Below, in pieces: positions 1 to 64,000 of a stretch of 64,000 nt of DNA. The stretch's first letter is position 1, and each line of letters begins with the position of its first letter. The position numbers were made by a program, and so were the translations under genes. The DNA comes from Sphingomonas metalli. Lineage in GTDB: Bacteria > Pseudomonadota > Alphaproteobacteria > Sphingomonadales > Sphingomonadaceae. The notes under the pieces were generated by a model. It did not search any database, was not told where the DNA came from, and was given only the letters and a program-made list of their open reading frames with translations. The stretch covers positions 310,001 to 374,000 of the forward strand of contig NZ_BMIH01000001.1 in NCBI RefSeq assembly GCF_014641735.1, written 5' to 3'.

Positions 1-881
1 CGGCGCAGGCGGTCGCGACCGGCGACGCGCAGATCGTCGTGGCGGGCGGTCAGGAGTCGATGTCGCTCAGCCCGCACGCGCAGACGATGCGCGGCGGCAC
101 CAAGATGGGGAATGTCAGCCTCGTCGACACCATGGTGCATGACGGCCTGACCGACGTCTTCAACGGCTATCACATGGGCATTACCGCCGAGAATCTGGCG
201 GAACAATATCAGGTCACCCGCGACGACCAGGACAGCTTCTCGGTCCGCTCGCAGAACCTTGCCGAGAAGGCGCGCGCCGAGGGTCGCTTCCGGGACGAGA
301 TCGCCCCCGTGACCGTCAAGGGGCGCAAGGGCGACACCATCGTCGCCGACGACGAATATATCCGTGCGGGCGCGACGCTGGAGAGCGTGTCCGGCGTACG
401 CCCCGCCTTCAAGAAGGACGGCACCGTCACCGCGGCCAATGCCTCGGGCCTCAACGACGGCGCCGCCGCGATCGTCATCACCACGCGCGAGGAAGCCGAA
501 AAGCGCGGCGCGCCGATCCTGGCGACGATCCGCAGCTGGGCGTCGGCCGGCGTCGACCCGTCGGTGATGGGCATCGGCCCCGTCCCCGCGACCCGCCGCG
601 CGCTGGAGAAAGCCGGCTGGCGCGTCGCCGATCTCGACCTGATCGAGGCGAACGAGGCCTTCGCCGCCCAGGCGCTGTCGGTGGGCAAGGAACTCGGCTG
701 GGACGCCGACAAGGTCAACGTCAACGGCGGTGCCATCGCGATCGGCCATCCGATCGGCGCCAGCGGCGCCCGCGTCCTGACGACGCTGATCTACGAGATG
801 CAGAAGCGCGACGCGAAGAAGGGCCTCGCGACCCTGTGCATCGGCGGCGGCATGGGCATCGCCATGTGTCTCGAGCGGTAG
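1..881 (+). CDS. Acetyl-CoA C-acetyltransferase (thiolase), 5'-truncated by window edge
   Basis: C-terminal part of a thiolase, which condenses two acetyl-CoA to acetoacetyl-CoA or cleaves 3-ketoacyl-CoA. The reading frame is already open at the first bases and translates to the typical [17 protein letters not shown] stretch, so the true start and the first catalytic Cys lie upstream of the window. Visible family marks are the NEAFAAQ motif, the catalytic His in [14 protein letters not shown] and the second catalytic Cys in LCIGGGMG near the C-terminus. A GTG at 39 is inside the gene and is not the start. The exact role (PHB synthesis, beta-oxidation or mevalonate-type use) cannot be told without the upstream neighbours. 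Confidence 0.93.
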
Positions 882-912
882 AACTTAGCATATGTCAGAG
901 ATGCTGCTGGAT

Positions 913-929
913 TGTGACAATCTGTCACA
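913..929. promoter_or_regulatory. Perfect 7-bp inverted repeat TGTGACA-ATC-TGTCACA, candidate operator
   Basis: Arms TGTGACA (913-919) and TGTCACA (923-929) are exact reverse complements around a 3-base centre. The half-sites resemble CRP/FNR half-sites (TGTGA...TCACA), but the spacing is 7 rather than 6. It lies between the thiolase stop and the large TonB receptor start and could be an operator for the receptor. No regulator is encoded next to it. Confidence 0.4.
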
Positions 930-1020
930 TTCACGCAACACCGGATTTTGAAAACATCTGTAGTCATTTATGAACTTCAGATGAACCATTGTTCACGAAC
1001 TCCGAGCCGTGTTCTCTCCC

Positions 1021-1044
1021 GTGAATGGCAATCGTGCCGTTCAC
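1021..1044 (+). promoter_or_regulatory. Hairpin in the 5' leader of the TonB receptor, next to its ribosome binding site
   Basis: GTGAATGGCA pairs with TGCCGTTCAC across an ATCG loop: ten base pairs with one G-T wobble. The stem ends exactly before the GGGGG run (1045-1049) that is the likely ribosome binding site for the start at 1057. Its position suggests a role in translation efficiency or mRNA stability. This is inference from placement only. Confidence 0.45.
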
Positions 1045-1056
1045 GGGGGTTATTGG

Positions 1057-4000
1057 ATGCGTTCGAAATTCCGTCATCTTGCTAGCGCGACCGCACTCAC
1101 GGGATCGCTGTTCCTGACGGTTCAGGCTTGGGCACAGACCTCTGAAACGTTGCCGCCGGCGCAATCGGCTGGCCTGACGCCGACCGGGCAGGATCCTGCG
1201 GCAATCGGCGCGGATGGCGAGCCGGAGACCGACGGGGTGATCACCGTCACCGGCTCCCGCATTCCGCGGCCGGAGAGCGACGGGATCCTACCCGGCATCC
1301 AGATCGATTCTGCGCAGATCCGGGCACGCGGCTTCACCAATGCGCTCGACGCCCTGAACGACAATCCGCTCACCGGGCCGGGCGCCAGCTTCAATGGCAA
1401 CAATGGCGGCCAGACGGCCAGCCTTGGCCGTGCCTTCGTCGACCTCCTCGATTTGGGAACGCAGCGCACTCTGACGCTGGTCAACGGCCGCCGCTTCGTG
1501 TCGGGCAATTCGGCATCGCTGTTCGTCGAGGGCAATGCGACGGGCAGTCAGGTCGACACCAATGTCATCCCCACCTCGCTCGTCCAGCGGATCGACGTGC
1601 TCACCGTCGGCGGCGCCGCCGCCTATGGCTCCGATGCGATCGCCGGGGTGGTGAACTATATCCTGCGCGACGATTATGAAGGTTCGGAAGTCCGGGCACT
1701 GGCGGGCCTTTCGTCGCGTGGCGACGCCGGGGTCCAGCAGACCAACATCGTATGGGGCAAGAATTTCGCCGGCGGCCGGGGCAACATCACCCTTGCCGCG
1801 GAATATACGCATCTCGACGGTCTACAGGCGGACAGCCGCAGCTTCCGCCTCGCACGCCCGAACACGATCACGAACTATGCCAGCGGCGGCGCCCGCAACC
1901 CCAACTTCTCGCCGAACGGCACCATCGTCAACGTGCAGGCCAACAACAACGGCGCCTTTCTGCGGACATCGGACGACCTGATCCCCAGCACTGCCTTTGG
2001 CCAGGGCTTCATCAATCAAACGCTGAGCTTCAACGGCACCATCCTGAACGTATTGGGCGCTCCCACCCGTGCGCTCTACACGCCGGACGCGAACGGCTTT
2101 CTCCTCTTCGCAAACGGTATCGGCCAGCCGTCGATCACCAACTTCACGACCGGAGTGCAGCTGGTACAGGGAACGCCCGGATCGACGCTGACCGGGTTGG
2201 GACTGAGCGGAAACGGTCTCAACGGACGGACGACCGCGGCCACCAACCTGCCCATCACGACCTTCGCCCCGACCGCATTGCCGAGCGGCGTGACTCCGGC
2301 TCAGGTCTTCGCGCAGTTCGGCGTGACGCCGCCCGCCGGCGTCACCGGAACCCCGCTGACCACGCTGGCGATCAACGTGCTCCAGGCTAATCGTCCGACC
2401 GCACGTGAGTTCTTCGCGGCAAACCCGAACGTCAATATCAATGCGTTCCTCGGCACCTTCATCCCGAACCTCCCACGCATCGCCAATACGGACACGACGC
2501 TCGTCACCGTGCGCTCGAATGCCAACGGCGGTACGGTGCAGGTACCGCTCAATCAGGTTCTGCCCTATATCGCCGTCCCACTGGAATTCACGCCCGACGG
2601 GCAGGTCCGCAACTACACCGCCGTCAGCGGTTTCAACCCGACCTCGCAGGGCACGCTGTCGCAATCACCCGGTTCGAACGGCGGCTTTTCACGTTCGATC
2701 GAGAACATCGTCGTGCGCGTCCAGCAGGACCGGTATGTTTCCAATCTGATCGGCAAGTTCGACGTCACCGACGAGGTCACGGCGTTCACCGAGAACTTCT
2801 TCACCCGGACGAAGTCCGTGGCCCTGCGGAACAGCCCCAGCCAGAACTTCATCACCTCGACCGCCGAGAACGCCGCGCTCGTTCTGAACGTGAACAACCC
2901 CTATCTCGACTCCTCTGATCGCAGCGCTCTCAACGGGGTGGGCATCAACTCGGCGACGCGCGGCGGCTATTTCACCCTGACGCGGCAAAATCAGGACATC
3001 TTCGGCGACAATCCCGTCACCTCTACGGACGAGACCTATCGGCTGCTGGTGGGCGCGAAGTCCAAATTTGAAGCCCTCGGGCGTCAGTGGAATGCCGAGA
3101 TCTCCGCGGCGTATGGCCGCTCGACTTCGGTCGTCCGGTCGACGCAGATCAACGACATCGAATATCAGCTCGCCCTTGACGCGGTCGATGAGGGTCAGGC
3201 GCTGCGCGGCGTGGCGAACGGCAACATCGTCTGTCGGGCGCAGCTCTTCCCGAACCAGTATATCGGCTATAGTCCGCTCGGCATCTCGGCCAATCTGACC
3301 CGCCAGCCCGGCGCCGGCGGGTTGCCGACCGAGGTCGTGGTCCAGCCGCGCATCACAGCCGACCAGATCGCCGCATGCCGACCGCTCAATCCGTTCGGCT
3401 ACAACCAGATGTCCGAAGCGTCCAAGGCCTATGTTCGCCAGAACAACGTCTTCAGGAACGTGTCGCAACAGACGGTGCTCCAGGCGTTCTTTGGTGGATC
3501 GCCTTTCCGGCTGCCCGCTGGCGACCTCAGCTTCTCGATCAACGGCGAGTATCGAAAGGAACAGCTCGCCTACAAGACCGACCTGCTGAACCAGCTTGGC
3601 CGTGGCCGCTCGGCGCCGTCGGCCAATACTTCGGGCCAGACCGAGACTTACGAGGTCGGTGCCGAGCTACTCGTGCCGATAACGGGGCCGGACTTCCTGC
3701 CGTTCCTCGGCCGGCTGGAGTTCCAGCCGGCGGTCAGGACCTCGCAGCAGAGTGGGCGTGCAGCGACCTACCGCAATCTTGCCGGACAGATCGTCGAGCC
3801 GCGCGCAAACGGCGACGCGAACACGATTTACAGCCTGGCGGGTACTTGGGCCCCGATCCGCGATATCCTGGTCCGCGGCAACTACACGCGATCGGTCCGT
3901 AACCCTTCGGTGGTCGAGCTCTTCCTGGGCGGCCAGCCGTCCTTCACCACCCCCATCGACTACTGCTCGCCCGCAAACATCGATCTTGGCCTGCAGGCGA

Positions 4001-4926
4001 CGGCCCGCCGCCAGAACTGCGTTGCCGACGTGATCCGTCGCGGTGTCGTTTTCAACGGCCAGACGATCACGACGAGCGATGTCGCAACCCAGTTCCTCGC
4101 TCAATATGTTCCATTGGGTCAGGGCCTCCAGGGAAGCTTCGCCGGTGCGCCGACCCTTCAGCCCGAGAAGGGCAAGAGCTGGACCGTTGGCACCATCCTG
4201 ACGCCGCGCTTCATTCCTGGTTTGGAGCTGAACTTCGACTATATCAGCCTCGATCTGTCCAACATCATTTCCCCGACAACGCTCGCTACGGCAGTGCAGT
4301 TCTGCTACGACAGCTCGACCTTCCCCAACACGGCACCTCAGACGGGCGCAAATACCTGCGACTTCTTCTCGCGCGGGACCGATTTCCAGATTCAGAACGG
4401 TTTCGCCTCGGGATTTATCAACCTGTCCGCGACACAAGTCCGTGCGATGCTGATCGGCGCGCGATATGGCTTCGACCTGCCCAAGGATTGGGGTCGCCTG
4501 AACTTCAAGGCAACCGCCTATCACCTGGTGCGCTACACCTCCTCCGCAGCGGGCGACTTTACCGACGCGCAGGAATCGGCTGGCACCTATGATCGCCCGC
4601 AATGGCGTACGCAGCTCATCACCCGCTACGAGAATGGCCCGTTCTACACGCAGTTGACCTGGAACTGGCGTGATCGCACGCGCCTCTTCTCGTCGGGCCA
4701 GCCGGCGACGATCGAGGTCGCCAATCTCGTCGTCTATCCGCGTCTCAATACCTTTGACTACGTTATCGGCACGGATATCGGTGAGAACTTCAACATCCAG
4801 TTCGTGGTCAACAATATCACGGACAAGAATTATATCGGCGACCTCGGCTACTATAACAGCCCGAATGTCGGCTATTACGATCAGATTGGCCGCCGTTTCC
4901 AAGTCGCGGTCCAAGCCAAGTTCTAA
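1057..4926 (+). CDS. Large TonB-dependent outer-membrane receptor (about 1289 aa)
   Basis: Outer-membrane receptor that would import a TonB/ExbBD-energised ligand. The start at ATG 1057 follows a GGGGG ribosome binding site and gives a clear signal peptide (RSKFRHLASATALTGSLFL...AWAQ). A GTG at 1009 is in frame but would put 16 residues before the signal peptide. A TonB-box-like VITVTGSRI is followed by a plug domain (LVNGRRFV, DVLTVGGAAAYGSDAIAGVVNYILR). The long beta-barrel ends in ...RRFQVAVQAKF with the expected terminal Phe. At about 1289 residues it is larger than a siderophore receptor and resembles the oligomer or polymer receptors common in sphingomonads and caulobacters. No transporter or enzyme gene adjoins it, so the ligand is unknown. 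Confidence 0.9.
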   Translation: MRSKFRHLASATALTGSLFLTVQAWAQTSETLPPAQSAGLTPTGQDPAAIGADGEPETDGVITVTGSRIPRPESDGILPGIQIDSAQIRARGFTNALDALNDNPLTGPGASFNGNNGGQTASLGRAFVDLLDLGTQRTLTLVNGRRFVSGNSASLFVEGNATGSQVDTNVIPTSLVQRIDVLTVGGAAAYGSDAIAGVVNYILRDDYEGSEVRALAGLSSRGDAGVQQTNIVWGKNFAGGRGNITLAAEYTHLDGLQADSRSFRLARPNTITNYASGGARNPNFSPNGTIVNVQANNNGAFLRTSDDLIPSTAFGQGFINQTLSFNGTILNVLGAPTRALYTPDANGFLLFANGIGQPSITNFTTGVQLVQGTPGSTLTGLGLSGNGLNGRTTAATNLPITTFAPTALPSGVTPAQVFAQFGVTPPAGVTGTPLTTLAINVLQANRPTAREFFAANPNVNINAFLGTFIPNLPRIANTDTTLVTVRSNANGGTVQVPLNQVLPYIAVPLEFTPDGQVRNYTAVSGFNPTSQGTLSQSPGSNGGFSRSIENIVVRVQQDRYVSNLIGKFDVTDEVTAFTENFFTRTKSVALRNSPSQNFITSTAENAALVLNVNNPYLDSSDRSALNGVGINSATRGGYFTLTRQNQDIFGDNPVTSTDETYRLLVGAKSKFEALGRQWNAEISAAYGRSTSVVRSTQINDIEYQLALDAVDEGQALRGVANGNIVCRAQLFPNQYIGYSPLGISANLTRQPGAGGLPTEVVVQPRITADQIAACRPLNPFGYNQMSEASKAYVRQNNVFRNVSQQTVLQAFFGGSPFRLPAGDLSFSINGEYRKEQLAYKTDLLNQLGRGRSAPSANTSGQTETYEVGAELLVPITGPDFLPFLGRLEFQPAVRTSQQSGRAATYRNLAGQIVEPRANGDANTIYSLAGTWAPIRDILVRGNYTRSVRNPSVVELFLGGQPSFTTPIDYCSPANIDLGLQATARRQNCVADVIRRGVVFNGQTITTSDVATQFLAQYVPLGQGLQGSFAGAPTLQPEKGKSWTVGTILTPRFIPGLELNFDYISLDLSNIISPTTLATAVQFCYDSSTFPNTAPQTGANTCDFFSRGTDFQIQNGFASGFINLSATQVRAMLIGARYGFDLPKDWGRLNFKATAYHLVRYTSSAAGDFTDAQESAGTYDRPQWRTQLITRYENGPFYTQLTWNWRDRTRLFSSGQPATIEVANLVVYPRLNTFDYVIGTDIGENFNIQFVVNNITDKNYIGDLGYYNSPNVGYYDQIGRRFQVAVQAKF

Positions 4927-4941
4927 CGCGACGATCGTCTC

Positions 4942-4967
4942 GAAGGGCTGCCCACGGGCAGCCCTTC
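4942..4967. terminator. Strong hairpin between convergent receptor and btuD genes
   Basis: A perfect stem, GAAGGGCTGCC against GGCAGCCCTTC, encloses CACG between two convergent genes. No clear T-tract follows on either side, so it may act as a bidirectional terminator or as an mRNA 3'-end stabiliser. Confidence 0.6.
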
Positions 4968-4974
4968 TCGTTGC

Positions 4975-5724
4975 TCAGGACGGGCGCTGCACCGGCACCA
5001 GGAGCCGCCGGTCACCCACCTTGATGTCGGCGAAGTCGACGCCGTAGAGCTGCGCGGCGCTCTCGATGGTCAGGACCGTTTCACAAGGCCCGGCCGCAAC
5101 GACCTGCCCCTCCTTCATCAGCACCACATCGTCGGCCGCGAGGGCGACTTGCGGCAGGTCGTGGAGAACGACCACCACGCCCGCCCCGCCCGCTGCGATT
5201 CCGCGCAGCCGGCCGAGCATATCGAGGGCGTGCGCGGGATCGAGGCTGGCGAGCGGTTCGTCGACGAGCATCCATTGCGGCGTGCCGGCGAGCACGCGGG
5301 CCAGCAGGACGCGCGAACGCTCGCCGCCGGACAGCGCGCCGACCGGACGGTCGGCGAAGCCCGCCACCCCCGTCGCCGCCATGGCAATGCCGATCGCGTC
5401 CGGATCGCGGTCGCCGTGGGGCAGGCGACCGAGCGTTACGACCTCGTCCACCCGCATGTCCCAATGGACGATCGCGTCCTGCGGCAGATAGCCGATCCTA
5501 CGCGCCCGCTCGCGGGCCGGCATCGTCGCCACCGCCACCCCGTCGAGCGTGACGTCGCCCTGATGCGTCAGCAGCCCCGCCATGGCCTGGAGCAGCGAAG
5601 ACTTGCCCGCGCCGTTCGGTCCGAGGATCACAGTCACGCGGCCCGGCATCAGGGCGAGCGAGACATCCTCCACGACGACATGCCGGCCGCGGCACACCGT
5701 GACCCGGTCCAGCGTCAGCGCCAT
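4975..5724 (-). CDS. btuD: Cobalamin ABC transporter ATP-binding protein
   Basis: ATPase of the inner-membrane vitamin B12 importer. The 249-residue protein has Walker A GPNGAGKSS, a Q-loop region, signature LSGGERSR, Walker B WMLVDEP and the switch His in LHD. These show a complete ABC nucleotide-binding domain of the FecCD/BtuCD class. The ATG at 5722-5724 was chosen because the protein then begins with the standard MALTLDRVTV beta-strand. It overlaps the upstream permease gene by 10 bases. It is the last gene of the riboswitch-controlled btuB-F-C-D operon. Haem or siderophore import is the alternative for this family, but the riboswitch argues for cobalamin. Confidence 0.9.
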   Translation of the reverse strand: MALTLDRVTVCRGRHVVVEDVSLALMPGRVTVILGPNGAGKSSLLQAMAGLLTHQGDVTLDGVAVATMPARERARRIGYLPQDAIVHWDMRVDEVVTLGRLPHGDRDPDAIGIAMAATGVAGFADRPVGALSGGERSRVLLARVLAGTPQWMLVDEPLASLDPAHALDMLGRLRGIAAGGAGVVVVLHDLPQVALAADDVVLMKEGQVVAAGPCETVLTIESAAQLYGVDFADIKVGDRRLLVPVQRPS

Positions 5725-6683
5725 CCCGTCCTCCGCGATCCGAGCAGCAGCATGAGGAAGAAGGGCGCCCCGATCATCGCCATCGCCACGCCCAGCCGCA
5801 CCTCGCCGGCGCCCGGGGCGAGCCGCACGAGGCTGTCCGCCGCCAGGAGCAGGGCGCCGCCGCCGAGCGCCGAGGGCAGCAGCAGCGCCGCGGGTCGGTG
5901 CCCGAAGACCGGGCGCAGCAGATGCGGCACGACCAGCCCGACGAAACCGATGACCCCGGTCGCCGCCACCCCCGCGCCCACTGCCAGCCCGGTTCCCGCC
6001 ACGACCAGCAGGCGGACGCGTCCCGGACGGATCCCCAGCGAGCGCGCGGCCGGCTCGCCGAGCGCCAGGGCGTCGAGCGCCGGCGCCGTCAGCGCCAGCA
6101 ACAGCCCGCCCGCTGCCATGGCCGGCAGAGCGCGGGCGACGTCGGGCCAGCTGCGATCGGTCAGCGCCCCCATCAGCCAGTCCATGACCTCGGCCACGGC
6201 ATAGGGATTGGGTGCGATGGATATCAGGAAGGCGGTCAGGGCGCCGCCCAGGCTGGCCAGCACCGTTCCGGCGAGGACGAAGGTCACCGTCGAATCCGAA
6301 CGCCAGGTCAGCGCGGCGAGAAGCGCCATCGCCGCCGCCGCGCCCAGGATGGCGGCGGCAAAGACTGCACCACCGCTCGCCGACCCGGCGATGATCGCAG
6401 CCACCGCGCCCAGCGCCGCGGCGGACGAAACGCCGACCACGCCCGGATCGGCGAGCGGATTGCGCAGATAGCCCTGCAGCACCGCGCCCGACAGGCCGAG
6501 CGACGCTCCCAGCGCGGCGCCCAGCACGGCACGCGGCAGGCGCAGTTCGAGGACGATCCACCAGCGCGGATCGTCACTGCCCCAGGCCGAGAGAGGCACC
6601 CAAGCCTTGCCGCACATCAGCGAGCCCGCGAACAGCAGCGCGACCAGCAGGGTCAGCAGCAGGATCTTGGCCCCGCGGCTCAT
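5715..6683 (-). CDS. btuC: Cobalamin ABC transporter permease (FecCD family)
   Basis: Multi-spanning inner-membrane permease, 322 residues, with about ten hydrophobic segments. FecCD hallmarks are LELRLPRAVLGAALGASLGLSGAVLQ near the N-terminus, NPLADPGVVGVSSAAALGA, and GVIGFVGLVVPHLLR in the coupling region. The ATG at 6681-6683 overlaps the btuF stop codon as ATGA, which indicates translational coupling. An in-frame upstream start would add a non-hydrophobic Pro/Arg-rich extension that looks spurious. It forms the channel that works with BtuD and the binding lipoprotein encoded upstream. Confidence 0.91.
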   Translation of the reverse strand: MSRGAKILLLTLLVALLFAGSLMCGKAWVPLSAWGSDDPRWWIVLELRLPRAVLGAALGASLGLSGAVLQGYLRNPLADPGVVGVSSAAALGAVAAIIAGSASGGAVFAAAILGAAAAMALLAALTWRSDSTVTFVLAGTVLASLGGALTAFLISIAPNPYAVAEVMDWLMGALTDRSWPDVARALPAMAAGGLLLALTAPALDALALGEPAARSLGIRPGRVRLLVVAGTGLAVGAGVAATGVIGFVGLVVPHLLRPVFGHRPAALLLPSALGGGALLLAADSLVRLAPGAGEVRLGVAMAMIGAPFFLMLLLGSRRTGWR

Positions 6684-7468
6684 CGTCCCATGCCTTGCCG
6701 GATCGCGGCCAGGCGGCGGAGCGCCGGCACCATCACCGGCCCGCCGCAATTGACCAGCGAACGGGGCAGCCGCGCCTCGGGCACCCCGGGAAGCAGGCGT
6801 CGCCGCAGCATCGCCGCGCGGCCGCCCCCCGGCGCGATCACCACCGCCGGCGGCGCGCCGACGATCTGCTCGGCCGGCAGCCGCCCGGTGAAGCTCAGGC
6901 CGTAGCGCGCCGCGGCATTGCGGAAGCCGACATGCGTCATCATCGCATCGAGCAGCGTGCCCGAGCCGGTCGCCAGATCGCCGGCGATGTAGAGCAGCGC
7001 GCTCGGCCCGGCCGGCGCCCGCGTCGCCGCCAGGGTCCGGTCGATCCGGGCGACCATCCGCTCTCCCGCCGCCGTCGCTCCGACGGCGCGGGCGAGATCG
7101 CGCACCTGCGCGCGGCTGGCCTCGATCGTCTGCGGCGCGTCGAGATAGAGGGTCTTCAGCCCCGCCCGCGCAAACGCCTCGCGCGTCGCGACCGGCGTGA
7201 AGCTGGATGCGACGACGAGATCCGGGGACAGGGTGAGCACTTCCTCCGCTGTGCCGGCCGTCGCGCGGAAGCGGCGGGCGACGGCGAGCGATATCGAGGT
7301 CGCGCCCTCATCCTGCGAATAATGGCTGATTGCCGCGATCCGCGATGGCGGCAGCAGCCGGACCAGCATCGCGTCGGCGCAGGGATTGGTGGAGACGATC
7401 CCCCCGCCCCCCGCTGCCCCGTGCGGCGAACAGCCGGCGAGCAGCAGGAGGGGAAGGATCGAACGCAT
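6680..7468 (-). CDS. btuF: Cobalamin-binding periplasmic protein (BtuF-like lipoprotein)
   Basis: Substrate-binding protein of the B12 importer, 262 residues. The N-terminus MRSILPLLLLAGCS has a lipobox (LLAGC), so the protein is probably a lipoprotein of the periplasmic space. The helical-backbone-type fold is suggested by IVSTNPCADAML, by the segment LSPDLVVASSF, and by the C-terminal lobe with VVIAPGGG. It begins at an ATG that shares a base with the btuB stop (ATGA) and ends overlapping btuC. Function is assigned from family plus operon and riboswitch context. Confidence 0.85.
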   Translation of the reverse strand: MRSILPLLLLAGCSPHGAAGGGGIVSTNPCADAMLVRLLPPSRIAAISHYSQDEGATSISLAVARRFRATAGTAEEVLTLSPDLVVASSFTPVATREAFARAGLKTLYLDAPQTIEASRAQVRDLARAVGATAAGERMVARIDRTLAATRAPAGPSALLYIAGDLATGSGTLLDAMMTHVGFRNAAARYGLSFTGRLPAEQIVGAPPAVVIAPGGGRAAMLRRRLLPGVPEARLPRSLVNCGGPVMVPALRRLAAIRQGMGR

Positions 7469-9378
7469 CAGCCCAGTCTCACCCGAACGCCCGCATAGGC
7501 GGCACGACCATAGGTGCCATAGCCGGATACCGTCTGATACCGCGCGTCGAACAGGTTCTCGACACGGCCATAGAGCGCCAGTCGCGGCCCGATCGGAAGC
7601 TCCGCTCGCACGCCGGCCAGCACATAGCCGTCCAGCCGCACCGTATTGGCGGCATTGTCGAAGCTGTCGCCGACCACCGACACGGTGGATCCGAGCGCGA
7701 GGCCGAAGGGCGCCTGCCAGTCGACGTTCAGGTTCACGGCGTCCTGCGGCCGGCGCGCCAGCAGCTTGCCAAAATCGGCCCCGGCCTGGCGGTTGCGCGC
7801 GTTGGTGCGCGTATAGTTGAGCGAGACGTCGAGCGTGTCGACCGGTCGCAGCGCGACGACCGCCTCGAAACCGTCGGCACGGGTGCGCTGGATATTGTCG
7901 TACACGCCGTAGAGCCGGTCGACGCAGATCGAACCGGCCGTCGCCTGTTCGGCCTGGGAGCAGGACCGGAAGACGATCTGGTTGCGCGACACGCGGTTGA
8001 AGTAGGTGACGCCGATCCGCGCCCGCCCGTCGAGCAACGCCTGCTCGACGCCCGCATCGAAGCTGCGGGCGGTCTCCGGATCGAGGGTGACGTTCCCATA
8101 GGCCGAGTAGAGCTGGTAGAGAGTAGGCGCCTTGAAACCTTCGCCATAGCTGGCGCGGAGGGTCGTCCCGCCGTCGAGCGCGAGCGCCGCATCCGCGCCG
8201 AAGGTCGTCCGGCCGCCGAAGCGCCGGTGATCGTCGTGGCGCACCCCGCCGGTCAGGGTCAGCTGGCGGACCGGCTGGACGATCAGTTCGCCGTAAACGC
8301 TGGTGATGCCCGTGCGCTGCTCCGGGCCGCCATCGGTGTACCGGCTGTTCTCGTGCTCCGCGCCGGCGATCAGGCGGACCGGATCGGCGATCCGGAAATC
8401 GCCCTGATATTCGTAGCGCTCCGACCGGCCGCGCCCGAAGAAGGACGGGTCCGCGCCAAAGGCGGGCTCGTAATTGTCGCGATTGATGTCGGCGATGGTA
8501 AAGGCGATCCGGTTCCGCAGCCGCCCTCCGGCCAGATCGGCATGGGCGCCGGCATAGCCGTAGATCTCCTGAGTAGTGGAATAGTCGCTGGTGTCGGCGA
8601 AGCTGTAGTTCGGCGGCGGATAGCCGTCGAGGCCGGCGCGGCTGTGCGCATACCAGCCGCGCAGGTCGATGCCGATCCCCGGCGCGAGCTCCAGCCCGAG
8701 CCGGCCGTTCGCGCCATATTGGCGATAGCCGTCACGCTCGGCACCATCGGCCGCGGCGGAGATGCCGTCGGTCCGCAGGTAGCCGCCCGTGAGCGAACCG
8801 GAGAGCGCGCCCGTGCCGCCCGCCACGCCGGCGCTCGCGAACACCTGGTCCGCATAGCCATATTCGGCGTTGGCGCGCGCCGAGAAGCCCTCGGTGGGCG
8901 TGCGGGTCATGATGTTGACGACGCCGCCGATCGCCTGGCTGCCCCAGGGCACGGAATTGGGACCGCGCAGCACCTCGATCCGCTCGACCGAGGAGGAGAG
9001 AAGGTTGGCGAAGTCGAACCCGCCGCCGGTCGACGACGGGTCGTTGACCCGCACCCCGTCGATCACGACCAGCGTCTGGTCGCCCTCGGCGCCGCGCAGC
9101 CGGACCGCGGTAAGGCCGCCGACCGAGCCGTTGCGCGTCACGCTGACGCCCGGTGTCGTGGCGAGCAGGTCGGACACCACCACCGTCTGCCGCCGCTCGA
9201 TCTCGGCGCGGTCGATCACGGTGATGGCCTGACCGACCTCGTCGCGCGACTGTTCGGCGCGGGCGGCGGTGACGACGATCTGGCTGTCGTCGGTCTGCGG
9301 CTGGTCCAGGCTTTGCGCGGCGGCGGGTCCGGCGATCAGGGCAGCGCAGGCTGCCGACAGGTAGAGAATCTTCAACAT
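7468..9378 (-). CDS. btuB: TonB-dependent vitamin B12 receptor
   Basis: Outer-membrane cobalamin receptor of about 636 residues. It has a signal peptide (LKILYLSAACAALIAGPAAAQS), a TonB box (SQIVVTAAR), a plug (ATTPGVSVTRNGSVGG, VLRGPNSVPWGSQAIGGVVNIMTR) and a 22-strand-type barrel. The barrel ends in NLFDARYQTVSGYGTYGRAAYAGVRVRLG. The start at 9376-9378 is preferred because AGGA lies nine bases upstream; another ATG at 9391-9393 would add five residues. It is the first gene of the operon and is preceded by a cobalamin riboswitch, which directly supports the ligand assignment. Confidence 0.93.
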   Translation of the reverse strand: MLKILYLSAACAALIAGPAAAQSLDQPQTDDSQIVVTAARAEQSRDEVGQAITVIDRAEIERRQTVVVSDLLATTPGVSVTRNGSVGGLTAVRLRGAEGDQTLVVIDGVRVNDPSSTGGGFDFANLLSSSVERIEVLRGPNSVPWGSQAIGGVVNIMTRTPTEGFSARANAEYGYADQVFASAGVAGGTGALSGSLTGGYLRTDGISAAADGAERDGYRQYGANGRLGLELAPGIGIDLRGWYAHSRAGLDGYPPPNYSFADTSDYSTTQEIYGYAGAHADLAGGRLRNRIAFTIADINRDNYEPAFGADPSFFGRGRSERYEYQGDFRIADPVRLIAGAEHENSRYTDGGPEQRTGITSVYGELIVQPVRQLTLTGGVRHDDHRRFGGRTTFGADAALALDGGTTLRASYGEGFKAPTLYQLYSAYGNVTLDPETARSFDAGVEQALLDGRARIGVTYFNRVSRNQIVFRSCSQAEQATAGSICVDRLYGVYDNIQRTRADGFEAVVALRPVDTLDVSLNYTRTNARNRQAGADFGKLLARRPQDAVNLNVDWQAPFGLALGSTVSVVGDSFDNAANTVRLDGYVLAGVRAELPIGPRLALYGRVENLFDARYQTVSGYGTYGRAAYAGVRVRLG

Positions 9379-9491
9379 CGAACACGTCCTCATGACGGCC
9401 GCCGCGCACCATGCGCGAAAGGCCCTTGGGGCGTCGCTCGCTCGAGGAATAAGCCTCGTCCGCGCCGGTACTCCCGCCGGTGCGATGGATC
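9379..9491 (-). promoter_or_regulatory. Expression-platform leader between riboswitch and btuB
   Basis: Non-coding minus-strand leader between the aptamer and the btuB start. It contains a short hairpin (CGAGG...CCTCG) and a GCCCCAAGGGCC stem, then the AGGA ribosome binding site. No U-tract terminator is evident, so translational control by sequestering the ribosome binding site is more likely than transcription termination. This is inference from sequence only. Confidence 0.45.
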
Positions 9492-9660
9492 GACCGTGAC
9501 CGGCAGGTCTCCTGGCTCCCGGGTCGTCGCATGCCGCCCTGCCTTCCCGGTTTCCCAGTGGCGTCGTCGGGCGGCGGCTCGCCGGTTACAGTTGCGGGAA
9601 CAGCGCCGGTCTCGCACCGGCTTCCCTTTTCATCCGCCTCCCGGCGGAACCTGTCACGGC
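9492..9660 (-). promoter_or_regulatory. Cobalamin (adenosylcobalamin) riboswitch controlling btuBFCD
   Basis: Read on the minus strand, the leader shows the full set of B12-element marks. These are AAAAGGGAAGCCGGTGCGAG, then CTGTTCCCGCAACTGTAACC, then CGGCGAGCCGCC, then a GCCACTGGG box, and finally GAGCCAGGAGACCTGCCGGT at the 3' end. It lies between coaD and btuB. About 110 bases separate it from the btuB start, enough for an expression platform. Binding of cobalamin would be expected to repress uptake. Confidence 0.95.
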
Positions 9661-9714
9661 GCGGCGGTTAGCCGCGGGGCGAGGGAAGGTCAATGATGCC
9701 GGAGCACCCGCCCG

Positions 9715-10221
9715 TCAGCTGCCCTTGCGCCCGATCGCCTCGACCCGCGCCGCCAGCTCCTCGCGCACGCTGGGCGACACGAACTTGGCGACGTCGCCGC
9801 CATAGAGGGCGATCTCCTTGACGAGCCGGCTGGCGATCGGCTGCAACGCCACGTCCGCCATCAGGAAGACGGTCTCGACATGGCGGTTGAGCTGCTGGTT
9901 CATGCCCGCCATCTGATACTCATATTCGAAGTCCGCGACCGCGCGCAGCCCGCGCACGATCATGCTCGCGCCCTCGCGCGTGGCGAAGTCCATCAGCAGA
10001 GAATCGAAGGCGACCACATCGATCGCCCCGCCGATCTCCGCCACCTCGCGCCGCACCGTCGCCATCCGCTCCTCGAGCGTGAACATCGGCGACTTGGAGG
10101 GATTGGTCGTCACCCCGATCACCAGCCGGTCGACCAGCTTCGCGCCGCGGCGGATGATGTCCATATGCCCCAGGGTCAGGGGGTCGAATGTGCCGGGATA
10201 GACCCCGATGCGCTGGGTCAT
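9715..10221 (-). CDS. coaD: Phosphopantetheine adenylyltransferase
   Basis: Catalyses the fourth step of coenzyme A synthesis: ATP plus 4'-phosphopantetheine to dephospho-CoA. At 168 residues it is the normal length. The nucleotidyltransferase signature is VYPGTFDPLTLGH with the (H/T)xGH element in TLGH. Further family stretches are MIVRGLRAVADFEYEYQM and the C-terminal KEIALYGGDVAKFVSPSV. The protein is cytosolic and housekeeping. It starts at ATG 10219-10221. It is upstream of the B12 riboswitch on the same strand but is probably not part of that regulon. Confidence 0.97.
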   Translation of the reverse strand: MTQRIGVYPGTFDPLTLGHMDIIRRGAKLVDRLVIGVTTNPSKSPMFTLEERMATVRREVAEIGGAIDVVAFDSLLMDFATREGASMIVRGLRAVADFEYEYQMAGMNQQLNRHVETVFLMADVALQPIASRLVKEIALYGGDVAKFVSPSVREELAARVEAIGRKGS

Positions 10222-10294
10222 GCCGCTGCTCGTGATGAATTACGGGATTGCGTCGTCAGCCGGTCGCGACGAGAGTCGAGCCGAAACCCCTTCC

Positions 10295-10391
10295 CGTCGT
10301 CCCCGCGCAGGCGGGGATCCAGACGCGCGGGAGCCTTCCGCATCTCCCGCAACGCCAGAGGATCTGGATCCCCGCCTGCGCGGGGATGACG
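10295..10391. repeat. Family A inverted repeat pair (REP/BIME-like) between ispA and coaD
   Basis: A 29-base arm at 10295-10323 is repeated in inverted orientation at 10363-10391 with one mismatch. The arms read CGTCGTCCCCGCGCAGGCGG... and ...CCGCCTGCGCGGGGATGACG. Each arm itself contains a CCCCGCGCAGGCGGGG hairpin, and about 39 bases separate the arms. It is a REP/BIME-type intergenic element and recurs in variant form elsewhere in the window. Confidence 0.85.
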
Positions 10392-10474
10392 GAAAAGAAA
10401 GCGAGGGAAACATGGCCCGCAACGCCGCGTCCAGACGCCTTGCGTCGCCAGCCCACCGACACCACTTCCAACCC

Positions 10475-11365
10475 TCACCGGTCCCGCTCCACCACATACC
10501 GCGCCACGGCGCGCAATACCTCGGCTTCGCGGCCGTAGCTGCGCAGGTGGTCGATCGCCTGATCGACCAGCATCCGGCACTGCTCGCGTGCCCGATCCAC
10601 CCCGAGCAGCGACAGGAACGTCTCCTTGCCCGCCTCACCGTCCTTGCGCAGCTTCTTGCCGGCCAGCGCCTCGTCGCCTTCCGCATCGAGCAGGTCGTCG
10701 GCGATCTGGAAGGCGAGCCCGATGTCGCGCGCATAGCCGCGCAGATGCAGTCGACCTTCCGGCGGAACGCGACCCAGGATCGCGCCCGCCTCCACCGCCG
10801 CGCAGATCAGCGCGCCGGTCTTCATCTGCTGCAGCCGCGTGACGGTCGGCAGGTCGAAGCGCGAGCGCTCCGCCTCCAGGTCCATCATCTGCCCGCCCGC
10901 CATCCCCGACGGGCCGGAGGCGCGGGCGAGATCGAGCACGAGCTCGCTGCGCACGAAGGGATCGGGATGCGTCTTCGGGTCCGCCAGGATCTCGAAGGCG
11001 AGCGCATGGAGGCAATCGCCCGCCAGGATCGCGGTCGCCTCGTCGAACGCCTTGTGCACGGTCGGCTTGCCGCGGCGCAGATCGTCGTCGTCCATCGCGG
11101 GCAGATCGTCGTGGATCAGCGAATAGACATGGATCGCCTCGATCGCGGTTCCCACCAGCACCGCGCAGTCGCGATCGACCTTGAACAGATCGGCCGTCGC
11201 CACCGTCAGCAGCGGACGCAACCGCTTGCCTCCGCCGATCGTGGCATGCCGCATCGCCCGGTAGAGCGAGGCGCGCGGATCGTCGGGCACGGACAGCAGC
11301 GCATCGAAGCGCCGGTCGACCGCGGCCGTGATCTCCGCCACCGCCTCGGCCAGCGTCTCCGACAT
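10475..11365 (-). CDS. ispA: Polyprenyl synthetase, (2E,6E)-farnesyl diphosphate synthase
   Basis: Chain-elongating prenyltransferase making geranyl and farnesyl diphosphate for quinones, undecaprenyl carriers and carotenoids. The 296-residue protein shows the first Asp-rich motif in LIHDDLPAMDDDDLRRGKPT and the second in FQIADDLLD. GGGKRLRP and GGQMMDLEAE are also present. The ATG at 11363-11365 was chosen to start the standard MSETLAEAVAEI helix. It follows xseB with a 16-base gap, the usual xseB-ispA order of a DXP-pathway operon, although no dxs is in the window. Confidence 0.95.
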   Translation of the reverse strand: MSETLAEAVAEITAAVDRRFDALLSVPDDPRASLYRAMRHATIGGGKRLRPLLTVATADLFKVDRDCAVLVGTAIEAIHVYSLIHDDLPAMDDDDLRRGKPTVHKAFDEATAILAGDCLHALAFEILADPKTHPDPFVRSELVLDLARASGPSGMAGGQMMDLEAERSRFDLPTVTRLQQMKTGALICAAVEAGAILGRVPPEGRLHLRGYARDIGLAFQIADDLLDAEGDEALAGKKLRKDGEAGKETFLSLLGVDRAREQCRMLVDQAIDHLRSYGREAEVLRAVARYVVERDR

Positions 11366-11381
11366 GGCCCGCACCTCGCTG

Positions 11382-11627
11382 TCAGCCGGCGGCAAAGGGT
11401 CGCACCCCGGCCGGCTTGCCCTCCGCATCCAGCCGGATCGCCTCGATCCGCGCCTGCGCCGCATCGAGCCGCTCGGCACAGCGTGCGCGCAACCGGTCGC
11501 CGCGCTCGTAGAGGCGGATCGACTCGTCGAGCGTCGCATCGCCGCTCTCCAGCCGACCCACGATCCGCTCCAGTTCCTTCAGCGCGTCCTCGAACGAGAG
11601 GTCGTCGACGGGCGTTTCGGTGTCCAT
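11382..11627 (-). CDS. xseB: Exodeoxyribonuclease VII small subunit
   Basis: Small helical subunit of exonuclease VII, which degrades single-stranded DNA with XseA. The 81-residue protein contains the family core LSFEDALKELERIVGRLESGDATLDES, here split across residues about 9-36, followed by IRLYERGDRLRARCAERLDAA. It is the usual length. The start is the ATG at 11625-11627. It is upstream of ispA with a 16-base gap, and xseA is not in the window. Confidence 0.95.
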   Translation of the reverse strand: MDTETPVDDLSFEDALKELERIVGRLESGDATLDESIRLYERGDRLRARCAERLDAAQARIEAIRLDAEGKPAGVRPFAAG

Positions 11628-11697
11628 TCGGCCGCTATGCGACACGCATCGGCACGTGGCAAGGATACCCCAGGGTCGGCACGACGTTGTGGCCGCC

Positions 11698-13056
11698 ATG
11701 TTCACCCCCATCAATCCTGCGACCGGCGAGGCCGGAACCCCCATCCCTGCCCTGACCGACGATGCGCTGGAGGCGCGGCTCGCCCGCGCGGCCGAAACCT
11801 TCGTCCGCTGGCGTACCAGCCGCCTTGACGAGCGCACCGCCCTGCTCGCCGCCATCGCCGACCGGTTCGAGCGTGACAAGCGCCGCCTGGCCGAGATCGC
11901 GGTGCGCGAGATGGGCAAGACGCTGAAGACCGCGACCGCCGAGGTCGAGAAGTGCGCCGCGGCCTTTCGCCACTATGCGCAAGCCGGGCCGTCGATGCTG
12001 GAAAGCCGCCGCTTCGAGACGCCGATGGGGCCCGCCACCGCCCGCTGGCTGCCGCTGGGCCCGGTGCTGGCGATCATGCCGTGGAACTTCCCCTATTGGC
12101 AGGTCGTGCGCTTCGCCGCGCCGACGATCATGGCGGGCAATGTCGGGCTGCTCAAACACGCCTCGCTGACGCAAGGGGTCGGTGCGGCGATCGAGGAGAC
12201 GATCCGCGCCGCCGGCGCGCCGGACGGACTGTTCCAGAACCTCGCCATTCCTTCCAGCCGCGTCGATGCACTGATCCCAGACGACCGGATCGCGGCGGTG
12301 ACGCTGACCGGCAGCGAAGGCGCGGGCATCAAGGTCGCAGAGGCTGCGGGCCGACAGCTGAAGAAGGTGGTGCTCGAACTCGGCGGCTCCGACCCCTTTA
12401 TCGTCATGCCGTCCGCCGATCTCGACGCGGCGGCCAAGGCGGCGGTCGCGGCGCGTATCCAGAACACCGGCCAGTCGTGCATCTGCGCCAAGCGGATGAT
12501 CGTCCACACCGATGTCTACGACGCCTTCATGGAGCGGTTCGAGGCCGGGATGCGGGCGGTCAGGGCTGGCGACCCGATGGCCGACGAGACCGATATGGGC
12601 CCGCTGTCGAGCGAGGAGCAGCGCCAGACCGTGCTCGACCAGCTCGCCCAGATCCGCGAGGCGGGCGGCCGACTGCTGTTCGGCGGAGAAGCGCTGCCGG
12701 GGCCGGGCGCCTTCATGTCGGCCGGCATCCTGGTCGACGTGCCGCCCGCCTCCGCCGCCGCGCAGGAGGAGCTGTTCGGCCCGATCGCCATGGTGTTCCG
12801 CGCACGGGATCTCGACGCGGCGATCGCGCTCGCCAATAACGTGCCGTTCGGCCTCGGCTCCTCGGTCTGGACCAACGACCCGGACGAACGCGAACGGTTC
12901 GAGCGGGACATCGCCGCCGGGATGACCGCGGTGAATCGCATGCTCTCCTCGACCCCGGAGGCGCCGTTCGGCGGGATCAAGAAGTCCGGTCACGGCCGCG
13001 AGCTGGGGCCTTATGGGCTGCACGAGTTCATGAACCTGAAGACGGTGTTCGGCTGA
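11698..13056 (+). CDS. NAD(P)-dependent succinate-semialdehyde dehydrogenase family protein
   Basis: Aldehyde dehydrogenase superfamily, 452 residues. It probably oxidises succinate semialdehyde to succinate, though close relatives take other short aldehydes. It has the catalytic Glu in LELGGSDPFIV and the catalytic Cys in NTGQSCICAKR. The cofactor/oxyanion Asn lies in MPWNFPYWQ, and the C-terminus has PFGGIKKSGHGRELG. ATG 11698 starts the typical MFTPINPATGE; upstream in-frame codons overlap the divergent xseB leader. No gabT or gabP neighbour confirms a GABA pathway, so substrate is from family only. Confidence 0.88.
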   Translation: MFTPINPATGEAGTPIPALTDDALEARLARAAETFVRWRTSRLDERTALLAAIADRFERDKRRLAEIAVREMGKTLKTATAEVEKCAAAFRHYAQAGPSMLESRRFETPMGPATARWLPLGPVLAIMPWNFPYWQVVRFAAPTIMAGNVGLLKHASLTQGVGAAIEETIRAAGAPDGLFQNLAIPSSRVDALIPDDRIAAVTLTGSEGAGIKVAEAAGRQLKKVVLELGGSDPFIVMPSADLDAAAKAAVAARIQNTGQSCICAKRMIVHTDVYDAFMERFEAGMRAVRAGDPMADETDMGPLSSEEQRQTVLDQLAQIREAGGRLLFGGEALPGPGAFMSAGILVDVPPASAAAQEELFGPIAMVFRARDLDAAIALANNVPFGLGSSVWTNDPDERERFERDIAAGMTAVNRMLSSTPEAPFGGIKKSGHGRELGPYGLHEFMNLKTVFG

Positions 13057-13063
13057 AGGGGAC

Positions 13064-13091
13064 GGGCAGCGCTTGCGATCGCGCGCTGCCC
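13064..13091 (+). terminator. Hairpin after the aldehyde dehydrogenase gene
   Basis: GGGCAGCGC and GCGCTGCCC form a nine-pair stem eight bases after the stop codon. There is no T-tract. The site is followed directly by one arm of the family B repeat and then by the convergent acyl-CoA ligase gene, so termination may be shared. Confidence 0.45.
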
Positions 13092-13096
13092 CTACT

Positions 13097-13122
13097 CCGT
13101 TCGTGCTGAGCGAAGTCGGAAC
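13097..13122. repeat. Family B repeat, single arm
   Basis: CCGTTCGTGCTGAGCGAAGT followed by CGGAAC, lying between two convergent genes. It is one arm of the TTCGxxCTGAGCGAAGTCGAA repeat that appears in paired form at 24996-25063 and 21859-21928. Confidence 0.7.
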
Positions 13123-13158
13123 CTTGTTCTTCTGTCCACGCCGTGGGCGATCCACCCC

Positions 13159-14850
13159 TCACCCCTGCTCGCCCAACACCTCCTTCACCAGATCCTTGCG
13201 GCTGAGCTTGCCGATCATCGTCTTCGGCAGGCTCTCGCGCACCACCACGGTATCAACCCGCTCGTGCCGACCGAGCTGCGGGTTGAGCCAGCTTGCCAGC
13301 GCCGCGCCGTCGACCGCGGCGCCCTCCTCCAGCGTCACATAGGCGCGCGGCTGCTCGCCGCGATAGGCGTCGGGTATGCCGATCACCAACGCCTCCTTTA
13401 CCGCCGGGTGGTGGTGGAGCACCGCCTCGATCTGGCTTGGAAAGACCTTGAAGCCGCTGACCGCGATCATGTCCTTCAGCCGGTCGACCACCCGGATGAA
13501 CCCGTCCGCATCGATCGCCCCCACGTCGCCGGTGCGCAGCCAGCGTCGCCCGCCGGCATCGGTGACGAAGACCTGTGCATCCGCCTCGGGCCGGTTCCAG
13601 TAGCCCATCATGATCTGCGGCCCGGCGATCGCGATCTCGCCCGGTTCGCCGTCCGGCGCGGGACGCGTAGGATCCTCCTTGTCGAGCAGACGGATATCAG
13701 TGCCCGGCAGCGGCTGGCCGATCGTTCCCGAGCGCGCATGGCCGTCATAGGGATTGGACGAGACGACGCCCGAGCTTTCCGAAAGCCCGTATCCCTCGAC
13801 CAGCGTCGCCCCGGTGACTGCCTGGAACCGCGTCTTGAGTTCCGCCGGCAGCGGCGCGCCGCCCGATACGCAGATCCGCAGCGAGGAGAAGTCGGTCCGC
13901 GGCGTCGCGGGATGATCGAGCAGCGCCTGATACATGGTCGGCACGCCGGGCATCGACGTCGCGCGCGTCCGGGCCAGCGCGGCGAGCACCTGTCCCGCGT
14001 CGAACCGCGGCAGCATCACGATCTCGCCCCCGGTCAGCACCGTGCGGTTGAGCACGCAGGTATTGGCGAAGACATGGAAGAGCGGCAGCACGCCCATGAT
14101 CCGGTCGACCGACCGTCCCCGCTCGGGATCGAGGCTGGCGACCTGCTCGGCATTGGCGGCCAGATTGCGGTGCGACAGCATCGCGCCCTTGGGCGTGCCC
14201 GTCGTGCCGCCGGTATATTGGATCAGTGCGACGTCGCGTTCGGGATCGATGGCGGGTCGGCCGCAACCGCCATCGTTGGCGATCAGCTGCGAGAAGGCCA
14301 TGACCCGCGGGTCCTGCGGCCGCACCGCCACTTCGCGCCGCCGCGTGAGGCGGTAGAGAATCGACTTGGCCGGCGGCAGCGCACCGGCCACCGACCCGAC
14401 CACCAGCCGCTCGAGCGCGCTCTCCTCCAGCACCTTCAGCGCCGTCGGCAAAAGCGCGGTGGCCGACAGGGTGAACAGGAGGCGCGTTCCCGAGTCGGCG
14501 ACCTGGTCGCACAGCTCCGCCGCCGTGTAGAGCGGGGAGAAGTTGACGACGGTCGCACCCAGCTTGAGGATGCCGTAATAGGCGGCGACATAGTGCGGGA
14601 CGTTGGGCAGGAAGAGCCCGATCCGGTCGCCCCGTCCATATCCCAGGGCGGCCAGCCCGCAGGCGACGCGATCGGCGCCGTCGAGCGTCTCGCCATAGCT
14701 GTAGTGGCGACCCAGGAAGTCGATCAGCGGGGCATCGCGATTGACCCGTGCAGACGCCTCGAACAGGTCGACCATGGAGTGCGGATCGGGCGTCCAGTCC
14801 CACCGGACGGGATGGCGATAATGGTCGGCCCAGGCCAGCGCGCTGCTCAT
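13159..14850 (-). CDS. Long-chain acyl-CoA synthetase (FadD-like, ANL superfamily)
   Basis: Adenylate-forming enzyme that activates carboxylic acids, probably fatty acids, to CoA thioesters. The 563-residue protein has the P-loop YTGGTTGTPKGAMLSH, the A5 motif GYGLSESSG, the A7/A8 motifs WLRTGDVGAIDADG and RLKDMIAVSGFKV, and the A10 Lys in LPKTMIGKLSRKDL. All catalytic elements are present. ATG 14848-14850 (MSSALAWADHY) is preferred over a TTG at 14866. The gene stands alone between convergent and same-strand neighbours. A role in supplying acyl chains to the sphingolipid locus about 15 kb away is possible but nothing in the sequence shows it. Confidence 0.88.
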   Translation of the reverse strand: MSSALAWADHYRHPVRWDWTPDPHSMVDLFEASARVNRDAPLIDFLGRHYSYGETLDGADRVACGLAALGYGRGDRIGLFLPNVPHYVAAYYGILKLGATVVNFSPLYTAAELCDQVADSGTRLLFTLSATALLPTALKVLEESALERLVVGSVAGALPPAKSILYRLTRRREVAVRPQDPRVMAFSQLIANDGGCGRPAIDPERDVALIQYTGGTTGTPKGAMLSHRNLAANAEQVASLDPERGRSVDRIMGVLPLFHVFANTCVLNRTVLTGGEIVMLPRFDAGQVLAALARTRATSMPGVPTMYQALLDHPATPRTDFSSLRICVSGGAPLPAELKTRFQAVTGATLVEGYGLSESSGVVSSNPYDGHARSGTIGQPLPGTDIRLLDKEDPTRPAPDGEPGEIAIAGPQIMMGYWNRPEADAQVFVTDAGGRRWLRTGDVGAIDADGFIRVVDRLKDMIAVSGFKVFPSQIEAVLHHHPAVKEALVIGIPDAYRGEQPRAYVTLEEGAAVDGAALASWLNPQLGRHERVDTVVVRESLPKTMIGKLSRKDLVKEVLGEQG

Positions 14851-14919
14851 TGACACAGGTGTAAGCAAGGCGGGTACAAAGGCAATAGGGACGCGTCCGG
14901 CCGGATCAGGCCCGGGCTA

Positions 14920-16590
14920 TTACGCCGCCATCGACAGGCTCGCGGCATCGCGCGCGCGGTCGCGTCCCGCCGCCTTGGCCGCGTAGAGGGCGCGGTCGGC
15001 CTGGCGGTAGAGGTCCTTCCAGTCGGTCTCGCGCAGCAGGGGCCCGGTGCAGCTGCCGATGCTCGTCGTCACCATCATGTCGAACGGCATCCGCGCCCCG
15101 CGCAGGGCATGGAGCAGCGCGTCGACATCCAGTCCCGTCGCGGCGTCGACCACGACGGCGAATTCCTCGCCGCCGATGCGCGCCACCAGCGCGTCCTCCG
15201 GGACGGCATCGGCCAATGTCCGGGCAAAGCTTCGCAGCACTTCGTCCCCGCCATCGTGTCCGATCGTCTCGTTGATGACCTTGAAATGGTCGAGATCGGC
15301 CAGCACCAGCAGCTGCGGCCGCTGCCGCCCGATCGCGCGATGGAGGAAGGCGCGGCGGTTGAGCAGCCCGGTCAGCGGATCGGCATCGGCCAGCGCGCGC
15401 GCCAGCATTTCCCGCTCGCGCGCCTCGTCCCGCTGATGCTGGAGGAGGCGCAGGCGATAGGCGATGCCGATGCCCGACAGCAGCGCCTCGACCGCCATCG
15501 ACAGGATGGTCGACTGGTCCAGCCAGAAGTGCCACCCGATCAGCCCCATGGCCTGCGCGATCCGCATGCCGGCGAAGACGATCGGCGCGCCCCAGGCGAT
15601 CGCGAAGACCCACAGATAATCGCTGCGCACGCGCCACGCGCGCACGAGCACCGCCGGCACCAGCAGCATCAGCGCGACGAAGCTGCAGGTCATCGCCCGA
15701 TCGAGTGCGATGGCGTGCCAGGGCGACAGCAGCGCCGCGGTCCAGCTCGACAGGAACAGTGCGGCGATCACGCCATTGGCGGCATGGCCCAGCCAGCCCG
15801 CGAAGACGCGCCGCTCGAAAAAGGATCGCGCGAAGACCAGCACCATCGCAGCGGATCCGCCCAGCAGCACCCAGTTCAGGCGCAAGCGGCTGTTATTGTC
15901 GATCGCCGGCATTATCTGGGTCAGGATGCCCGAGGTCGACAGGGCATAGCCGATGATGCAGCCGAGCAGCAGGCAATAGCTGATCTGGAAGCCCTGTCGC
16001 AGCGCGGCCACCAGCGCGAGATTGTAGATGAGCAGCGCGGCGATGCCGCCGATCAGCACGCCGTAAAAGCCTGCCAGCATCAGCTCGACCTGATCGTCGC
16101 GGCGATGCGTGCCCACGACCGGGCCCAGCACGATGCCCCGCTGATTGCCCGCGCCCTCGACATGCCACAGCAGGCGGACGGGCGGCGTCGATGCGCGCGG
16201 GATCGGCAGCTGGATCGCCGCCCCCATCTTCAGGTAGCGACCCGTCGTCGCGCTGGTGAAGCCGAGCGTGCGGATCGTCCCGTCGGCGTAGAGGATGTGG
16301 AGCGTGACCCGGTCCTGGAAGACGCTCGACATGCGGATCACGTCGAACCGGCCGGGCGGGATAGGCTGCGACAGCACCCAGAAGTCGCCGCTGCCGAAGC
16401 TGCGCTGGTCGTGCGCGCAGTCGAAGCGATCCGGGCGGGCGAACAGCGCCGGCGCCGCCATGCCCCGTTCCGCGCGCGCGATGCAGACGTTCAGCTTCGG
16501 ACCGCCGAGCGAAGCGGCGGCGGGCGCGGACAGGACCAGCGCGAGGCACGCCGCCACCATCCTCCACACGATCCGCCACGCCGCTTCCAT
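14920..16590 (-). CDS. Membrane diguanylate cyclase with 7TM-DISM sensor and GGDEF domain
   Basis: Predicted c-di-GMP synthase of 556 residues. A signal peptide (ACLALVLSAPAAAS) is followed by a periplasmic 7TMR-DISM extracellular region up to about residue 175. Seven membrane helices come next (about 180-380), then a short coiled linker (LLQHQRDEAREREMLARAL) and a GGDEF domain from about 395. The active site reads GGEEF, and DPLTGLLNRRAF and DLDHFKVINETIGHDGGDE are intact, so it should be active. I see no RxxD inhibitory site before GGEEF. The neighbours share no obvious pathway with it. The ligand is unknown, though related DISM domains bind carbohydrates. Confidence 0.88.
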   Translation of the reverse strand: MEAAWRIVWRMVAACLALVLSAPAAASLGGPKLNVCIARAERGMAAPALFARPDRFDCAHDQRSFGSGDFWVLSQPIPPGRFDVIRMSSVFQDRVTLHILYADGTIRTLGFTSATTGRYLKMGAAIQLPIPRASTPPVRLLWHVEGAGNQRGIVLGPVVGTHRRDDQVELMLAGFYGVLIGGIAALLIYNLALVAALRQGFQISYCLLLGCIIGYALSTSGILTQIMPAIDNNSRLRLNWVLLGGSAAMVLVFARSFFERRVFAGWLGHAANGVIAALFLSSWTAALLSPWHAIALDRAMTCSFVALMLLVPAVLVRAWRVRSDYLWVFAIAWGAPIVFAGMRIAQAMGLIGWHFWLDQSTILSMAVEALLSGIGIAYRLRLLQHQRDEAREREMLARALADADPLTGLLNRRAFLHRAIGRQRPQLLVLADLDHFKVINETIGHDGGDEVLRSFARTLADAVPEDALVARIGGEEFAVVVDAATGLDVDALLHALRGARMPFDMMVTTSIGSCTGPLLRETDWKDLYRQADRALYAAKAAGRDRARDAASLSMAA

Positions 16591-16708
16591 CGCACAAGGG
16601 CTACGGCCCGCAAGGCAAAGGAAGGGTTAACAAAATCCTGCGCGTCACAAGTTTCGTCGCATTTGTTCAAGGCTTTGGGCCGTTCGCTTACGGCGGGGAA
16701 GAGCAATG

Positions 16709-16732
16709 CTTCGACGAGCTCGACACGAACGG
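16709..16732. repeat. Family B repeat, single arm (variant)
   Basis: CTTCGACGAGCTCGACACGA followed by ACGG. It matches the right-hand arm seen at 38885-38908 (CTTCGACGGGCTCGGCACGA). This is the Sphingomonas-type form of the family B repeat. Confidence 0.6.
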
Positions 16733-16787
16733 GAAGGTCCGGCGCGCGTCCGGATCGCTCGCAACGCGGCGATCCCATGTTGGAGAA

Positions 16788-16803
16788 TGTTTCACGTGGA
16801 ACA
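16788..16803. other. parS: parS centromere-like site (ParB/Spo0J binding)
   Basis: TGTTTCACGTGGAACA on the plus strand; on the minus strand it reads TGTTCCACGTGAAACA, identical to the classical chromosomal parS consensus. The palindrome extends to 22 bases (16785-16806, GAATGT...ACATTC) with a single mismatched pair. It lies in a non-coding gap. ParB nucleates on such sites to build the partition complex, and they usually cluster around oriC. No parA or parB gene is in the window. Confidence 0.88.
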
Positions 16804-16929
16804 TTCCGCGAACATCGGGATCAACCGCCCGTCTCCCCCGAGCGGTCCCAACGATCGATGATGGCCGGGGTGACCGGCAGGGCACGCAGAGGAGTACCAC
16901 CCACCGCCAGACTCCACCCACAAACGAAT

Positions 16930-16957
16930 GGCCCGCCTTCCTCCCGGAAGACGGGCC
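16930..16957 (-). terminator. clpA terminator hairpin
   Basis: GGCCCGCCTTCC pairs with GGAAGACGGGCC around a short loop, with one internal mismatch, about 23 bases beyond the clpA stop. The tract after the stem on the minus strand is only weakly T-rich. Confidence 0.55.
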
Positions 16958-16980
16958 GCCCGATCACCCGAAGCGCATCC

Positions 16981-19299
16981 CTATTTGGCGACGACCGCAG
17001 CCTTGCCGCCCTTCTTGCGCGGCTTCTTCGGCGCGGCCGGTTCGATGCCGAAGGACAGAGCGCCCTCCTTCATCCGCACCGTCACCTCGCCGCCATGGAC
17101 GAGCTTGCCGAAGAGAAGCTCCTCCGCCAGCGGCTGCTTGATCTTCTCCTGGATCAGCCGGCCCATCGGCCGCGCGCCGTACAGCTTGTCATAGCCCTTG
17201 TCGGTCAGCCACTTGCGAGCCTCTTCGTCCAGCTTGATGTGGACGTCGCGGTCGGCCAGCTGCAATTCCAGCTGCAGGATGAACTTGTCGACAACGCGGG
17301 CCACCACCTCGGTCGGGAGATAGCCGAAGGGCACGATCGCATCGAGCCGGTTGCGGAACTCCGGCGAGAACATCCGCTGCACCGCCTGCTCGTCCTCACC
17401 CTCGCGGGTCAGGTTGCCGAAGCCGACCGTCTCGCGCGCCATGTCGGCGGCGCCCGCATTGGTCGTCATGATCAGGATGACGTTGCGGAAGTCGACCGTC
17501 TTGCCGTGCTGGTCGGTCAGGCGGCCATTGTCCATGACCTGCAACAGGATGTTGTACAGGTCCGGATGCGCCTTCTCGATCTCGTCGAGCAGCAGCACCG
17601 AGTGCGGATTCTGGTCGACCGCATCGGTCAGCAGCCCGCCCTGGTCGAAGCCGACATAGCCGGGAGGCGCGCCGATCAGCCGGCTGACCGAATGCCGCTC
17701 CATATATTCGCTCATGTCGAACCGCTGGAGCGGGATGCCCAGGATCGAGGCGAGCTGCTTGGCGACCTCGGTCTTGCCGACGCCGGTCGGGCCGGTGAAC
17801 AGATAGTTGCCGATCGGCTTTTCCGGATCGCGCAAGCCGGCGCGGCTCAGCTTGATCGCCGCCGCCAGCTTCTCGATCGCAGCATTCTGGCCGAACACCA
17901 CCCGCTTCAGATCGGTCTCGAGCGATTCCAGTGCCTTCTTGTCGTCGGTGCTGACGCTCTTCGGCGGGATGCGCGCCATGGTTGCGATCACCGCCTCGAT
18001 CTCCCGCGCGGTGATCGTCTTCTTGCGCTTGTTGGCGGGCACCAGCATCTGCATCGCGCCGACCTCGTCGATCACGTCGATCGCCTTGTCGGGCAGCTTG
18101 CGATCGTTGATGTAGCGCGCCGACAGCTCGACCGCCGACTTGATCGCATCCGGCGTGTACTTGACCGAATGGTGATCCTCGAAGGCGGAGCGCAGCCCCG
18201 CCAGGATCTTGATCGTGTCCTCGATCGTCGGCTCGTTCACGTCGATCTTCTGGAACCGGCGCAGCAGTGCGCGATCCTTCTCGAAGTGGTTGCGGAACTC
18301 CTTGTAGGTGGTCGAGCCGATGCAGCGGATCGAGCCGCCCGACAGCGCCGGCTTCAGCAGGTTCGAGGCGTCCATCGCGCCGCCGCTGGTCGCGCCGGCA
18401 CCGATCACCGTGTGGATCTCGTCGATGAAGAGCACCGCGTGCGGCAGCTTCTCCAACTCGTTGACGACTGCCTTCAGCCGCTCCTCGAAGTCGCCGCGAT
18501 AGCGGGTGCCCGCCAGCAGCGCGCCCATGTCGAGAGAGTAGATCACGGCTTCGCGAAGCACGTCGGGCACCTCGCCCTCGACGATCTTGCGCGCCAGCCC
18601 CTCCGCGATTGCGGTCTTGCCGACGCCGGGATCGCCGACATAGAGCGGGTTGTTCTTCGACCGGCGGCACAGGATCTGGATGGTGCGGTCGACCTCGGGC
18701 CCGCGCCCGATCAGCGGATCGACCTTGCCGCCCTTCGCCTTCTCGTTGAGGTCGACGGTGAACTGCTTCAGCGCGCTTTCCGTCTTGCCCTTCTCCTGTC
18801 CCTTGGCCGGCTTTTCTTCCTCGACGCCCTTGGGAGTCGGGGTCTCCGCCGCCGCCGCGCCGCCCTTGCCGACGCCGTGGCTGATGAAGCTGACCGCATC
18901 GAGGCGGCTCATGTCCTGCTGCTGCAGGAAATAGACGGCGTAGCTCTCGCGCTCGCTGAACAGGGCGACGAGCACGTTGGCCCCGGTCACCTCGTCGCGG
19001 CCCGAGGACTGGACGTGCAGGATCGCGCGCTGGACCACGCGCTGGAACCCGCTGGTCGGCGAGGGATCGGTGGCGGCATCGACCTTCAGTGCATCGAGCT
19101 CGGTATCGAGATAGTGCGCGACGGTGGTCTTAAGCTCGCCGAGATCGACGTGGCACGCGGTCATCACCTTGGCCGCATGCTCGTCGTCGACCAGCGCCAG
19201 CAGCAGATGCTCCAGCGTGGCATATTCGTGGCGGCGCGAGGACGCCGCCTCCAGCGCCTTGTGAAGCGTGGTCTCCAGCGCAGGGGCGAAAGAAGGCAT
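16981..19299 (-). CDS. clpA: ATP-dependent Clp protease ATP-binding subunit ClpA
   Basis: AAA+ unfoldase that feeds substrates to ClpP. The 772-residue protein has an N-domain of two ClpN repeats (residues about 1-145) that binds the adaptor ClpS. A Lys/Glu-rich linker follows (EEEKPAKGQEKGK). The first AAA module has Walker A GDPGVGKT and Walker B LFIDEIHT, and the second has GPTGVGKT and LLLDEIEKAHPD. The tail is rich in Lys and Pro (APKKPRKKGGK). No clpS or clpP is adjacent, whereas in many proteobacteria clpS precedes clpA. The start is ATG 19297-19299. Confidence 0.97.
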   Translation of the reverse strand: MPSFAPALETTLHKALEAASSRRHEYATLEHLLLALVDDEHAAKVMTACHVDLGELKTTVAHYLDTELDALKVDAATDPSPTSGFQRVVQRAILHVQSSGRDEVTGANVLVALFSERESYAVYFLQQQDMSRLDAVSFISHGVGKGGAAAAETPTPKGVEEEKPAKGQEKGKTESALKQFTVDLNEKAKGGKVDPLIGRGPEVDRTIQILCRRSKNNPLYVGDPGVGKTAIAEGLARKIVEGEVPDVLREAVIYSLDMGALLAGTRYRGDFEERLKAVVNELEKLPHAVLFIDEIHTVIGAGATSGGAMDASNLLKPALSGGSIRCIGSTTYKEFRNHFEKDRALLRRFQKIDVNEPTIEDTIKILAGLRSAFEDHHSVKYTPDAIKSAVELSARYINDRKLPDKAIDVIDEVGAMQMLVPANKRKKTITAREIEAVIATMARIPPKSVSTDDKKALESLETDLKRVVFGQNAAIEKLAAAIKLSRAGLRDPEKPIGNYLFTGPTGVGKTEVAKQLASILGIPLQRFDMSEYMERHSVSRLIGAPPGYVGFDQGGLLTDAVDQNPHSVLLLDEIEKAHPDLYNILLQVMDNGRLTDQHGKTVDFRNVILIMTTNAGAADMARETVGFGNLTREGEDEQAVQRMFSPEFRNRLDAIVPFGYLPTEVVARVVDKFILQLELQLADRDVHIKLDEEARKWLTDKGYDKLYGARPMGRLIQEKIKQPLAEELLFGKLVHGGEVTVRMKEGALSFGIEPAAPKKPRKKGGKAAVVAK

Positions 19300-19430
19300 T
19301 CAGATTACTCCGGTCGGACGCGTCTGCGCGTCCTGTGTGCCTATGTCGGCATCGCGGGGCCCCGCATCAAGCGCCCCCCGTGCACCGCCATGGCTCCCCT
19401 CGGCGTGCCGCCCGGAGGGAGCCCGAAGGA

Positions 19431-19625
19431 TCATCGGCGGAACAACGCGTCGGCATTGGCGATGTGGTCGCTGGCCCGCTCGAGCCGGCCGCGGGTGCGA
19501 GCGATCTCGGCCTCCAGCGCGGCAATGCGCGCGGTCAGCTCGTGGCGCGACAGCCGGTCGAGATCCTCCGCGGCGAGTGCCGCGAGGAGGTCGTTCGGCC
19601 GCGAGGGTGCGTCGTCGATCTCCAT
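19431..19625 (-). CDS. DUF1192 family small coiled-coil protein
   Basis: Small cytosolic protein of 64 residues: an acidic N-terminus (MEIDDAPSRP), a core DLLAALAAEDLDRLSRHELT and a predicted coiled coil (RIAALEAEIARTRGRLERA). This is the pattern of the alphaproteobacterial DUF1192 family, whose function is not established. The start ATG 19623-19625 is preferred because the upstream in-frame extension has no family similarity. It is divergent from the quinone oxidoreductase gene and precedes clpA with a gap of 131 bases. Confidence 0.8.
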   Translation of the reverse strand: MEIDDAPSRPNDLLAALAAEDLDRLSRHELTARIAALEAEIARTRGRLERASDHIANADALFRR

Positions 19626-19693
19626 CGGACACAGCGTTGACCCGCCGCCGCACGTTGTCAATATGGCCGACAGTTTCAGGGGGCTGAAGACCG

Positions 19694-20701
19694 ATGACGA
19701 CCATTCCCGCCGCGATGCTGGCGATCGATCCGGCGGACCATGGCGGCCCGGAGGTCCTGCGCCTCGAGGAACGGCCGGTGCCGCAGCCCGGCCCGGGCGA
19801 GCTGCTGATCCGCGTCGCCGCGGCGGGGGTCAACCGGCCCGAGGTGATGCAGCGCCAGGGCAAATACCCGCCCCCGCCCGGCGCCCCGTCGATCCTGGGA
19901 CTGGAGCTGTCCGGCACGGTGATGGCGGTCGGCGACGGCGTGGAGCCGGAGCGGGTCGGCCAGCCGGTCTGCGCGCTCGTCGCCGGCGGCGCCTATGCCG
20001 AATATGCGGTGGCGCCGGCGGGCCAGTGCCTGCCCGTCCCCGCCGCCCTGTCGATGGAGGAGGCGGCGGCGATCCCGGAGACGCTGTTCACCGTGTGGAC
20101 CAATCTGTTCGAGCGCGCCTATGCGGTCGAAGGCGACAGCGTCCTCGTCCATGGCGGCACCTCGGGCATCGGCACCATGGCGATCGCGCTCGGCCGCATC
20201 TTCGGGCTGACCGTGATCGTGACCGCGGGCAGCGACGACAAGTGCGCCGCGGCCCTGCGCCTGGGGGCCGCGCACGCGATCAACTACAAGACCGAGGATT
20301 TCGTCGAGCGCGTCGCCGCGATCACGCAGGGCAAGGGGGTGCAGGCGGTGCTCGACATGGTCGGCGGCGACTATGTGCCGCGCAACCTGCAATGCCTGGC
20401 GGAGGATGGCCGCCACGTCTCCATCGCGGTGCAGCGCGGGGCGACCGCGACCGTGCCGCTGTTCGACATCATGCGCCGCCGCCTGACCCTGACCGGCTCG
20501 ACGCTGCGCCAGCGCTCTACCGCCTTCAAGTCGCTGGTCGCGGACGAGATCCACCGCTCCGTCTGGCCGCATGTCGAAGAGGGCAAGCTGAAGCCGGTGA
20601 TCGACGCCGTCTTCCCGATCGCCGACGCCGCGGAGGCGCATCGGCGGATGGAAGCCGGCGACCATGTCGGCAAGATCGTGCTGCGCGTCCGGCAGGACTG
20701 A
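19694..20701 (+). CDS. NAD(P)H-quinone oxidoreductase (zinc-independent MDR family)
   Basis: Medium-chain dehydrogenase/reductase of the QOR/PIG3 type, 335 residues, reducing quinones or related enones with NADPH. It has the GroES-like domain with GVNRPEVMQRQGKYPPP, where the catalytic Zn ligands of alcohol dehydrogenases are absent. The Rossmann fold reads VHGGTSGIGTMAIAL, followed by AGSDDKCAAALRLGAAHAIN. The ATG at 19694 is followed by MTTIPAAMLAIDPADHGG, typical of the family. It is monocistronic, and the hairpin at 20787-20809 probably ends it. Confidence 0.9.
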   Translation: MTTIPAAMLAIDPADHGGPEVLRLEERPVPQPGPGELLIRVAAAGVNRPEVMQRQGKYPPPPGAPSILGLELSGTVMAVGDGVEPERVGQPVCALVAGGAYAEYAVAPAGQCLPVPAALSMEEAAAIPETLFTVWTNLFERAYAVEGDSVLVHGGTSGIGTMAIALGRIFGLTVIVTAGSDDKCAAALRLGAAHAINYKTEDFVERVAAITQGKGVQAVLDMVGGDYVPRNLQCLAEDGRHVSIAVQRGATATVPLFDIMRRRLTLTGSTLRQRSTAFKSLVADEIHRSVWPHVEEGKLKPVIDAVFPIADAAEAHRRMEAGDHVGKIVLRVRQD

Positions 20702-20786
20702 CCGGCGCGGGCGCGGCGCCGGGCCGCCCGGTCCGCCTTCAACCTTGCCCTTTGGGGGATCAGCGCGTACATCGCCACCATGGTGT

Positions 20787-20819
20787 GGCCGCTCCGTGAA
20801 GGGGCGGCCCTTATTGTTT
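20787..20819 (+). terminator. Rho-independent terminator after the quinone oxidoreductase gene
   Basis: GGCCGCTCC pairs with GGGGCGGCC around GTGAA (one T-G pair), followed by CTTATTGTTT. It lies 86 bases after the stop codon and ahead of trcR. Confidence 0.65.
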
Positions 20820-20838
20820 CCGACGGAGTCTTGCTCTC

Positions 20839-21525
20839 GTGGCCCAGCCGCTGATGCCCCATGCGACCGCTTCCTGGCTGGTCGACAACACCTCCCTCTC
20901 CTTCTCGCAGATCGCCGATTTCTGCGGCCTCCATGTGCTCGAGGTGCAGGCGATCGCCGACGATACCGCCGCCACCAAGCTGACCGGCCGCGATCCCGTG
21001 CGCGCGCACGAGCTGACCCAGGACGAGATCGAGAAGGGTCAGGCCAATCCGGACTATCGCCTCCAGATCAGCAAGGGTCCGGAGCAGGTCCGCCGCACCA
21101 AGGGCCCGCGCTACACGCCGGTGTCGAAGCGGCAGGACAAGCCCGACGGCATCGCCTGGATCATCCGCAACCATCCGGAGATTTCGGACGGGGCGATCAG
21201 CAACCTGATCGGCACCACCCGTACGACGATCGCCGCGATCCGCGACCGCAGCCACTGGAACATCGCCAACATCACCCCCAAGGATCCGGTGACGCTCGGC
21301 CTCACCTCGCAGCGCGAGCTCGACGCGGCGGTGGCCAAGGCGGCGAAGGCCGCGGGGACCGAGGCGCAGCCGACCGATACGAGGCTGGAGGGCGATCGCG
21401 AGGCGCTGATCGCGCAGCTCCAGGCCGAGCGCACCCAGTCGAGCCGCGACGCGGACGCGGCGGCGCACGGTGACGATCCCGCCGCACAGGCGCGCGCGCT
21501 GTTCGACGACCCGTTCCGCCGCTGA
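20839..21525 (+). CDS. trcR: Cell-cycle transcriptional regulator TrcR (DUF1013)
   Basis: Alphaproteobacteria-specific regulator of 228 residues. The family core is well conserved: LMPHATASWLVDNTSLSFSQ, IADFCGLHVLEVQAIAD, DPVRAHELTQDEI and SNLIGTTRTTI, the last resembling a helix-turn-helix, then IRDRSHWN. GTG at 20839 is chosen as start because MAQPLMP is the family N-terminus and a GGAG lies about ten bases upstream. The C-terminal 55 residues are Ala/Asp/Glu-rich and variable. In rhizobia and caulobacters the gene is tied to cell-cycle control; that role is known for the family, not shown here. Confidence 0.9.
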   Translation: MAQPLMPHATASWLVDNTSLSFSQIADFCGLHVLEVQAIADDTAATKLTGRDPVRAHELTQDEIEKGQANPDYRLQISKGPEQVRRTKGPRYTPVSKRQDKPDGIAWIIRNHPEISDGAISNLIGTTRTTIAAIRDRSHWNIANITPKDPVTLGLTSQRELDAAVAKAAKAAGTEAQPTDTRLEGDREALIAQLQAERTQSSRDADAAAHGDDPAAQARALFDDPFRR

Positions 21526-22033
21526 GGGTTCGGGCATCACGGACGAGATATAGATGGCCGTCTGTTCGTGACCGCCCGGACTGAACCGGCGTCATCCCGG
21601 CGAAGGTGAGACCTTCGCAAAGGTCCTCCGTCCACCCCGGCGCAGGCCGGGGTCCAGCTGGGTGAGCTTTGCAATAACTTACGGCCGTCCCCCGACTGGA
21701 CCCCGGCCTCCGCCGGGGTGGACGAGGGGTATTGAACAGGCAGACCTTCGCGAAGGCTGAAATCTTCCGCTGACAGCGCGAGGCGAGAGTCGCCAAAGAC
21801 CCCAGCCTGCGCTGGGCCGACGGTTGAGGCTGAGAGGATGTCTGGCGCCCCGCTTCGACCGTTCGCCCTGAGCGCAGTCGCAGGGCCTGAGACTTGACCG
21901 TGTTTCGACTTCGCTCAGCACGAGCGGGTCAGAGTGCTGCCATCCAGCCCTAAACGGCCCCTGCCCACCCCCGCTTGGCGTCCACGCCCGCCACGCCTAT
22001 GCTCCGCCGAAAATCAGCTGGGAGCGGAATGGC
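21526..22033. repeat. 508-base gene-free block of stacked family A and family B repeats
   Basis: Contains a GTCATCCCGGCGAAGG arm, a small hairpin CGAAGGTGAGACCTTCG (21601-21617), and a long inverted pair. That pair has arms 21630-21657 and 21696-21723 (27 of 28 bases complementary, CTGGACCCCGGCC...GGGGTGGAC). It is followed by CAGACCTTCGCGAAGGCTG, a CCCAGCCTGCGCTGGG hairpin and a family B pair at 21859-21928. I see no gene, tRNA or promoter I can support, apart from a GGAG ahead of the hydrolase start. Confidence 0.8.
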
Positions 22034-22900
22034 ATGTGCGACGAACTTACGGCCGCCGACAATGATCGCGGCGCGGGCGACGGCACCACGCGACGGCAGT
22101 TCGGGGTGGCGCTCGGCGCCGCGTCGCTCGCCGCCCTGCTTCCCAGCCCGGTCGATGCCCTGCCCGTCGATGGCCGCGCCGTGTCGATCGCCACGCCCGA
22201 CGGCAGCGCCGACGCCTTCTTCGTCGCGCCCGCCAAGGGAAAGCATCCGGGCGTGCTGATCTGGCCGGACATCATGGGCCTGCGCCCCGCCTTCGAGCAG
22301 ATGGCCCGCCGCCTCGCCGAGTCCGGCTATGCGGTACTGGTGGTCAACCAGTTCTATCGATCGACCCGCGCCCCCTTCCTCAAGCCCGGCGAGAGTTTCG
22401 ATCAGCCGGCGGTGCGCGAGCGGATCATGCCGTGGCGTGCGCCGCTGACGGCGGACGCCGTCACACGCGACGGCCGCACCTTCATCGACTGGCTCGACGC
22501 CCGGCCCGAGGTGGATCGCAAGCGCGGCCTGGCGGTCACCGGCTATTGCATGGGCGGGCCCATGATGCTGCGCACCGCCGCCGCCCGCGCCGACCGGGTC
22601 CGCGCGGGTGCGTCCTTCCACGGCGCGGCGATGGTCGGCGAGGGTCCGGACGCGCCGATCCGCCTCGTTCCGCAGCTCAAGGGCGGCTATCTGATCGCCA
22701 TCGCCGCGAACGACGATGCGCGCGCACCGGGCGACAAGGATGCGCTGCGCACCGCCTTCAAAGAGGCGCGCGTGCCGGCGGAGATCGAGGTCTATGCCGG
22801 CGCCGATCATGGCTGGTGCCCGCCCGACAGCCGCGCCTACAACCAGGCCCAGGCGGAGCGCGCCTGGACCCGCCAGCTGGCGCTGCTGCGCCGACTCTGA
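22034..22900 (+). CDS. Dienelactone hydrolase family protein, Tat-exported
   Basis: Alpha/beta hydrolase of 288 residues. The N-terminus has TRRQFGVALGAASLAALL, a twin-arginine signal of the TRRxF type, so export to the periplasm in folded form is likely. The nucleophile is Cys in GYCMGG, as in dienelactone hydrolases. The catalytic Asp is in AANDDARAPGD and His in GADHGWCPP. Family members hydrolyse lactones or esters of aromatic degradation. Here no ring-cleavage genes adjoin, so the substrate is open. It lies 23 bases ahead of the glutathione S-transferase gene, probably as one operon. Confidence 0.87.
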   Translation: MCDELTAADNDRGAGDGTTRRQFGVALGAASLAALLPSPVDALPVDGRAVSIATPDGSADAFFVAPAKGKHPGVLIWPDIMGLRPAFEQMARRLAESGYAVLVVNQFYRSTRAPFLKPGESFDQPAVRERIMPWRAPLTADAVTRDGRTFIDWLDARPEVDRKRGLAVTGYCMGGPMMLRTAAARADRVRAGASFHGAAMVGEGPDAPIRLVPQLKGGYLIAIAANDDARAPGDKDALRTAFKEARVPAEIEVYAGADHGWCPPDSRAYNQAQAERAWTRQLALLRRL

Positions 22901-22923
22901 CCTGCCGCAAGGGGAGTTCGACG

Positions 22924-23556
22924 ATGACGCTGACGCTCTACACAAACCCGCAGTCGCGCGGCCGTATCGCCCGGTGGATGGTCGAGGAGACGGGCGCGCC
23001 CTATGAGGCGGTGATCCTCGACTATTCGACCACGATGAAGGACGAAGGCTATCGGGCGATCAACCCGATGCTCAAGGTGCCCGCGATCCGCCACGACGAC
23101 CGGATCGTCACCGAATGCGCCGCGATCTGCGCCTACCTTGCCGAGGCGTTTCCGGAGGCGGAGCTGGATCCCCGGCCCGGGGAGCTGGCTGATTATTATC
23201 GCTGGCTGTTCTTCGCCGCCGGGCCGCTGGAACAGGCGGTCACCAACGCCTCGATGGGCGTCACGCCAAACGAGAACCAGCAGCGGATGGTCGGCTATGG
23301 CGACTTCGCCAGAGTGATCGACGTGCTCGAACAGGCGGTCGGGCGGGCGCCCTATATCGCCGGCGACCGCTTCACTGCCGCCGATGTCTATGTAGGATCG
23401 GGCGTAATGTGGTACACGCAGTTCGGGCTGGTCGAGAAGCGCCCGGTCTTCCTCGACTATATCGCGCGGCTGCAGGAGCGGCCCGCCTATCGCCGCGCCG
23501 CGGAAAAGGACGATGCCGCGCTCGCGGCGGCCGCGTCGGGCGATCAGGGCGGTTGA
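22924..23556 (+). CDS. Glutathione S-transferase family protein
   Basis: Cytosolic 210-residue protein with an N-terminal thioredoxin-like domain (LTLYTNPQSRGRIARWMVEE; glutathione site NPMLKVPAI and VTECAAICAYLAE). An all-helical C-terminal domain follows (YIAGDRFTAADVYVGSGV). It uses a Ser or Asn near residue 10 rather than a classical Tyr, as in bacterial beta/theta-like groups. AAGGGGAG ahead of ATG 22924 is a strong ribosome binding site. The substrate is unknown. Coupling with the preceding hydrolase suggests detoxification or aromatic/ether cleavage, which is inference. Confidence 0.9.
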   Translation: MTLTLYTNPQSRGRIARWMVEETGAPYEAVILDYSTTMKDEGYRAINPMLKVPAIRHDDRIVTECAAICAYLAEAFPEAELDPRPGELADYYRWLFFAAGPLEQAVTNASMGVTPNENQQRMVGYGDFARVIDVLEQAVGRAPYIAGDRFTAADVYVGSGVMWYTQFGLVEKRPVFLDYIARLQERPAYRRAAEKDDAALAAAASGDQGG

Positions 23557-23580
23557 CAATCCCGGTAGGTGGCCCTAGCT
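23553..23580 (+). promoter_or_regulatory. Candidate promoter of rplU-rpmA
   Basis: TTGACA at 23553-23558 and CTAGCT at 23575-23580, spaced by 16 bases. The -35 box is perfect and the -10 weak. It lies at the end of the transferase gene and about 65 bases ahead of the rplU start, as expected for a ribosomal protein promoter. Confidence 0.4.
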
Positions 23581-23644
23581 GGCCGCTCTTCTCCGCTCGG
23601 GCAGTGGCCGGGTGGGGCTACGCTATTGGAAAGTGATGAGGGCC

Positions 23645-23941
23645 ATGTTCGCAGTGGTGCGCACGGGCGGCAAGCAGTATCGCGTCGCCGCCGGAGACAA
23701 GATCGTCGTCGAGAAGATCGACGGCGAGGCCGGTTCGTCCGTGACGCTGGGCGATGTCCTGCTCGCGGGCGAGGGCTCTGAGTTGAAGGCGGTTTCGGGC
23801 CTGACGGTCGCCGCTGAAATCGTGGCGCAGGCGAAGGGCGAGAAGGTCATCGTCTTCAAGAAGCGCCGTCGTCATAACTATCGCCGCCGCAACGGCCATC
23901 GCCAGAACCACACGATCCTCAAGATCGTGTCGGTCGGCTGA
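23645..23941 (+). CDS. rplU: 50S ribosomal protein L21
   Basis: Large-subunit ribosomal protein of 98 residues that binds 23S rRNA and contacts L20. It begins [18 protein letters not shown] and ends [20 protein letters not shown] plus a short tail, both standard for L21. The ATG at 23645 is preferred over an earlier in-frame codon at 23612, because GAGG sits just upstream and the family N-terminus fits. It lies 28 bases ahead of rpmA, the usual rplU-rpmA pair, with obgE 2.5 kb downstream after several inserted genes. Confidence 0.98.
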
Positions 23942-23969
23942 TCCAGCGCGCGAACAGGAGTAATCGCAA

Positions 23970-24239
23970 ATGGCACATAAGAAAGCAGGCGGTTCGTCGC
24001 GCAACGGTCGCGATTCGGCCGGTCGTCGCCTCGGCGTGAAGAAGTTCGGTGGGCAGGAGTGCGTCGCCGGCAACATCCTCGTGCGCCAGCGCGGCACCAA
24101 ATTCTATCCGGGTGCGAATGTGGGCATCGGCAAGGACCATACCCTGTTCGCGCTCGTCGACGGCCGCGTCGCGTTTGCCAAGGGCAAGCTCGGCCGCAGC
24201 TTCTGCTCGGTCGAGATTATGGCCGAGGCCGCCGAATAA
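23970..24239 (+). CDS. rpmA: 50S ribosomal protein L27
   Basis: 89-residue ribosomal protein whose N-terminal tail reaches the peptidyl-transferase centre. It starts [20 protein letters not shown] directly, without the cleavable extension of Firmicutes, and continues [20 protein letters not shown]. An AGGAG-type ribosome binding site lies upstream. It is co-transcribed with rplU and followed by a strong terminator. Confidence 0.98.
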
Positions 24240-24307
24240 CATCGGGTAACCAGCCGGGTTGCCCACCAGGGCAGATCCGGAGCCTTCACTCGAAGGCCAG
24301 CCAAAGC

Positions 24308-24343
24308 AAAAAGGGAGCCGGGTCCGCCCAGGCTCCCTTTTTT
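24308..24343 (+). terminator. Rho-independent terminator of rplU-rpmA
   Basis: A run of A, then GGGAGCC (24313-24319) pairing with GGCTCCC (24331-24337), followed by six T. It is the best textbook terminator in the window. Confidence 0.92.
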
Positions 24344-24423
24344 CATGCTCCCTCCCCCCGGTTGTCGTGCCCGCGTCACATGCGCGTGCCAGCGGCAACC
24401 CGACGCGACGAGGAGTATGAAGA

Positions 24424-24972
24424 ATGTTCGCGCGGACGGAGAGACTGATGCTGCGCCCGGCCTGGCCGGAAGACGCAGCCGCGCTGGCGACGGCGATCGG
24501 GCATGCGGCGGTGCTGCGCATGCTGTCGCGCGTGCCCTTCCCCTATGACATCAAGGATGCCGCCGACTGGATCGCCGGGCCGTGCGACTTGCATGCGCCG
24601 CGCTTCGTCATCGAGACGCTGGAACAGGCTACGCCGCGCCTGATCGGCGGCATCGGCCTGTCCGATCCCGATGCGGGTACCGCCAATCTCGGCTATTGGC
24701 TAACCCCCGAGGCTTGGGGACGCGGCTATGCGACCGAGGCGGCGCGCGCGGTGGTGGAGATCGCCCGTCATGCGCTGCCGCTGACCCGCCTGACCGCTCG
24801 CCACTTCGCCGACAATCCCGCCTCTGGCCGCGTGCTGCGCAAGCTCGGCTTCCGCTTGACCGGCACGGTCGGCGATCTGCACTCCGCTGCGCGCGACGAG
24901 GCGGCTCCCTCTGTCGAATATGCGCTCGATCTGGCGGACGATGGTCGAGGGCTCATGCCGATGGCGGCGTAG
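24424..24972 (+). CDS. GNAT acetyltransferase (RimJ/RimL type)
   Basis: 182-residue GNAT-fold enzyme. It opens with TERLMLRPAWPEDAAALATA, the pattern of RimJ/RimL-type N-acetyltransferases. The acetyl-CoA loop is in WLTPEAWGRGYATEAARAVV, and the end of the core is HFADNPASGRVLRKLGFRL. It would acetylate a protein N-terminus or a small amine; the substrate cannot be inferred. It follows the rpmA terminator and is a separate transcription unit, ending in a family B repeat shared with the convergent PF10118 gene. Confidence 0.85.
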   Translation: MFARTERLMLRPAWPEDAAALATAIGHAAVLRMLSRVPFPYDIKDAADWIAGPCDLHAPRFVIETLEQATPRLIGGIGLSDPDAGTANLGYWLTPEAWGRGYATEAARAVVEIARHALPLTRLTARHFADNPASGRVLRKLGFRLTGTVGDLHSAARDEAAPSVEYALDLADDGRGLMPMAA

Positions 24973-24995
24973 GACGCGACGCCATGGTATCCACC

Positions 24996-25063
24996 ATTCG
25001 CCCTGAGCGAAGTCGAAGGGCATGAGACTCACCTGTGCTTCGACTTCGCTCAGCACGAGCGGG
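24996..25063. repeat. Family B inverted repeat pair
   Basis: ATTCGCCCTGAGCGAAGTCG is followed by AAGGG, and after about 20 bases by the inverted arm CTTCGACTTCGCTCAGCACG then AGCGGG. It lies between convergent genes and ends a few bases before the stop of the PF10118 gene. It can fold as one long stem. Confidence 0.8.
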
Positions 25064-25069
25064 TAGATC

Positions 25070-25936
25070 TCAGGCCGCCGCCAACTTCCGCGCGCCCGGC
25101 AGCAGTGCGTCCTCATATTCGCTCTCGGCAAGCGCGATCAGCGCGCGATCGTCGTGCTTCCAGGGGTGGAAGCCCGGCAGGAAATAGCTGAACCAAGCCC
25201 CTGCGACCTTGCGCACCATGCCGGGGCTGCCGAAGGCGTACCAGACGATCTTCGCCCAGACCGCGGGTCCGGTAAGCCCGTCCTGCCGCAGCAGCTCGAG
25301 AATGCCGCGCCGCCGCCCGTCGAAGAAGCGCCAGGTCACGATCAGCATCAACAATGACTTGATCTTCCAGCGTTTCCACCGCGTCCAGTCGCGCGTCGCA
25401 TGAAGCCATGTGTCATAGGCGACGCCCTTGTGCTCGATCTCCTCGGCGGCGTGCCACCGCCACAGTCCGGCCGCCTGCGGGTCGCCGCCCGCCAGATGAC
25501 GCGGGTCGGCGAGCAGGGCATGGGCGAGGATCGCGGTGAAATGCTCCAGCGCCATCGTCGCGGCGAGATTGCCGATCGGCGGACGCCCCTTGGTCAGCGC
25601 CAGCACGTCCTCGACATGGCGTTCCAGCAGGCGGATGTCGTAACCCTGGTCGACGACGTGCCGGTTGAATGCCACATGCTCGCGGCTGTGGATTACCTCC
25701 TGCTTGACGAAGGCGTTGATCTCGCCGTGGAGCTTGGGCGGCGTGCCCTCGCGGAACGCCTTCACGCTCTCCACGAAATAGGCCTCTCCCTTCGGGAAGG
25801 TGACCGACAGCGCATTGTAGAAGGCGGTGGCGATCGGATCGTCGTTCAACCAATAGCGCTTCAGCGCCTGCCCGCGCCCGAACCGCACGTCGCGCGGCGT
25901 GATGGTCAGATCCGACGGAGTGGTTGCCTTCGCCAT
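25070..25936 (-). CDS. PF10118-type metal-dependent hydrolase-like protein
   Basis: 288-residue protein of the group annotated as predicted metal-dependent hydrolases. The sequence shows repeated His/Glu pairs: FVKQEVIHSREHVAFNRH, LEHFTAI and WHAAEEIEHKGVAYD. These lie on predicted helices and look like a ferritin-type di-iron centre rather than a hydrolase site. GGAG ahead of ATG 25934-25936 supports this start over one 26 codons upstream. It is divergent from a TetR gene 71 bases away, which probably represses it. Substrate unknown. Confidence 0.8.
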   Translation of the reverse strand: MAKATTPSDLTITPRDVRFGRGQALKRYWLNDDPIATAFYNALSVTFPKGEAYFVESVKAFREGTPPKLHGEINAFVKQEVIHSREHVAFNRHVVDQGYDIRLLERHVEDVLALTKGRPPIGNLAATMALEHFTAILAHALLADPRHLAGGDPQAAGLWRWHAAEEIEHKGVAYDTWLHATRDWTRWKRWKIKSLLMLIVTWRFFDGRRRGILELLRQDGLTGPAVWAKIVWYAFGSPGMVRKVAGAWFSYFLPGFHPWKHDDRALIALAESEYEDALLPGARKLAAA

Positions 25937-26007
25937 GAACTTCTCCAAGACTTCCAGTGCCGGCTCGCGGCTATTGACAACGATGTAAGTAAGGCCTGTT
26001 GCCCGCC

Positions 26008-26604
26008 ATGTCAAACCGCCGTCGCCTGGCTCCCGAAGAATCGCGCATGGCCGCGCTCGACGCGGCGCGCGCGCTGCTGATCGAGGCAGGGCCCCAGGGC
26101 GTGACGCTGAAGGCGGTGGCGGCGCGGATCGGCCGCACCCATGCCAATCTGCTCCACCATTTCGGCTCCGCCGCCGGCCTGCAGAAGGCGCTCGCCGAGC
26201 GGATGGCGGCGGATATCACTGCGACGATCGGCGAGGCGGTGCTGGCCGCCCGCGCCGGTACGCGCGACCCGCGCGCGATCGTCGACCTGACCTTCGACGC
26301 GTTCGACCGGGAGGGCGCGGGCGCGCTGGCGAGCTGGATGATCCTGTCGGGCAATCGCGACGCGCTCGATCCGATCCTGGCCGCCATCCATCGGCTGGTC
26401 GATCAGCTCGCCCAGGGTATCGGCATCGGCGCGCGGCCGATCGCCGACCAGACGCTCCACCTCGTCCTCGTCGCGCTGGGCGACGCATTGCTCGGCGACC
26501 CTATGGCGGCAGCGCTCGGCCTGTCACGGACGCGCGCGCGGGAGATGGCGCTGGAGGGATTGCTGGGGTCGCCGGCAGCGCACGGGGCGGGTGGCCATAG
26601 CTGA
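26008..26604 (+). CDS. TetR family transcriptional regulator
   Basis: 198-residue repressor-like protein. The N-terminal helix-turn-helix is seen in ALDAARALLIEAGPQGVTLK and AVAARIGRTHANLLHHFGSAAGL, typical of TetR. The helical C-terminal domain binds an unknown ligand. ATG 26008 is preferred to a TTG at 25999. It is divergently placed from the PF10118 gene, the usual arrangement of a TetR gene and its target. The shared gap has TTGACAACGATGTAAG (25974-25989) near its middle, which could carry the operator. Confidence 0.87.
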   Translation: MSNRRRLAPEESRMAALDAARALLIEAGPQGVTLKAVAARIGRTHANLLHHFGSAAGLQKALAERMAADITATIGEAVLAARAGTRDPRAIVDLTFDAFDREGAGALASWMILSGNRDALDPILAAIHRLVDQLAQGIGIGARPIADQTLHLVLVALGDALLGDPMAAALGLSRTRAREMALEGLLGSPAAHGAGGHS

Positions 26605-26617
26605 CGGCGCGGGCCGC

Positions 26618-26656
26618 CGCGGCCAAGCCGCGTCGTCGGTCCTTGCAATAGCAAGG
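26618..26656 (+). terminator. Two small hairpins between tetR and obgE
   Basis: CGCGGCCAAGCCGCG (26618-26632) and CCTTGCAATAGCAAGG (26641-26656) are adjacent perfect stems after the regulator stop. There is no T-tract. They may be weak termination or leader structure for obgE. Confidence 0.35.
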
Positions 26657-26674
26657 CCGGCCGGGCGCGCGTAG

Positions 26675-27760
<1,086 letters not shown>

Positions 27761-27796
27761 GGATGCGGCGGTCGCGCGCAAATGGTATCAACAGGT

Positions 27797-28354
27797 ATGG
27801 CGACGCAAATTGACTATCCGCTGCTGACTGCGAAGGACTTCCTCGAAATCGACTTCGGGGAACGGAAGGCGGAGCTCGATAACGGGGTCATTCGCATGAT
27901 GGCGGGCGGATCAGCCCGCCACGCGCAGGTACAGACGAACATCCTTATAGCGCTTGCAGAACGGCTGCGCGGCAGCGGATGCCGCCCCTATAACTCCGAC
28001 ATGGCGGTACGGACGCACGATCTGTCGATCCGCTACCCGGACGTCAGCGTGTTTTGCGGGCGCAGCGATCCGGCCAATGACGCGCTCAAGGCCTTTGACG
28101 ATCCCCGCCTTGTCGTCGAGGTTCTGTCGGCCGGCACCGCCCGCACCGATTTGCGCGTGAAGCTGTACGAATATCAGGCGATGGACAGTATCGACACGAT
28201 CCTGTTCGTCGATATCGCCACCGAGCGCGTCCGGGTCATCCAGCGGACCGGGCCGCACGGCTGGAGCGACGTGGCGCATGATGCGCCGTTCGACGTCCCC
28301 CTCCCCGCGCTCGGCACGACATTGCCGCACGCCGAGATGTTCGCGCGCGATTGA
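27797..28354 (+). CDS. Uma2 family endonuclease-like protein (DUF820)
   Basis: 185-residue protein of the PD-(D/E)xK superfamily. It has the Uma2 pattern LLTAKDFLEIDFGERKAELD, GGSARHAQVQTNI, YPDVSVFC and LVVEVLSAGTARTDLRVKLYEY. The candidate metal and catalytic residues Asp, Glu and Lys are all present. Two starts are possible, ATG 27782 and ATG 27797; the second gives the usual MATQIDYPLL N-terminus. Uma2 proteins are common in cyanobacteria and scattered elsewhere, often of unknown role. It is inserted between obgE and proB. Confidence 0.78.
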   Translation: MATQIDYPLLTAKDFLEIDFGERKAELDNGVIRMMAGGSARHAQVQTNILIALAERLRGSGCRPYNSDMAVRTHDLSIRYPDVSVFCGRSDPANDALKAFDDPRLVVEVLSAGTARTDLRVKLYEYQAMDSIDTILFVDIATERVRVIQRTGPHGWSDVAHDAPFDVPLPALGTTLPHAEMFARD

Positions 28355-28386
28355 TCGCGGGGGCACGCCCGCGCTAACGGGAGGCG

Positions 28387-29487
28387 ATGCTGTTTCCACC
28401 CGCCTCCTGCCGACGACTGGTCGTCAAGATCGGCTCGGCGCTGCTCGTCGATCCGGACGGGGCGGTGCGTGCGCAATGGCTGGCCGGGATCGCCGCCGAC
28501 ATCGGCGCGCGCAGCCGGGCGGGGCAGCAGGTGGCGGTGGTCTCGTCCGGCGCGATCGCCCTGGGCGCGCGCCGCCTCGGCCTCGCAAAGGGCGGCCGGG
28601 CCAGCCTCGAAGATGCGCAGGCCGCCGCGGCGACCGGGCAGATCGCCCTCAGCCGCATTTGGGCGGAGGTGCTGGGTGCCGAGGGACTGACGGCGGCGCA
28701 GATGCTCGTCACGCTGGGCGATCTGGAGGACCGGCGGCGATATCTCAACGCCGCGGCGACGCTGGGGCGGTTGCTGGGACTCGGCGTGGTGCCGGTCATC
28801 AACGAGAATGACAGCGTCGCCACCGCCGAGATCCGCTTCGGTGACAACGACCGCCTCGCCGCCCGCGTGGCGCAGGCGGCCGGCGCCCATGGCGTCGTCC
28901 TGCTGTCCGACATCGACGGCCTCTACGATCGCAATCCGGCCGAGCCCGGCGCCGTCCATATCTCGACCGTCGCGCGCATCGATGCGAAGGTGGAGGCGAT
29001 GGCCGATACCCGCTCCGCCTCGGGCATGGGATCGGGCGGCATGACCTCGAAGATCGCCGCGGCGCGGATCGCGACCGGGGCAGGCATCCCGCTCGCCATC
29101 GCCTCCGGCCGCGTCGATCGGCCGCTTGGCGAGGCGCGGCGCCATACGCTGTTCGCGGCGGAGCGCGTGGCATCCGCGCGCAAGGCCTGGCTGGCCGGCG
29201 GCATCACCGCCGCCGGCGCGATCCATGTCGATGCCGGCGCCGCCCGGGCGATCGTCGCCGGCGGCAGCCTGCTCGCAGCCGGAGCCGTGCGGATCGAAGG
29301 CGCGTTCGGCCGCGGCGATCTGGTGACGATCGAGGGCCCGGCCGGGGTCGTTGCCCGCGGCCTGTCCGAATATGACGCCGCGGACGCCGCGCGCCTGCTC
29401 GGCCGGCAGAGCGACGAACAGGCCGCGATCCTCGGCCACGAACCGCGCGCCGCCCTCGTCCACCGCAACCATCTGGCGCTGCTGTGA
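28387..29487 (+). CDS. proB: Glutamate 5-kinase
   Basis: Catalyses ATP-dependent phosphorylation of glutamate, the first step of proline synthesis, and is feedback-inhibited by proline. The 366-residue protein has the amino acid kinase domain (LVVKIGSALLV, VVSSGAIALGARRLGL, INENDSVATAEIRFGDNDRL, SGMGSGGMTSKI). A C-terminal PUA domain follows from about residue 275. ATG 28387 lies 30 bases after the Uma2 gene. It overlaps the downstream cerR start by GTGA, so proline and sphingolipid genes share a transcript. Confidence 0.96.
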   Translation: MLFPPASCRRLVVKIGSALLVDPDGAVRAQWLAGIAADIGARSRAGQQVAVVSSGAIALGARRLGLAKGGRASLEDAQAAAATGQIALSRIWAEVLGAEGLTAAQMLVTLGDLEDRRRYLNAAATLGRLLGLGVVPVINENDSVATAEIRFGDNDRLAARVAQAAGAHGVVLLSDIDGLYDRNPAEPGAVHISTVARIDAKVEAMADTRSASGMGSGGMTSKIAAARIATGAGIPLAIASGRVDRPLGEARRHTLFAAERVASARKAWLAGGITAAGAIHVDAGAARAIVAGGSLLAAGAVRIEGAFGRGDLVTIEGPAGVVARGLSEYDAADAARLLGRQSDEQAAILGHEPRAALVHRNHLALL

Positions 29488-30380
29488 CCGTCATCGCGAT
29501 GACCGGCGCGACCGGCTTCGTCGGCAAGGCGGTCGTCGCGCAGGCGCTCGCCGCCGGCCACCACGTCCGCGCCCTCGCCCGCCGCCCGCAACCCGACCGG
29601 GCGGGCCTGCACTGGGTCGCCGGTTCGCTGGAGGATGACGGAGCCTTGTGCGAACTGGCGCGCGGAGCCGATGCGGTCATCCATGTCGCCGGCGTGGTCA
29701 ACGCGCCCGATCGCTCGGCCTTCGTGGCCGGCAATGTCGAGGGGACCCGCGCAGTGCTCGCCGCCTCGCGCGGCATCGCCCGCTTCGTCCATGTCTCGTC
29801 GCTCGCCGCCCGCGAGCCGGGGCTTTCGGACTATGGCTGGTCCAAGGCGGAGGCGGAGCGACTGGTCGAGGCCTCTGCCCTGCCCTGGACGATCGTCCGT
29901 CCGCCCGGCATCTTCGGCCCCGGCGATCTCGACCAGCTCGACCTCTACAGGCTCGCGCGGCGGGGGCTGGCGCTGCTGCCGCCGCCCGGATTCCTGTCGC
30001 TGATCGCGGTCGAGGATCTGGCGCGGCTGCTGCTCACGCTCGCGACGCAAGAGGCCCCGCGCACGATATACGAAGCCGATGACGGCAGCGAAGGCTGGAC
30101 CCACGCCGCCTATGCCCGGGCCATCGGCGCCGCCGTCGGGCAGCGCGTCCTGCCGCTGCACCTGCCGCCCGCCCTGTTGCGGCTGGCGGCCTGGGTCGAC
30201 GGCCGGCTGCGCGGCGACGCTGCGCGGCTGACGCGCGATCGCGTCTCCTATTTCTGCCATCCCGACTGGCGGATCGATCCGGCCCGCCGCCCCCCCGCCG
30301 CTCTCTGGCGGCCGGAAGTGCCGACGACCCAGGGGCTGGCCGATACCGCGCGATGGTATCGCGCGCAGGGCCTGTTATAG
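29484..30380 (+). CDS. cerR: NAD-dependent epimerase/dehydratase family, probable ceramide reductase
   Basis: Extended/atypical SDR protein of 298 residues. It has an N-terminal Rossmann motif GATGFVGKAVV, the VNAPDRSAFVAGNVEGTRAV segment, VSSLAAREPG and the catalytic Tyr-Lys in YGWSKAEAE. In Caulobacter the homologous gene next to spt encodes the reductase of the 3-keto group in ceramide synthesis. The same neighbourhood (acp and spt immediately downstream) supports that role here. It begins with GTG overlapping the proB stop and lies 37 bases before the acp gene. Confidence 0.82.
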   Translation: MTVIAMTGATGFVGKAVVAQALAAGHHVRALARRPQPDRAGLHWVAGSLEDDGALCELARGADAVIHVAGVVNAPDRSAFVAGNVEGTRAVLAASRGIARFVHVSSLAAREPGLSDYGWSKAEAERLVEASALPWTIVRPPGIFGPGDLDQLDLYRLARRGLALLPPPGFLSLIAVEDLARLLLTLATQEAPRTIYEADDGSEGWTHAAYARAIGAAVGQRVLPLHLPPALLRLAAWVDGRLRGDAARLTRDRVSYFCHPDWRIDPARRPPAALWRPEVPTTQGLADTARWYRAQGLL

Positions 30381-30417
30381 CCGCAACCTTGCCGCATTTG
30401 CTGCCCAAGGATTTTTC

Positions 30418-30666
30418 ATGAGCGACCGCCCGAGCATCTTAGACACCGTCACCGCGCAGATCGAACCCTTTAACAAGAAGGGCGTCGCGCTGACCGAGGC
30501 GACCAGCTTCCAGAGCGATCTGGAGTGGGACAGCCTGACCGTGATGGATTTCGTCGCGGCGATCGAGGACGAATTCGACATCGTCATCACGATGAACATG
30601 CAGGCGGAGATCGAGACCGTCGGCCAGCTGGTCGATGCCGTCGCCAAGCTGAAGGACACGCAGTGA
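30418..30666 (+). CDS. Acyl carrier protein dedicated to sphingolipid synthesis
   Basis: 82-residue ACP. The phosphopantetheine attachment Ser is Ser39 in EWDSLTVMDF, on a typical four-helix ACP pattern with acidic helix II (FVAAIEDEFDI). It is distinct from housekeeping AcpP, which carries DSLDTVE. It lies between cerR and spt and overlaps spt by GTGA. In the Caulobacter cluster an equivalent ACP accompanies serine palmitoyltransferase, so this one probably delivers the acyl chain for condensation with serine. ATG 30418 follows a weak ribosome binding site. Confidence 0.88.
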   Translation: MSDRPSILDTVTAQIEPFNKKGVALTEATSFQSDLEWDSLTVMDFVAAIEDEFDIVITMNMQAEIETVGQLVDAVAKLKDTQ

Positions 30667-31925
30667 CCGAGACCGGGCTCCAGACCGAGACGCTTCCCGC
30701 CGCGCCCGCTGCCGCGCCGACGGCCGGCGACCTGATGGCGAAGTTCGATCCGCTGATTGCCGAGCGGCAGAAGCTGATCGACAGCGGCGTCATCGATCCG
30801 TTCGCGATCGTGATGGAAGAGGTCAGGAGCCCGACCGAAGCGGTGATCGACGGTCGCGAGACGATCCTGCTCGGCACCTACAACTATATGGGCATGACCT
30901 TCGACCCGGACGTCATCGCCGCAGGCCGCACGGCGCTGGAGAATTTCGGGTCGGGCACCAATGGCAGCCGCATGCTCAACGGCACCTTCCGCGACCATAT
31001 CGAGGCGGAAGAGGCGCTGCGCGACTTCTACGGCACCACGGGCGCGATCGTCTTCTCGACCGGCTATATGGCCAATCTGGGCATGATCTCCACCCTGGCG
31101 GGCAAGGGCGACTATGTCATCCTCGATGCCGACAGCCATGCATCGATCTATGACGGCTGCAAGCAGGGCTACGCGGAAATCGTCCGCTTCCGCCACAACA
31201 GCGTCGAGGATCTCGACCGCCGCCTCGGCCGCCTGCCGAAGGACGCGGGCAAGCTGGTGGTGCTGGAGGGCGTCTATTCGATGCTGGGCGACGTCGCCCC
31301 GCTCAAGGAGATGGTCGCGGTCGCCAAGAAGCATGGCGCGATGGTGCTGTCGGACGAGGCGCACTCCATGGGCTTCTACGGCCCCAACGGCCGCGGCGTG
31401 TACGAGGCGCAGGGCTGCGAGGGCGAGGTCGACTTCATCGTCGGCACCTTCTCCAAGTCGGTGGGCACGGTCGGCGGCTTCTGCGTGTCGAACCATCCGA
31501 AGTTCGAGGCGATCCGCCTCGCCTGCCGCCCCTATATCTTCACCGCCAGCCTGCCGCCCTCGGTCGTCGCGACGGCGGCGGCCTCGATCCGCAAGCTCAA
31601 GGTCGCGCATGAGAAGCGCGCGCGGTTGTGGGACAATGCCCGCAACCTGCATGGCGGGCTGAAGGCGCTGGGCTTCAACATCGGCACCGAGACGTGCGAC
31701 AGCGCCATCGTCGCGGTGATCCTGGAGGACCAGACCCAGGCGGTGGCGATGTGGCAGGCGCTGCTGCTCAGCGGTCTCTATGTCAACGTCGCCAGGCCGC
31801 CGGCGACCCCGGCCGGGACCTTTCTGCTGCGCTGCTCCATCTGCGCGGAGCACACGCCCGCGCAGATCGCGGCCGTGCTGGAGCGGTTCGCCGCGGCAGG
31901 ACGGGCTACCGGCGTGATCGCCTGA
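30663..31925 (+). CDS. spt: Serine palmitoyltransferase
   Basis: PLP enzyme of the alpha-oxoamine synthase family that condenses L-serine with palmitoyl thioester to 3-ketosphinganine, the first step of sphingolipid synthesis. Counting from GTG 30663 the protein is 420 residues. The PLP Lys is Lys265 (TFSKSVG), the ring-stacking His is His159 (DADSHA), Asp231 and His234 are in SDEAHS, and Asn100 is in SGTNGS. All of these match the published Sphingomonas paucimobilis enzyme numbering. It is cytosolic and soluble, unlike eukaryotic homologues. It overlaps the ACP gene by GTGA. Confidence 0.97.
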   Translation: MTETGLQTETLPAAPAAAPTAGDLMAKFDPLIAERQKLIDSGVIDPFAIVMEEVRSPTEAVIDGRETILLGTYNYMGMTFDPDVIAAGRTALENFGSGTNGSRMLNGTFRDHIEAEEALRDFYGTTGAIVFSTGYMANLGMISTLAGKGDYVILDADSHASIYDGCKQGYAEIVRFRHNSVEDLDRRLGRLPKDAGKLVVLEGVYSMLGDVAPLKEMVAVAKKHGAMVLSDEAHSMGFYGPNGRGVYEAQGCEGEVDFIVGTFSKSVGTVGGFCVSNHPKFEAIRLACRPYIFTASLPPSVVATAAASIRKLKVAHEKRARLWDNARNLHGGLKALGFNIGTETCDSAIVAVILEDQTQAVAMWQALLLSGLYVNVARPPATPAGTFLLRCSICAEHTPAQIAAVLERFAAAGRATGVIA

Positions 31926-31973
31926 CGGACTAGCGGCTATCGCGAAGGCCGCCAAGCGGGTACAAGGGACACG

Positions 31974-33911
31974 GTGGAGCGGGAAAGCGACACGAAAGCG
32001 CCGGGGGGCGCCGGGCTGTGGCAGACGATATCGCTGGTCGCGATGGCGCTGCTGGCAGGCGCTGTGCTGGTCGCGTTAACCATAACGCTGCGGGGTGCGA
32101 ACCGGGAGCGGGACCATGCGCTCGAGCTCCAGCGCCACAGCTATGACGTGATGATCCTCGCCCGTTCGCTGGCAGGAACGATCGCGCGGTCGGAGGCGTC
32201 GCTCGGCCGCTACGTCATTTCCGGCGACCGGGCGATGGGCCAGCTCTATTTCGACGACTGGCGCCTGGCCGAATCGCAGATCGACCGGCTCGACCAGCTG
32301 ACCAGCGACAATGCCGCGCAGGACCCGTCGATACGCCGCCTGCGCAAGGCCTATGAGGCGCGCGGGCAGGACCTGTCCGAAACCGCGCTGTCGACCACCT
32401 ATGGCCGCAACTCGCAGGCGCTGGCCCGCTACTACCAGTCGCGCAAGGCACGCGCGCTGATGACCATCAATGGCGAGCTCGACCGGATCATCGCGCGCGA
32501 GCGGCGATTGCTCGACAGCCGGGTCGCCAACGCCAGCAAATCGGTGGCGCGATCGAGCCTGATCGCCAGCATCCTCGCGACCTTCGGGCTGGCGCTGGTC
32601 CTGGGCGTCATCGTGCTCGGCTGGCTGTCGGTGCGGGCCGTCAACGAGCGCACGCGGGCGCGTGACGAGGCCGCGGCGGCGCGGGAACGGGCGGAGGCGC
32701 TCGCCAGCGCAGTCGCGGAGGCGACCAGCGCGCTGCAGGCGCGCGAAGCCGTGCTGCGCCAGGTCCAGAAGATGGAGGCCGTCGGGCAGTTGACCGGCGG
32801 GATCGCCCATGATTTCAATAACATGCTTGCCGTGGTTCTGGGCGGACTGGAGCTGGCGCGCCGTCACATCGCCACCGACCCCGCCGGAGCGGAGCGGCAT
32901 CTGGAGAATGCCGCCGAAGGCGCCAGCCGCGCCGCCGCGCTGACCCGTCGCCTGCTCGCCTTCAGCCGGGAGGAGCCGCTCAACCCCGAATCGATCGCCG
33001 CGGCGGAGCTGATCGACGCCATGTCCGAGCTGCTCGACCGCACGCTGGGCGATGCGATCACGCTCGACGTGCGGCACGAGGCGGACGGCTGGCGCGTCCG
33101 CGCCGATCGCGTGCAGCTGGAAAATGCCGTGCTCAACCTCGCGGTCAACGCGCGGGACGCGATGGGCGGCCGTGGCACGATCCGCGTCACCACCGCCGCC
33201 CGCCGGCTGGCCGCCGGACAGGTCGGGGCCTGCGCGGCGGGCGACTATGTCGCGCTGTCGGTCGCCGACGAGGGCTGCGGCATGACGCCGGACGTGGTCG
33301 AGCGGGTGTTCGAGCCGTTCTTCACCACCAAGGAAAAGGGCAAGGGCACCGGCCTGGGGCTCAGCCAGATCTTCGCGTTCGTGCAGGGACTGTCGGGCGA
33401 GATCGCGATCGACACCGCGCCGGGCCGGGGCACGACCGTCACCCTCTACCTGCCCCGCGATCTCGTCGCGCCCATGGCCGCGGTGGTGGAGGAGCAGCCG
33501 GCCCGGATCGAGACCGAGACGGTCGGGCTCGACGTGCTGGTCGTCGAGGACGATCCGCGCGTCCTCGCCGCCACGCTCGGCGCTCTCGAGGAGTTGGGGC
33601 ACCGCGCGATCGGCTGCGACGATCCCCTCGCGGTGCCCGACCTTCTCGCCCGGCATCCCCGGGTGACGCTGCTCGTGTCCGACGTGCTGATGCCCCGCCA
33701 GACCGGGCCGGAGATGGTCGCGGGGCTGCGCGACCGCTTCCCCCATCTCGCCGTCCTGTTCGTCACGGGTTATGCGGGCGAGGGCGCCGGCAGCGAGCTG
33801 GGCATCCATCAGGTCCTGCGCAAGCCCTTCACCCTGGCCCGGCTCGAGCGCGCCATCGCGGAGGCCATGCGGGGCCAGCGCCTGCCCGCCGAGCCGATCG
33901 CCGCGGAATAG
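31974..33911 (+). CDS. Hybrid sensor histidine kinase with C-terminal receiver
   Basis: 645-residue membrane kinase. TM1 is at about residues 17-40. A periplasmic helical region resembling CHASE3 follows (MILARSLAGTIARSEASLGR), then TM2 at about 195-218 and a coiled linker. The HisKA box is GGIAHDFNNMLAV, with N, G1 and G2 boxes NLAVNARDAMGG, DEGCGMTPD and GKGTGLGLSQ. The receiver from about residue 520 has its phosphoacceptor Asp in VSDVLMPRQTG. GTG 31974 follows AAGGGA. There is no DNA-binding partner next door. It lies 48 bases after spt and ahead of lptF, so it may sense envelope state; that is inference. Confidence 0.9.
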   Translation: MERESDTKAPGGAGLWQTISLVAMALLAGAVLVALTITLRGANRERDHALELQRHSYDVMILARSLAGTIARSEASLGRYVISGDRAMGQLYFDDWRLAESQIDRLDQLTSDNAAQDPSIRRLRKAYEARGQDLSETALSTTYGRNSQALARYYQSRKARALMTINGELDRIIARERRLLDSRVANASKSVARSSLIASILATFGLALVLGVIVLGWLSVRAVNERTRARDEAAAARERAEALASAVAEATSALQAREAVLRQVQKMEAVGQLTGGIAHDFNNMLAVVLGGLELARRHIATDPAGAERHLENAAEGASRAAALTRRLLAFSREEPLNPESIAAAELIDAMSELLDRTLGDAITLDVRHEADGWRVRADRVQLENAVLNLAVNARDAMGGRGTIRVTTAARRLAAGQVGACAAGDYVALSVADEGCGMTPDVVERVFEPFFTTKEKGKGTGLGLSQIFAFVQGLSGEIAIDTAPGRGTTVTLYLPRDLVAPMAAVVEEQPARIETETVGLDVLVVEDDPRVLAATLGALEELGHRAIGCDDPLAVPDLLARHPRVTLLVSDVLMPRQTGPEMVAGLRDRFPHLAVLFVTGYAGEGAGSELGIHQVLRKPFTLARLERAIAEAMRGQRLPAEPIAAE

Positions 33912-33996
33912 CGCCGCCGCCCCCCGCCGCCATCATCCGCCGCTCCGCCGCAAAATCGGCTGGCGCCCGGCCGAGACGGGCGATACCGCGGGCGCG

Positions 33997-35208
33997 ATGA
34001 AATCGATCGATCGCTACATGGCGCGGCTGATCGCGCTGCCGCTGCTCGCGACCCTGGTGATCGCGGCGATGCTGCTGATGCTCGACCGGATGCTGCGGCT
34101 GTTCGACTTCGTCGCGACGCAGGGCGGGCCGGTCAGCGTCGTGTGGCGGATGCTCGCCAATCTGCTGCCCGAATATCTCGGCCTCGGCATCCCGATCGGC
34201 CTGTTGCTCGGCATCCTCCTCGCGTTCCGCCGCCTGGCGACGTCGTCCGAGCTCGACGTGATGCGCGGGGTCGGGATGAGCTTCAACCGGCTGCTGCGCA
34301 TCCCCTTCATGTATGCGGTCGGTCTCGCCATCGTGAACATCCTGATCCTCGGCTTCGTCCAGCCTCAGGCCCGATACTATTACGAGCAGTTGCGCTTCGA
34401 GCTGCGCACCGGCGCGCTCGGCGCCTCGATCAAGGTCGGCGAATTCACCAACCTCGGCAGCCGCATGACGCTGCGGATCGAGCAGAGCCGCGACAGCGGC
34501 CGCGATCTCGCCGGCATCTTCGTCCATGTCCAGACGCCCAAGAACGACTGGATCGCCGTGACGGCGGAACGCGGCCGCTTCATGGCGACCGACGACCCCA
34601 ACGTCATCATCTTCCGCCTCAACAACGGCACGCTGATCCACAACCATCCCGACTTCCGCACGCCGCGGGTGCTGCAGTTCACGGCGCACGACCTCCCGAT
34701 CGACCTTCCGCGGTTCGAGAGCTTCCGGCAGCGCGGCGAGCGGAGCCTGGAGTTCACGCTGCCCGAACTCGCCCGGCTGGGGCACAGCAACGCGATGACG
34801 GAAAAGCAGCGCGATACCAGTCGTGCGGAGTTCCACTTCCGCCTAGCCGAGGTCGCGACCATGTTCCTGCTGCCGATGCTGGCGGTCGCGCTGGGCGTGC
34901 CGCCGAAGCGCTCCTCCTCGGCGCTCGGCGTGTTCCTGGCCGTCGTGATGATCGTCACCTTCTTCAAGCTGCTCGAATATGCGCAGAGCGTGGGTGAGCG
35001 CGGTGCGGTCGATCCGGCGGTGGCGCTCTGGACGCCCTTCGCGATCTTCACCGCGCTGGTGGTGTGGATGTACTGGCAGATCGCCTATGTGCCCGGCGGC
35101 CAGCCGATCGCCGCGCTGGAGCGGGGCTTCGCCTCGATCGTCAAGGCGGTGACGCGGCGCCTGCCCGGCCGCAAGCGCGCCCCGATCCCCGGAGAACAGC
35201 CGGCATGA
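33997..35208 (+). CDS. lptF: LptF-type inner-membrane permease of lipid export ABC transporter
   Basis: 403-residue YjgP/YjgQ family protein with six membrane helices and a periplasmic beta-jellyroll between TM3 and TM4. Visible marks are RYMARLIALPLLATLVIAAM, LLPEYLGLGIPIGLLLGILL and SELDVMRGVGMSFNRLL, the coupling helix region. The C-terminal helices include FLLPMLAVALGVPPKRSSS. With LptG and the LptB ATPase it extracts lipid from the inner membrane and passes it to LptC/LptA. It overlaps lptG by ATGA. In LPS-free sphingomonads the cargo may be glycosphingolipid, as the spt locus directly upstream suggests. Confidence 0.9.
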   Translation: MKSIDRYMARLIALPLLATLVIAAMLLMLDRMLRLFDFVATQGGPVSVVWRMLANLLPEYLGLGIPIGLLLGILLAFRRLATSSELDVMRGVGMSFNRLLRIPFMYAVGLAIVNILILGFVQPQARYYYEQLRFELRTGALGASIKVGEFTNLGSRMTLRIEQSRDSGRDLAGIFVHVQTPKNDWIAVTAERGRFMATDDPNVIIFRLNNGTLIHNHPDFRTPRVLQFTAHDLPIDLPRFESFRQRGERSLEFTLPELARLGHSNAMTEKQRDTSRAEFHFRLAEVATMFLLPMLAVALGVPPKRSSSALGVFLAVVMIVTFFKLLEYAQSVGERGAVDPAVALWTPFAIFTALVVWMYWQIAYVPGGQPIAALERGFASIVKAVTRRLPGRKRAPIPGEQPA

Positions 35209-36293
35209 GCTTCTTTCCCTCGCGCACCGTCGCCATCTACATGGCGCGGCTGTTCCTGACGCGCACCTTCGCCATCCTGTTCGCGCTGGTCTTGGTGCTC
35301 CAGGCGCTCGACCTGCTGAGCGAGTCGGGCGACATCCTGTCGGTTCCGGGCAACGGGCAGGCGCAGATCCTGACCTATGTCTCGCTGCGCGCACCCCAGA
35401 TCATCGCCCGCTTCCTGCCCTTCTCGGTGCTGCTCGGGACGATCCTGACGCTCATCACCATGAACCAGAACAGCGAGATCATCGCGCTCAAGGCCGCCGG
35501 CCTCTCGGCGCATCAGGTGCTCGCGCCGCTGATCGTGGCCAGCCTCGGCGTCGCCGGCGTCTCCTTCGTCTTCAACGAGCGGATCGTGACCCGCGCGACC
35601 GCGACGCTGACCCAGTGGGAGAAGGTCGATTACGGGGTCATGCCGTTCGACCGGGGCGACCGGTCGAACGTCTGGGTGCGCGACGGCGACGACCTGATCC
35701 AGGTCGACCAGATCAAGGGCCGCGGCGACCAGGCGCTGCTCGGCGGGGTGACGCTCTACGACCGCGCCGGCGGCAATCTGCAGTCGATCGTCCGCGCGCC
35801 GCGCGGCCGGCGCGACGGCGACGGCTGGCAAATCGCACCGGCCACACGGTTCGAGGTGGCGACCGGCAAGCTGTCGCAGATCGGCGCGGTCGTGATCGGG
35901 CGCGGGGTCCGGCCCGACCAGTTCACCCTTGCCTCGGTCGATCCGGACAGCCTGCCCTTCGACCAGCTCGAGTCCGCGATCGACGATTTGGCGGAGTCGG
36001 GCCGCCCGACCAAGGCGCTCGACGGCGCCCTGTGGCACAAGCTGTCGGGGCCGCTGTCGTCGATCCTGATGCCGCTGCTGGGAGCGGTCGCGGCGTTCGG
36101 CATCGCCCGCTCGGGCAAGCTCTTCGTCCGCGCCGTGATCGGCATGGCGCTGGGCTTCGCCTATTTCGTCGCGGACAATTTCGCGCTCGCTATGGGCAAT
36201 CTCGGCGCGTACCCGCCGTTCCTCGCGGCCTGGGCGCCCTTCCTGCTCTTCTTCCTGATCGGCGAAGCGGTGCTGTTCCGCACCGAGGAATAG
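35205..36293 (+). CDS. lptG: LptG-type inner-membrane permease of lipid export ABC transporter
   Basis: 362-residue partner of LptF with the same architecture. It has an N-terminal helix pair (YMARLFLTRTFAILFALVLV), the APQIIARFLPFSVLLGTIL helix, and the coupling region NQNSEIIALKAAGLS. A periplasmic beta domain covers about residues 130-260, and three C-terminal helices include LYSILMPLLG-like SSILMPLLGAVAAFG. ATG 35205 overlaps the lptF stop. lptB, lptC and lptA are not in the window. It is followed by a family A repeat and then the convergent desaturase gene. Confidence 0.91.
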   Translation: MSFFPSRTVAIYMARLFLTRTFAILFALVLVLQALDLLSESGDILSVPGNGQAQILTYVSLRAPQIIARFLPFSVLLGTILTLITMNQNSEIIALKAAGLSAHQVLAPLIVASLGVAGVSFVFNERIVTRATATLTQWEKVDYGVMPFDRGDRSNVWVRDGDDLIQVDQIKGRGDQALLGGVTLYDRAGGNLQSIVRAPRGRRDGDGWQIAPATRFEVATGKLSQIGAVVIGRGVRPDQFTLASVDPDSLPFDQLESAIDDLAESGRPTKALDGALWHKLSGPLSSILMPLLGAVAAFGIARSGKLFVRAVIGMALGFAYFVADNFALAMGNLGAYPPFLAAWAPFLLFFLIGEAVLFRTEE

Positions 36294-36311
36294 CGGCCAC
36301 TTGGCCGGAAT

Positions 36312-36397
36312 CGTCGCCCCAGCGCAGGCTGGGGCTTCCTGCGGCTCCTGCTTCGCGCCAAACCGGGAGATCCCAGCCTTCGCTGGGATGACGACGG
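36312..36397. repeat. Family A inverted repeat pair (variant) after lptG
   Basis: CGTCGCCCCAGCGCAGGCTG plus GGG is followed by the imperfect inverted arm GATCCCAGCCTTCGCTGGGA plus TGACGACG. Each arm holds its own CCCAGC...GCTGGG hairpin. It fills most of the gap between the convergent lptG and desaturase genes. Confidence 0.75.
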
Positions 36398-36419
36398 GAT
36401 GGTCCGAACGGTGCAGGCT

Positions 36420-37514
36420 CTAGCGCCGGATCATCGTGCTCCGCGCGATGCGACCGACTAGCACCGGCAGGCCCGTATAGCTCGCCTTGTGATAGGGCGA
36501 GCCGGGTTCCAGCAGCGCGGTCAGCCGGCGGTGCGCTTCGCCCAGCGCGTGGTAGGGTACGCTGGGGATCAGGTGGTGGAGCGCATGATAGCGCAGGCCC
36601 ACCGGCGCCCAGAGGCCGGGCAGCAGCGTCGGCGGCGGCACGTTGACCGAATCGAGATACTGCGCCGTGACGCTCATCGGCTCGCCCTCATTCTCCCACA
36701 GATGCGCGACCAGCGTGCGCACCTGGTTGAGCACCGCGACGGCCGCGGCGATGCCGAGGATGATCGCAAAGGACCGCAGCGGGATGATGCCGGTCGCCGC
36801 CATCGCGATCAGCGCGATCGCCCAGAGGCTGGCGGCCGTCTCGACCCGGTCCCACAGCCGCTTCGCCTCGCCCTCCGGGGCACGACGGCGGAATTGCGGG
36901 TTGATCGCGAGCGCGGAGAAACGCTCCACCACGGCGGTGCGCAGGCGCGGGGACAGCAGCGACAGCGGCGACAGGACCGCGAAGCGGATGAGCAGCCCGA
37001 CCGGCGCCAGCGCCGACACGACGATGAACAGCGGCAGGGTCCACGGCTTCATGAGCGCGAGCGGCAGATATTCCGGATCCTCCGCCGTGCCATAGCGGGT
37101 CTTGGCATGATGGAGATTGTGCACGCCCTCGTACATGAAGGACGGGATCAGCATCGGCACGCCGACCAGCGCGTTCCACCCGGCGCGAAAGCCCGGCAGC
37201 GCGCTGTGCTTCATGTGGCTCACCTCATGGATGAAGCTCATCGCGCGATACAGCGCCAGGACCGACACGATCGCGGCGACGGTTACGATCGCCGTTGACG
37301 ATGCGCTGGCCGCCACCACCAGCGCGCCATAGCCGATCCCGCAGGATGCGATCAGATCGCCCCAATACACGGCCGGCTTCGGCTGCGACAATTCGCGCGT
37401 CAGATCGGCCGCCGCGCGGAGCATCGCCTTGTCGTCGGCGACGCGGGTGGACGTGGCGCCCGTCGCTGTGACGGCGCGGTCGAAGGTGATCGTGCTGGTC
37501 ATGGCCTCGCTCAT
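36420..37514 (-). CDS. Membrane fatty acid desaturase/hydroxylase-like protein
   Basis: 364-residue integral membrane di-iron enzyme. The three His boxes are HEVSH, HNLHH (in YEGVHNLHHAKTRYG) and HALHH (in LRYHALHHLIPSVPYH). They are spaced among four or more hydrophobic helices, the pattern of fatty-acyl or sphingolipid desaturases and hydroxylases. ATG 37514 follows GGAGG at only two bases; ATG 37502 is an alternative. It is divergent from the ceramide synthase gene (121 bases apart) and convergent with lptG. Its place inside the sphingolipid locus suggests a sphingoid or ceramide acyl substrate, which remains inference. Confidence 0.83.
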   Translation of the reverse strand: MSEAMTSTITFDRAVTATGATSTRVADDKAMLRAAADLTRELSQPKPAVYWGDLIASCGIGYGALVVAASASSTAIVTVAAIVSVLALYRAMSFIHEVSHMKHSALPGFRAGWNALVGVPMLIPSFMYEGVHNLHHAKTRYGTAEDPEYLPLALMKPWTLPLFIVVSALAPVGLLIRFAVLSPLSLLSPRLRTAVVERFSALAINPQFRRRAPEGEAKRLWDRVETAASLWAIALIAMAATGIIPLRSFAIILGIAAAVAVLNQVRTLVAHLWENEGEPMSVTAQYLDSVNVPPPTLLPGLWAPVGLRYHALHHLIPSVPYHALGEAHRRLTALLEPGSPYHKASYTGLPVLVGRIARSTMIRR

Positions 37515-37635
37515 TGCCTCCAGATAGTGGCGACAGCATGGCTTTGACAGCCGCAGGCGATGACAGAATCCTCACTCGCCATGATCGGTCCTGCCGTTTA
37601 CAGACCCGCGATCATATGACCGGGGGTGTTTGGGC

Positions 37636-38787
37636 ATGGCTGACGTGATCATCCGCAAGATCGACAGCAAGCGAGACCGTAAGGCTTTCGTCGAACTGCC
37701 CTTTCGACTTTACGCCGACGATCCGAACTGGGTCGCGCCGCTCAAGTCGGAAGCCCTCGGCCTGATCACGCCCGAGAAGAACGGCTGGTACAGCCATGCC
37801 AGGGCGCAGCTGTTCCTCGCCGAGCAGTACGGGCGCGCCGTCGGGCGGATTTCCGCGCATATCGACACGCTGGCGCTGACGCTCGATCCGTCGCTCGGCT
37901 TCGGCCCCGGGGTCGGCCAGTGGGGCCTGATGGATGCCGAGCGCGAGGAAGTCTTCACCGCCCTGCTCGCCGCGGCGGAACAGTGGCTGCGCGAGCAGGG
38001 CATGACTCGCGCGCTCGGTCCGATCTCCCAGTCGATCTGGGAGGAGCCGGGCCTGCTGATCGACGGATACGATCATCCGCCGACGGTGATGATGGGTCAT
38101 GCCAAGCCCGAATATCGCGGCTGGATCGAGCGGGCGGGCTATGCGCCGGTCAAGACGCTCTACACCTATGAGCTGGACATCACGCAGAAATTCCCGCCGA
38201 TCGTGCAGCGGATCATCCAGTCGGGCGAGCGCAACCCGCGCATCCATGTGCGCGAGGTCGACAAGTCGAAGTTCGAGGAAGAGGCGGCGATCATCCTCCA
38301 CATCCTCAACGATGCATGGTCGGACAATTGGGGCTTCGTGCCGCTCACCCCGCCCGAGATCAAGGACGTCGGCGTCAAGCTGAAGCCGATCGTGTTCAAC
38401 GACCTGATCCGCATCGCCGAGCTGGACGGCAAGCCGGTCGCCTTCATGATCACCCTGCCCGACCTTAACGAGCCGCTGAAGCCGCTCAAGGGATCGCTCC
38501 TGCCCTTCGGCTGGGCGAAGCTGCTGCTCTGGCTGCGCCGCCCCCAGGTTCGGACGATGCGCGTGCCGCTGATGGGCGTGGTGAAGGAGCTGCAGTCCTC
38601 GCGCATGGCGAGCCAGCTGGCCTTCATGATGATCGAATATATCCGCCTCGCCTCGGTGACGCGATATGGCGCCAGCCGCGGCGAGATCGGCTGGATCCTG
38701 GAGGACAATCAGGGGATGCGCTCGATCGCGGAGACGATCCAGAGCCGCGTCAACAAGACCTACCAGATCTATGAGCGGGGGATCTGA
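37636..38787 (+). CDS. cerS: Bacterial ceramide synthase (GNAT-like N-acyltransferase)
   Basis: 383-residue protein of the GNAT-like family that in Caulobacter is the bacterial ceramide synthase, unrelated to the eukaryotic enzyme. It begins VIIRKIDSKRDRKAFVELPF and YADDPNWVAPL. It has two GNAT halves, the first with AEQYGRAVGRISAHIDTL and GFGPGVGQWGLMDAE, the second with ELDGKPVAFMITLPDLNE and YGASRGEIGWILEDN. ATG 37636 has GGGGG nine bases upstream. Its product would N-acylate 3-ketosphinganine or sphinganine made by Spt. It lies 5.7 kb from spt, with the kinase, lptFG and the desaturase between. Confidence 0.86.
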   Translation: MADVIIRKIDSKRDRKAFVELPFRLYADDPNWVAPLKSEALGLITPEKNGWYSHARAQLFLAEQYGRAVGRISAHIDTLALTLDPSLGFGPGVGQWGLMDAEREEVFTALLAAAEQWLREQGMTRALGPISQSIWEEPGLLIDGYDHPPTVMMGHAKPEYRGWIERAGYAPVKTLYTYELDITQKFPPIVQRIIQSGERNPRIHVREVDKSKFEEEAAIILHILNDAWSDNWGFVPLTPPEIKDVGVKLKPIVFNDLIRIAELDGKPVAFMITLPDLNEPLKPLKGSLLPFGWAKLLLWLRRPQVRTMRVPLMGVVKELQSSRMASQLAFMMIEYIRLASVTRYGASRGEIGWILEDNQGMRSIAETIQSRVNKTYQIYERGI

Positions 38788-38824
38788 GGCGAGCCGTCCC
38801 GCTCCGCTCAGGACGTATCCCCTC

Positions 38825-38908
38825 CTTTCGCCGTGAGCTTGTCGAAGCCTGTCCGGAGCGCCTGCTGGGCGAAGAGAGGCAGTGCTTCGACGGGCTCGGC
38901 ACGAACGG
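38825..38908. repeat. Family B inverted repeat pair after cerS
   Basis: Left arm CTTTCGCCGTGAGCTTGTCG followed by AAGCCTG; right arm CTTCGACGGGCTCGGCACGA followed by ACGG. The arms are only partly complementary. The right arm matches the isolated copy at 16709-16732. Confidence 0.65.
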
Positions 38909-38982
38909 AACAGTGGGTCAGCCCGGTGACGGCCCGCATCCGCAAGACCTCTGCGAACGTCGCGACGGTAACCCCTTCAACT

Positions 38983-39078
38983 CGTCATCCCGGACGTGCT
39001 CCGGGATCAACCGATCCGCAGAATCCACGGCTTGTGCATGTGTGGTGCCATGGATGCCGGAACAGGTCCGGCATGACG
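38983..39078. repeat. Family A inverted repeat pair, CCGGA-type
   Basis: Left arm CGTCATCCCGGACGTGCTCC followed by GGGATCA; right arm GGATGCCGGAACAGGTCCGG followed by CATGACG. The arms are near reverse complements, and each can fold alone. With the family B pair before it, this fills the 385-base gap 38788-39172, where I see no gene. Confidence 0.78.
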
Positions 39079-39172
39079 GCGCGACTTTCGCAGAGGTCCC
39101 GCATCCGCGGAAAAGGATCCGATGGTCCGCCCCTCGGCCCCGCGCCTGCGACGCGGGGCCCGTCGGCGCGCA

Positions 39173-39439
39173 TCAGCGACGGCGCGGCAGCAGGCGCGGA
39201 TCGATGCCCTGGGCCTGCCAGTCGCTCAGCGCGCGGCACTCGCGATGGGCGAGACGCGAGCCGGTGACGTCGTTGACGACGCAGTAGCGCTGGTCGGGAT
39301 TGTCCGCGCGGCTCGTCTTGCCGGTCGCGGCAGGAGCCGAGGCCGCGGCGCTCGCCGTGTCGGGTGCGGCGGCCATGGCGGTGCCCGCAAACAGGCTGGC
39401 AACGGCGACGGAGGCGATGATCTTGGTGCTGGCAAACAT
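39173..39439 (-). CDS. Small secreted protein of unknown function
   Basis: 88-residue protein. It has a signal peptide (MFASTKIIASVAVASLFAGT...AMAA), an Ala/Thr-rich stretch, and a compact C-terminal motif DQRYCVVNDVTGSRLAHREC then RALSDWQAQGID. The two Cys could form a disulfide in the periplasm. AAAGGGAGTGAAGACC precedes ATG 39437-39439, a good ribosome binding site; an upstream in-frame start would add a non-signal extension. I recall short sphingomonad hypothetical proteins with this TGSR...C...W pattern, but no function. Confidence 0.72.
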   Translation of the reverse strand: MFASTKIIASVAVASLFAGTAMAAAPDTASAAASAPAATGKTSRADNPDQRYCVVNDVTGSRLAHRECRALSDWQAQGIDPRLLPRRR

Positions 39440-39595
39440 GGTCTTCACTCCCTTTGGATGGCGGCGGCGGCCGCATCCAGGGCTTTGCAGACCCCGTGCC
39501 AACTTCAAAAATGGCTGAATCCCGCCATTTCCGAGATTGGTGTGTTAGTTCAATATACCGCCTGTTGGCGCGATCCGCCGATTGGTGGCGGATCG

Positions 39596-40384
39596 TCAGA
39601 ACTGCGCCACCACCCCGCCATAGACCCGCAGGCCCGGCGCATCGTGGTTGAGGCCGGCCGCGGTACCGACATCGAATTGCAGCCGCTCGGTCGGCCGCCA
39701 TCCCGCCGCCAGACCGGCCAGCCATTCGGTACGATGCTCATCCGGGTCATTGTCGCGCTCGGCCTGCACCTCCGCGACGAGATGGATGGCCTTGCTTGCC
39801 TCCCACTCGGCGCCGACGACGCTGCTATAGGCGAGATGGCGGCCGTGCCCGCTTTCGTTCGCGGCGGCCTCGACCTCGGGCGTGAACTCCAGCTGGATCG
39901 AGTCCGACGCGTCCCAGGTCACCGGCGCGATCAGCCCCGCATGCCAGGTTCCTGCGCCCGCCGGCGGGCGGCCGGTCGGAAGGATGGCGAAGGGCAGTAG
40001 CGCCACCGACAGGCCATGGCCGTCGGGATTCATCAGGTTCTGCTTGAAGCCCAGCCGCAGGTCACCGACGCCTCCGTGGGTCTCCACCGAGCCGTCCGCA
40101 GCCCGTTCGCGCTCCTGCGCATAGGGCGTCCAGCCGAGCCGCAGCTCGCTCGCCTCCCCCACGCCGATCCGCAGGCTGGTCGAACCGATCACCACCGTGT
40201 CGCGGCGCTCTCCGTCCTCGCGCTCCCGCGTCCATTCGGCGAGGCCCGTCGCGACCTGCACATGTCCGGTGCCGATCGTGCAGGCGGAGGTGCCGAGGCC
40301 GGGACGCTCGGTACAAAGATCCTCGGCGTGAGCGAGAGCGGGCGTCAGGAGCGTGGCGGCGATGAGCGCGATGCGGCCGATCAC
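39596..40384 (-). CDS. Outer-membrane beta-barrel transporter-like protein (PF13557-like)
   Basis: 262-residue protein. It has a signal peptide (IGRIALIAATLLTPALAHAE), a short Cys-containing start (DLCTERPGLGTSACTIGTG), and alternating beta strands throughout (LRIGVGEASELRLGWTPYAQ, GDLRLGFKQNL). It ends RVYGGVVAQF with a terminal Phe. The pattern matches the outer-membrane proteins annotated as putative MetA-pathway phenol-degradation or transporter proteins. The substrate is unknown. GTG at 40382-40384 overlaps the xthA stop. It is third in the erpA-xthA operon, with no evident functional tie. Confidence 0.75.
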   Translation of the reverse strand: MIGRIALIAATLLTPALAHAEDLCTERPGLGTSACTIGTGHVQVATGLAEWTREREDGERRDTVVIGSTSLRIGVGEASELRLGWTPYAQERERAADGSVETHGGVGDLRLGFKQNLMNPDGHGLSVALLPFAILPTGRPPAGAGTWHAGLIAPVTWDASDSIQLEFTPEVEAAANESGHGRHLAYSSVVGAEWEASKAIHLVAEVQAERDNDPDEHRTEWLAGLAAGWRPTERLQFDVGTAAGLNHDAPGLRVYGGVVAQF

Positions 40385-41151
40385 CGCAGGCGCACCCAGG
40401 TCGGCGCGTGATCGCTCGCCTTCTCCCGCGCGCGATAGTCCTTGTCGACGCCGGCATCGACGAGCCGGTCGGCCGCCTGGGGACTGAGCAGCAGATGATC
40501 GATGCGGAACCCTGCGTCCCGCTGCCACGCGCCCCCCTGATAGTCCCAGAAGGTCCAGACGCCGCCGGTCGGGTGCCGGGTGCGCAGGGCGTCGGTCCAG
40601 CCCTGCGCCACGAGGCGACGATAGGCGGCACGGCTTTCGGGCTGCATCAGCGCATCCTCCGCCATCGCGCGGACGGAGAAGGTGTCGTCGTCATTGGGGA
40701 TGACGTTATAGTCGCCGGCGAGGATCGCCGGAACCTCTTCGGCCAAGAGGTCGCGTGCGCGCGCCGCGAGGCGCTCCATCCAGCGCAGCTTGTAGTCGAA
40801 CTTGGGACCGGGACGCGGATTGCCGTTGGGCAGGTAGAGAGAGGCGACGACGAGCCCCTCGATCTCGCATTCGAGATAGCGGCTATGCTCGTCGTCCGGC
40901 TCGCCGGCCAGCCCGCGATGCCGCTCGACCGGCGTCTTCCCGCGGGCAAGCACCGCGACCCCGTTCCAGGCCTTCTGCCCGTGCCACACCGCGCCATAGC
41001 CGGCGGCTTCGACCTCGGCGATCGGAAAGCCCTCGTCGGCCGATTTCAGTTCCTGGAGGCAGACGATGTCGGGCTGCGCCTCGGCGAGATACTCGATCAC
41101 GCGCGGCAGCCGCGCCTTGATGCCGTTGACGTTGTAGGTGACGACCTTCAC
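40381..41151 (-). CDS. xthA: Exodeoxyribonuclease III (AP endonuclease)
   Basis: 256-residue base-excision repair enzyme cutting DNA at abasic sites. Family marks are VVTYNVNGIKARLPRV, IVCLQELKSADEGFP (metal Glu), GDYNVIPNDDDTF (Asp/Asn) and the catalytic His in KASDHAPTWV. It is of usual length, beginning with GTG at 41149-41151, one base after the erpA stop. It overlaps the following gene by four bases. It is cytosolic. Confidence 0.94.
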   Translation of the reverse strand: MKVVTYNVNGIKARLPRVIEYLAEAQPDIVCLQELKSADEGFPIAEVEAAGYGAVWHGQKAWNGVAVLARGKTPVERHRGLAGEPDDEHSRYLECEIEGLVVASLYLPNGNPRPGPKFDYKLRWMERLAARARDLLAEEVPAILAGDYNVIPNDDDTFSVRAMAEDALMQPESRAAYRRLVAQGWTDALRTRHPTGGVWTFWDYQGGAWQRDAGFRIDHLLLSPQAADRLVDAGVDKDYRAREKASDHAPTWVRLR

Positions 41152-41152
41152 G

Positions 41153-41500
41153 TCAGACCGAGAAGCTGGTGCCGCAGCCGCAACCCGACGCCGCCTGCGG
41201 ATTGTCGACCCGGAATGCCGCGCCACCGAGCGACTCGACGAAGTCGACCTGCGCCCCGCGGACGAGGTCCAGGCTGATCGAGTCGACCACGAGCCGAACG
41301 CCGTCGGTCTCCGCGATCAGATCGTCTCCGTCCGGCGCATCGGCGAGCCCGAAGCGGTACTGGAAGCCCGAGCAACCGCCGCCCTCCACCGACAGGCGCA
41401 GGATGGCGGGCTTGTTCTGCCTGGCCGCGATCGCCGCGACGCGCGCGGCGGCGGCGGGGCTGAGCGAGATGTCGGCAGACAGGATCGGTGCGGTAGCCAT
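41153..41500 (-). CDS. erpA: Iron-sulfur cluster insertion protein ErpA (A-type carrier)
   Basis: 115-residue A-type Fe-S carrier. The three ligand cysteines are in EGGGCSGFQYRF and, at the C-terminus, SGCGCGTSF. Core stretches are LSPAAAARVAAI and VVDSISLDLVRGAQVDFVES. It passes Fe-S clusters to apo-proteins. ATG 41498-41500 (MATAPILSAD) gives the family length. It heads the erpA-xthA-transporter operon and is divergent from radC. Confidence 0.95.
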   Translation of the reverse strand: MATAPILSADISLSPAAAARVAAIAARQNKPAILRLSVEGGGCSGFQYRFGLADAPDGDDLIAETDGVRLVVDSISLDLVRGAQVDFVESLGGAAFRVDNPQAASGCGCGTSFSV

Positions 41501-41578
41501 GGGTGACAGATAGGCGGTGTCCCGGGATGCGGCAACCGAGCCGATCTTGGCGGCTTGATAGCTCGGGGCCCGCCCGTC

Positions 41579-42277
41579 ATGGCGAGGGCGATGGGGGACG
41601 CGGACGGACAGGAGGACCATGCCGGCCACCGCGCGCGGCTGCGCGCGCGGTTGCTCGCCGATCCGAAGGGGCTGCTCGATCATGAACTGGTCGAGTATCT
41701 GCTCGCGCTCGCCATTCCGCGGCGCGATACCAAGCCGCTGGCCAAGGCGCTGCTGACGGAATTCGGCGGTCTGGGCGGGCTGTTCGCGGCAGAGGCCGAC
41801 GCGCTGCGCCGGGTCGACGGCATGGGCGATGGCGCCGCCGCCGCGATCCGCATCGCTTGCGCCGCCGCCAATCGCCTGCTCGCCACGGAGGTCGCCGCGC
41901 GGCCGATCCTCGGCAACTGGCAGGCGCTCCTCGACTATTTGCGGGCCGACATGGCGCATCACGGCGTCGAGCGTTTTCGCGTCCTCCACCTCAGTACCCG
42001 CAACATGCTGATTCGCGACGAGGTGATGAGCCAGGGCACGCTCGACGAGGCGGCAGTGCATGTGCGCGAAGTGATCCGTCGCGCCCTGGAGATCGGTTCG
42101 GCGGCGATCATCCTCGTCCACAACCACCCCTCTGGCGACCCCTCCCCCAGCCGCGCCGATATCGAGGTCACCCGCTCGATCATCGAGGCCGGCAAGCGGC
42201 TGAACATCGCCGTTCACGATCACCTGATCATCGGGACGCGGGGGCATGTGTCGCTGCGGGCACAGGGGTTGATCTAG
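41579..42277 (+). CDS. radC: RadC family DNA repair/JAMM protein
   Basis: 232-residue protein. It has an N-terminal helix-hairpin-helix region (GHRARLRARLLADPKGLLD, VDGMGDGAAAAIRIA) and a C-terminal JAMM/MPN+ domain with VHNHPSGDPSPSRADI carrying the metal ligands. RadC proteins are linked to DNA metabolism, but a direct repair role is not established. The start is uncertain among TTG 41555, ATG 41579 and ATG 41591; 41579 is chosen. It is divergent from erpA. Confidence 0.92.
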   Translation: MARAMGDADGQEDHAGHRARLRARLLADPKGLLDHELVEYLLALAIPRRDTKPLAKALLTEFGGLGGLFAAEADALRRVDGMGDGAAAAIRIACAAANRLLATEVAARPILGNWQALLDYLRADMAHHGVERFRVLHLSTRNMLIRDEVMSQGTLDEAAVHVREVIRRALEIGSAAIILVHNHPSGDPSPSRADIEVTRSIIEAGKRLNIAVHDHLIIGTRGHVSLRAQGLI

Positions 42278-42295
42278 AATCGGGCAGACAAGGGT

Positions 42296-42436
42296 TTCGC
42301 GCAGAGGCGCAGAGGACGCAAAGGTGTTTTGGCCTAACCACGAGCGCGGTTCAAAACCGTTCATGATGAAGTAGACGACGCGGCACCGGTGTGCCTTTCA
42401 ATCCTTCTCCGCGTCCTCCACACCTCTGCGCGCCCC
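42296..42436. repeat. Family C inverted repeat (GCGCAGAGG type)
   Basis: CGCGCAGAGGCGCAGAGGAC followed by GCAAAGG near the radC stop is matched in inverted form by CTCCGCGTCCTCCACACCTC followed by TGCGCG about 100 bases on. The inner part (TTGGCCTAACCACG...) shows nothing else I recognise. Confidence 0.65.
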
Positions 42437-42457
42437 TCTCCCGCCCACAAACGCGAA

Positions 42458-42488
42458 GCGCCGCCGGATCGCGAAGACCCGGCGGCGC
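42458..42488 (-). terminator. GC-rich hairpin after the EF-hand gene
   Basis: GCGCCGCCGG pairs perfectly with CCGGCGGCGC around an 11-base loop, 31 bases beyond the EF-hand stop codon on the minus strand. No T-tract. Confidence 0.55.
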
Positions 42489-42519
42489 CGATCACGCTGC
42501 TGTCACGACAGCGTCAGGT

Positions 42520-42984
42520 TCAGGACTGGCCCTGCTGGAGGAAGCCGGTGACCTCCGCCTTGTCCAGCGCCTTGTTCTTGTCCTTGTCCGCCTGCGCGAA
42601 CGCAGCGGTCAGCCACTTCTTCGTCTCGGCGCTTTCCGCCTTGGTGGCGGGATCGCTCGCCGTCTTCAGCGCGACCATCCATTCCGAGAACTCGGCGCGG
42701 CTGAGCTTGCCGTCGCCATTCTTGTCATAGGTGCCGAACTGCGAGTCGACGGCCGAAGCGACCTGGGTCTCGCCAGCGGGCTGTGCCGACGCCGTATCGG
42801 TCGTCGAAGCGGGCGCGGCGGGCTGTGCAGAGTCTGCGGTAGCCGGCGCGGCTGGTGCAGTCGTCGGCGCGGACTGTGCAGTTGCATCGGTGGCCGGCGG
42901 CGTTGCCGGGGCCGGAGCCGTCGTTTGCGCCATAACAGGCGCAGCGATCGTCATCGAACCAGCCAAAAGCATCATCTTGAGCAT
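42520..42984 (-). CDS. Secreted EF-hand calcium-binding protein
   Basis: 154-residue protein. It has a signal peptide (LKMMLLAGSMTIAAPVMAQ) and then about 55 residues of Ala/Pro/Thr-rich low-complexity linker. A pair of EF-hand loops follows: DKNGDGKLSRAEF (complete, canonical) and DKDKNKALDKAEV (a Lys replaces the usual Gly). Similar periplasmic EF-hand proteins are common in sphingomonads, but their role is unknown. The ATG at 42982-42984 follows GAGGAGAG, a strong ribosome binding site. Confidence 0.85.
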   Translation of the reverse strand: MLKMMLLAGSMTIAAPVMAQTTAPAPATPPATDATAQSAPTTAPAAPATADSAQPAAPASTTDTASAQPAGETQVASAVDSQFGTYDKNGDGKLSRAEFSEWMVALKTASDPATKAESAETKKWLTAAFAQADKDKNKALDKAEVTGFLQQGQS

Positions 42985-43193
42985 GATAACTCTCCTCTAT
43001 GGCTGCACCGGCATTCCTCGACAGGAATATTTCACTCGAGGGCGCCGGTGCTTTCAAAACCGGGTGCAGAACTTCAGATAGTCGGTTCCGGTTCCGGTTT
43101 GAAGGGCTGGCCGCATGCTGCTAACGGCCTCTTCAGGCTCCCGCCGAGGGGAGAGCACGACGGCCCGTGGCCAAAGCAGGACGAGAGACACAC

Positions 43194-44525
43194 ATGATTC
43201 CGCGCTATTCCCGCCCCGACATGGCCGCGATCTGGACCCCGGAGAGCCGCTTTCGCATCTGGTTCGAGATCGAGGCGCACGCCACGGACGCGCTCGCGAA
43301 GCTCGGAGTCGTGCCGCAGGAAGCTGCCGCCCGGATCTGGGAAGCCGACACCGCCGCCGGCCCCTTCGACGTCGCCCGGATCGACGCGATCGAGGCGGAG
43401 ACCAAGCACGACGTCATCGCCTTCCTGACCCATGTCGCCGAGCGGACCGGGCCGGAGGCGCGCTTCCTGCACCAGGGCATGACGTCGTCGGACGTGCTCG
43501 ACACCTGCCTCGCGGTGCAGCTGGCCCGGGCGTCCGACATCCTGATCGCGGACCTCGATCGCCTTTTGGAGGTGTTGAAGCGCCGCGCCTTCGAGCACAA
43601 GCTGACCCCGACGATCGGGCGCAGCCACGGCATCCATGCCGAGCCGGTGACCTTCGGCCTGAAGCTGGCGCAGGCCTATGCCGAGTTCGATCGCAACCGC
43701 ACCCGCCTCGTCGCCGCGCGGGCCGATGTGGCGACCTGCGCCATTTCGGGGGCGGTGGGTACCTTCGCCAATATCGACCCCTTTGTGGAGGAGTATGTCG
43801 CCGGCAAGCTCGGCCTCTCGGTCGAGCCCGTCTCGACCCAGGTGATCCCGCGCGACCGGCACGCGATGTTCTTCGCGACACTGGGGGTCATCGCCAGCTC
43901 GATCGAGCGGCTCGCGACCGAAGTCCGCCATCTCCAGCGGACCGAGGTCCTGGAAGCGGAGGAGTATTTCTCGCCGGGTCAGAAGGGCTCGTCGGCGATG
44001 CCGCACAAGCGCAACCCGGTGCTGACCGAGAACCTGACCGGCCTTGCCCGCATGGTGCGTGGCTATGTCACGCCGGCGCTCGAAAATGTCGCGCTCTGGC
44101 ACGAGCGCGACATCAGCCATTCGTCGGTGGAGCGTTATATCGGCCCGGATGCGACGATCACGCTCGATTTCGCCCTCGCGCGGCTGACCGGGGTCATCGA
44201 CAAGTTGCTCGTCTATCCGGCGCGCATGCAGAAGAATCTCGACCGGATGGGCGGCCTCGTCCATTCGCAGCGCGTGCTGCTCGCCCTGACCCAGGCGGGC
44301 GTCAGCCGCGAGGACGCCTATCGCCTCGTCCAGCGCAACGCGATGAAGGTGTGGGAGTCGGACGGCGCGCTATCGCTGATGGACCTGCTCAAGGCCGATC
44401 CGGAGGTCGGGGCCGCCCTGCCCGCCGAGGCAATCGAGGCGCGTTTCGACCTCGACTATCACTACAAGCATGTCGACACGATCTTCGCCCGCGTCTTCGG
44501 CGAGGCCGGGGACGGGCGGGCCTGA
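43194..44525 (+). CDS. purB: Adenylosuccinate lyase
   Basis: 443-residue fumarase/aspartase superfamily enzyme acting twice in purine synthesis (SAICAR to AICAR; adenylosuccinate to AMP). The signature loop is GSSAMPHKRNPVL. It also has FLHQGMTSSDVLDTC, IGRSHGIHAEP with the catalytic His, and ERDISHSSVERYIGPDA. ATG 43194 starts MIPRYSRPDMAAIWTPE, the family N-terminus. Monocistronic here. Confidence 0.97.
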   Translation: MIPRYSRPDMAAIWTPESRFRIWFEIEAHATDALAKLGVVPQEAAARIWEADTAAGPFDVARIDAIEAETKHDVIAFLTHVAERTGPEARFLHQGMTSSDVLDTCLAVQLARASDILIADLDRLLEVLKRRAFEHKLTPTIGRSHGIHAEPVTFGLKLAQAYAEFDRNRTRLVAARADVATCAISGAVGTFANIDPFVEEYVAGKLGLSVEPVSTQVIPRDRHAMFFATLGVIASSIERLATEVRHLQRTEVLEAEEYFSPGQKGSSAMPHKRNPVLTENLTGLARMVRGYVTPALENVALWHERDISHSSVERYIGPDATITLDFALARLTGVIDKLLVYPARMQKNLDRMGGLVHSQRVLLALTQAGVSREDAYRLVQRNAMKVWESDGALSLMDLLKADPEVGAALPAEAIEARFDLDYHYKHVDTIFARVFGEAGDGRA

Positions 44526-44572
44526 CTGGTTCGGCTGGGTGCGGTTGCTGCCGCGCCGGGCCGGATCAGCTT

Positions 44573-45028
44573 CTAGCCAAGGCGGGAATAGCGGTGCGCG
44601 AACTCGCGATCGGACATGATCAGGTAGCGCACCGCGTCGATGAACGACCAGAGCCCCGTCACGATCAGGCCGATGATCGTGACGGACAGCAGCAGCATCA
44701 GCACCCCGCTGCCGTTCCGGCCGAGGTAGAAGCGATGGATGCCGAGCGGCCCCAGGAACAGGGCGAGCACCGCGGCGATATATTTGTTCCGGTCACTGGT
44801 CCGGGGTTCCGGCGGGGCGACAGGGGGCACCGCGTGCCCTGGAACGGTGGGCAGCGGGAAGACGCTCAGCGCACGATCGTCGCGCTCCTCGAAATCGACC
44901 GCCATGCCGACCGCGGGCTCACCCCGCGTCGCCCAGTCGCCGGCCGAGAATCGGTAACGGCGGCCGTCTTCGCCCGCGACCATCCCCTCGCCCGTCCGTA
45001 CGTCCACCCCCAAGACCTGCCCGCGCAT
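44573..45028 (-). CDS. TM2 domain protein with N-terminal cold-shock-like segment
   Basis: 151-residue membrane protein. The N-terminus MRGQVLGVDVRTGEGMVAGE plus DGRRYRF...GMAVDFEERDDRAL looks like a short OB/cold-shock-type beta domain. A Pro-rich linker follows, then a TM2 domain (KYIAAVLALFLGPLGIHRFY and LSVTIIGLIVTGLWSFIDAV). Two membrane helices are predicted, with the beta domain probably cytosolic. TM2 proteins have no established general function. ATG 45026-45028; the gene is convergent with purB. Confidence 0.82.
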   Translation of the reverse strand: MRGQVLGVDVRTGEGMVAGEDGRRYRFSAGDWATRGEPAVGMAVDFEERDDRALSVFPLPTVPGHAVPPVAPPEPRTSDRNKYIAAVLALFLGPLGIHRFYLGRNGSGVLMLLLSVTIIGLIVTGLWSFIDAVRYLIMSDREFAHRYSRLG

Positions 45029-45123
45029 CGATCGCCCTCTATGCTGAGCGGATCATGATGCCGTGCCCGCGGATCAAGGCAAGCCCCAGGCGGCGCTGCG
45101 GGCCGGAGCGACCCGCCATCCGA

Positions 45124-45639
45124 TCAGGCCGCCCAACCCGCCAGCCAGTCCGCCAGCGCCTGAGGGGTCAGGCTGCGCGCGTCCGCCAATGCGGTCTCCC
45201 GGCCCTTGTTGATGAGCCGGTCGCTCTTCGGATCGACGATGAGCAGCGCCGGCACCCCGGCGAGCCGACCGGTGATGCCGTAATGCGCGGGGATATTCAA
45301 ATTGGCATCGAAGCGGCCGACATCCACCGTCACCACCTCGAAATGCTTCGCGACGAACCCGCGCATCTGGGGCAGCTCCATCACGCCCGCCAGCAACCGG
45401 CAGTCGAGGCACCAGTTGCCGCCCAGGTCGATCAGCAGCCGCTTGTGCCCTTTCAGGGCCCGCGCGCGGGCAGCCGCCACCTGCGCCTTCGCGTCACCCG
45501 CATGATAGGGCAGCGGCAGCGGCTTGGGCAGCGCATCGAAACTCGCGATCGGCACGCGCGGCGCGCTGACCGGCGCGGCGATGGCGGCAGCTGCGATTCC
45601 CAACGTGGCGCAAAGGGACAGGATCAGGCGACGGGACAT
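45124..45639 (-). CDS. Periplasmic thioredoxin-fold protein
   Basis: 171-residue protein. It has a signal peptide (RRLILSLCATLGIAAAAIAA) and a thioredoxin domain whose active site is CLDC in LIDLGGNWCLDCRLLAG. The cis-Pro is in GVPALLIVDPKSD. The WCxDC motif resembles DsbD-C-terminal/thioredoxin_7 proteins. It probably acts in disulfide exchange or reductant delivery in the periplasm; the partner is unknown. It is separated from the TM2 gene by 95 bases on the same strand. Confidence 0.85.
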   Translation of the reverse strand: MSRRLILSLCATLGIAAAAIAAPVSAPRVPIASFDALPKPLPLPYHAGDAKAQVAAARARALKGHKRLLIDLGGNWCLDCRLLAGVMELPQMRGFVAKHFEVVTVDVGRFDANLNIPAHYGITGRLAGVPALLIVDPKSDRLINKGRETALADARSLTPQALADWLAGWAA

Positions 45640-45902
45640 GCGGGTTCCTCAACTGTAGGCGTCGGCAGCATCTGGCCATGGCGGTGGACGCGCAAGCAAG
45701 GATTGATTTCAGGTGCCGACCGGCGGGTATGGGATCGTCGCGAAAGCCTCGGGGTCACGCCGGCCTTCTTGCGGGGTCGACCGCCGGCAGGATACGTGGC
45801 GGGGCGTATCCGGATCAGCGAATTCCAGATCGCGCCCAGCGACATCCCAGCGAGGGCAAAAGCGAGACATCTGCGGCAGTCGCGGCGGTAGCATCTTCCA
45901 AT

Positions 45903-45999
45903 CGTCATCCCGGACTTGTTCCCGGGATCCACGGTCCCACGAGTCCAACGGCTTATGGGCTTGTGGCACGGTGGATGCCGGAACAAGTCCGGCATGACG
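45903..45999. repeat. Family A inverted repeat pair, CCGGACTTGTTCC type
   Basis: Left arm CGTCATCCCGGACTTGTTCC followed by CGGGATCCAC; right arm GTGGATGCCGGAACAAGTCC followed by GGCATGACG. The arms are near-perfect reverse complements. This is the main content of the 604-base gap 45640-46243. The rest of that gap holds no gene I can support until the small ORF leader. Confidence 0.85.
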
Positions 46000-46133
46000 A
46001 GGTGACGTTCGCTAAGGCCTCGCGAAGGGTGAATCTCCCGGAGACAGGCCAAGGCAGAAGCTTTCGAAGGCTCTACGCTACGCCGCGGCGACGATGGAGG
46101 TCGGGGTTGGTCGATTGCCCGCCTATCGGGGAC

Positions 46134-46166
46134 TTGCGATTGCATCGGACGCAATCGTGATAAATT
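46134..46166 (+). promoter_or_regulatory. AT-rich candidate promoter with inverted repeat ahead of the 28-codon ORF
   Basis: GATTGC (46138-46143) and GCAATC (46151-46156) form an inverted repeat. It is followed by TGATAAATTGTTACAAAATT, the most AT-rich stretch in the surrounding sequence. TTGCAT (46140-46145) and TAAATT (46161-46166) could be -35 and -10 boxes at 15-base spacing. It lies about 80 bases upstream of the small ORF. Confidence 0.4.
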
Positions 46167-46243
46167 GTTACAAAATTGCAAATCCACGACACGATCGCCA
46201 TATCGCGCGTGCCGGATATGTCGCCGGCACAGGAGACTACACC

Positions 46244-46330
46244 ATGCGCATGTTCGAAACCGTGACCAGCACCATGCTGGCGATCGCGGCCCAGGCGCTG
46301 GTGGTCGGCGTGGTCGTCACCACGCTCTAA
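46244..46330 (+). CDS. 28-residue small hydrophobic protein (candidate)
   Basis: ATG at 46244 with AGGAG eight bases upstream encodes 28 residues: MRMFETVTSTMLAIAAQALV then VGVVVTTL. The second half is a single hydrophobic segment, consistent with a small membrane protein. An AT-rich promoter-like stretch lies upstream and a strong hairpin (46335-46371) follows the stop by four bases, so the unit looks like a complete gene. No function is known to me. Annotation pipelines could miss it because of size. Confidence 0.6.
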   Translation: MRMFETVTSTMLAIAAQALVVGVVVTTL

Positions 46331-46334
46331 CCAT

Positions 46335-46371
46335 CGGCCACACCGCCCCCGTACCGGGGGCGGACAGGCCG
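46335..46371. terminator. Two-step hairpin after the 28-codon ORF
   Basis: Outer stem CGGCC/GGCCG and inner stem CCGCCCCC/GGGGGCGG, separated by matching ACA bulges, with loop GTACC. It lies between the small ORF stop and the dnaJ stop (convergent) and could terminate both. There is no T-tract. Confidence 0.6.
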
Positions 46372-46380
46372 ACATTGCTC

Positions 46381-47493
46381 CTACTCTCCTACCAGCGCGG
46401 ACTTCAGCTTCGAGAAGAAGCCTTGGGTCGCCGGACACTCTTCGCCCGTCTCCGTCTCCCGGAATAGCTCGAGCAGCTCGCGCTGCCGGGTCGACAGCTT
46501 GGTGGGCGTCTCCACCTCGATCTGCACGACGAGATCGCCATGGCCGCGGCCTTGCAGCACCGGCATGCCGGCACCGCGCTGGCGCAATTGCTTGCCCGAC
46601 TGGATGCCCGCCGGGATCTTGATCTCGTGGGTGCGCCCGTCGAGTCCCGGAATCGCCAGCGAGCCGCCGAGCGCCGCGGTGGTGAAGCTGATCGGCGCGC
46701 GCGCGAACAGCGTCGTGCCCTCCCGCTCGAAGATCGCGTGCCGCTTGACGTGCAGGAAGATGTACAGGTCGCCTGCCGGCGCACCACGCGGTCCGGCCTC
46801 GCCTTCGCCGGTCAGGCGGATGCGCGTACCCTCGTCGACGCCTGGCGGAACGTCGACCTGCAAGGTCTTGGTCTTCTCGATCCGCCCCTCGCCGCGGCAG
46901 TCCGCACACGGGTCGGCGATGACCTGGCCCGAACCCTGGCACACCGGGCAGGCGCGCTCGACCACGAAGAAGCCCTGCTGGGCCCGCACCTTGCCATGCC
47001 CGTTGCACTGGCGGCACGTCGCAGCATGGGTGCCGGGCTTGGCGCCCGACCCGTGGCAGGTATCGCATTCCGCCGAGACATCGACGGTGATCTGGGTCGA
47101 CTTGCCGTGAAACGCCTCTTCCAGCGTCACTTCCATGTCGTAGCGCAGATCGGCGCCGCGCCGGGCCTGGGGCCGGCCGCGGCCACCCCCCATGAACTCG
47201 CCGAACACGCTTTCAAAGATGTCGGAGAAGCCGCTGAAGTCCTGCGGCCCCGCCCCGCCGCCACCCTGGCGGAACGCGGCATGGCCGAACCGGTCATAGG
47301 CCGCGCGCTTCTGCGGGTCCTTCAGACAGTCATAGGCTTCGGAGACGGCCTTGAACTTGGCCTCTGAGTCCTTGCACCCGGCATTCTTGTCCGGGTGGTA
47401 TTTCATCGCGAGCTTGCGATAGGCGGTCTTGATCGTCGCCGCATCGGCGGTGCGATCGCATTCCAGCAGCTCGTAATAGTCGATCTCGGTCAT
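46381..47493 (-). CDS. dnaJ: Chaperone protein DnaJ
   Basis: Hsp40 co-chaperone, 370 residues. It has a J domain with HPD in MKYHPDKNAG, a G/F region (RQGGGGAGPQDFSGFSDIF), and four zinc-finger CxxCxGxG repeats (CDTCHGSG, CRQCNGHG, CPVCQGSG, CADCRGEG). The C-terminal substrate domains follow. It stimulates DnaK ATPase and delivers substrates. Two adjacent ATG codons (47496 and 47493) are possible starts. It lies 137 bases downstream of dnaK, with a family A repeat between them. Confidence 0.97.
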   Translation of the reverse strand: MTEIDYYELLECDRTADAATIKTAYRKLAMKYHPDKNAGCKDSEAKFKAVSEAYDCLKDPQKRAAYDRFGHAAFRQGGGGAGPQDFSGFSDIFESVFGEFMGGGRGRPQARRGADLRYDMEVTLEEAFHGKSTQITVDVSAECDTCHGSGAKPGTHAATCRQCNGHGKVRAQQGFFVVERACPVCQGSGQVIADPCADCRGEGRIEKTKTLQVDVPPGVDEGTRIRLTGEGEAGPRGAPAGDLYIFLHVKRHAIFEREGTTLFARAPISFTTAALGGSLAIPGLDGRTHEIKIPAGIQSGKQLRQRGAGMPVLQGRGHGDLVVQIEVETPTKLSTRQRELLELFRETETGEECPATQGFFSKLKSALVGE

Positions 47494-47516
47494 CATTTCA
47501 GGCCCCCGCCCCTCAT

Positions 47517-47602
47517 CCCGTCACCCCGGCGGAGGCCGGGGTCCAGTGCCGAGAACGCCGTGGTTCGTGGCTCTGGATACCGGCCTGCGCCGGTATGACG
47601 GG
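47517..47602. repeat. Family A inverted repeat pair inside the dnaK-dnaJ gap
   Basis: Left arm CCCGTCACCCCGGCGGAGGC followed by CGGGGTCCAG; right arm CTGGATACCGGCCTGCGCCG followed by GTATGACGGG. Each arm is also a hairpin. Its place between co-directional dnaK and dnaJ suggests differential mRNA processing or stability. Confidence 0.8.
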
Positions 47603-47630
47603 GGAGAGTCATGTCACTATACCTTTGGTG

Positions 47631-49544
<1,914 letters not shown>

Positions 49545-49628
49545 GAGTTCGTTTAGCCCCTCACACACAATTGAATTCGAGTGACGGCGCCCCGTTACGG
49601 CAGCGCAATCTCTCCGTGGATGGCGGCG

Positions 49629-49656
49629 ATATAGGAGGGGTTCGGCTTGCCGCAAG
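49629..49656 (-). promoter_or_regulatory. Sigma-32 type heat-shock promoter of dnaK
   Basis: On the minus strand CTTG (49656-49653) is followed after 17 bases by CCTATAT (49635-49629). This fits the alphaproteobacterial RpoH pattern CTTG-N17/18-CYTATNT. It would give a leader of roughly 80 bases before dnaK. Confidence 0.7.
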
Positions 49657-49684
49657 AAGCCGCGCTCCGGTAGACGGAACCGCG

Positions 49685-50170
49685 ATGACACATTGGAGTT
49701 GGCGGGCGATGCGGGGTGCCGGGCGAATGACGACAATCTGGTCGGGCGCAGCCGCCGCGACGGCGATGCTCGCCGCCTGCAGCCAGCCGGCCGAGCTGCG
49801 GGTCGATTCGGCCTGGATCCGGATGCCTGCCGCGGCGGGCCGCCCCGGCGTCGTCTACTTCACCGTCCATGGCGGAGAGGCGCCGGCGCGGCTCATCGCG
49901 ATATCCTCCGCCTGGGCGATCCGCACCGATATGCACGAGAGCATGGGCGGGCCGGGCGGCATGGCGTCCATGAAGCCGATCGACCATGTCGACATACCCG
50001 CGCGCGCCGACGTGGCATTCGCGCCCGGCGGTCGCCACGCCATGGTCTACGGCATCAACCCGGCCGTGCATGTCGGCGACACCATGACCTTCACCTTCAC
50101 CTTTGCCGACGGGCAGCGGATCCGCCGCATCGCGCGGGTGGTCGGACCCGCCGCGTCCGGTCCGGCATGA
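49685..50170 (+). CDS. Copper chaperone PCu(A)C family protein
   Basis: Periplasmic Cu(I) carrier used in cytochrome oxidase CuA assembly, up to 161 residues. The lipoprotein-like signal ([13 protein letters not shown], lipobox LAAC) may anchor it. The copper ligands are in [18 protein letters not shown] and, 20 or so residues later, [11 protein letters not shown]. The beta-sandwich ends [16 protein letters not shown] 49685, 49709 and 49727 are all possible starts. It overlaps the next gene by ATGA and is divergent from dnaK. Confidence 0.86.
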
Positions 50171-50649
50171 CGGCAGCCGTCCCCACCCCGCCCGGCGCCG
50201 CGCGCCGGCTGACCGAGGGCGAGGCGGCGCTCGCCCGGTCTGTCTTCGGCAGCGCGATCGCGACGGACGGCGTGGAGGTGCGGCGGCGGAAATGGGCTTT
50301 TTTCCAGCCCCGCGGCGTCGCCATGGCACCGTGCGGGCATCTCCATTTTCATCACCGAAGCGAGAACTGGCGCGAGGATTATGCCGACGAGGGCCTCTCG
50401 TTGCGCGGCCTCTTCATCCACGAGCTGACCCATGTCTGGCAGTGGCAACGCGGCATCTACCTGCCGCTCGCCCGCCATCCCTTCTGTCGGTACAGCTATG
50501 TCATGAAGCCCGGATGGCGGCTGCAACGATATGGCCTGGAACAGCAGGCGGAAATCGTCCGCCACGCCTATCTGCTGCGCGAGGGCTATGTGGTGCCCGG
50601 TGCACCGTCGCTGGATCAGTACGAAACGTTGCTGAACGCCTTCCGCTGA
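50167..50649 (+). CDS. HExxH-containing protein, sphingomonad vgr-related type
   Basis: 160-residue protein with a zinc-protease-like motif HELTHVWQWQRG (residues about 87-98). A preceding beta region (WAFFQPRGVAMAPCGHLHFH) and a downstream Glu in GLEQQAEIVRHAY could be the third ligand. In sphingomonads such proteins are often annotated as vgr-related, without a proven link to type VI secretion. No signal peptide is seen. It overlaps the PCu(A)C gene by ATGA. Function unknown; a metal-binding or inactive peptidase role is possible. Confidence 0.72.
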   Translation: MTAAVPTPPGAARRLTEGEAALARSVFGSAIATDGVEVRRRKWAFFQPRGVAMAPCGHLHFHHRSENWREDYADEGLSLRGLFIHELTHVWQWQRGIYLPLARHPFCRYSYVMKPGWRLQRYGLEQQAEIVRHAYLLREGYVVPGAPSLDQYETLLNAFR

Positions 50650-50652
50650 CGC

Positions 50653-50688
50653 AAAAAGGGGGCCGCCGGATGTCTCCGGCGACCCCCT
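50653..50688 (-). terminator. Rho-independent terminator of the PEP-CTERM gene
   Basis: On the minus strand AGGGGG...GCCGGA pairs with TCCGGC...CCCCCT around GACA (two-base internal bulges) and is followed by TTTTT. It lies 20 bases beyond the stop of the PEP-CTERM gene and also ends the convergent gene. Confidence 0.85.
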
Positions 50689-50707
50689 GTCCTCATTCCC
50701 CCCGGAA

Positions 50708-51292
50708 TCAGGCGTAGGTGACGTTGGTCTTGGCGCGGCGATAGCGGGCGGCGCCAGCAACCATGCCGAAACCGAGCAGCATCATGCCCCAGGTCGCGGG
50801 CTCCGGCACCGCGGCCGCCAGCAGGCGGACGGTGACGGTCGAGGTGGCGCGACCGCCGGTCACACCGACCAGATCGTTGAACCGCACCGAGAAGCTGGCG
50901 CCGTTGCTGGCGGTCAGCGTCTGCGTGCCGGTCGACCAATTCAGAGCGCCGCCGGTCAGGGCGCCGAAGAAGGTCAGGTACCCGACGGTGCCGGCCGTGG
51001 TCGCGGTGGCGAACGGATCGCTGAACGCGAGCGTCGCGCTGACGTTCGCCGAACCGACGCCCGTGCCGGTGAACACGAAGTTGGCGAAGTTGAACTCGGT
51101 GCTCTGCCCGACGTTCAGGCTGAACGGCGAGAAGGTCGCGAGCGAGGCCGTGACATTGCAATTGCCAAGGCAGGTCTTGTTGCTGACCTGGATGTTCGAC
51201 GCCGCCGAGTTGACGGTGAACTGCGTGGCAGCGGCGGCAGGCGCGGACGCGACCGCGGCGACGGCCGCGGTGGCCATCAGAAACGTCTTCAT
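50708..51292 (-). CDS. PEPxxWA-CTERM sorting domain protein
   Basis: 194-residue exported protein. It has a signal peptide (KTFLMATAAVAAVASAPAAA), and a beta-rich body with an N-terminal Cys pair (NKTCLGNCNVT) and many Ser/Thr/Gly. A C-terminal sorting tail reads VPEPATWGMMLLGFGMVAGA then ARYRR: PEPxxW, a hydrophobic helix and an Arg cluster. In other bacteria such tails are processed by exosortase-type systems linked to exopolysaccharide. GGGGGG lies seven bases before ATG 51290-51292. No exosortase gene is in the window. Confidence 0.88.
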   Translation of the reverse strand: MKTFLMATAAVAAVASAPAAAATQFTVNSAASNIQVSNKTCLGNCNVTASLATFSPFSLNVGQSTEFNFANFVFTGTGVGSANVSATLAFSDPFATATTAGTVGYLTFFGALTGGALNWSTGTQTLTASNGASFSVRFNDLVGVTGGRATSTVTVRLLAAAVPEPATWGMMLLGFGMVAGAARYRRAKTNVTYA

Positions 51293-51341
51293 ATTGTATC
51301 CCCCCAAAAGGATGCCGATCGGACTCGATCAGCACTTCTCA

Positions 51342-51355
51342 CCTAACTGATTAGG
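51342..51355. promoter_or_regulatory. Palindrome CCTAACTGATTAGG upstream of the PEP-CTERM gene
   Basis: CCTAA and TTAGG are perfect inverted halves around CTGA, about 50 bases ahead of the gene start in an unusually AT-rich stretch (51340-51390). It is a possible operator or part of the promoter region. Confidence 0.3.
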
Positions 51356-51475
51356 ATTTTTTGGAAAGACTAAATTAACCAAGTATCCGCCCTGTGCCAC
51401 ATTGATACGCTCATCGAGCGTCTTGAGAGGGGCTGAGAAATAGCCTCAAACTTGATCCATTTTGGGTCTTGCCGC

Positions 51476-52396
51476 CTACCGATGCTTGCTCTGATCGCCG
51501 ACGTGCTGGGCCCCGCGGGCTGCAGCAAGCTGGGTCTGGCGATGCCTCTCGGCATAGCCGCGGCGCTGCACCTCGCTTCGCGCATCATGGCAGCGCGGAC
51601 AGCAGAAACCCGCGACATAGGCCTCCGTATCCCGATCGGCCGGCGATACCGGCATGCGGCACCCGCGGCAGAGTTCGTGCGTCCCCGGCACGAGCCCATG
51701 CCCCACTGCGACCCGCTCGTCGAACACGAAGCACTCGCCCTGCCAGCGGCTGTCCTGTGCCGGCACCTCCTCCAGATAGCGGAGGATGCCACCCTCGAGA
51801 TGATGGACGTCCAGCACGCCCTCCGCCTTCATCAGCGCGGTCGCCTTTTCGCAGCGGATGCCGCCGGTGCAGAACATCGCCACCCGCCTGCCCGCCAGTT
51901 CGTCGCGATGAGTCCGAACCCATTCGGGGAAGTCGCGGAAACTCTCCGTGCCCGGATCGACCGCGCCGCGGAAACTGCCGATCGCGACCTCATAGGCGTT
52001 GCGGGTGTCGATCACGATCGTGTCGGGATCGTCGATCAGGGCATTCCAGCCCGCCGGCTCCACATAGTGGCCGGCGTCGCGCACCGGGTCGATGTCCGGC
52101 ACGCCCATGGTGACGATCTCCGCCTTCAGCCGCACCTTCAGCCGGTGGAAGGGCATGACCTCGGCCTCGGCATATTTGGGCTCGATGTCGCCGCATCCGG
52201 GCAGCGACCGGACCGCATCGATCAAGGTCGCCATCCCCACGGCCGGACCGGCGACGGTGCCGTTGATGCCCTCGCCCGCGATCAGAAGCGTGCCGCGTAC
52301 TCCGGCCGACTCCGCTACCGCGTGCAGCCGGTCGCGCACCCACGCCGGATCCTCGAACCGTGTGAAACGGTACAGGGCGGCGATCCGGACGCTCAC
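51476..52396 (-). CDS. trhO: tRNA uridine(34) hydroxylase TrhO (rhodanese-domain)
   Basis: 306-residue YceA-family protein that hydroxylates U34 of tRNAs in an oxygen-dependent reaction. It has an N-terminal ferredoxin-like domain (LYRFTRFEDPAWVRDRL, GTLLIAGEGINGTVAG). The rhodanese domain has its active Cys in CTGGIRCEKA, and the C-terminus has a Cys cluster (CRGCRMP, CCPRCHD). GTG 52394-52396 overlaps the thrC stop. It is the last gene of the hrcA-grpE-GT-thrC-trhO run. Confidence 0.92.
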   Translation of the reverse strand: MSVRIAALYRFTRFEDPAWVRDRLHAVAESAGVRGTLLIAGEGINGTVAGPAVGMATLIDAVRSLPGCGDIEPKYAEAEVMPFHRLKVRLKAEIVTMGVPDIDPVRDAGHYVEPAGWNALIDDPDTIVIDTRNAYEVAIGSFRGAVDPGTESFRDFPEWVRTHRDELAGRRVAMFCTGGIRCEKATALMKAEGVLDVHHLEGGILRYLEEVPAQDSRWQGECFVFDERVAVGHGLVPGTHELCRGCRMPVSPADRDTEAYVAGFCCPRCHDARSEVQRRGYAERHRQTQLAAARGAQHVGDQSKHR

Positions 52397-53619
52397 AGCG
52401 CGTCGAAATCGATCGCCGCGTGGCGATCGAGCCAATTGGGTGCCTCCGGCATCGGATATTTGAGGCCGGTGGCGCAGTTGAACAGCACCACCCGCTCGGC
52501 CTCGTCCACCTCGCCGGTCCGCAGCGCCTCGCGATAAGCCGCCAGCGTCGCGCCCCCTTCGGGACACAGCAACAGTCCGTCCGCCCTGGCGCAGTCCGCC
52601 ACGGCCTTAAGGATAGCCGGATCGCCGACTCCCAGCGCCTTGCCCCCGCTCTCGCGCACCGCGCGCAGGATCAGGAAGTCGCCGACCGCCCGGGGCACGC
52701 GGATGCCCGCTGCGACCGTATGCGCGTCGTCCCAGCGCTCGGCATGCTCCTCGCCCGCCTCGAAAGCGCGCACGATCGGCGCACAGCCCGACGCCTGCAC
52801 CGCATACATGCGCGGCCGCTTGGCGCCGATCCAGCCGAGCCGCTCCAGTTCGTCGAAAGCCTTCCACATGCCGATCAGGCCGGTCCCGCCGCCGGTCGGA
52901 TAGAAGATCGCGTCGGGAAGCTCCCAGCCGAGTTGCGCGGCGAGCTCCAGCCCCATCGTCTTCTTGCCCTCGATCCGATAGGGCTCCTTGAGCGTCGACA
53001 GGTCGAACCAGCGCCCCTCCGCGGCGCCTTTTCCCACGATCGCGCCGCAATCGTCGATCAGCCCGTTGACCCGCCACACCCGCGCGCCCTGCACGGCGAT
53101 CTCGCGCACGTTCACCTCCGGCGTGTCCTCGGGACAGAAGACGATCGTCTCGATCCCGACGCGGCTGGCATAGGCGGCGAGCGCGGCGCCGGCATTGCCG
53201 TTGGTCGGCATGGCGATCCGGGTGACGCCCAGTTCCCTGGCCATCGCCACCGCCATGACGAGGCCCCGCGCCTTGAAGCTGCCGGTCGGCAGGCGGCCCT
53301 CGTCCTTGACCAGCACATTGCCGCCGCCAGCGCTCTTCGAGATCGGCACCAGCGGCGTCTCGATCTCGCCCAGGCTGACGATATTCTCCGTCCGCCGCAC
53401 CGGCAGCAGCTCGCGCCACCGCCACAGATCGGTATCGCGAGCGGCGAGCGCATCGCGGGTCAGGCTGCGCCCGACCGCGTCGAGATCATAGCGCACCAGC
53501 AGCGGCCGACCGACCCGCGACAGGCCGTGAAGCCGGTCCGCCTCGTAGCGCTCTCCCGTCATCGAACATTCGAGATGCGTGACGAAAGTCGGGCGGTCGG
53601 CGGTGAGGTTGTCGTTCAT
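52393..53619 (-). CDS. thrC: Threonine synthase
   Basis: 408-residue PLP enzyme of fold type II that converts O-phosphohomoserine to threonine. The PLP Lys is in TGSFKARG, the phosphate loop in PTGGGTGLIG, and TNGNAGAALAAYASR is also conserved. The N-terminus (FVTHLECSMTGERYEADRLH) resembles the Zn-ribbon start of the archaeal/plant-like class but retains only one Cys, so zinc is probably not bound. Related PLP lyases are the alternative. It directly abuts the glycosyltransferase stop. Confidence 0.86.
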   Translation of the reverse strand: MNDNLTADRPTFVTHLECSMTGERYEADRLHGLSRVGRPLLVRYDLDAVGRSLTRDALAARDTDLWRWRELLPVRRTENIVSLGEIETPLVPISKSAGGGNVLVKDEGRLPTGSFKARGLVMAVAMARELGVTRIAMPTNGNAGAALAAYASRVGIETIVFCPEDTPEVNVREIAVQGARVWRVNGLIDDCGAIVGKGAAEGRWFDLSTLKEPYRIEGKKTMGLELAAQLGWELPDAIFYPTGGGTGLIGMWKAFDELERLGWIGAKRPRMYAVQASGCAPIVRAFEAGEEHAERWDDAHTVAAGIRVPRAVGDFLILRAVRESGGKALGVGDPAILKAVADCARADGLLLCPEGGATLAAYREALRTGEVDEAERVVLFNCATGLKYPMPEAPNWLDRHAAIDFDAL

Positions 53620-54840
53620 CTATCGTCCTTGCAGCATGCGCGCGATCCCCGCCGCGCGCTGCCGGTGCATGCCCGCATGGGTATTCGCGGCGGCCAGATC
53701 GCGCCCCGCCCGTCCCATCCTGCGCAGCGCTGCGGGGTCACGCGTCGCCTCGACCAGCGCCTCGGCCAAGGCGCTAGCGTCGCCGGGCGGGATCAGCATG
53801 CCGGTCTCGCCATCGCGCACGCAGGCGCGCGTGCCGGGCGTGTCCGCCGCGATCGTCGAGACGCCCTGCGAATAGGCGTCGTAGATGATGCGTGGCTGCT
53901 CGTCGGACAGCGAGGGCACCAGCACCGCATCATAACCGCCCAACAGCTCGAAAAAGGCAGGTCCATAGGGGACCTGATCGAGGACGCGGACATGCGCCCG
54001 CCCCCAGTCGGTGCCGGCGGCCGAACGCAGGCCGTCCAGCTCCGGTCCATCACCGATGATGTCGATATGGACCTGCGCCGCGCGCCCGGCGAGCAGGCGG
54101 AGCGCTTCGGCGACGATGGCGGTGCCCTTCTCCGCGATCATCCGGCTCGCGAACAGGAAACGGCCGGGCCCGCCGCGCATGGACTGTCGCGTCGCGATCG
54201 CCTCGACCGGCAGGACGACGCCCTCGTCGATCCAGCTCGCCTGGAACAACGCGCCACCGCCGGCCCGCGGCGCCGGCAGGGTGCGGCGATAGTCGTCCTG
54301 CGAATAGGCAGCGTAATCGGCCTGGCGAAGGCAGAAGCGGTTCATCGCCTCCCAAAGCGCCGCCTTGCGCCGGCGGCTGCCGTCCACCGCCTCCCCGTGC
54401 GGGACGCGCCAGAAGGCGCTCTCCACGACGATCACGATCCGCCGCCCCAGCAGACGGGCCAGCGGTACCGCCACCCAGCCCGCGGGAAAGGGGAAGCCGG
54501 CGATCCCGCAATGTACGACGCGGGCGCGCGGCACCTCGGCCAGCAGTCGCGCGATCATTCCGACCATCGCGAGATACTGGCCGGCGCCGCGCCGCACGGT
54601 ACGCCAGCCGCGTACGGTAACACCGGCCACTTCGGTCCAGCCGGGCTCGGGCGCGGCCTGCCGGATATAGGGACAGGCCAGTATCAGGCGCGGCAGATAG
54701 GCCGGGTGGAGCAGCAGATCCTTCGCCCAGGACGGATCCGCGAAATAGCGGCCGTCGGGGGTTCGCACGAGCGGGATGTTCAGCGCCAGCAGGTACGGCG
54801 CATCGACGATCGCGATCGACTCCCCCCCATCGTCGTTCAT
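53620..54840 (-). CDS. Glycosyltransferase family 4-like protein
   Basis: 406-residue GT-B fold enzyme. The C-terminal half has RFLFASRMIAEKGTAIVAEA, HIDIIGDGPELDGL and the EX7E-like nucleotide-sugar segment SLSDEQPRIIYDAYSQG. The N-terminal acceptor domain is less conserved (VVHCGIAGFPFPAGW). It transfers a sugar from an NDP or GDP donor to an unknown acceptor; envelope glycolipid or exopolysaccharide is likely. It overlaps grpE by ATGA, an unusual partner, and abuts thrC. Confidence 0.83.
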   Translation of the reverse strand: MNDDGGESIAIVDAPYLLALNIPLVRTPDGRYFADPSWAKDLLLHPAYLPRLILACPYIRQAAPEPGWTEVAGVTVRGWRTVRRGAGQYLAMVGMIARLLAEVPRARVVHCGIAGFPFPAGWVAVPLARLLGRRIVIVVESAFWRVPHGEAVDGSRRRKAALWEAMNRFCLRQADYAAYSQDDYRRTLPAPRAGGGALFQASWIDEGVVLPVEAIATRQSMRGGPGRFLFASRMIAEKGTAIVAEALRLLAGRAAQVHIDIIGDGPELDGLRSAAGTDWGRAHVRVLDQVPYGPAFFELLGGYDAVLVPSLSDEQPRIIYDAYSQGVSTIAADTPGTRACVRDGETGMLIPPGDASALAEALVEATRDPAALRRMGRAGRDLAAANTHAGMHRQRAAGIARMLQGR

Positions 54841-55403
54841 CCCGCCTTCGCCACCGCGACCAGCGCCGGACGGAGCAGCCGGTCCTTGATCATGTATCCG
54901 GCCTGCATCTCCTGCACGATCGTGCCCGGCTCGGCATCGCTGGGCATCTCCATCATCGCCTGATGCTTGTTCGGGTCGAGCGGCTGTCCGAGCGCCTCGA
55001 TCCGGGTGATGCCGTGGCGCGCGAACACGCTGTCCAGCTCGCGGCCGGTCGCCTCGAGCCCGGTCACGAGACCCTTCATGCGATCGTCGTCGCGCAGGTC
55101 GGCCGGGATCGCCGACAGGCCGCGCGACAGATTGTCGGCGACGGACAATACGTCGCGGGCGAAGGCGGTCGCGGCATAGTTGCGCGCGTCGGCGGCGTCC
55201 TTCTCGGCGCGGCGGCGGACGTTCTGGATGTCGGCCTGCGCGTAGAGCACGTCCTGCTTGGCCGCGGCGAGCTGGTCCTCCAGCTCCGCGATGCGCTTCG
55301 CCGCCGCATCATGCTCGGCCACCTCGGGCGCCGCCTCTGCGGTCTCGGCCCGAACGTCCTCCGGGGTCGGCGCGCCGGCGCCGCTATTGGTCTCGTCGAT
55401 CAT
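54837..55403 (-). CDS. grpE: Nucleotide exchange factor GrpE
   Basis: 188-residue DnaK exchange factor. It has a long N-terminal coiled coil (AAKRIAELEDQLAAAKQDVL, YAQADIQNVRRRAEKD) and a C-terminal beta-wing with DPNKHQAMMEMPSDAEPGTI and QEMQAGYMIKDRLLRPALV. AGGGAAACAG precedes ATG 55401-55403. It follows hrcA by 102 bases, the common hrcA-grpE pair, and overlaps the glycosyltransferase gene. Confidence 0.97.
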   Translation of the reverse strand: MIDETNSGAGAPTPEDVRAETAEAAPEVAEHDAAAKRIAELEDQLAAAKQDVLYAQADIQNVRRRAEKDAADARNYAATAFARDVLSVADNLSRGLSAIPADLRDDDRMKGLVTGLEATGRELDSVFARHGITRIEALGQPLDPNKHQAMMEMPSDAEPGTIVQEMQAGYMIKDRLLRPALVAVAKAG

Positions 55404-55505
55404 CTGTTTCCCTGTATGTCGGCCCGGATCCGGGCCAGCGTTGCCGCGATGCATGCCACCATGGGCACGGACCGCGCGGAGTTCAACCGCCCTGGCCGAT
55501 CTGCC

Positions 55506-56546
55506 CTACCCCATCAGCCGTGCCAGCGTCGCCGCGGTCAGGTCGACCATCGGCACGACGCGGGCATAGTTGAGCCGTACCGGGCCGATTACCCCGACCA
55601 CGCCGACCAGCCGCCCGTCCCGCCCGCGAAACGGCCGTGCGATCACCGAGGAACCGGACAGCGAGAACAGGTTCGTCTCCGCCCCGATGAAGATGCGCGT
55701 CGCATCGCCGCCGCGCGCCGAGTCGAGCAGCCCGGCGATCTCCTGCTTGCCCTCGAGATCGTCGAGCAGATCGCGGACCCGGTCCAGATCGGCGGCGGCG
55801 GCCGCATCGATCAGTCGGCCCTGCCCGCGCACGATCAGCACCGGACGCCGGTCGCCATCCTCGCTCCACACTGCCAGCCCGCGCTCGACCAGCGTGCGTG
55901 CAGCGGCGTCGATAGCCGCACGGCCATCGGCCAGTTCGCGGTCGATCCGCGCGCGGGCCTCCGCAAGGGTCAGCCCGGCGAGCGTCGCCGACATGAAATT
56001 GCCCGCCTCAACCAGCGCCGACGGCGGCACGCCGGCGGGCAGCGTGACGACGCGGTTCTCGACCGAGCCGTCCTCCCCCACCAGCACCGCCAGTGCCCGG
56101 CCCGGCGACAAGGGAACGAAGCCGATCGAGCGCAGCACCAACTCGCGCTTGGGCACCATCACCAGCCCGGCACAGGCGGACAGGCCGGACAGGGCAGCGG
56201 TGGTCGCGGCCAGCGCCTCCTCGACCGGGCCGTGCCGCTCCACCTCGGTCTCGATCGCGGCGCGCTCCTCGGGCGTCGGCTCGTGCGCCTGCATCATCCC
56301 GTCGACGAACAGGCGAAGGCCGCGCTCGGTCGGCAGGCGACCGGCGGAGGTATGCGGCGCGGCGAGCAGCCCCAGTGCCTCGAGCTCGCCGAGCACGCTG
56401 CGGATCGAGGCGGGCGACAGGCCGATGCCGGATAGCGCCAGCGTCTTCGAGCCCACCGGCTGGCCCGACGCCAGATAGCCGTCCACCACCGCGCGAAAGA
56501 TATCGCGGGCGCGGTCGGTCAGCTCGGTGACGGGCGGTGTACGCAT
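55506..56546 (-). CDS. hrcA: Heat-inducible transcription repressor HrcA
   Basis: 346-residue repressor of CIRCE-controlled chaperone genes, usually groESL. It has an N-terminal winged helix (LTDRARDIFRAVVDGYLASG, SPASIRSVLGELEALGLL, HTSAGRLPTERG), a GAF-like middle domain, and the C-terminal SGSSVIARPFRGRDGRLVG and VIGPVRLNYARVVPMVD. DNA binding is stabilised by GroEL in known systems. I find no CIRCE element (TTAGCACTC-N9-GAGTGCTAA) in this window, so its targets lie elsewhere. It is divergent from rph. Confidence 0.96.
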   Translation of the reverse strand: MRTPPVTELTDRARDIFRAVVDGYLASGQPVGSKTLALSGIGLSPASIRSVLGELEALGLLAAPHTSAGRLPTERGLRLFVDGMMQAHEPTPEERAAIETEVERHGPVEEALAATTAALSGLSACAGLVMVPKRELVLRSIGFVPLSPGRALAVLVGEDGSVENRVVTLPAGVPPSALVEAGNFMSATLAGLTLAEARARIDRELADGRAAIDAAARTLVERGLAVWSEDGDRRPVLIVRGQGRLIDAAAAADLDRVRDLLDDLEGKQEIAGLLDSARGGDATRIFIGAETNLFSLSGSSVIARPFRGRDGRLVGVVGVIGPVRLNYARVVPMVDLTAATLARLMG

Positions 56547-56621
56547 GGCGATGATCTAGGCTGGCGTGGCGGCGGATGGAAGGCTAGGCCGGCCGTCACA
56601 TAACACGAAAAAGGACCGTTC

Positions 56622-57335
56622 ATGCGCCCCAGCGGCCGCGCGCCAGATCAGATGCGCGCCATCACCATCGAGCCCCGCTTCACCCGTCATGCCGAGGGAT
56701 CGGTGCTGATCGGGTTCGGCGATACCAGGGTACTCGTCACCGCCTCGGTCGAGGAGCGCGTGCCGCCGTTCCTGCGCGGCAAGGGCGAGGGCTGGGTGAC
56801 GGCCGAATACGGGATGCTGCCGCGCGCGACGCACACCCGCGGCAGCCGCGAGGCGGCGAAGGGCAAGCAGTCCGGCCGGACGCAGGAGATCCAGCGGTTG
56901 ATCGGTCGCTCGCTGCGCGCGGTCTGCGACATGAAGCTGCTGGGCGAACGGCAGATCGTCCTCGACTGCGACGTCATCCAGGCCGATGGCGGCACCCGCA
57001 CCGCCTCCATATCCGGTGCGTGGGTGGCGCTGCGTCTCGCCGTCGACGGACTGCTCGCCTCGGGCAAGCTGACCGCCGACCCGATCCGGCAGAAGGTCGC
57101 GGCGGTCAGCTGCGGCATCTATCAGGGCACGCCCGTCCTCGACCTCGACTATGACGAGGACTCGAACGCCGATGCCGACGGCAATTTCGTCCTGCTCGAA
57201 AACGGCCATATCGCCGAGGCGCAGGCGACGGCCGAACATGCTACCTATGACGAGGAGTCTCTGCTCCGCCTGCTGCGCCTCGCGCGGATGGGCTGCACCG
57301 ACATCTTTCGCGCCCAGGCCGAGGCGGTGAAGTGA
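56622..57335 (+). CDS. rph: Ribonuclease PH
   Basis: 237-residue phosphorolytic 3'-5' exoribonuclease that trims tRNA 3' ends. It begins [20 protein letters not shown]. Further marks are [40 protein letters not shown] and [20 protein letters not shown] with the phosphate-binding and catalytic residues. It overlaps rdgB by GTGA and is divergent from hrcA, the usual hrcA/rph arrangement in alphaproteobacteria. Confidence 0.97.
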
Positions 57336-57961
57336 GCGGCGAGGGAGAGGAGCCGCAGGCGATCCGCAAGCTCGCCCCCGGCAAGCTCGTCATCGCCAGC
57401 CACAATGCCGGCAAGGTGCGCGAGATCGCGGCGCTGCTCGAAGGGCGCGGGCTGGACGTGGTGTCCGCCGGCGCGCTCGACCTGCCGGAGCCGGAAGAGA
57501 CCGGCACCACCTTCGTCATGAATGCCGAGCTGAAGGCGCGGGCGGCGGCCGACCTTTCGGGGCTGCCCGCCCTGGCCGACGACAGCGGGCTGTGCGTCGA
57601 TGCGCTGGGTGGCGATCCCGGCATCTTCTCCGCCCGCTGGGGCGGCGACGCCAAGGATTTCGGCCATGCCATGCGGCTGGTCGAGGACAAGCTGCAACAG
57701 GCGGGCCCCGACGCCAGCCGCGACGCGCATTTCGTCTGCGCGCTCGCACTCGCCTGGCCCGACGGGCATGTCGAATGGTTCGAGGGGCGGGTCGACGGCA
57801 CGCTCGTCTGGCCCCCGCGCGGCGACAAGGGGCATGGCTATGACCCGGTCTTTCGCCCGAATGGCGACGATCGCACCTTCGGCGAGATCGACGAGGCGGA
57901 AAAGAACGCGATCAGCCATCGCGGCGACGCGTTCCGCCAGATGGTCGCGGCCGTCTTCTAG
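57332..57961 (+). CDS. rdgB: XTP/dITP diphosphatase (RdgB/HAM1)
   Basis: 209-residue house-cleaning pyrophosphatase that removes non-canonical purine triphosphates. The substrate motif is [17 protein letters not shown], with metal and catalytic residues in [20 protein letters not shown] and SARWGG. The C-terminus has [20 protein letters not shown] and [14 protein letters not shown] 57332 overlaps rph. Its usual next partner hemW follows only after an inserted CAP-domain gene on the other strand. Confidence 0.96.
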
Positions 57962-57998
57962 TCTTGGGTCCACAACCGTGGCCCCATCCCCCGCCCGG

Positions 57999-58589
57999 TC
58001 AGAAGGCGGCGCGACCCAGCACGTTGCCGGCCGGAGCGTAGCGGCAGACGAGAACGTCGTCGGCCGCACCCTTGGCGACGGCGCAGCCGACATGGGTCGT
58101 ACCGCGCCAGACCATCTGGGTGTAGTGGCCGACATCCTTCCACAGCCCGGTGCGGCTGAAATGCGGCGTGGGGGCACTGACATAGTCCTGCGCCTCCGCC
58201 ATCCACGCGCCGACCATCTCCGTGTAGGTGAAGCCGCCGTGGGTCCCCATCCACAGATTCTCGCCGACGCCGCGCGGCGCGGCGAAGCGCCCCTCGTGGG
58301 AGAAGGCGCCGCTGGCCGCGAGTTCCTCGGCGTGCAGCCGCGCGGACTCGGCCAGTTCCTCGCTCCACAGCAGCGGCGGCACGCCGACGAGCGCCCGGGT
58401 GGTGGCATGCGCGACCAGCATCGTGCGGCGCAGGGCCAGGTCGGTCTCCGGCCGGGTCGGGCGGGGCAACCGGTCGACCCAGGGCTCGGTGGAGGCGCCG
58501 GGCTGCGGCGCGACCGGGGACGGCGGCGCGGCCCAGCCGGCGACCGCCACCGTAGAGGCGAGCAGCATCGGGATGTTTGCCTTTGGCAT
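57999..58589 (-). CDS. CAP/SCP-domain secreted protein
   Basis: 196-residue protein. It has a signal peptide (PKANIPMLLASTVAVAGWAA), a Pro-rich spacer and a CAP superfamily domain. The domain marks are LLWSEELAESARLHAEELA, GVGENLWMG, HYTQMVWRGTTHVGCAV and VLVCRYAPAGN. The His and Glu of the CAP cavity are present. Bacterial CAP proteins are extracytoplasmic and of largely unknown function. It lies on the minus strand between rdgB and hemW, and its start is only about 23 bases from that of hemW. Confidence 0.85.
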   Translation of the reverse strand: MPKANIPMLLASTVAVAGWAAPPSPVAPQPGASTEPWVDRLPRPTRPETDLALRRTMLVAHATTRALVGVPPLLWSEELAESARLHAEELAASGAFSHEGRFAAPRGVGENLWMGTHGGFTYTEMVGAWMAEAQDYVSAPTPHFSRTGLWKDVGHYTQMVWRGTTHVGCAVAKGAADDVLVCRYAPAGNVLGRAAF

Positions 58590-58612
58590 ATCATTGGGAT
58601 TACCGGGAAATC

Positions 58613-59779
58613 GTGAACGAGCCGCAAATGCAGACCGACCTCGCGCTCTACGTCCACTGGCCATTTTGTGTCTCGAAATGCCCCTATTGCGACTTCAACA
58701 GCCATGTCCGTGCCGCGGTGGATCAGACGGCGTGGCGCGACTCGCTGATCGCCGATCTGGCACATGAGGCAGCTCTGTTGCCGGGGCGACGAGTCGGGTC
58801 GATTTTCTTTGGCGGCGGCACCCCGTCGCTGATGCCTCCATCGACCGTAGCCGCGATCCTCGACGCCGTGCAGACGCATTGGCAAGTGTCGGACACGATC
58901 GAGATCACGCTGGAGGCGAACCCGTCCTCGGTCGAGGCGGCGCGGTTCGCCGATCTCGCCGCAGCGGGAGTGAACCGGGTGTCGCTCGGGCTGCAATCGC
59001 TCGACGACGCGGCTTTACGCTTCCTGGGCCGGGCGCATGACGCGCGCGAAGGGCTGGCGGCCGTCGCGACCGCCCAGGCCAGCTTCGGGCGGGTCAGCAT
59101 CGACCTGATCTATGCCCGACCGGGCCAGACGCTGTCCGCATGGCAGGCCGAGCTGGATGCCGCCCTTGCGCTCGGTACCGAGCATCTGTCGCTCTACCAG
59201 CTGACGATCGAGCCCGGCACCCGCTTCGCCACCGAAGCCGCGGCCGGCCGGCTCGTCATTCCCGACGGCGACGCCGCCGCCGACCTGTTCGAGGCGACGC
59301 GCGCGATCACCGCCGCCGCGCGGCGGCCGGCCTACGAGACGTCGAACCATGCCGCGCCGGGTGCGGAGAGCCGCCACAATCTGACCTATTGGCGCTATGG
59401 CGACTATGCCGGCATCGGCCCCGGCGCGCATGGCCGCCGGGCCGGTCTGGCGACGATGCGGCACAGGAAGCCGGAGAATTGGATGGCCGCGATCGAGCGC
59501 AACGGCCATGGCCTGCAGGTGGAAGACCCCCTCGCCCCCCACGCCCGCGCGACCGAGGCGCTGGTGATGGGGTTGCGGCTGGCGGAGGGAGTGGATCTGA
59601 AGCGGATCGCGGCCCTGGCGGGCGGGACTGCACCGATCGACCAGGGTGCGGTGGAGCGGCTGTCGCTTCAGGGTCTCGTCGCGCTGACCGACGATCGCCT
59701 GCGGGTGACGGAGGCGGGTGCGCTGCTGCTCGATGCGATCCTGACCGAGGTGGTGGCGGACGACGTGGCGGTGGCCTGA
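58613..59779 (+). CDS. hemW: HemW, radical SAM haem chaperone
   Basis: 388-residue radical SAM protein once annotated as oxygen-independent coproporphyrinogen oxidase. It has CVSKCPYC (CxxxCxxC cluster) after LALYVHWPF, then FFGGGTPSLM, LEANPSS and VSLGLQSLDDA. YQLTIEPGTRF and the HemN C-terminal domain follow. It lacks the extra N-terminal residues of true HemN, which favours HemW, a haem-binding chaperone. GTG 58613 is chosen because GGGAA precedes it; ATG 58628 is the alternative. Confidence 0.92.
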   Translation: MNEPQMQTDLALYVHWPFCVSKCPYCDFNSHVRAAVDQTAWRDSLIADLAHEAALLPGRRVGSIFFGGGTPSLMPPSTVAAILDAVQTHWQVSDTIEITLEANPSSVEAARFADLAAAGVNRVSLGLQSLDDAALRFLGRAHDAREGLAAVATAQASFGRVSIDLIYARPGQTLSAWQAELDAALALGTEHLSLYQLTIEPGTRFATEAAAGRLVIPDGDAAADLFEATRAITAAARRPAYETSNHAAPGAESRHNLTYWRYGDYAGIGPGAHGRRAGLATMRHRKPENWMAAIERNGHGLQVEDPLAPHARATEALVMGLRLAEGVDLKRIAALAGGTAPIDQGAVERLSLQGLVALTDDRLRVTEAGALLLDAILTEVVADDVAVA

Positions 59780-59796
59780 TTACGCGAACCTCCAAC

Positions 59797-59866
59797 CCGT
59801 TCGTGCTGAACGAAGCCGAAGCACCGTCAAGTCTCAGGCCCTTCGACTGCGCTCAGGGCGAACGGA
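59797..59866. repeat. Family B inverted repeat pair between hemW and lpoA
   Basis: Left arm CCGTTCGTGCTGAACGAAGC followed by CGAAG; right arm CTTCGACTGCGCTCAGGGCG followed by AACGGA. It occupies most of the 114-base gap between the convergent genes. Confidence 0.8.
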
Positions 59867-59893
59867 ACGTGATGAAGAGCAGCTGATGTGCCG

Positions 59894-61102
59894 CTACTTC
59901 CCGAACCCCGTGGGCGCGGGCGACACCGTCACCGTCGTGCCGCCGCGGATCTCCTGCACCTCCAGCGCGCGCTCGGCGATGCCGTCGCGGCCGAAGCGGA
60001 AGGCACCGTCCAGTCCAGCGAAGCCGTCCGCCTCGCGCAACTTGCTTTCCGGAAAGGCCGCGCCCGGCCGCCAGTCGCGCGCGATCCGCACCGTCAGCAG
60101 CACCGCGTCATAGCCCAGGCTGGACAGGCGATAGGGCGCGGACCCGAACCGCGACCGGTATTTCACCGCATATTGGCGATAGAGCGTGTTGGGCACGCTG
60201 GCGAACCACGCGCCGGCCAGGCCGGGCCGGGCCGCGACGCCGCTTTCGGTATTCCACAATTCGGTGCCGAGCAGCCGCGTCGTCGCGCCGCTGCCTCGCT
60301 TCACCACCGGAGCTGCCGCCGCAGCGATGCTGCCGGCATCGGCGACCAGCACCGCGCCATAGGGCGCCTTGGCGACCAGCCGCTGGGCGGCAGCGGCCAC
60401 GCCGCCGGCAGTCCGGCCATAGGTCTGCAGCGAGACGACCTGCCCGCCCGCCCCTTCGACAGCCCGCAGGAACGCCGTGGAGGCCCGTTCGCCGTACAGA
60501 CCGTTCGGGACGAGCCCGGCAAAGGTCTGCACCCCGCGGCTGCGCGCGAAATCGACCACACGCTCCACGGACTGGGCCGGGATATAGCCCATCAGATAGA
60601 CGCCGCTGCCCGCAACGCCGATATCGTTGGAGAAGCTGATCACCGGGACGTTCGCCGCCCGGGCGATCGGTGCGACCGCGCGCACGTCGTCGCTGAGCAG
60701 CGGCCCGAGGATCAGCTGCGCGCCCTCGTCGATTGCACGGCGGGCCGCCCCGGCCGCGCCGCCGCTGCCGATGGCCGCGGTATCATAGTTGGTGATCCGC
60801 ACCGTCTGGTTCTGCGTGTCGAGCAGCGCCAGCATCGTCGCATTGGCGATCGACTGGCCGACCCCGGCATTGGGACCGGTAAGCGGCACCAGCAAGGCGA
60901 CGCGGCTGCGGTTGACGTCGCGCGGCAGGCCCGCCTCGACCTGCGGCGTCACCGGCCGCTCGGCCCGCGTCACCGGCCGTTCGGGTGCCGGCTCCGCGCC
61001 GCGGGGGATCACCGTCTGGCAGGCGGACAGCAGCACCGCCGCGGCCAGTGCCGCCCAGCGCCCGACGGTGCGGCGTTGCGAAATCCAGCCTGCCTCTGCC
61101 AT
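59894..61102 (-). CDS. Penicillin-binding protein activator, LpoA-like lipoprotein
   Basis: 402-residue protein. It has a lipoprotein signal (ALAAAVLLSACQ) and a periplasmic-binding-protein-like fold (RVALLVPLTGPNAGVGQSIA, LILGPLLSDDVRAVAPIA, IPVISFSND-type VPVISFSNDIGV, GLVPNGLYGERAS). It matches the LpoA C-terminal domain class that stimulates PBP1A. It lacks the enterobacterial N-terminal TPR domain, as usual for this group. ATG 61100-61102 has GGGGAG five bases upstream. Its start codon overlaps that of the divergent rsmI. Confidence 0.85.
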   Translation of the reverse strand: MAEAGWISQRRTVGRWAALAAAVLLSACQTVIPRGAEPAPERPVTRAERPVTPQVEAGLPRDVNRSRVALLVPLTGPNAGVGQSIANATMLALLDTQNQTVRITNYDTAAIGSGGAAGAARRAIDEGAQLILGPLLSDDVRAVAPIARAANVPVISFSNDIGVAGSGVYLMGYIPAQSVERVVDFARSRGVQTFAGLVPNGLYGERASTAFLRAVEGAGGQVVSLQTYGRTAGGVAAAAQRLVAKAPYGAVLVADAGSIAAAAAPVVKRGSGATTRLLGTELWNTESGVAARPGLAGAWFASVPNTLYRQYAVKYRSRFGSAPYRLSSLGYDAVLLTVRIARDWRPGAAFPESKLREADGFAGLDGAFRFGRDGIAERALEVQEIRGGTTVTVSPAPTGFGK

Positions 61103-61946
61103 GACGCTCCCCATGCCTCCTTTTGATCCCGGCCTCTACATCGTCGCGACGCCCATCGGCAATCTCGGCGACCTGTCCCCCCGCGCGGCCGACGTGCTTT
61201 CACGCGCGGACGTGGTGGCGGTGGAGGACAGCCGGGTGACGGCCGGCCTCCTCCGACATATCGGTGCGAAGCGCCCGATGGTTCCCTATCACGATCATAA
61301 TGCAGAAGAAGTTCGGCCCGGCCTGATCGCCCGCATGGGGCGGGAGGCGGTCGCGCTGGTCTCCGATGCGGGCACGCCGCTGATCTCCGATCCCGGCTAC
61401 AAGCTGGTGCGCGACGCCCGCGCGGCGGGCCATATGGTCGTGACGATTCCCGGCCCCTGCGCCGCGATCGCCGCGCTGACGCTCGCCGGCTTGCCGACCG
61501 ACCGGTTCCTGTTCCTCGGCTTCCTGCCGTCCAAGGAGAAGGCCCGGGCGGACGCCATCGCCGAGGTGGCCGCCGTGCGCGCGACGCTCATCATCTATGA
61601 GAGCGGCCCCCGCCTTGCGACGTGCCTCGCCGCGCTCGCCACCGGGCTGGGGGACCGGGAGGCAGCGGTGACGCGCGAGATTACCAAGCGCTTCGAGGAG
61701 GCGGTGACCGGCACCCTCTCTTCACTCGCCGGCCGCTATGCCGAAGCGCCGCCCAAGGGCGAGATCGTGATCGTCGTGGCTCCGCCCGGCGAAGCCCCGC
61801 CCCCCGACCCCGCCGACGCCGACGCCGCGCTCGCCGAGGCGCTCACCCGCCTGCCCGCCGCCAAGGCCGCCGGCGAGGTCGCCAAGCGCTTCGGTCTCGA
61901 TCGCCGCACCCTCTACGCCCGCGCGATGGAGTTGAAGGGTGCGTGA
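61101..61946 (+). CDS. rsmI: 16S rRNA (cytidine(1402)-2'-O)-methyltransferase
   Basis: About 281 residues, SAM-dependent tetrapyrrole-methylase fold that modifies C1402 of 16S rRNA. Marks are LYIVATPIGNLGDLSPRAAD, VVAVEDSRVTAGLL, VALVSDAGTPLISDPGY and TVFYESPHR-type LIIYESGPRL. ATG 61101 and ATG 61113 are both possible, and neither has a Shine-Dalgarno sequence, so leaderless translation is possible. It overlaps yraN by eight bases. The lpoA/rsmI/yraN neighbourhood is conserved across proteobacteria. Confidence 0.93.
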   Translation: MTLPMPPFDPGLYIVATPIGNLGDLSPRAADVLSRADVVAVEDSRVTAGLLRHIGAKRPMVPYHDHNAEEVRPGLIARMGREAVALVSDAGTPLISDPGYKLVRDARAAGHMVVTIPGPCAAIAALTLAGLPTDRFLFLGFLPSKEKARADAIAEVAAVRATLIIYESGPRLATCLAALATGLGDREAAVTREITKRFEEAVTGTLSSLAGRYAEAPPKGEIVIVVAPPGEAPPPDPADADAALAEALTRLPAAKAAGEVAKRFGLDRRTLYARAMELKGA

Positions 61947-62292
61947 CCGCCGCAAGGCCGAAGCCGCCGGCCGCCGCGGCGAGCGACTCGCCGGCTGGTG
62001 GCTGCGCCTGAAGGGGTGGCGCATCCTCGACCACCGCGTCCGCACCCCGGCGGGCGAGGTCGATCTGGTCGCGCGCAAGGGCAATCTCGTCGCCTTTGTC
62101 GAGGTGAAGGCGCGCCGCACCGCCGCCGAGCTCGACCATGCCATCGACCAGCGCCGCCTCGCCCGCGTCGCCGCCGCGGCGGAGGTGCTGATGCCGCGCT
62201 ACGCAGGGCCGGGCGACGACATTCGCGTCGACGTGATCCTGATCGCACCGGGCACCCGGCCGCGCCATATCGAGAATGCCTGGATCGGCTGA
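61939..62292 (+). CDS. yraN: YraN family protein (UPF0102)
   Basis: 117-residue protein of the PD-(D/E)xK nuclease-like superfamily. Candidate catalytic residues lie in RTPAGEVDLVARKG and VAFVEVKARRT (Glu, Asp, ExK). The short N-terminal helix is RRGERLAGWWLRLKGWRILD. The function is not established, though a role in DNA metabolism is often proposed. GTG 61939 lies inside the end of rsmI, so translation is probably coupled. Confidence 0.92.
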   Translation: MRDRRKAEAAGRRGERLAGWWLRLKGWRILDHRVRTPAGEVDLVARKGNLVAFVEVKARRTAAELDHAIDQRRLARVAAAAEVLMPRYAGPGDDIRVDVILIAPGTRPRHIENAWIG

Positions 62293-62379
62293 ACGGCCGC
62301 GATCGCCGCTGTTCCGCTTCCGGCCCAGCCTGTATGCGAGCGGCGACCTGCCGCCGTCCCGACCTGTTGAGGATTTCGC

Positions 62380-63348
62380 ATGACCATGACCGTCGCCGTC
62401 CAGATGGACCCGCTCGACTCGATCAATATCGCCGGCGATTCGACCTTCGCGCTGATGCTCTCGGCCCAGGCGCGCGGGCACCGGCTGTTCCACTACGACG
62501 CGGGCGATCTCAACTGGTCGGACGGGCGGCTCTGGACGCGGGCGCATCCCGTGACCGTGCAGCGCGTCGCGGGCAACCACTATCGCTTCGACGAACCGGT
62601 AAGCCTCGACCTGGGCGCAGAGGCCGACGTGGTCCTGATGCGGCAGGACCCACCCTTCGACCTCGGCTATATCACCGCGACGCATCTGCTCGAGCGGATC
62701 GCCGAACACACCCTGGTCGTGAACAATCCCCGCAGCGTCCGCAACGCGCCGGAAAAGGTCTTCGTGCTCGACTATCCGCAGTTCATGCCGCCGACGCTCG
62801 TGACCCGGTCGCTCGAGGAGACGCGCGCGTTCCTGAAGCGGCATGGGGCGATCGTTGTCAAACCGCTGCACGGCAATGGCGGCAAGGCGATCTTCCGCGT
62901 CGGCCCTGAGGGCGAGAACCTCTCGGCGTTGCTCGAGGTCTTCAACCAGACGTGGCGCGAGCCGCACATGGTCCAGGCCTTCCTGCCCGCGGTGGCGAAG
63001 GGCGACAAGCGGATCGTGCTGGTCGATGGCGAAGTGGCGGGCGCGATCAACCGCCTGCCCGGTGAAGGCGAGATCCGCAGCAATCTCGCGGTCGGCGGCT
63101 CGGCAGAGAAGACCGAATTGACCGCGCGCGAGCAGAAAATCTGCGCGGTGCTCGGGCCCGAGCTCAAGCGGCGCGGGCTGCTCTTCGTCGGGATCGACGT
63201 GATCGGCGGCGAATGGCTGACCGAGATCAACGTCACCTCCCCCACCGGCATCGTCGCGATCGAGCGGTTCGACGGCACCGACGTGGCGGGCATGATCTGG
63301 GACGCGATCGAGGCGCGGGTCGGAGAGAAAGCCGCCAGCCCGCGTTGA
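62380..63348 (+). CDS. gshB: Glutathione synthase
   Basis: 322-residue ATP-grasp enzyme joining gamma-glutamylcysteine and glycine. It has VAVQMDPLDSINIAGDSTFA, RQDPPFDLGYITATHLLE, the Gly-rich loop KPLHGNGGKAIFRV, and the metal/ATP Asp and Asn in GIDVIGGEWLTEINVTSPTG. GAGGA seven bases before ATG 62380 supports this start; ATG 62386 is a minor alternative. It lies seven bases ahead of the DedA gene, and gshA is not in the window. Confidence 0.96.
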   Translation: MTMTVAVQMDPLDSINIAGDSTFALMLSAQARGHRLFHYDAGDLNWSDGRLWTRAHPVTVQRVAGNHYRFDEPVSLDLGAEADVVLMRQDPPFDLGYITATHLLERIAEHTLVVNNPRSVRNAPEKVFVLDYPQFMPPTLVTRSLEETRAFLKRHGAIVVKPLHGNGGKAIFRVGPEGENLSALLEVFNQTWREPHMVQAFLPAVAKGDKRIVLVDGEVAGAINRLPGEGEIRSNLAVGGSAEKTELTAREQKICAVLGPELKRRGLLFVGIDVIGGEWLTEINVTSPTGIVAIERFDGTDVAGMIWDAIEARVGEKAASPR

Positions 63349-63355
63349 CCGGGGC

Positions 63356-63964
63356 GTGACCGCCTTCATTCTCGAATGGATCGCCCGCGGCGGCTATTGG
63401 GGCATCTTCGCCCTGATGGCGCTGGAGAATATCGTGCCGCCCATTCCGTCGGAGGTCATCATGGGCCTCGGCGGCATGGCGGTGGCGCGCGGCCATATGC
63501 AGCTCGGATGGCTGATCGCGGCGGGCACCGCGGGCACCGTGGCGGGCAATTACTTCTGGTACGCGGTCGGCCGACGGTTCGGCTATCTGGGTCTCAGGCC
63601 CTTCATCGACCGGTGGGGTCGATGGCTGACGCTCGAATGGGAGGATGTCGAGCGGATCACCCGCTTCTTCCACGATCGCGGCGGCTGGGTCGTGTTCGTG
63701 TTCCGCTTCATGCCGACCTTCCGCACCATGGTCTCGCTGCCCGCGGGCATGTCGGCGATGCCGCGCTGGAAGTTCCTGCTCTGGACGGCGGCGGGCTCGG
63801 CGATCTGGAACAGCGTGCTCGCCGCAGCCGGGCTGATCCTCGACCGGCGCTTTCAGGAGCTGGACCGTTATGTCGGCCCGGTCGCCGTCGCGCTGACGGT
63901 GGGGATCGTGGGGTTCTATATTTACCGGGTGATGACGTGGCGGCCGCGTGCGCGGCGGGGGTAA
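63356..63964 (+). CDS. DedA family membrane protein
   Basis: 202-residue inner-membrane protein with four to five hydrophobic segments. Family marks are LENIVPPIPSEVIMGLGG, AGNYFWYAVGRRFGY and FVFRFMPTFRTMVSLPAGMS with the conserved Arg residues. DedA proteins act in lipid-carrier flipping and envelope homeostasis; members of the family recycle undecaprenyl phosphate or phosphatidylethanolamine. GTG 63356 follows gshB by seven bases with a GGGGC ribosome binding site. Confidence 0.9.
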   Translation: MTAFILEWIARGGYWGIFALMALENIVPPIPSEVIMGLGGMAVARGHMQLGWLIAAGTAGTVAGNYFWYAVGRRFGYLGLRPFIDRWGRWLTLEWEDVERITRFFHDRGGWVVFVFRFMPTFRTMVSLPAGMSAMPRWKFLLWTAAGSAIWNSVLAAAGLILDRRFQELDRYVGPVAVALTVGIVGFYIYRVMTWRPRARRG

Positions 63965-64000
63965 ACCCGGAGAACCGGGCACAGCTCTTGGTCGTCGGCG

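Follow-up and report, generated by a model that had tools for sequence, protein, structure and literature searches.

The locus described here raises the question of which lipid is carried by a pair of Lpt permeases encoded among ceramide synthesis genes. It lies in the window, the whole 64-kb stretch of the Sphingomonas metalli genome that was analysed, and Sphingomonas is described as having a glycosphingolipid in place of LPS (PMC11087976). In the accessible text of two 2024 papers, the route of bacterial sphingolipids to the outer membrane is called unknown (PMC11324152, PMC11087976). One of them, in the part available, proposes without a test that sphingolipids are transported by Caulobacter LptC2/LptF2/LptG2 (PMC11324152). 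This was the sole proposal of Lpt export of bacterial sphingolipids found in a literature search that had bioRxiv and most subscription journals outside its scope, and the accessible texts yielded no measurement of such transport.

Gene Organization of the Locus

The first gene considered is proB (glutamate 5-kinase, Pfam AA_kinase and PUA; 28387..29487, plus strand), probably a neighbour outside the lipid function. It overlaps by 4 bases (GTGA) with a cerR-like gene for an NAD(P)-binding reductase (29484..30380, plus strand; Pfam NAD_binding_10/Epimerase), followed after 37 bases by acp, encoding a PP-binding acyl carrier protein that its position assigns to the AcpR type (30418..30666, plus strand). 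The GTG start of spt (30663..31925, plus strand; frame checked) again overlaps the preceding stop by 4 bases (GTGA), and its 420-aa product scores 785.6 bits against NF047603, above the cut-off of 670 for a curated serine palmitoyltransferase. Gaps of 48 and 85 bases flank a CHASE3 hybrid histidine kinase gene (31974..33911, plus strand; Pfam CHASE3, HisKA, HATPase, REC), and behind it lptF (33997..35208, plus strand; PF03739, TIGR04407) overlaps lptG (35205..36293, plus strand; PF03739, TIGR04408) by 4 bases, both assignments being supported by tree placement. Two short palindromes (36318..36393, seen in the sequence, unstranded) lie before a fatty-acid desaturase/hydroxylase-like gene (36420..37514, minus strand; PF00487 FA_desaturase, His boxes HEVSH, HNLHH and HALHH), convergent with lptG and divergent from cerS (37636..38787, plus strand, with the ATG start chosen in the analysis). 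No Pfam or NCBIfam model matched the cerS product at E 0.001; over 382 residues it is 41% identical to E. coli PN43 YghO and 42% identical to a Rahnella N-acyltransferase. By similarity and linkage, it is a putative ceramide-forming, bacterial ceramide synthase-like N-acyltransferase.

The set and positions of cerR, acp, spt, the kinase, lptF, lptG, the desaturase-like gene and cerS, as read in an earlier note on this DNA, are confirmed. The note described the locus as fused, which holds for the adjacency of the genes, but no gene fusion was seen. The gene order is not due to chance, because the same order was seen again in most of 80 named Sphingomonas-type loci; acp sits before spt in nearly all loci compared, and a cerR-like gene precedes acp-spt in many. 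Since the desaturase-like gene is on the opposite strand, transcription of cerS together with spt-lptFG would not be expected. An argument from promoters and terminators was discarded, as the scan gave 3 terminator-like sites and no promoter-like one, numbers no higher than in shuffled sequence.

A Single LptFG Pair in a Genome without an LpxC Match

A PF03739 search of the S. metalli genome found one LptF and one LptG, both in this locus, scoring 253.4 bits against TIGR04407 (cut-off 230) and 294.4 bits against TIGR04408 (cut-off 240), respectively. LPS-making status was judged by LpxC as the lipid A gene searched, and by this measure neither S. metalli nor any of 99 Sphingomonadales genomes makes LPS, as LpxC was matched in none of them by a search that was positive in Caulobacter and E. 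coli. Lpt partners are present elsewhere in the genome, namely LptD, LptA, LptC, with a match barely above the cut-off, and an LptB-like ATPase, called by its ABC domain and its position beside lptC-lptA. Across the 99 genomes, spt was found in 98, cerS in 98, LptF/G in 96, LptD in 98 and LptC in 83; G009, G021 and G037 have spt and cerS, with no LptF/G match.

LptF and LptG Form Two Clades

The alphaproteobacterial trees of LptF and of LptG each consist of an LPS clade and a sphingolipid-gene-associated clade. In the careful trees, from which L096 was left out and in which L142 was moved to LptG, one branch parts 18 LPS rows from 36 sphingolipid rows with support of 100/100 for both proteins, with a long-branch warning in the LptF tree at L127, beside the dividing branch. 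In the quick tree, after which L111, L114, L116 and L127 were first labelled LPS, support for the sphingolipid side of LptG was 93. Both window proteins fall in the sphingolipid clade and outside the clade of LPS-making bacteria, and their median identity is 37-40% to the former (outside their own family) versus 26% to the latter, with overlapping ranges. More than two LptF/G matches occur in 13 of the 99 Sphingomonadales genomes, and the extra pairs that were read, those of G050 and G013, are both of sphingolipid type.

Outside Sphingomonadales, the clades follow the gene content of the genomes. Pairs were counted in all 18 spt-positive genomes (7 with LpxC, 11 without) and in 11 of 104 genomes without spt, taken from 20 listed after passing over small genomes and a contaminated one. 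With both spt and LpxC, six of seven genomes hold two LptFG pairs, one of each clade, and the seventh, G154, holds a single pair, of the LPS type. With spt and without LpxC, ten of eleven have one pair and one has none (G145, with no LptF/G match), and all pairs fetched from LPS-free genomes belong to the sphingolipid clade. The 11 LPS-only genomes have one pair each, and G112 among them also shows a second, weak one (E about 1e-21 to 1e-23). A Fisher test on these counts gave p 1.5e-5, with kinship ignored, the weak pair of G112 disregarded and G145 entered as having none.

The clades also differ in charged positions of LptG. Columns corresponding to E. coli K40 and K41 are basic in 14/18 and 17/18 LPS-clade rows, but in only 1/36 and 5/36 rows of the sphingolipid clade, where 19 and 22 are acidic; the window LptG is without the basic pair, although a pairwise alignment places the K34/K40/K41 equivalents slightly differently. 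Charge is not simply lost in the sphingolipid clade, because columns 180 and 278 are basic in 32/36 and 36/36 sphingolipid-clade rows and in 0/18 of the LPS clade, with E. coli itself carrying K278. E. coli K34 was rejected as a discriminator, its column being mostly Asp in both alphaproteobacterial clades. In comparison with the E. coli LPS exporter LptB2FG-CADE (PDB 6mhu and others), S. metalli has permeases of the same families and the LptA, LptC, LptD and LptB-like components, but it has no LpxC, its LptFG fall in a separate clade and share roughly 26% identity with the LPS-type pairs of Alphaproteobacteria, and the K40/K41 basic pair is missing.

These data bear on the possibility that lptFG is an ordinary LPS-type pair, either a relic or serving a lipid A that is formed independently of LpxC and has escaped detection. 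Although both proteins exceed the cut-offs of the NCBIfam LPS-export models, such a reading is highly improbable given their clade and identities, the missing LpxC throughout the order and the reported replacement of LPS by glycosphingolipid.

Linkage of lptFG with spt and cerS

In other Sphingomonadales families, no more than 12 kb separate lptFG from spt in 52/54 genomes; in the own family this holds for 19/38, spt being away from the pair in half. The distance to cerS is within 12 kb in 51/52 genomes of other families and 35/38 of the own, 86/90 overall. Of the 99 genomes, these counts draw on 98 for spt, 93 for lpt and 96 for cerS, with one Lpt place per genome; the others had no position, a fragment or a match beyond those listed. 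PMC11324152, in the accessible part, describes the Sphingomonadales genes as scattered over the genome, whereas in the genomes sampled here lptFG is mostly clustered with spt or cerS. Outside this pattern, linkage of lptFG with spt was not demonstrable in G115, G154, G155, G167 and G217.

The same association is found far from the order. In E. coli BL21 (ECD_RS14830-14855, ygh region) an LptFG pair adjoins spt, and an epimerase-family gene stands between an AMP-ligase gene and acp-spt. An LptFG pair with spt occurs in 4042 of 5426 complete E. coli genomes. Plasmid records matching Spt numbered 25, of which 11 were opened: the pair lies by spt in all 10 proteobacterial ones, and the Gram-positive Priestia, opened as a contrast, has no lptFG in the stretch examined. 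E. coli BL21 resembles the window in having an epimerase-family reductase, acp, spt and lptFG side by side, with the AMP-ligase in addition. It differs in making LPS, for which it has its own lptFG elsewhere, in the opposite orientation of the spt-linked lptFG to spt, and in having no kinase adjoining spt. Tests for a shared origin of the gammaproteobacterial spt-linked pairs (E. coli and plasmids) and the alphaproteobacterial sphingolipid clade gave AU p values of 0.07 to 0.49, the Diaphorobacter pair being outside the trees. In the gene-order comparison that the note had proposed, the ceramide genes are linked to lptFG across the order, as they are in the E. coli and plasmid copies.

In Caulobacter crescentus, the accessible text of PMC11324152 gives the same ceramide genes in CC_1168-CC_1152 (aasR-cerR-acpR-spt, LptC2/LptF2/LptG2, cerS), with a second lptFG near and cerS just after lptG. 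The window shares cerR, acpR, spt, lptFG and cerS in one cluster; it has a histidine kinase and a desaturase-like gene instead of aasR and the kinase module, for which the window gave no match, and no LptC2 was seen in the gene cluster. Caulobacter keeps LPS and a first LptFG besides, unlike S. metalli with its one pair and no LpxC. Orthology of the window LptFG with Caulobacter LptF2/LptG2 is suggested by arrangement and clade pattern, as distinct from a direct sequence comparison.

Proposed Export Route

We regard it as probable, with good confidence, that the locus represents the version found in Sphingomonas of an ancient sphingolipid cluster of Proteobacteria (aasR-cerR-acp-spt ... lptF-lptG ... 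cerS), whose LptFG would export the sphingolipid. Because S. metalli has a sole LptFG and no LpxC, the pair is linked with spt, the permeases form two clades, and spt-adjoining pairs exist in E. coli and on plasmids, sphingolipids are most likely what Lpt exports in this bacterium. From gene content and published Sphingomonas lipids we infer the substrate and a glycosylation step: AcpR, Spt, CerS and CerR would form ceramide at the inner membrane, and glycosyltransferases encoded elsewhere would then add sugars. LptF and LptG of the locus would join LptB, LptC, LptA and LptD encoded elsewhere, and the pump would extract the finished sphingolipid from the inner membrane, pass it along the LptC-LptA-LptD bridge and insert it into the outer leaflet, as Lpt does with LPS in other bacteria. 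The exporter assigned to this locus in the earlier note accordingly has its linkage and clade placement in its favour, the export itself being predicted.

LptFG could also be an exporter of another glycolipid. In bacteria that lack LPS, the pair might carry a different lipid of the surface, or one linked to a polymer, and stand near spt by synteny only, as own-family genomes with a distant spt still keep it. Likewise, LPS-free Borrelia burgdorferi has Lpt proteins that are proposed as glycolipid carriers; this is a spirochete, and sphingolipid is not named in the accessible part of that source (PMC10353723). Shared gene order by itself would leave unexplained both the two clades, which follow spt and LpxC, and the pairs that adjoin spt in E. 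coli and in plasmid records; we consider this alternative unlikely.

Beyond sphingolipid export in S. metalli, a broader proposal can be put forward, rather doubtfully: in Proteobacteria, Lpt permease pairs may each be dedicated to a single lipid, the sphingolipid pair travelling with spt, plasmids and most E. coli included, and one order, having lost LPS, would supply its outer leaflet through that pair alone, with an spt-linked kinase in control in Sphingomonas. If true, Lpt would export glycolipids more generally, by means of lipid-specific permeases, and many proteins annotated for LPS export would be mislabelled sphingolipid exporters, which may have been recruited on more than one occasion; this would concern the whole order and, in roughly three quarters of the complete E. 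coli genomes, a second pair. A clean test is offered by sphingomonads that lack LPS and have one LptFG, as neither LPS nor a second pair confounds it.

AasR, proB and the Extent of the Cluster

AasR supplies the preferred substrate of Spt. The tblastn queries run against the window were two AasR-type proteins and, taken from other loci, five proteins encoded between spt and cerS; neither AasR, nor the DAGK-type kinase genes of the spt-lptF interval of loci L090 and L100, nor other headgroup or kinase-module (ceramide-kinase/phosphosphingolipid) genes were matched. An AMP-ligase at 13159-14868 was rejected as AasR: it is FadD-like, with NF004114 as its best model, the two AasR-type proteins match NF006624, and it has 24% identity to the L084 AasR, versus 46% between the latter and the AasR of E. 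coli BL21. In Sphingomonadaceae, aasR was reported as distant from spt (PMC9386255, accessible part). The reading of the neighbourhood as one complete pathway island was set aside for these missing matches; of the functional island suggested in the note, the part that stands is that the ceramide genes and lptFG belong together.

The note also had proB translationally coupled in front. The 4-base overlap is present and proB adjoins cerR in 77/80 Sphingomonas-type loci, but the link looks local, as L084, from another family, has an AMP-ligase upstream of cerR, and the same is annotated in E. coli BL21; proB was not retained as a functional part. ORFs similar in size to the L084 AMP-ligase, known by size alone, were seen in L090, L091, L107 and L126.

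The CHASE3 Hybrid Histidine Kinase

The kinase gene directly follows spt in 73/79 Sphingomonas-type loci (L076, on a contig too short, was dropped from the 80), and 6/79 are without it; among the 74 loci usable for lptF (6 dropped), it follows spt in 13/13 where lptF is not downstream of spt. Scoring the best 12 or fewer candidates per genome gave near-full-length matches of at least 45% identity in at least 13 Sphingomonadales genomes, all of the own family and all adjoining spt among the matches listed, where these 13 have E 3.1e-135 or better and the next is at 3.9e-98. Among the same matches, no ortholog was found in 25/38 own-family and 61 other-family genomes.

The protein has CHASE3, HisKA with its His, HATPase and REC with its Asp. 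His279, Asp570 and most checked motif residues are invariant in 76 sequences, two G1 box positions vary, and median identity to the window protein is 57% for the CHASE3 part versus 68% for the kinase core. The kinase may be the pathway's own envelope sensor, with periplasmic CHASE3 reading sphingolipid or envelope state and REC relaying phosphate to set transcription of spt and the export genes. Its adjacency to spt and its conserved catalytic motifs beside a less conserved CHASE3 part favour this reading, which we hold as plausible but somewhat short of an even chance: the ortholog is missing from most own-family genomes among the matches listed, no partner regulator gene was seen beside the kinase, some loci lack it, and its place behind spt could be hitchhiking. 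Literature tying a histidine kinase to sphingolipid, Spt and Sphingomonas was not found in a search with bioRxiv and most subscription journals outside its scope. Of the sensor named in the note, the linkage is borne out, but among the matches listed the ortholog occurs in just 13/38 own-family genomes, and the sensing role is putative.

The Desaturase-like Gene

A desaturase-like gene lies between lptG and cerS in 50 of the 61 loci with room for it (14 short loci and 5 without lptG were dropped from the 80; the other 11 have none, perhaps at contig ends). The chances seem evenly balanced that this enzyme adds a 2-hydroxyl group to the amide-linked acyl chain of the sphingolipid, by analogy with Caulobacter CC_0202 of the DesA family, likened by description, whose hydroxylation role is cited in the accessible text of PMC11324152. 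FA_desaturase enzymes act on many substrates, which speaks against so specific a role; the conserved placement and the three His boxes are in its favour, and a fatty acid desaturase gene likewise stands near the Diaphorobacter plasmid cluster.

Gene layout and conservation of the locus

At 28387-38787 the genes follow the order proB, cerR, acp, spt, hybrid histidine kinase, lptF, lptG, a desaturase-like gene on the minus strand, and cerS, with 4-base overlaps at the proB/cerR, acp/spt and lptF/lptG junctions and gaps of 37 bases between cerR and acp, 48 between spt and the kinase, and 85 between the kinase and lptF. These coordinates, overlaps and gaps bear out the earlier note, which described sphingolipid genes fused to export genes and a sensor kinase, if fused is taken as adjacent. 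The closest named locus, from an uncultured Sphingomonas, has an Spt identity of 94%. The cerR frame (29484-30380) has no start codon further upstream and its Rossmann motif starts at about residue 7, too early for a signal peptide to precede it, in contrast to the Caulobacter CerR, reported as periplasmic in PMC11087976. At 36318-36393 and 21801 there are short CCCAGC-N4-GCTGGG palindromes that resemble dispersed repeats; ATGACG follows one of them.

In 80 named loci collected using Spt, with titles mostly Sphingomonas, proB lies within 400 bases of cerR in 77. In 73 of the 79 loci with room, the kinase starts at most 212 bases from spt (median 101, measured from match to match), and six gave no passing match. 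Position of lptF relative to spt is downstream in 61, upstream in 10 and not seen in 3 of the 74 loci with room, and in all 13 where it is not downstream the kinase still directly follows spt. Where lptG is present and followed by 5 kb of room (61 loci), cerS is found up to 5 kb after lptG in 51, and the desaturase-like gene is located between the two in 50. Loci L013 and L051, titled Arthrobacter sp. and Microvirga sp., hold an island of Sphingomonas type, and their names look wrong.

Copy number and linkage of LptF and LptG

The genome of the window holds a single LptF and a single LptG, both in this locus, with LptA, LptC, LptD and an LptB-like ATPase located elsewhere, and LpxC was not found in it. 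Likewise, LpxC was found in none of the 99 genomes surveyed across the order (38 from Sphingomonadaceae, 61 from other families), while spt and cerS were each present in 98, LptD in 98 and LptC in 83. LptF/G matches occurred in 96 of them, being exactly two in 82 (36 of the 38 Sphingomonadaceae genomes), more than two in 13, and one in a single genome. Across the class, this Spt type was detected in 21 of 125 genomes, 18 of them outside the order. Six of the seven such genomes with LpxC have two LptFG pairs and one (G154) has one pair, ten of the 11 without LpxC have one pair and G145 none, and 11 comparison genomes with LPS only have one pair each, G112 with a weak extra pair. No LptF/LptG match was found in the spt-bearing genomes G145, G009, G021 and G037, through loss, divergence or missing sequence.

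In 12 of the 18 spt-bearing genomes outside the order, an LptFG pair and spt share a contig and lie no more than 15 kb apart. The sphingolipid-type pair of G167 and of G155 adjoins cerS rather than spt. In the order, lptFG and spt are separated by at most 12 kb in 19 of 38 Sphingomonadaceae genomes and in 52 of 54 from other families; for lptFG and cerS the corresponding counts are 35 of 38 and 51 of 52. Clustering is therefore the common state of the sampled order. In Sphingomonadaceae the cluster is partly dispersed, with spt elsewhere in half of the genomes and lptFG mostly remaining with cerS. These counts qualify a statement in PMC11324152, built on S. wittichii and Z. mobilis, that the genes of Sphingomonadales are scattered.

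The idea of export is already in print. Two 2024 papers call the bacterial sphingolipid transporter unknown (PMC11087976, PMC11324152), and the latter proposes LptC2/F2/G2, as a proposal only, for Caulobacter. In the literature searched, we did not find the presence of a sole pair in an order free of LpxC, the division into two clades, the plasmid and E. coli pairs that accompany spt, or the spt-bound kinase.

Two clades of LptF and LptG

Both alphaproteobacterial trees divide at one branch with support of 100/100, separating 18 LPS rows from 36 sphingolipid rows; in the overview quick tree, support at the divide was 99 and 98 for LptF and 99 and 93 for LptG, and the LptF tree carries a long-branch warning at L127, beside the dividing branch. 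All six genomes with two pairs have one on each side, and G154 has LptFG on the LPS side only. All pairs fetched from LpxC-free genomes fall on the sphingolipid side. Of the extra copies in the order, which occur also in, e.g., G003, the analysis covered those of two genomes: the second pair of G050 falls on the sphingolipid side of the trees, and that of G013 has its best match there (45-47% versus 27-28%). Both of these second pairs (L093 in G050, L166 in G013) closely resemble the pair linked to spt in G189. Median identity of the window's LptF and LptG is 37-40% to the sphingolipid clade outside Sphingomonadaceae and 26% to the LPS clade.

The LptG clades also differ at charged positions. 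Basic residues occupy the columns of E. coli K40 and K41, lysines that contact lipid A, in 14 and 17 of the 18 LPS rows, compared with 1 and 5 of the 36 sphingolipid rows. The reverse holds for columns 180 and 278, which are basic in none of the 18 LPS rows versus 32 and 36 of the 36 sphingolipid rows, with E. coli LptG itself having K278. Such a pattern would be consistent with different substrates, but charge is not simply lost.

Plasmid and E. coli pairs that accompany spt

Were the pair to serve sphingolipids, it should be found with spt also on plasmids and in hosts that make LPS. In E. coli BL21(DE3), genes for an AMP-ligase, an epimerase-family reductase, acp and spt are directly followed by a second lptG-lptF pair, annotated as LPS export (L152:835-7067), and the housekeeping pair sits elsewhere. 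Among 5426 complete E. coli genomes, 4042 have a single place that covers at least 80% of this spt-lptG-lptF stretch. PMC9386255 describes the genes of E. coli B, and a word search of its main text did not find the term 'lpt'.

An Spt match was found in 25 plasmid records, 11 of which were inspected. In all ten proteobacterial ones (two Pseudomonas, three Roseomonas, and Sphingomonas, Rahnella, Klebsiella, Diaphorobacter and E. coli) spt has an LptF-LptG pair no more than about 13 kb away, and just two of the ten have conjugative typing, while the Priestia (Gram-positive) record has none in the stretch around spt. The pair of the Pseudomonas veronii plasmid is annotated as hypothetical and was recognised by HMM. 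The Sphingomonas parapaucimobilis record (L156), titled plasmid, carries rplU, rpmA, obgE and proB together with the island, and is probably a chromosome piece or a chromid. The betaproteobacterial Diaphorobacter plasmid pDCB2 has a fatty acid desaturase gene near its sphingolipid cluster (L164:8682-9797).

The Roseomonas plasmid pairs are placed outside the LPS clade of Alphaproteobacteria and are nearest to rows of the sphingolipid clade. In the quick tree, the spt-linked pair of E. coli groups with its housekeeping pair, and a common clade of the gammaproteobacterial pairs with the alphaproteobacterial sphingolipid pairs was not rejected by the test, so that there may have been one recruitment or several.

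The kinase and genes of other loci

The kinase has a periplasmic CHASE3 domain followed by HisKA, HATPase and REC. In 76 sequences, His279, Asp570 and most of the checked motif residues are invariant, with the CHASE3 part being more divergent. Among the matches listed, near-full-length ones of at least 45% identity were found in 13 genomes of the order, adjoining spt in all 13 and representing three of the 17 Sphingomonadaceae genus codes sampled, and two near-full-length matches at about 40% (G054, G089) are away from spt. The linkage of the kinase to spt is stronger than the earlier note, which took it as the sensor of the pathway, could have known; it concerns placement, not the target of control.

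In locus L084, from another family, an AMP-ligase gene lies upstream of cerR, and L090, L091, L107 and L126 have an ORF there of similar size, identified by size only; for Sphingomonadaceae, aasR is placed far from spt in PMC9386255. In the interval from spt to lptF, a DAGK_cat protein is encoded antisense to spt in L090 (another family), accompanied by a DUF2141 protein, and in L100 (Sphingomonadaceae), with a weak match under the cut-off in L084. The window has no match to the proteins of these loci, neither to the AMP-ligase before cerR nor to the DAGK_cat module. In L100 the kinase gene is placed between spt and the DAGK_cat module, indicating that within the family the kinase arrived on the spt side, either by gain or by a move to that place.
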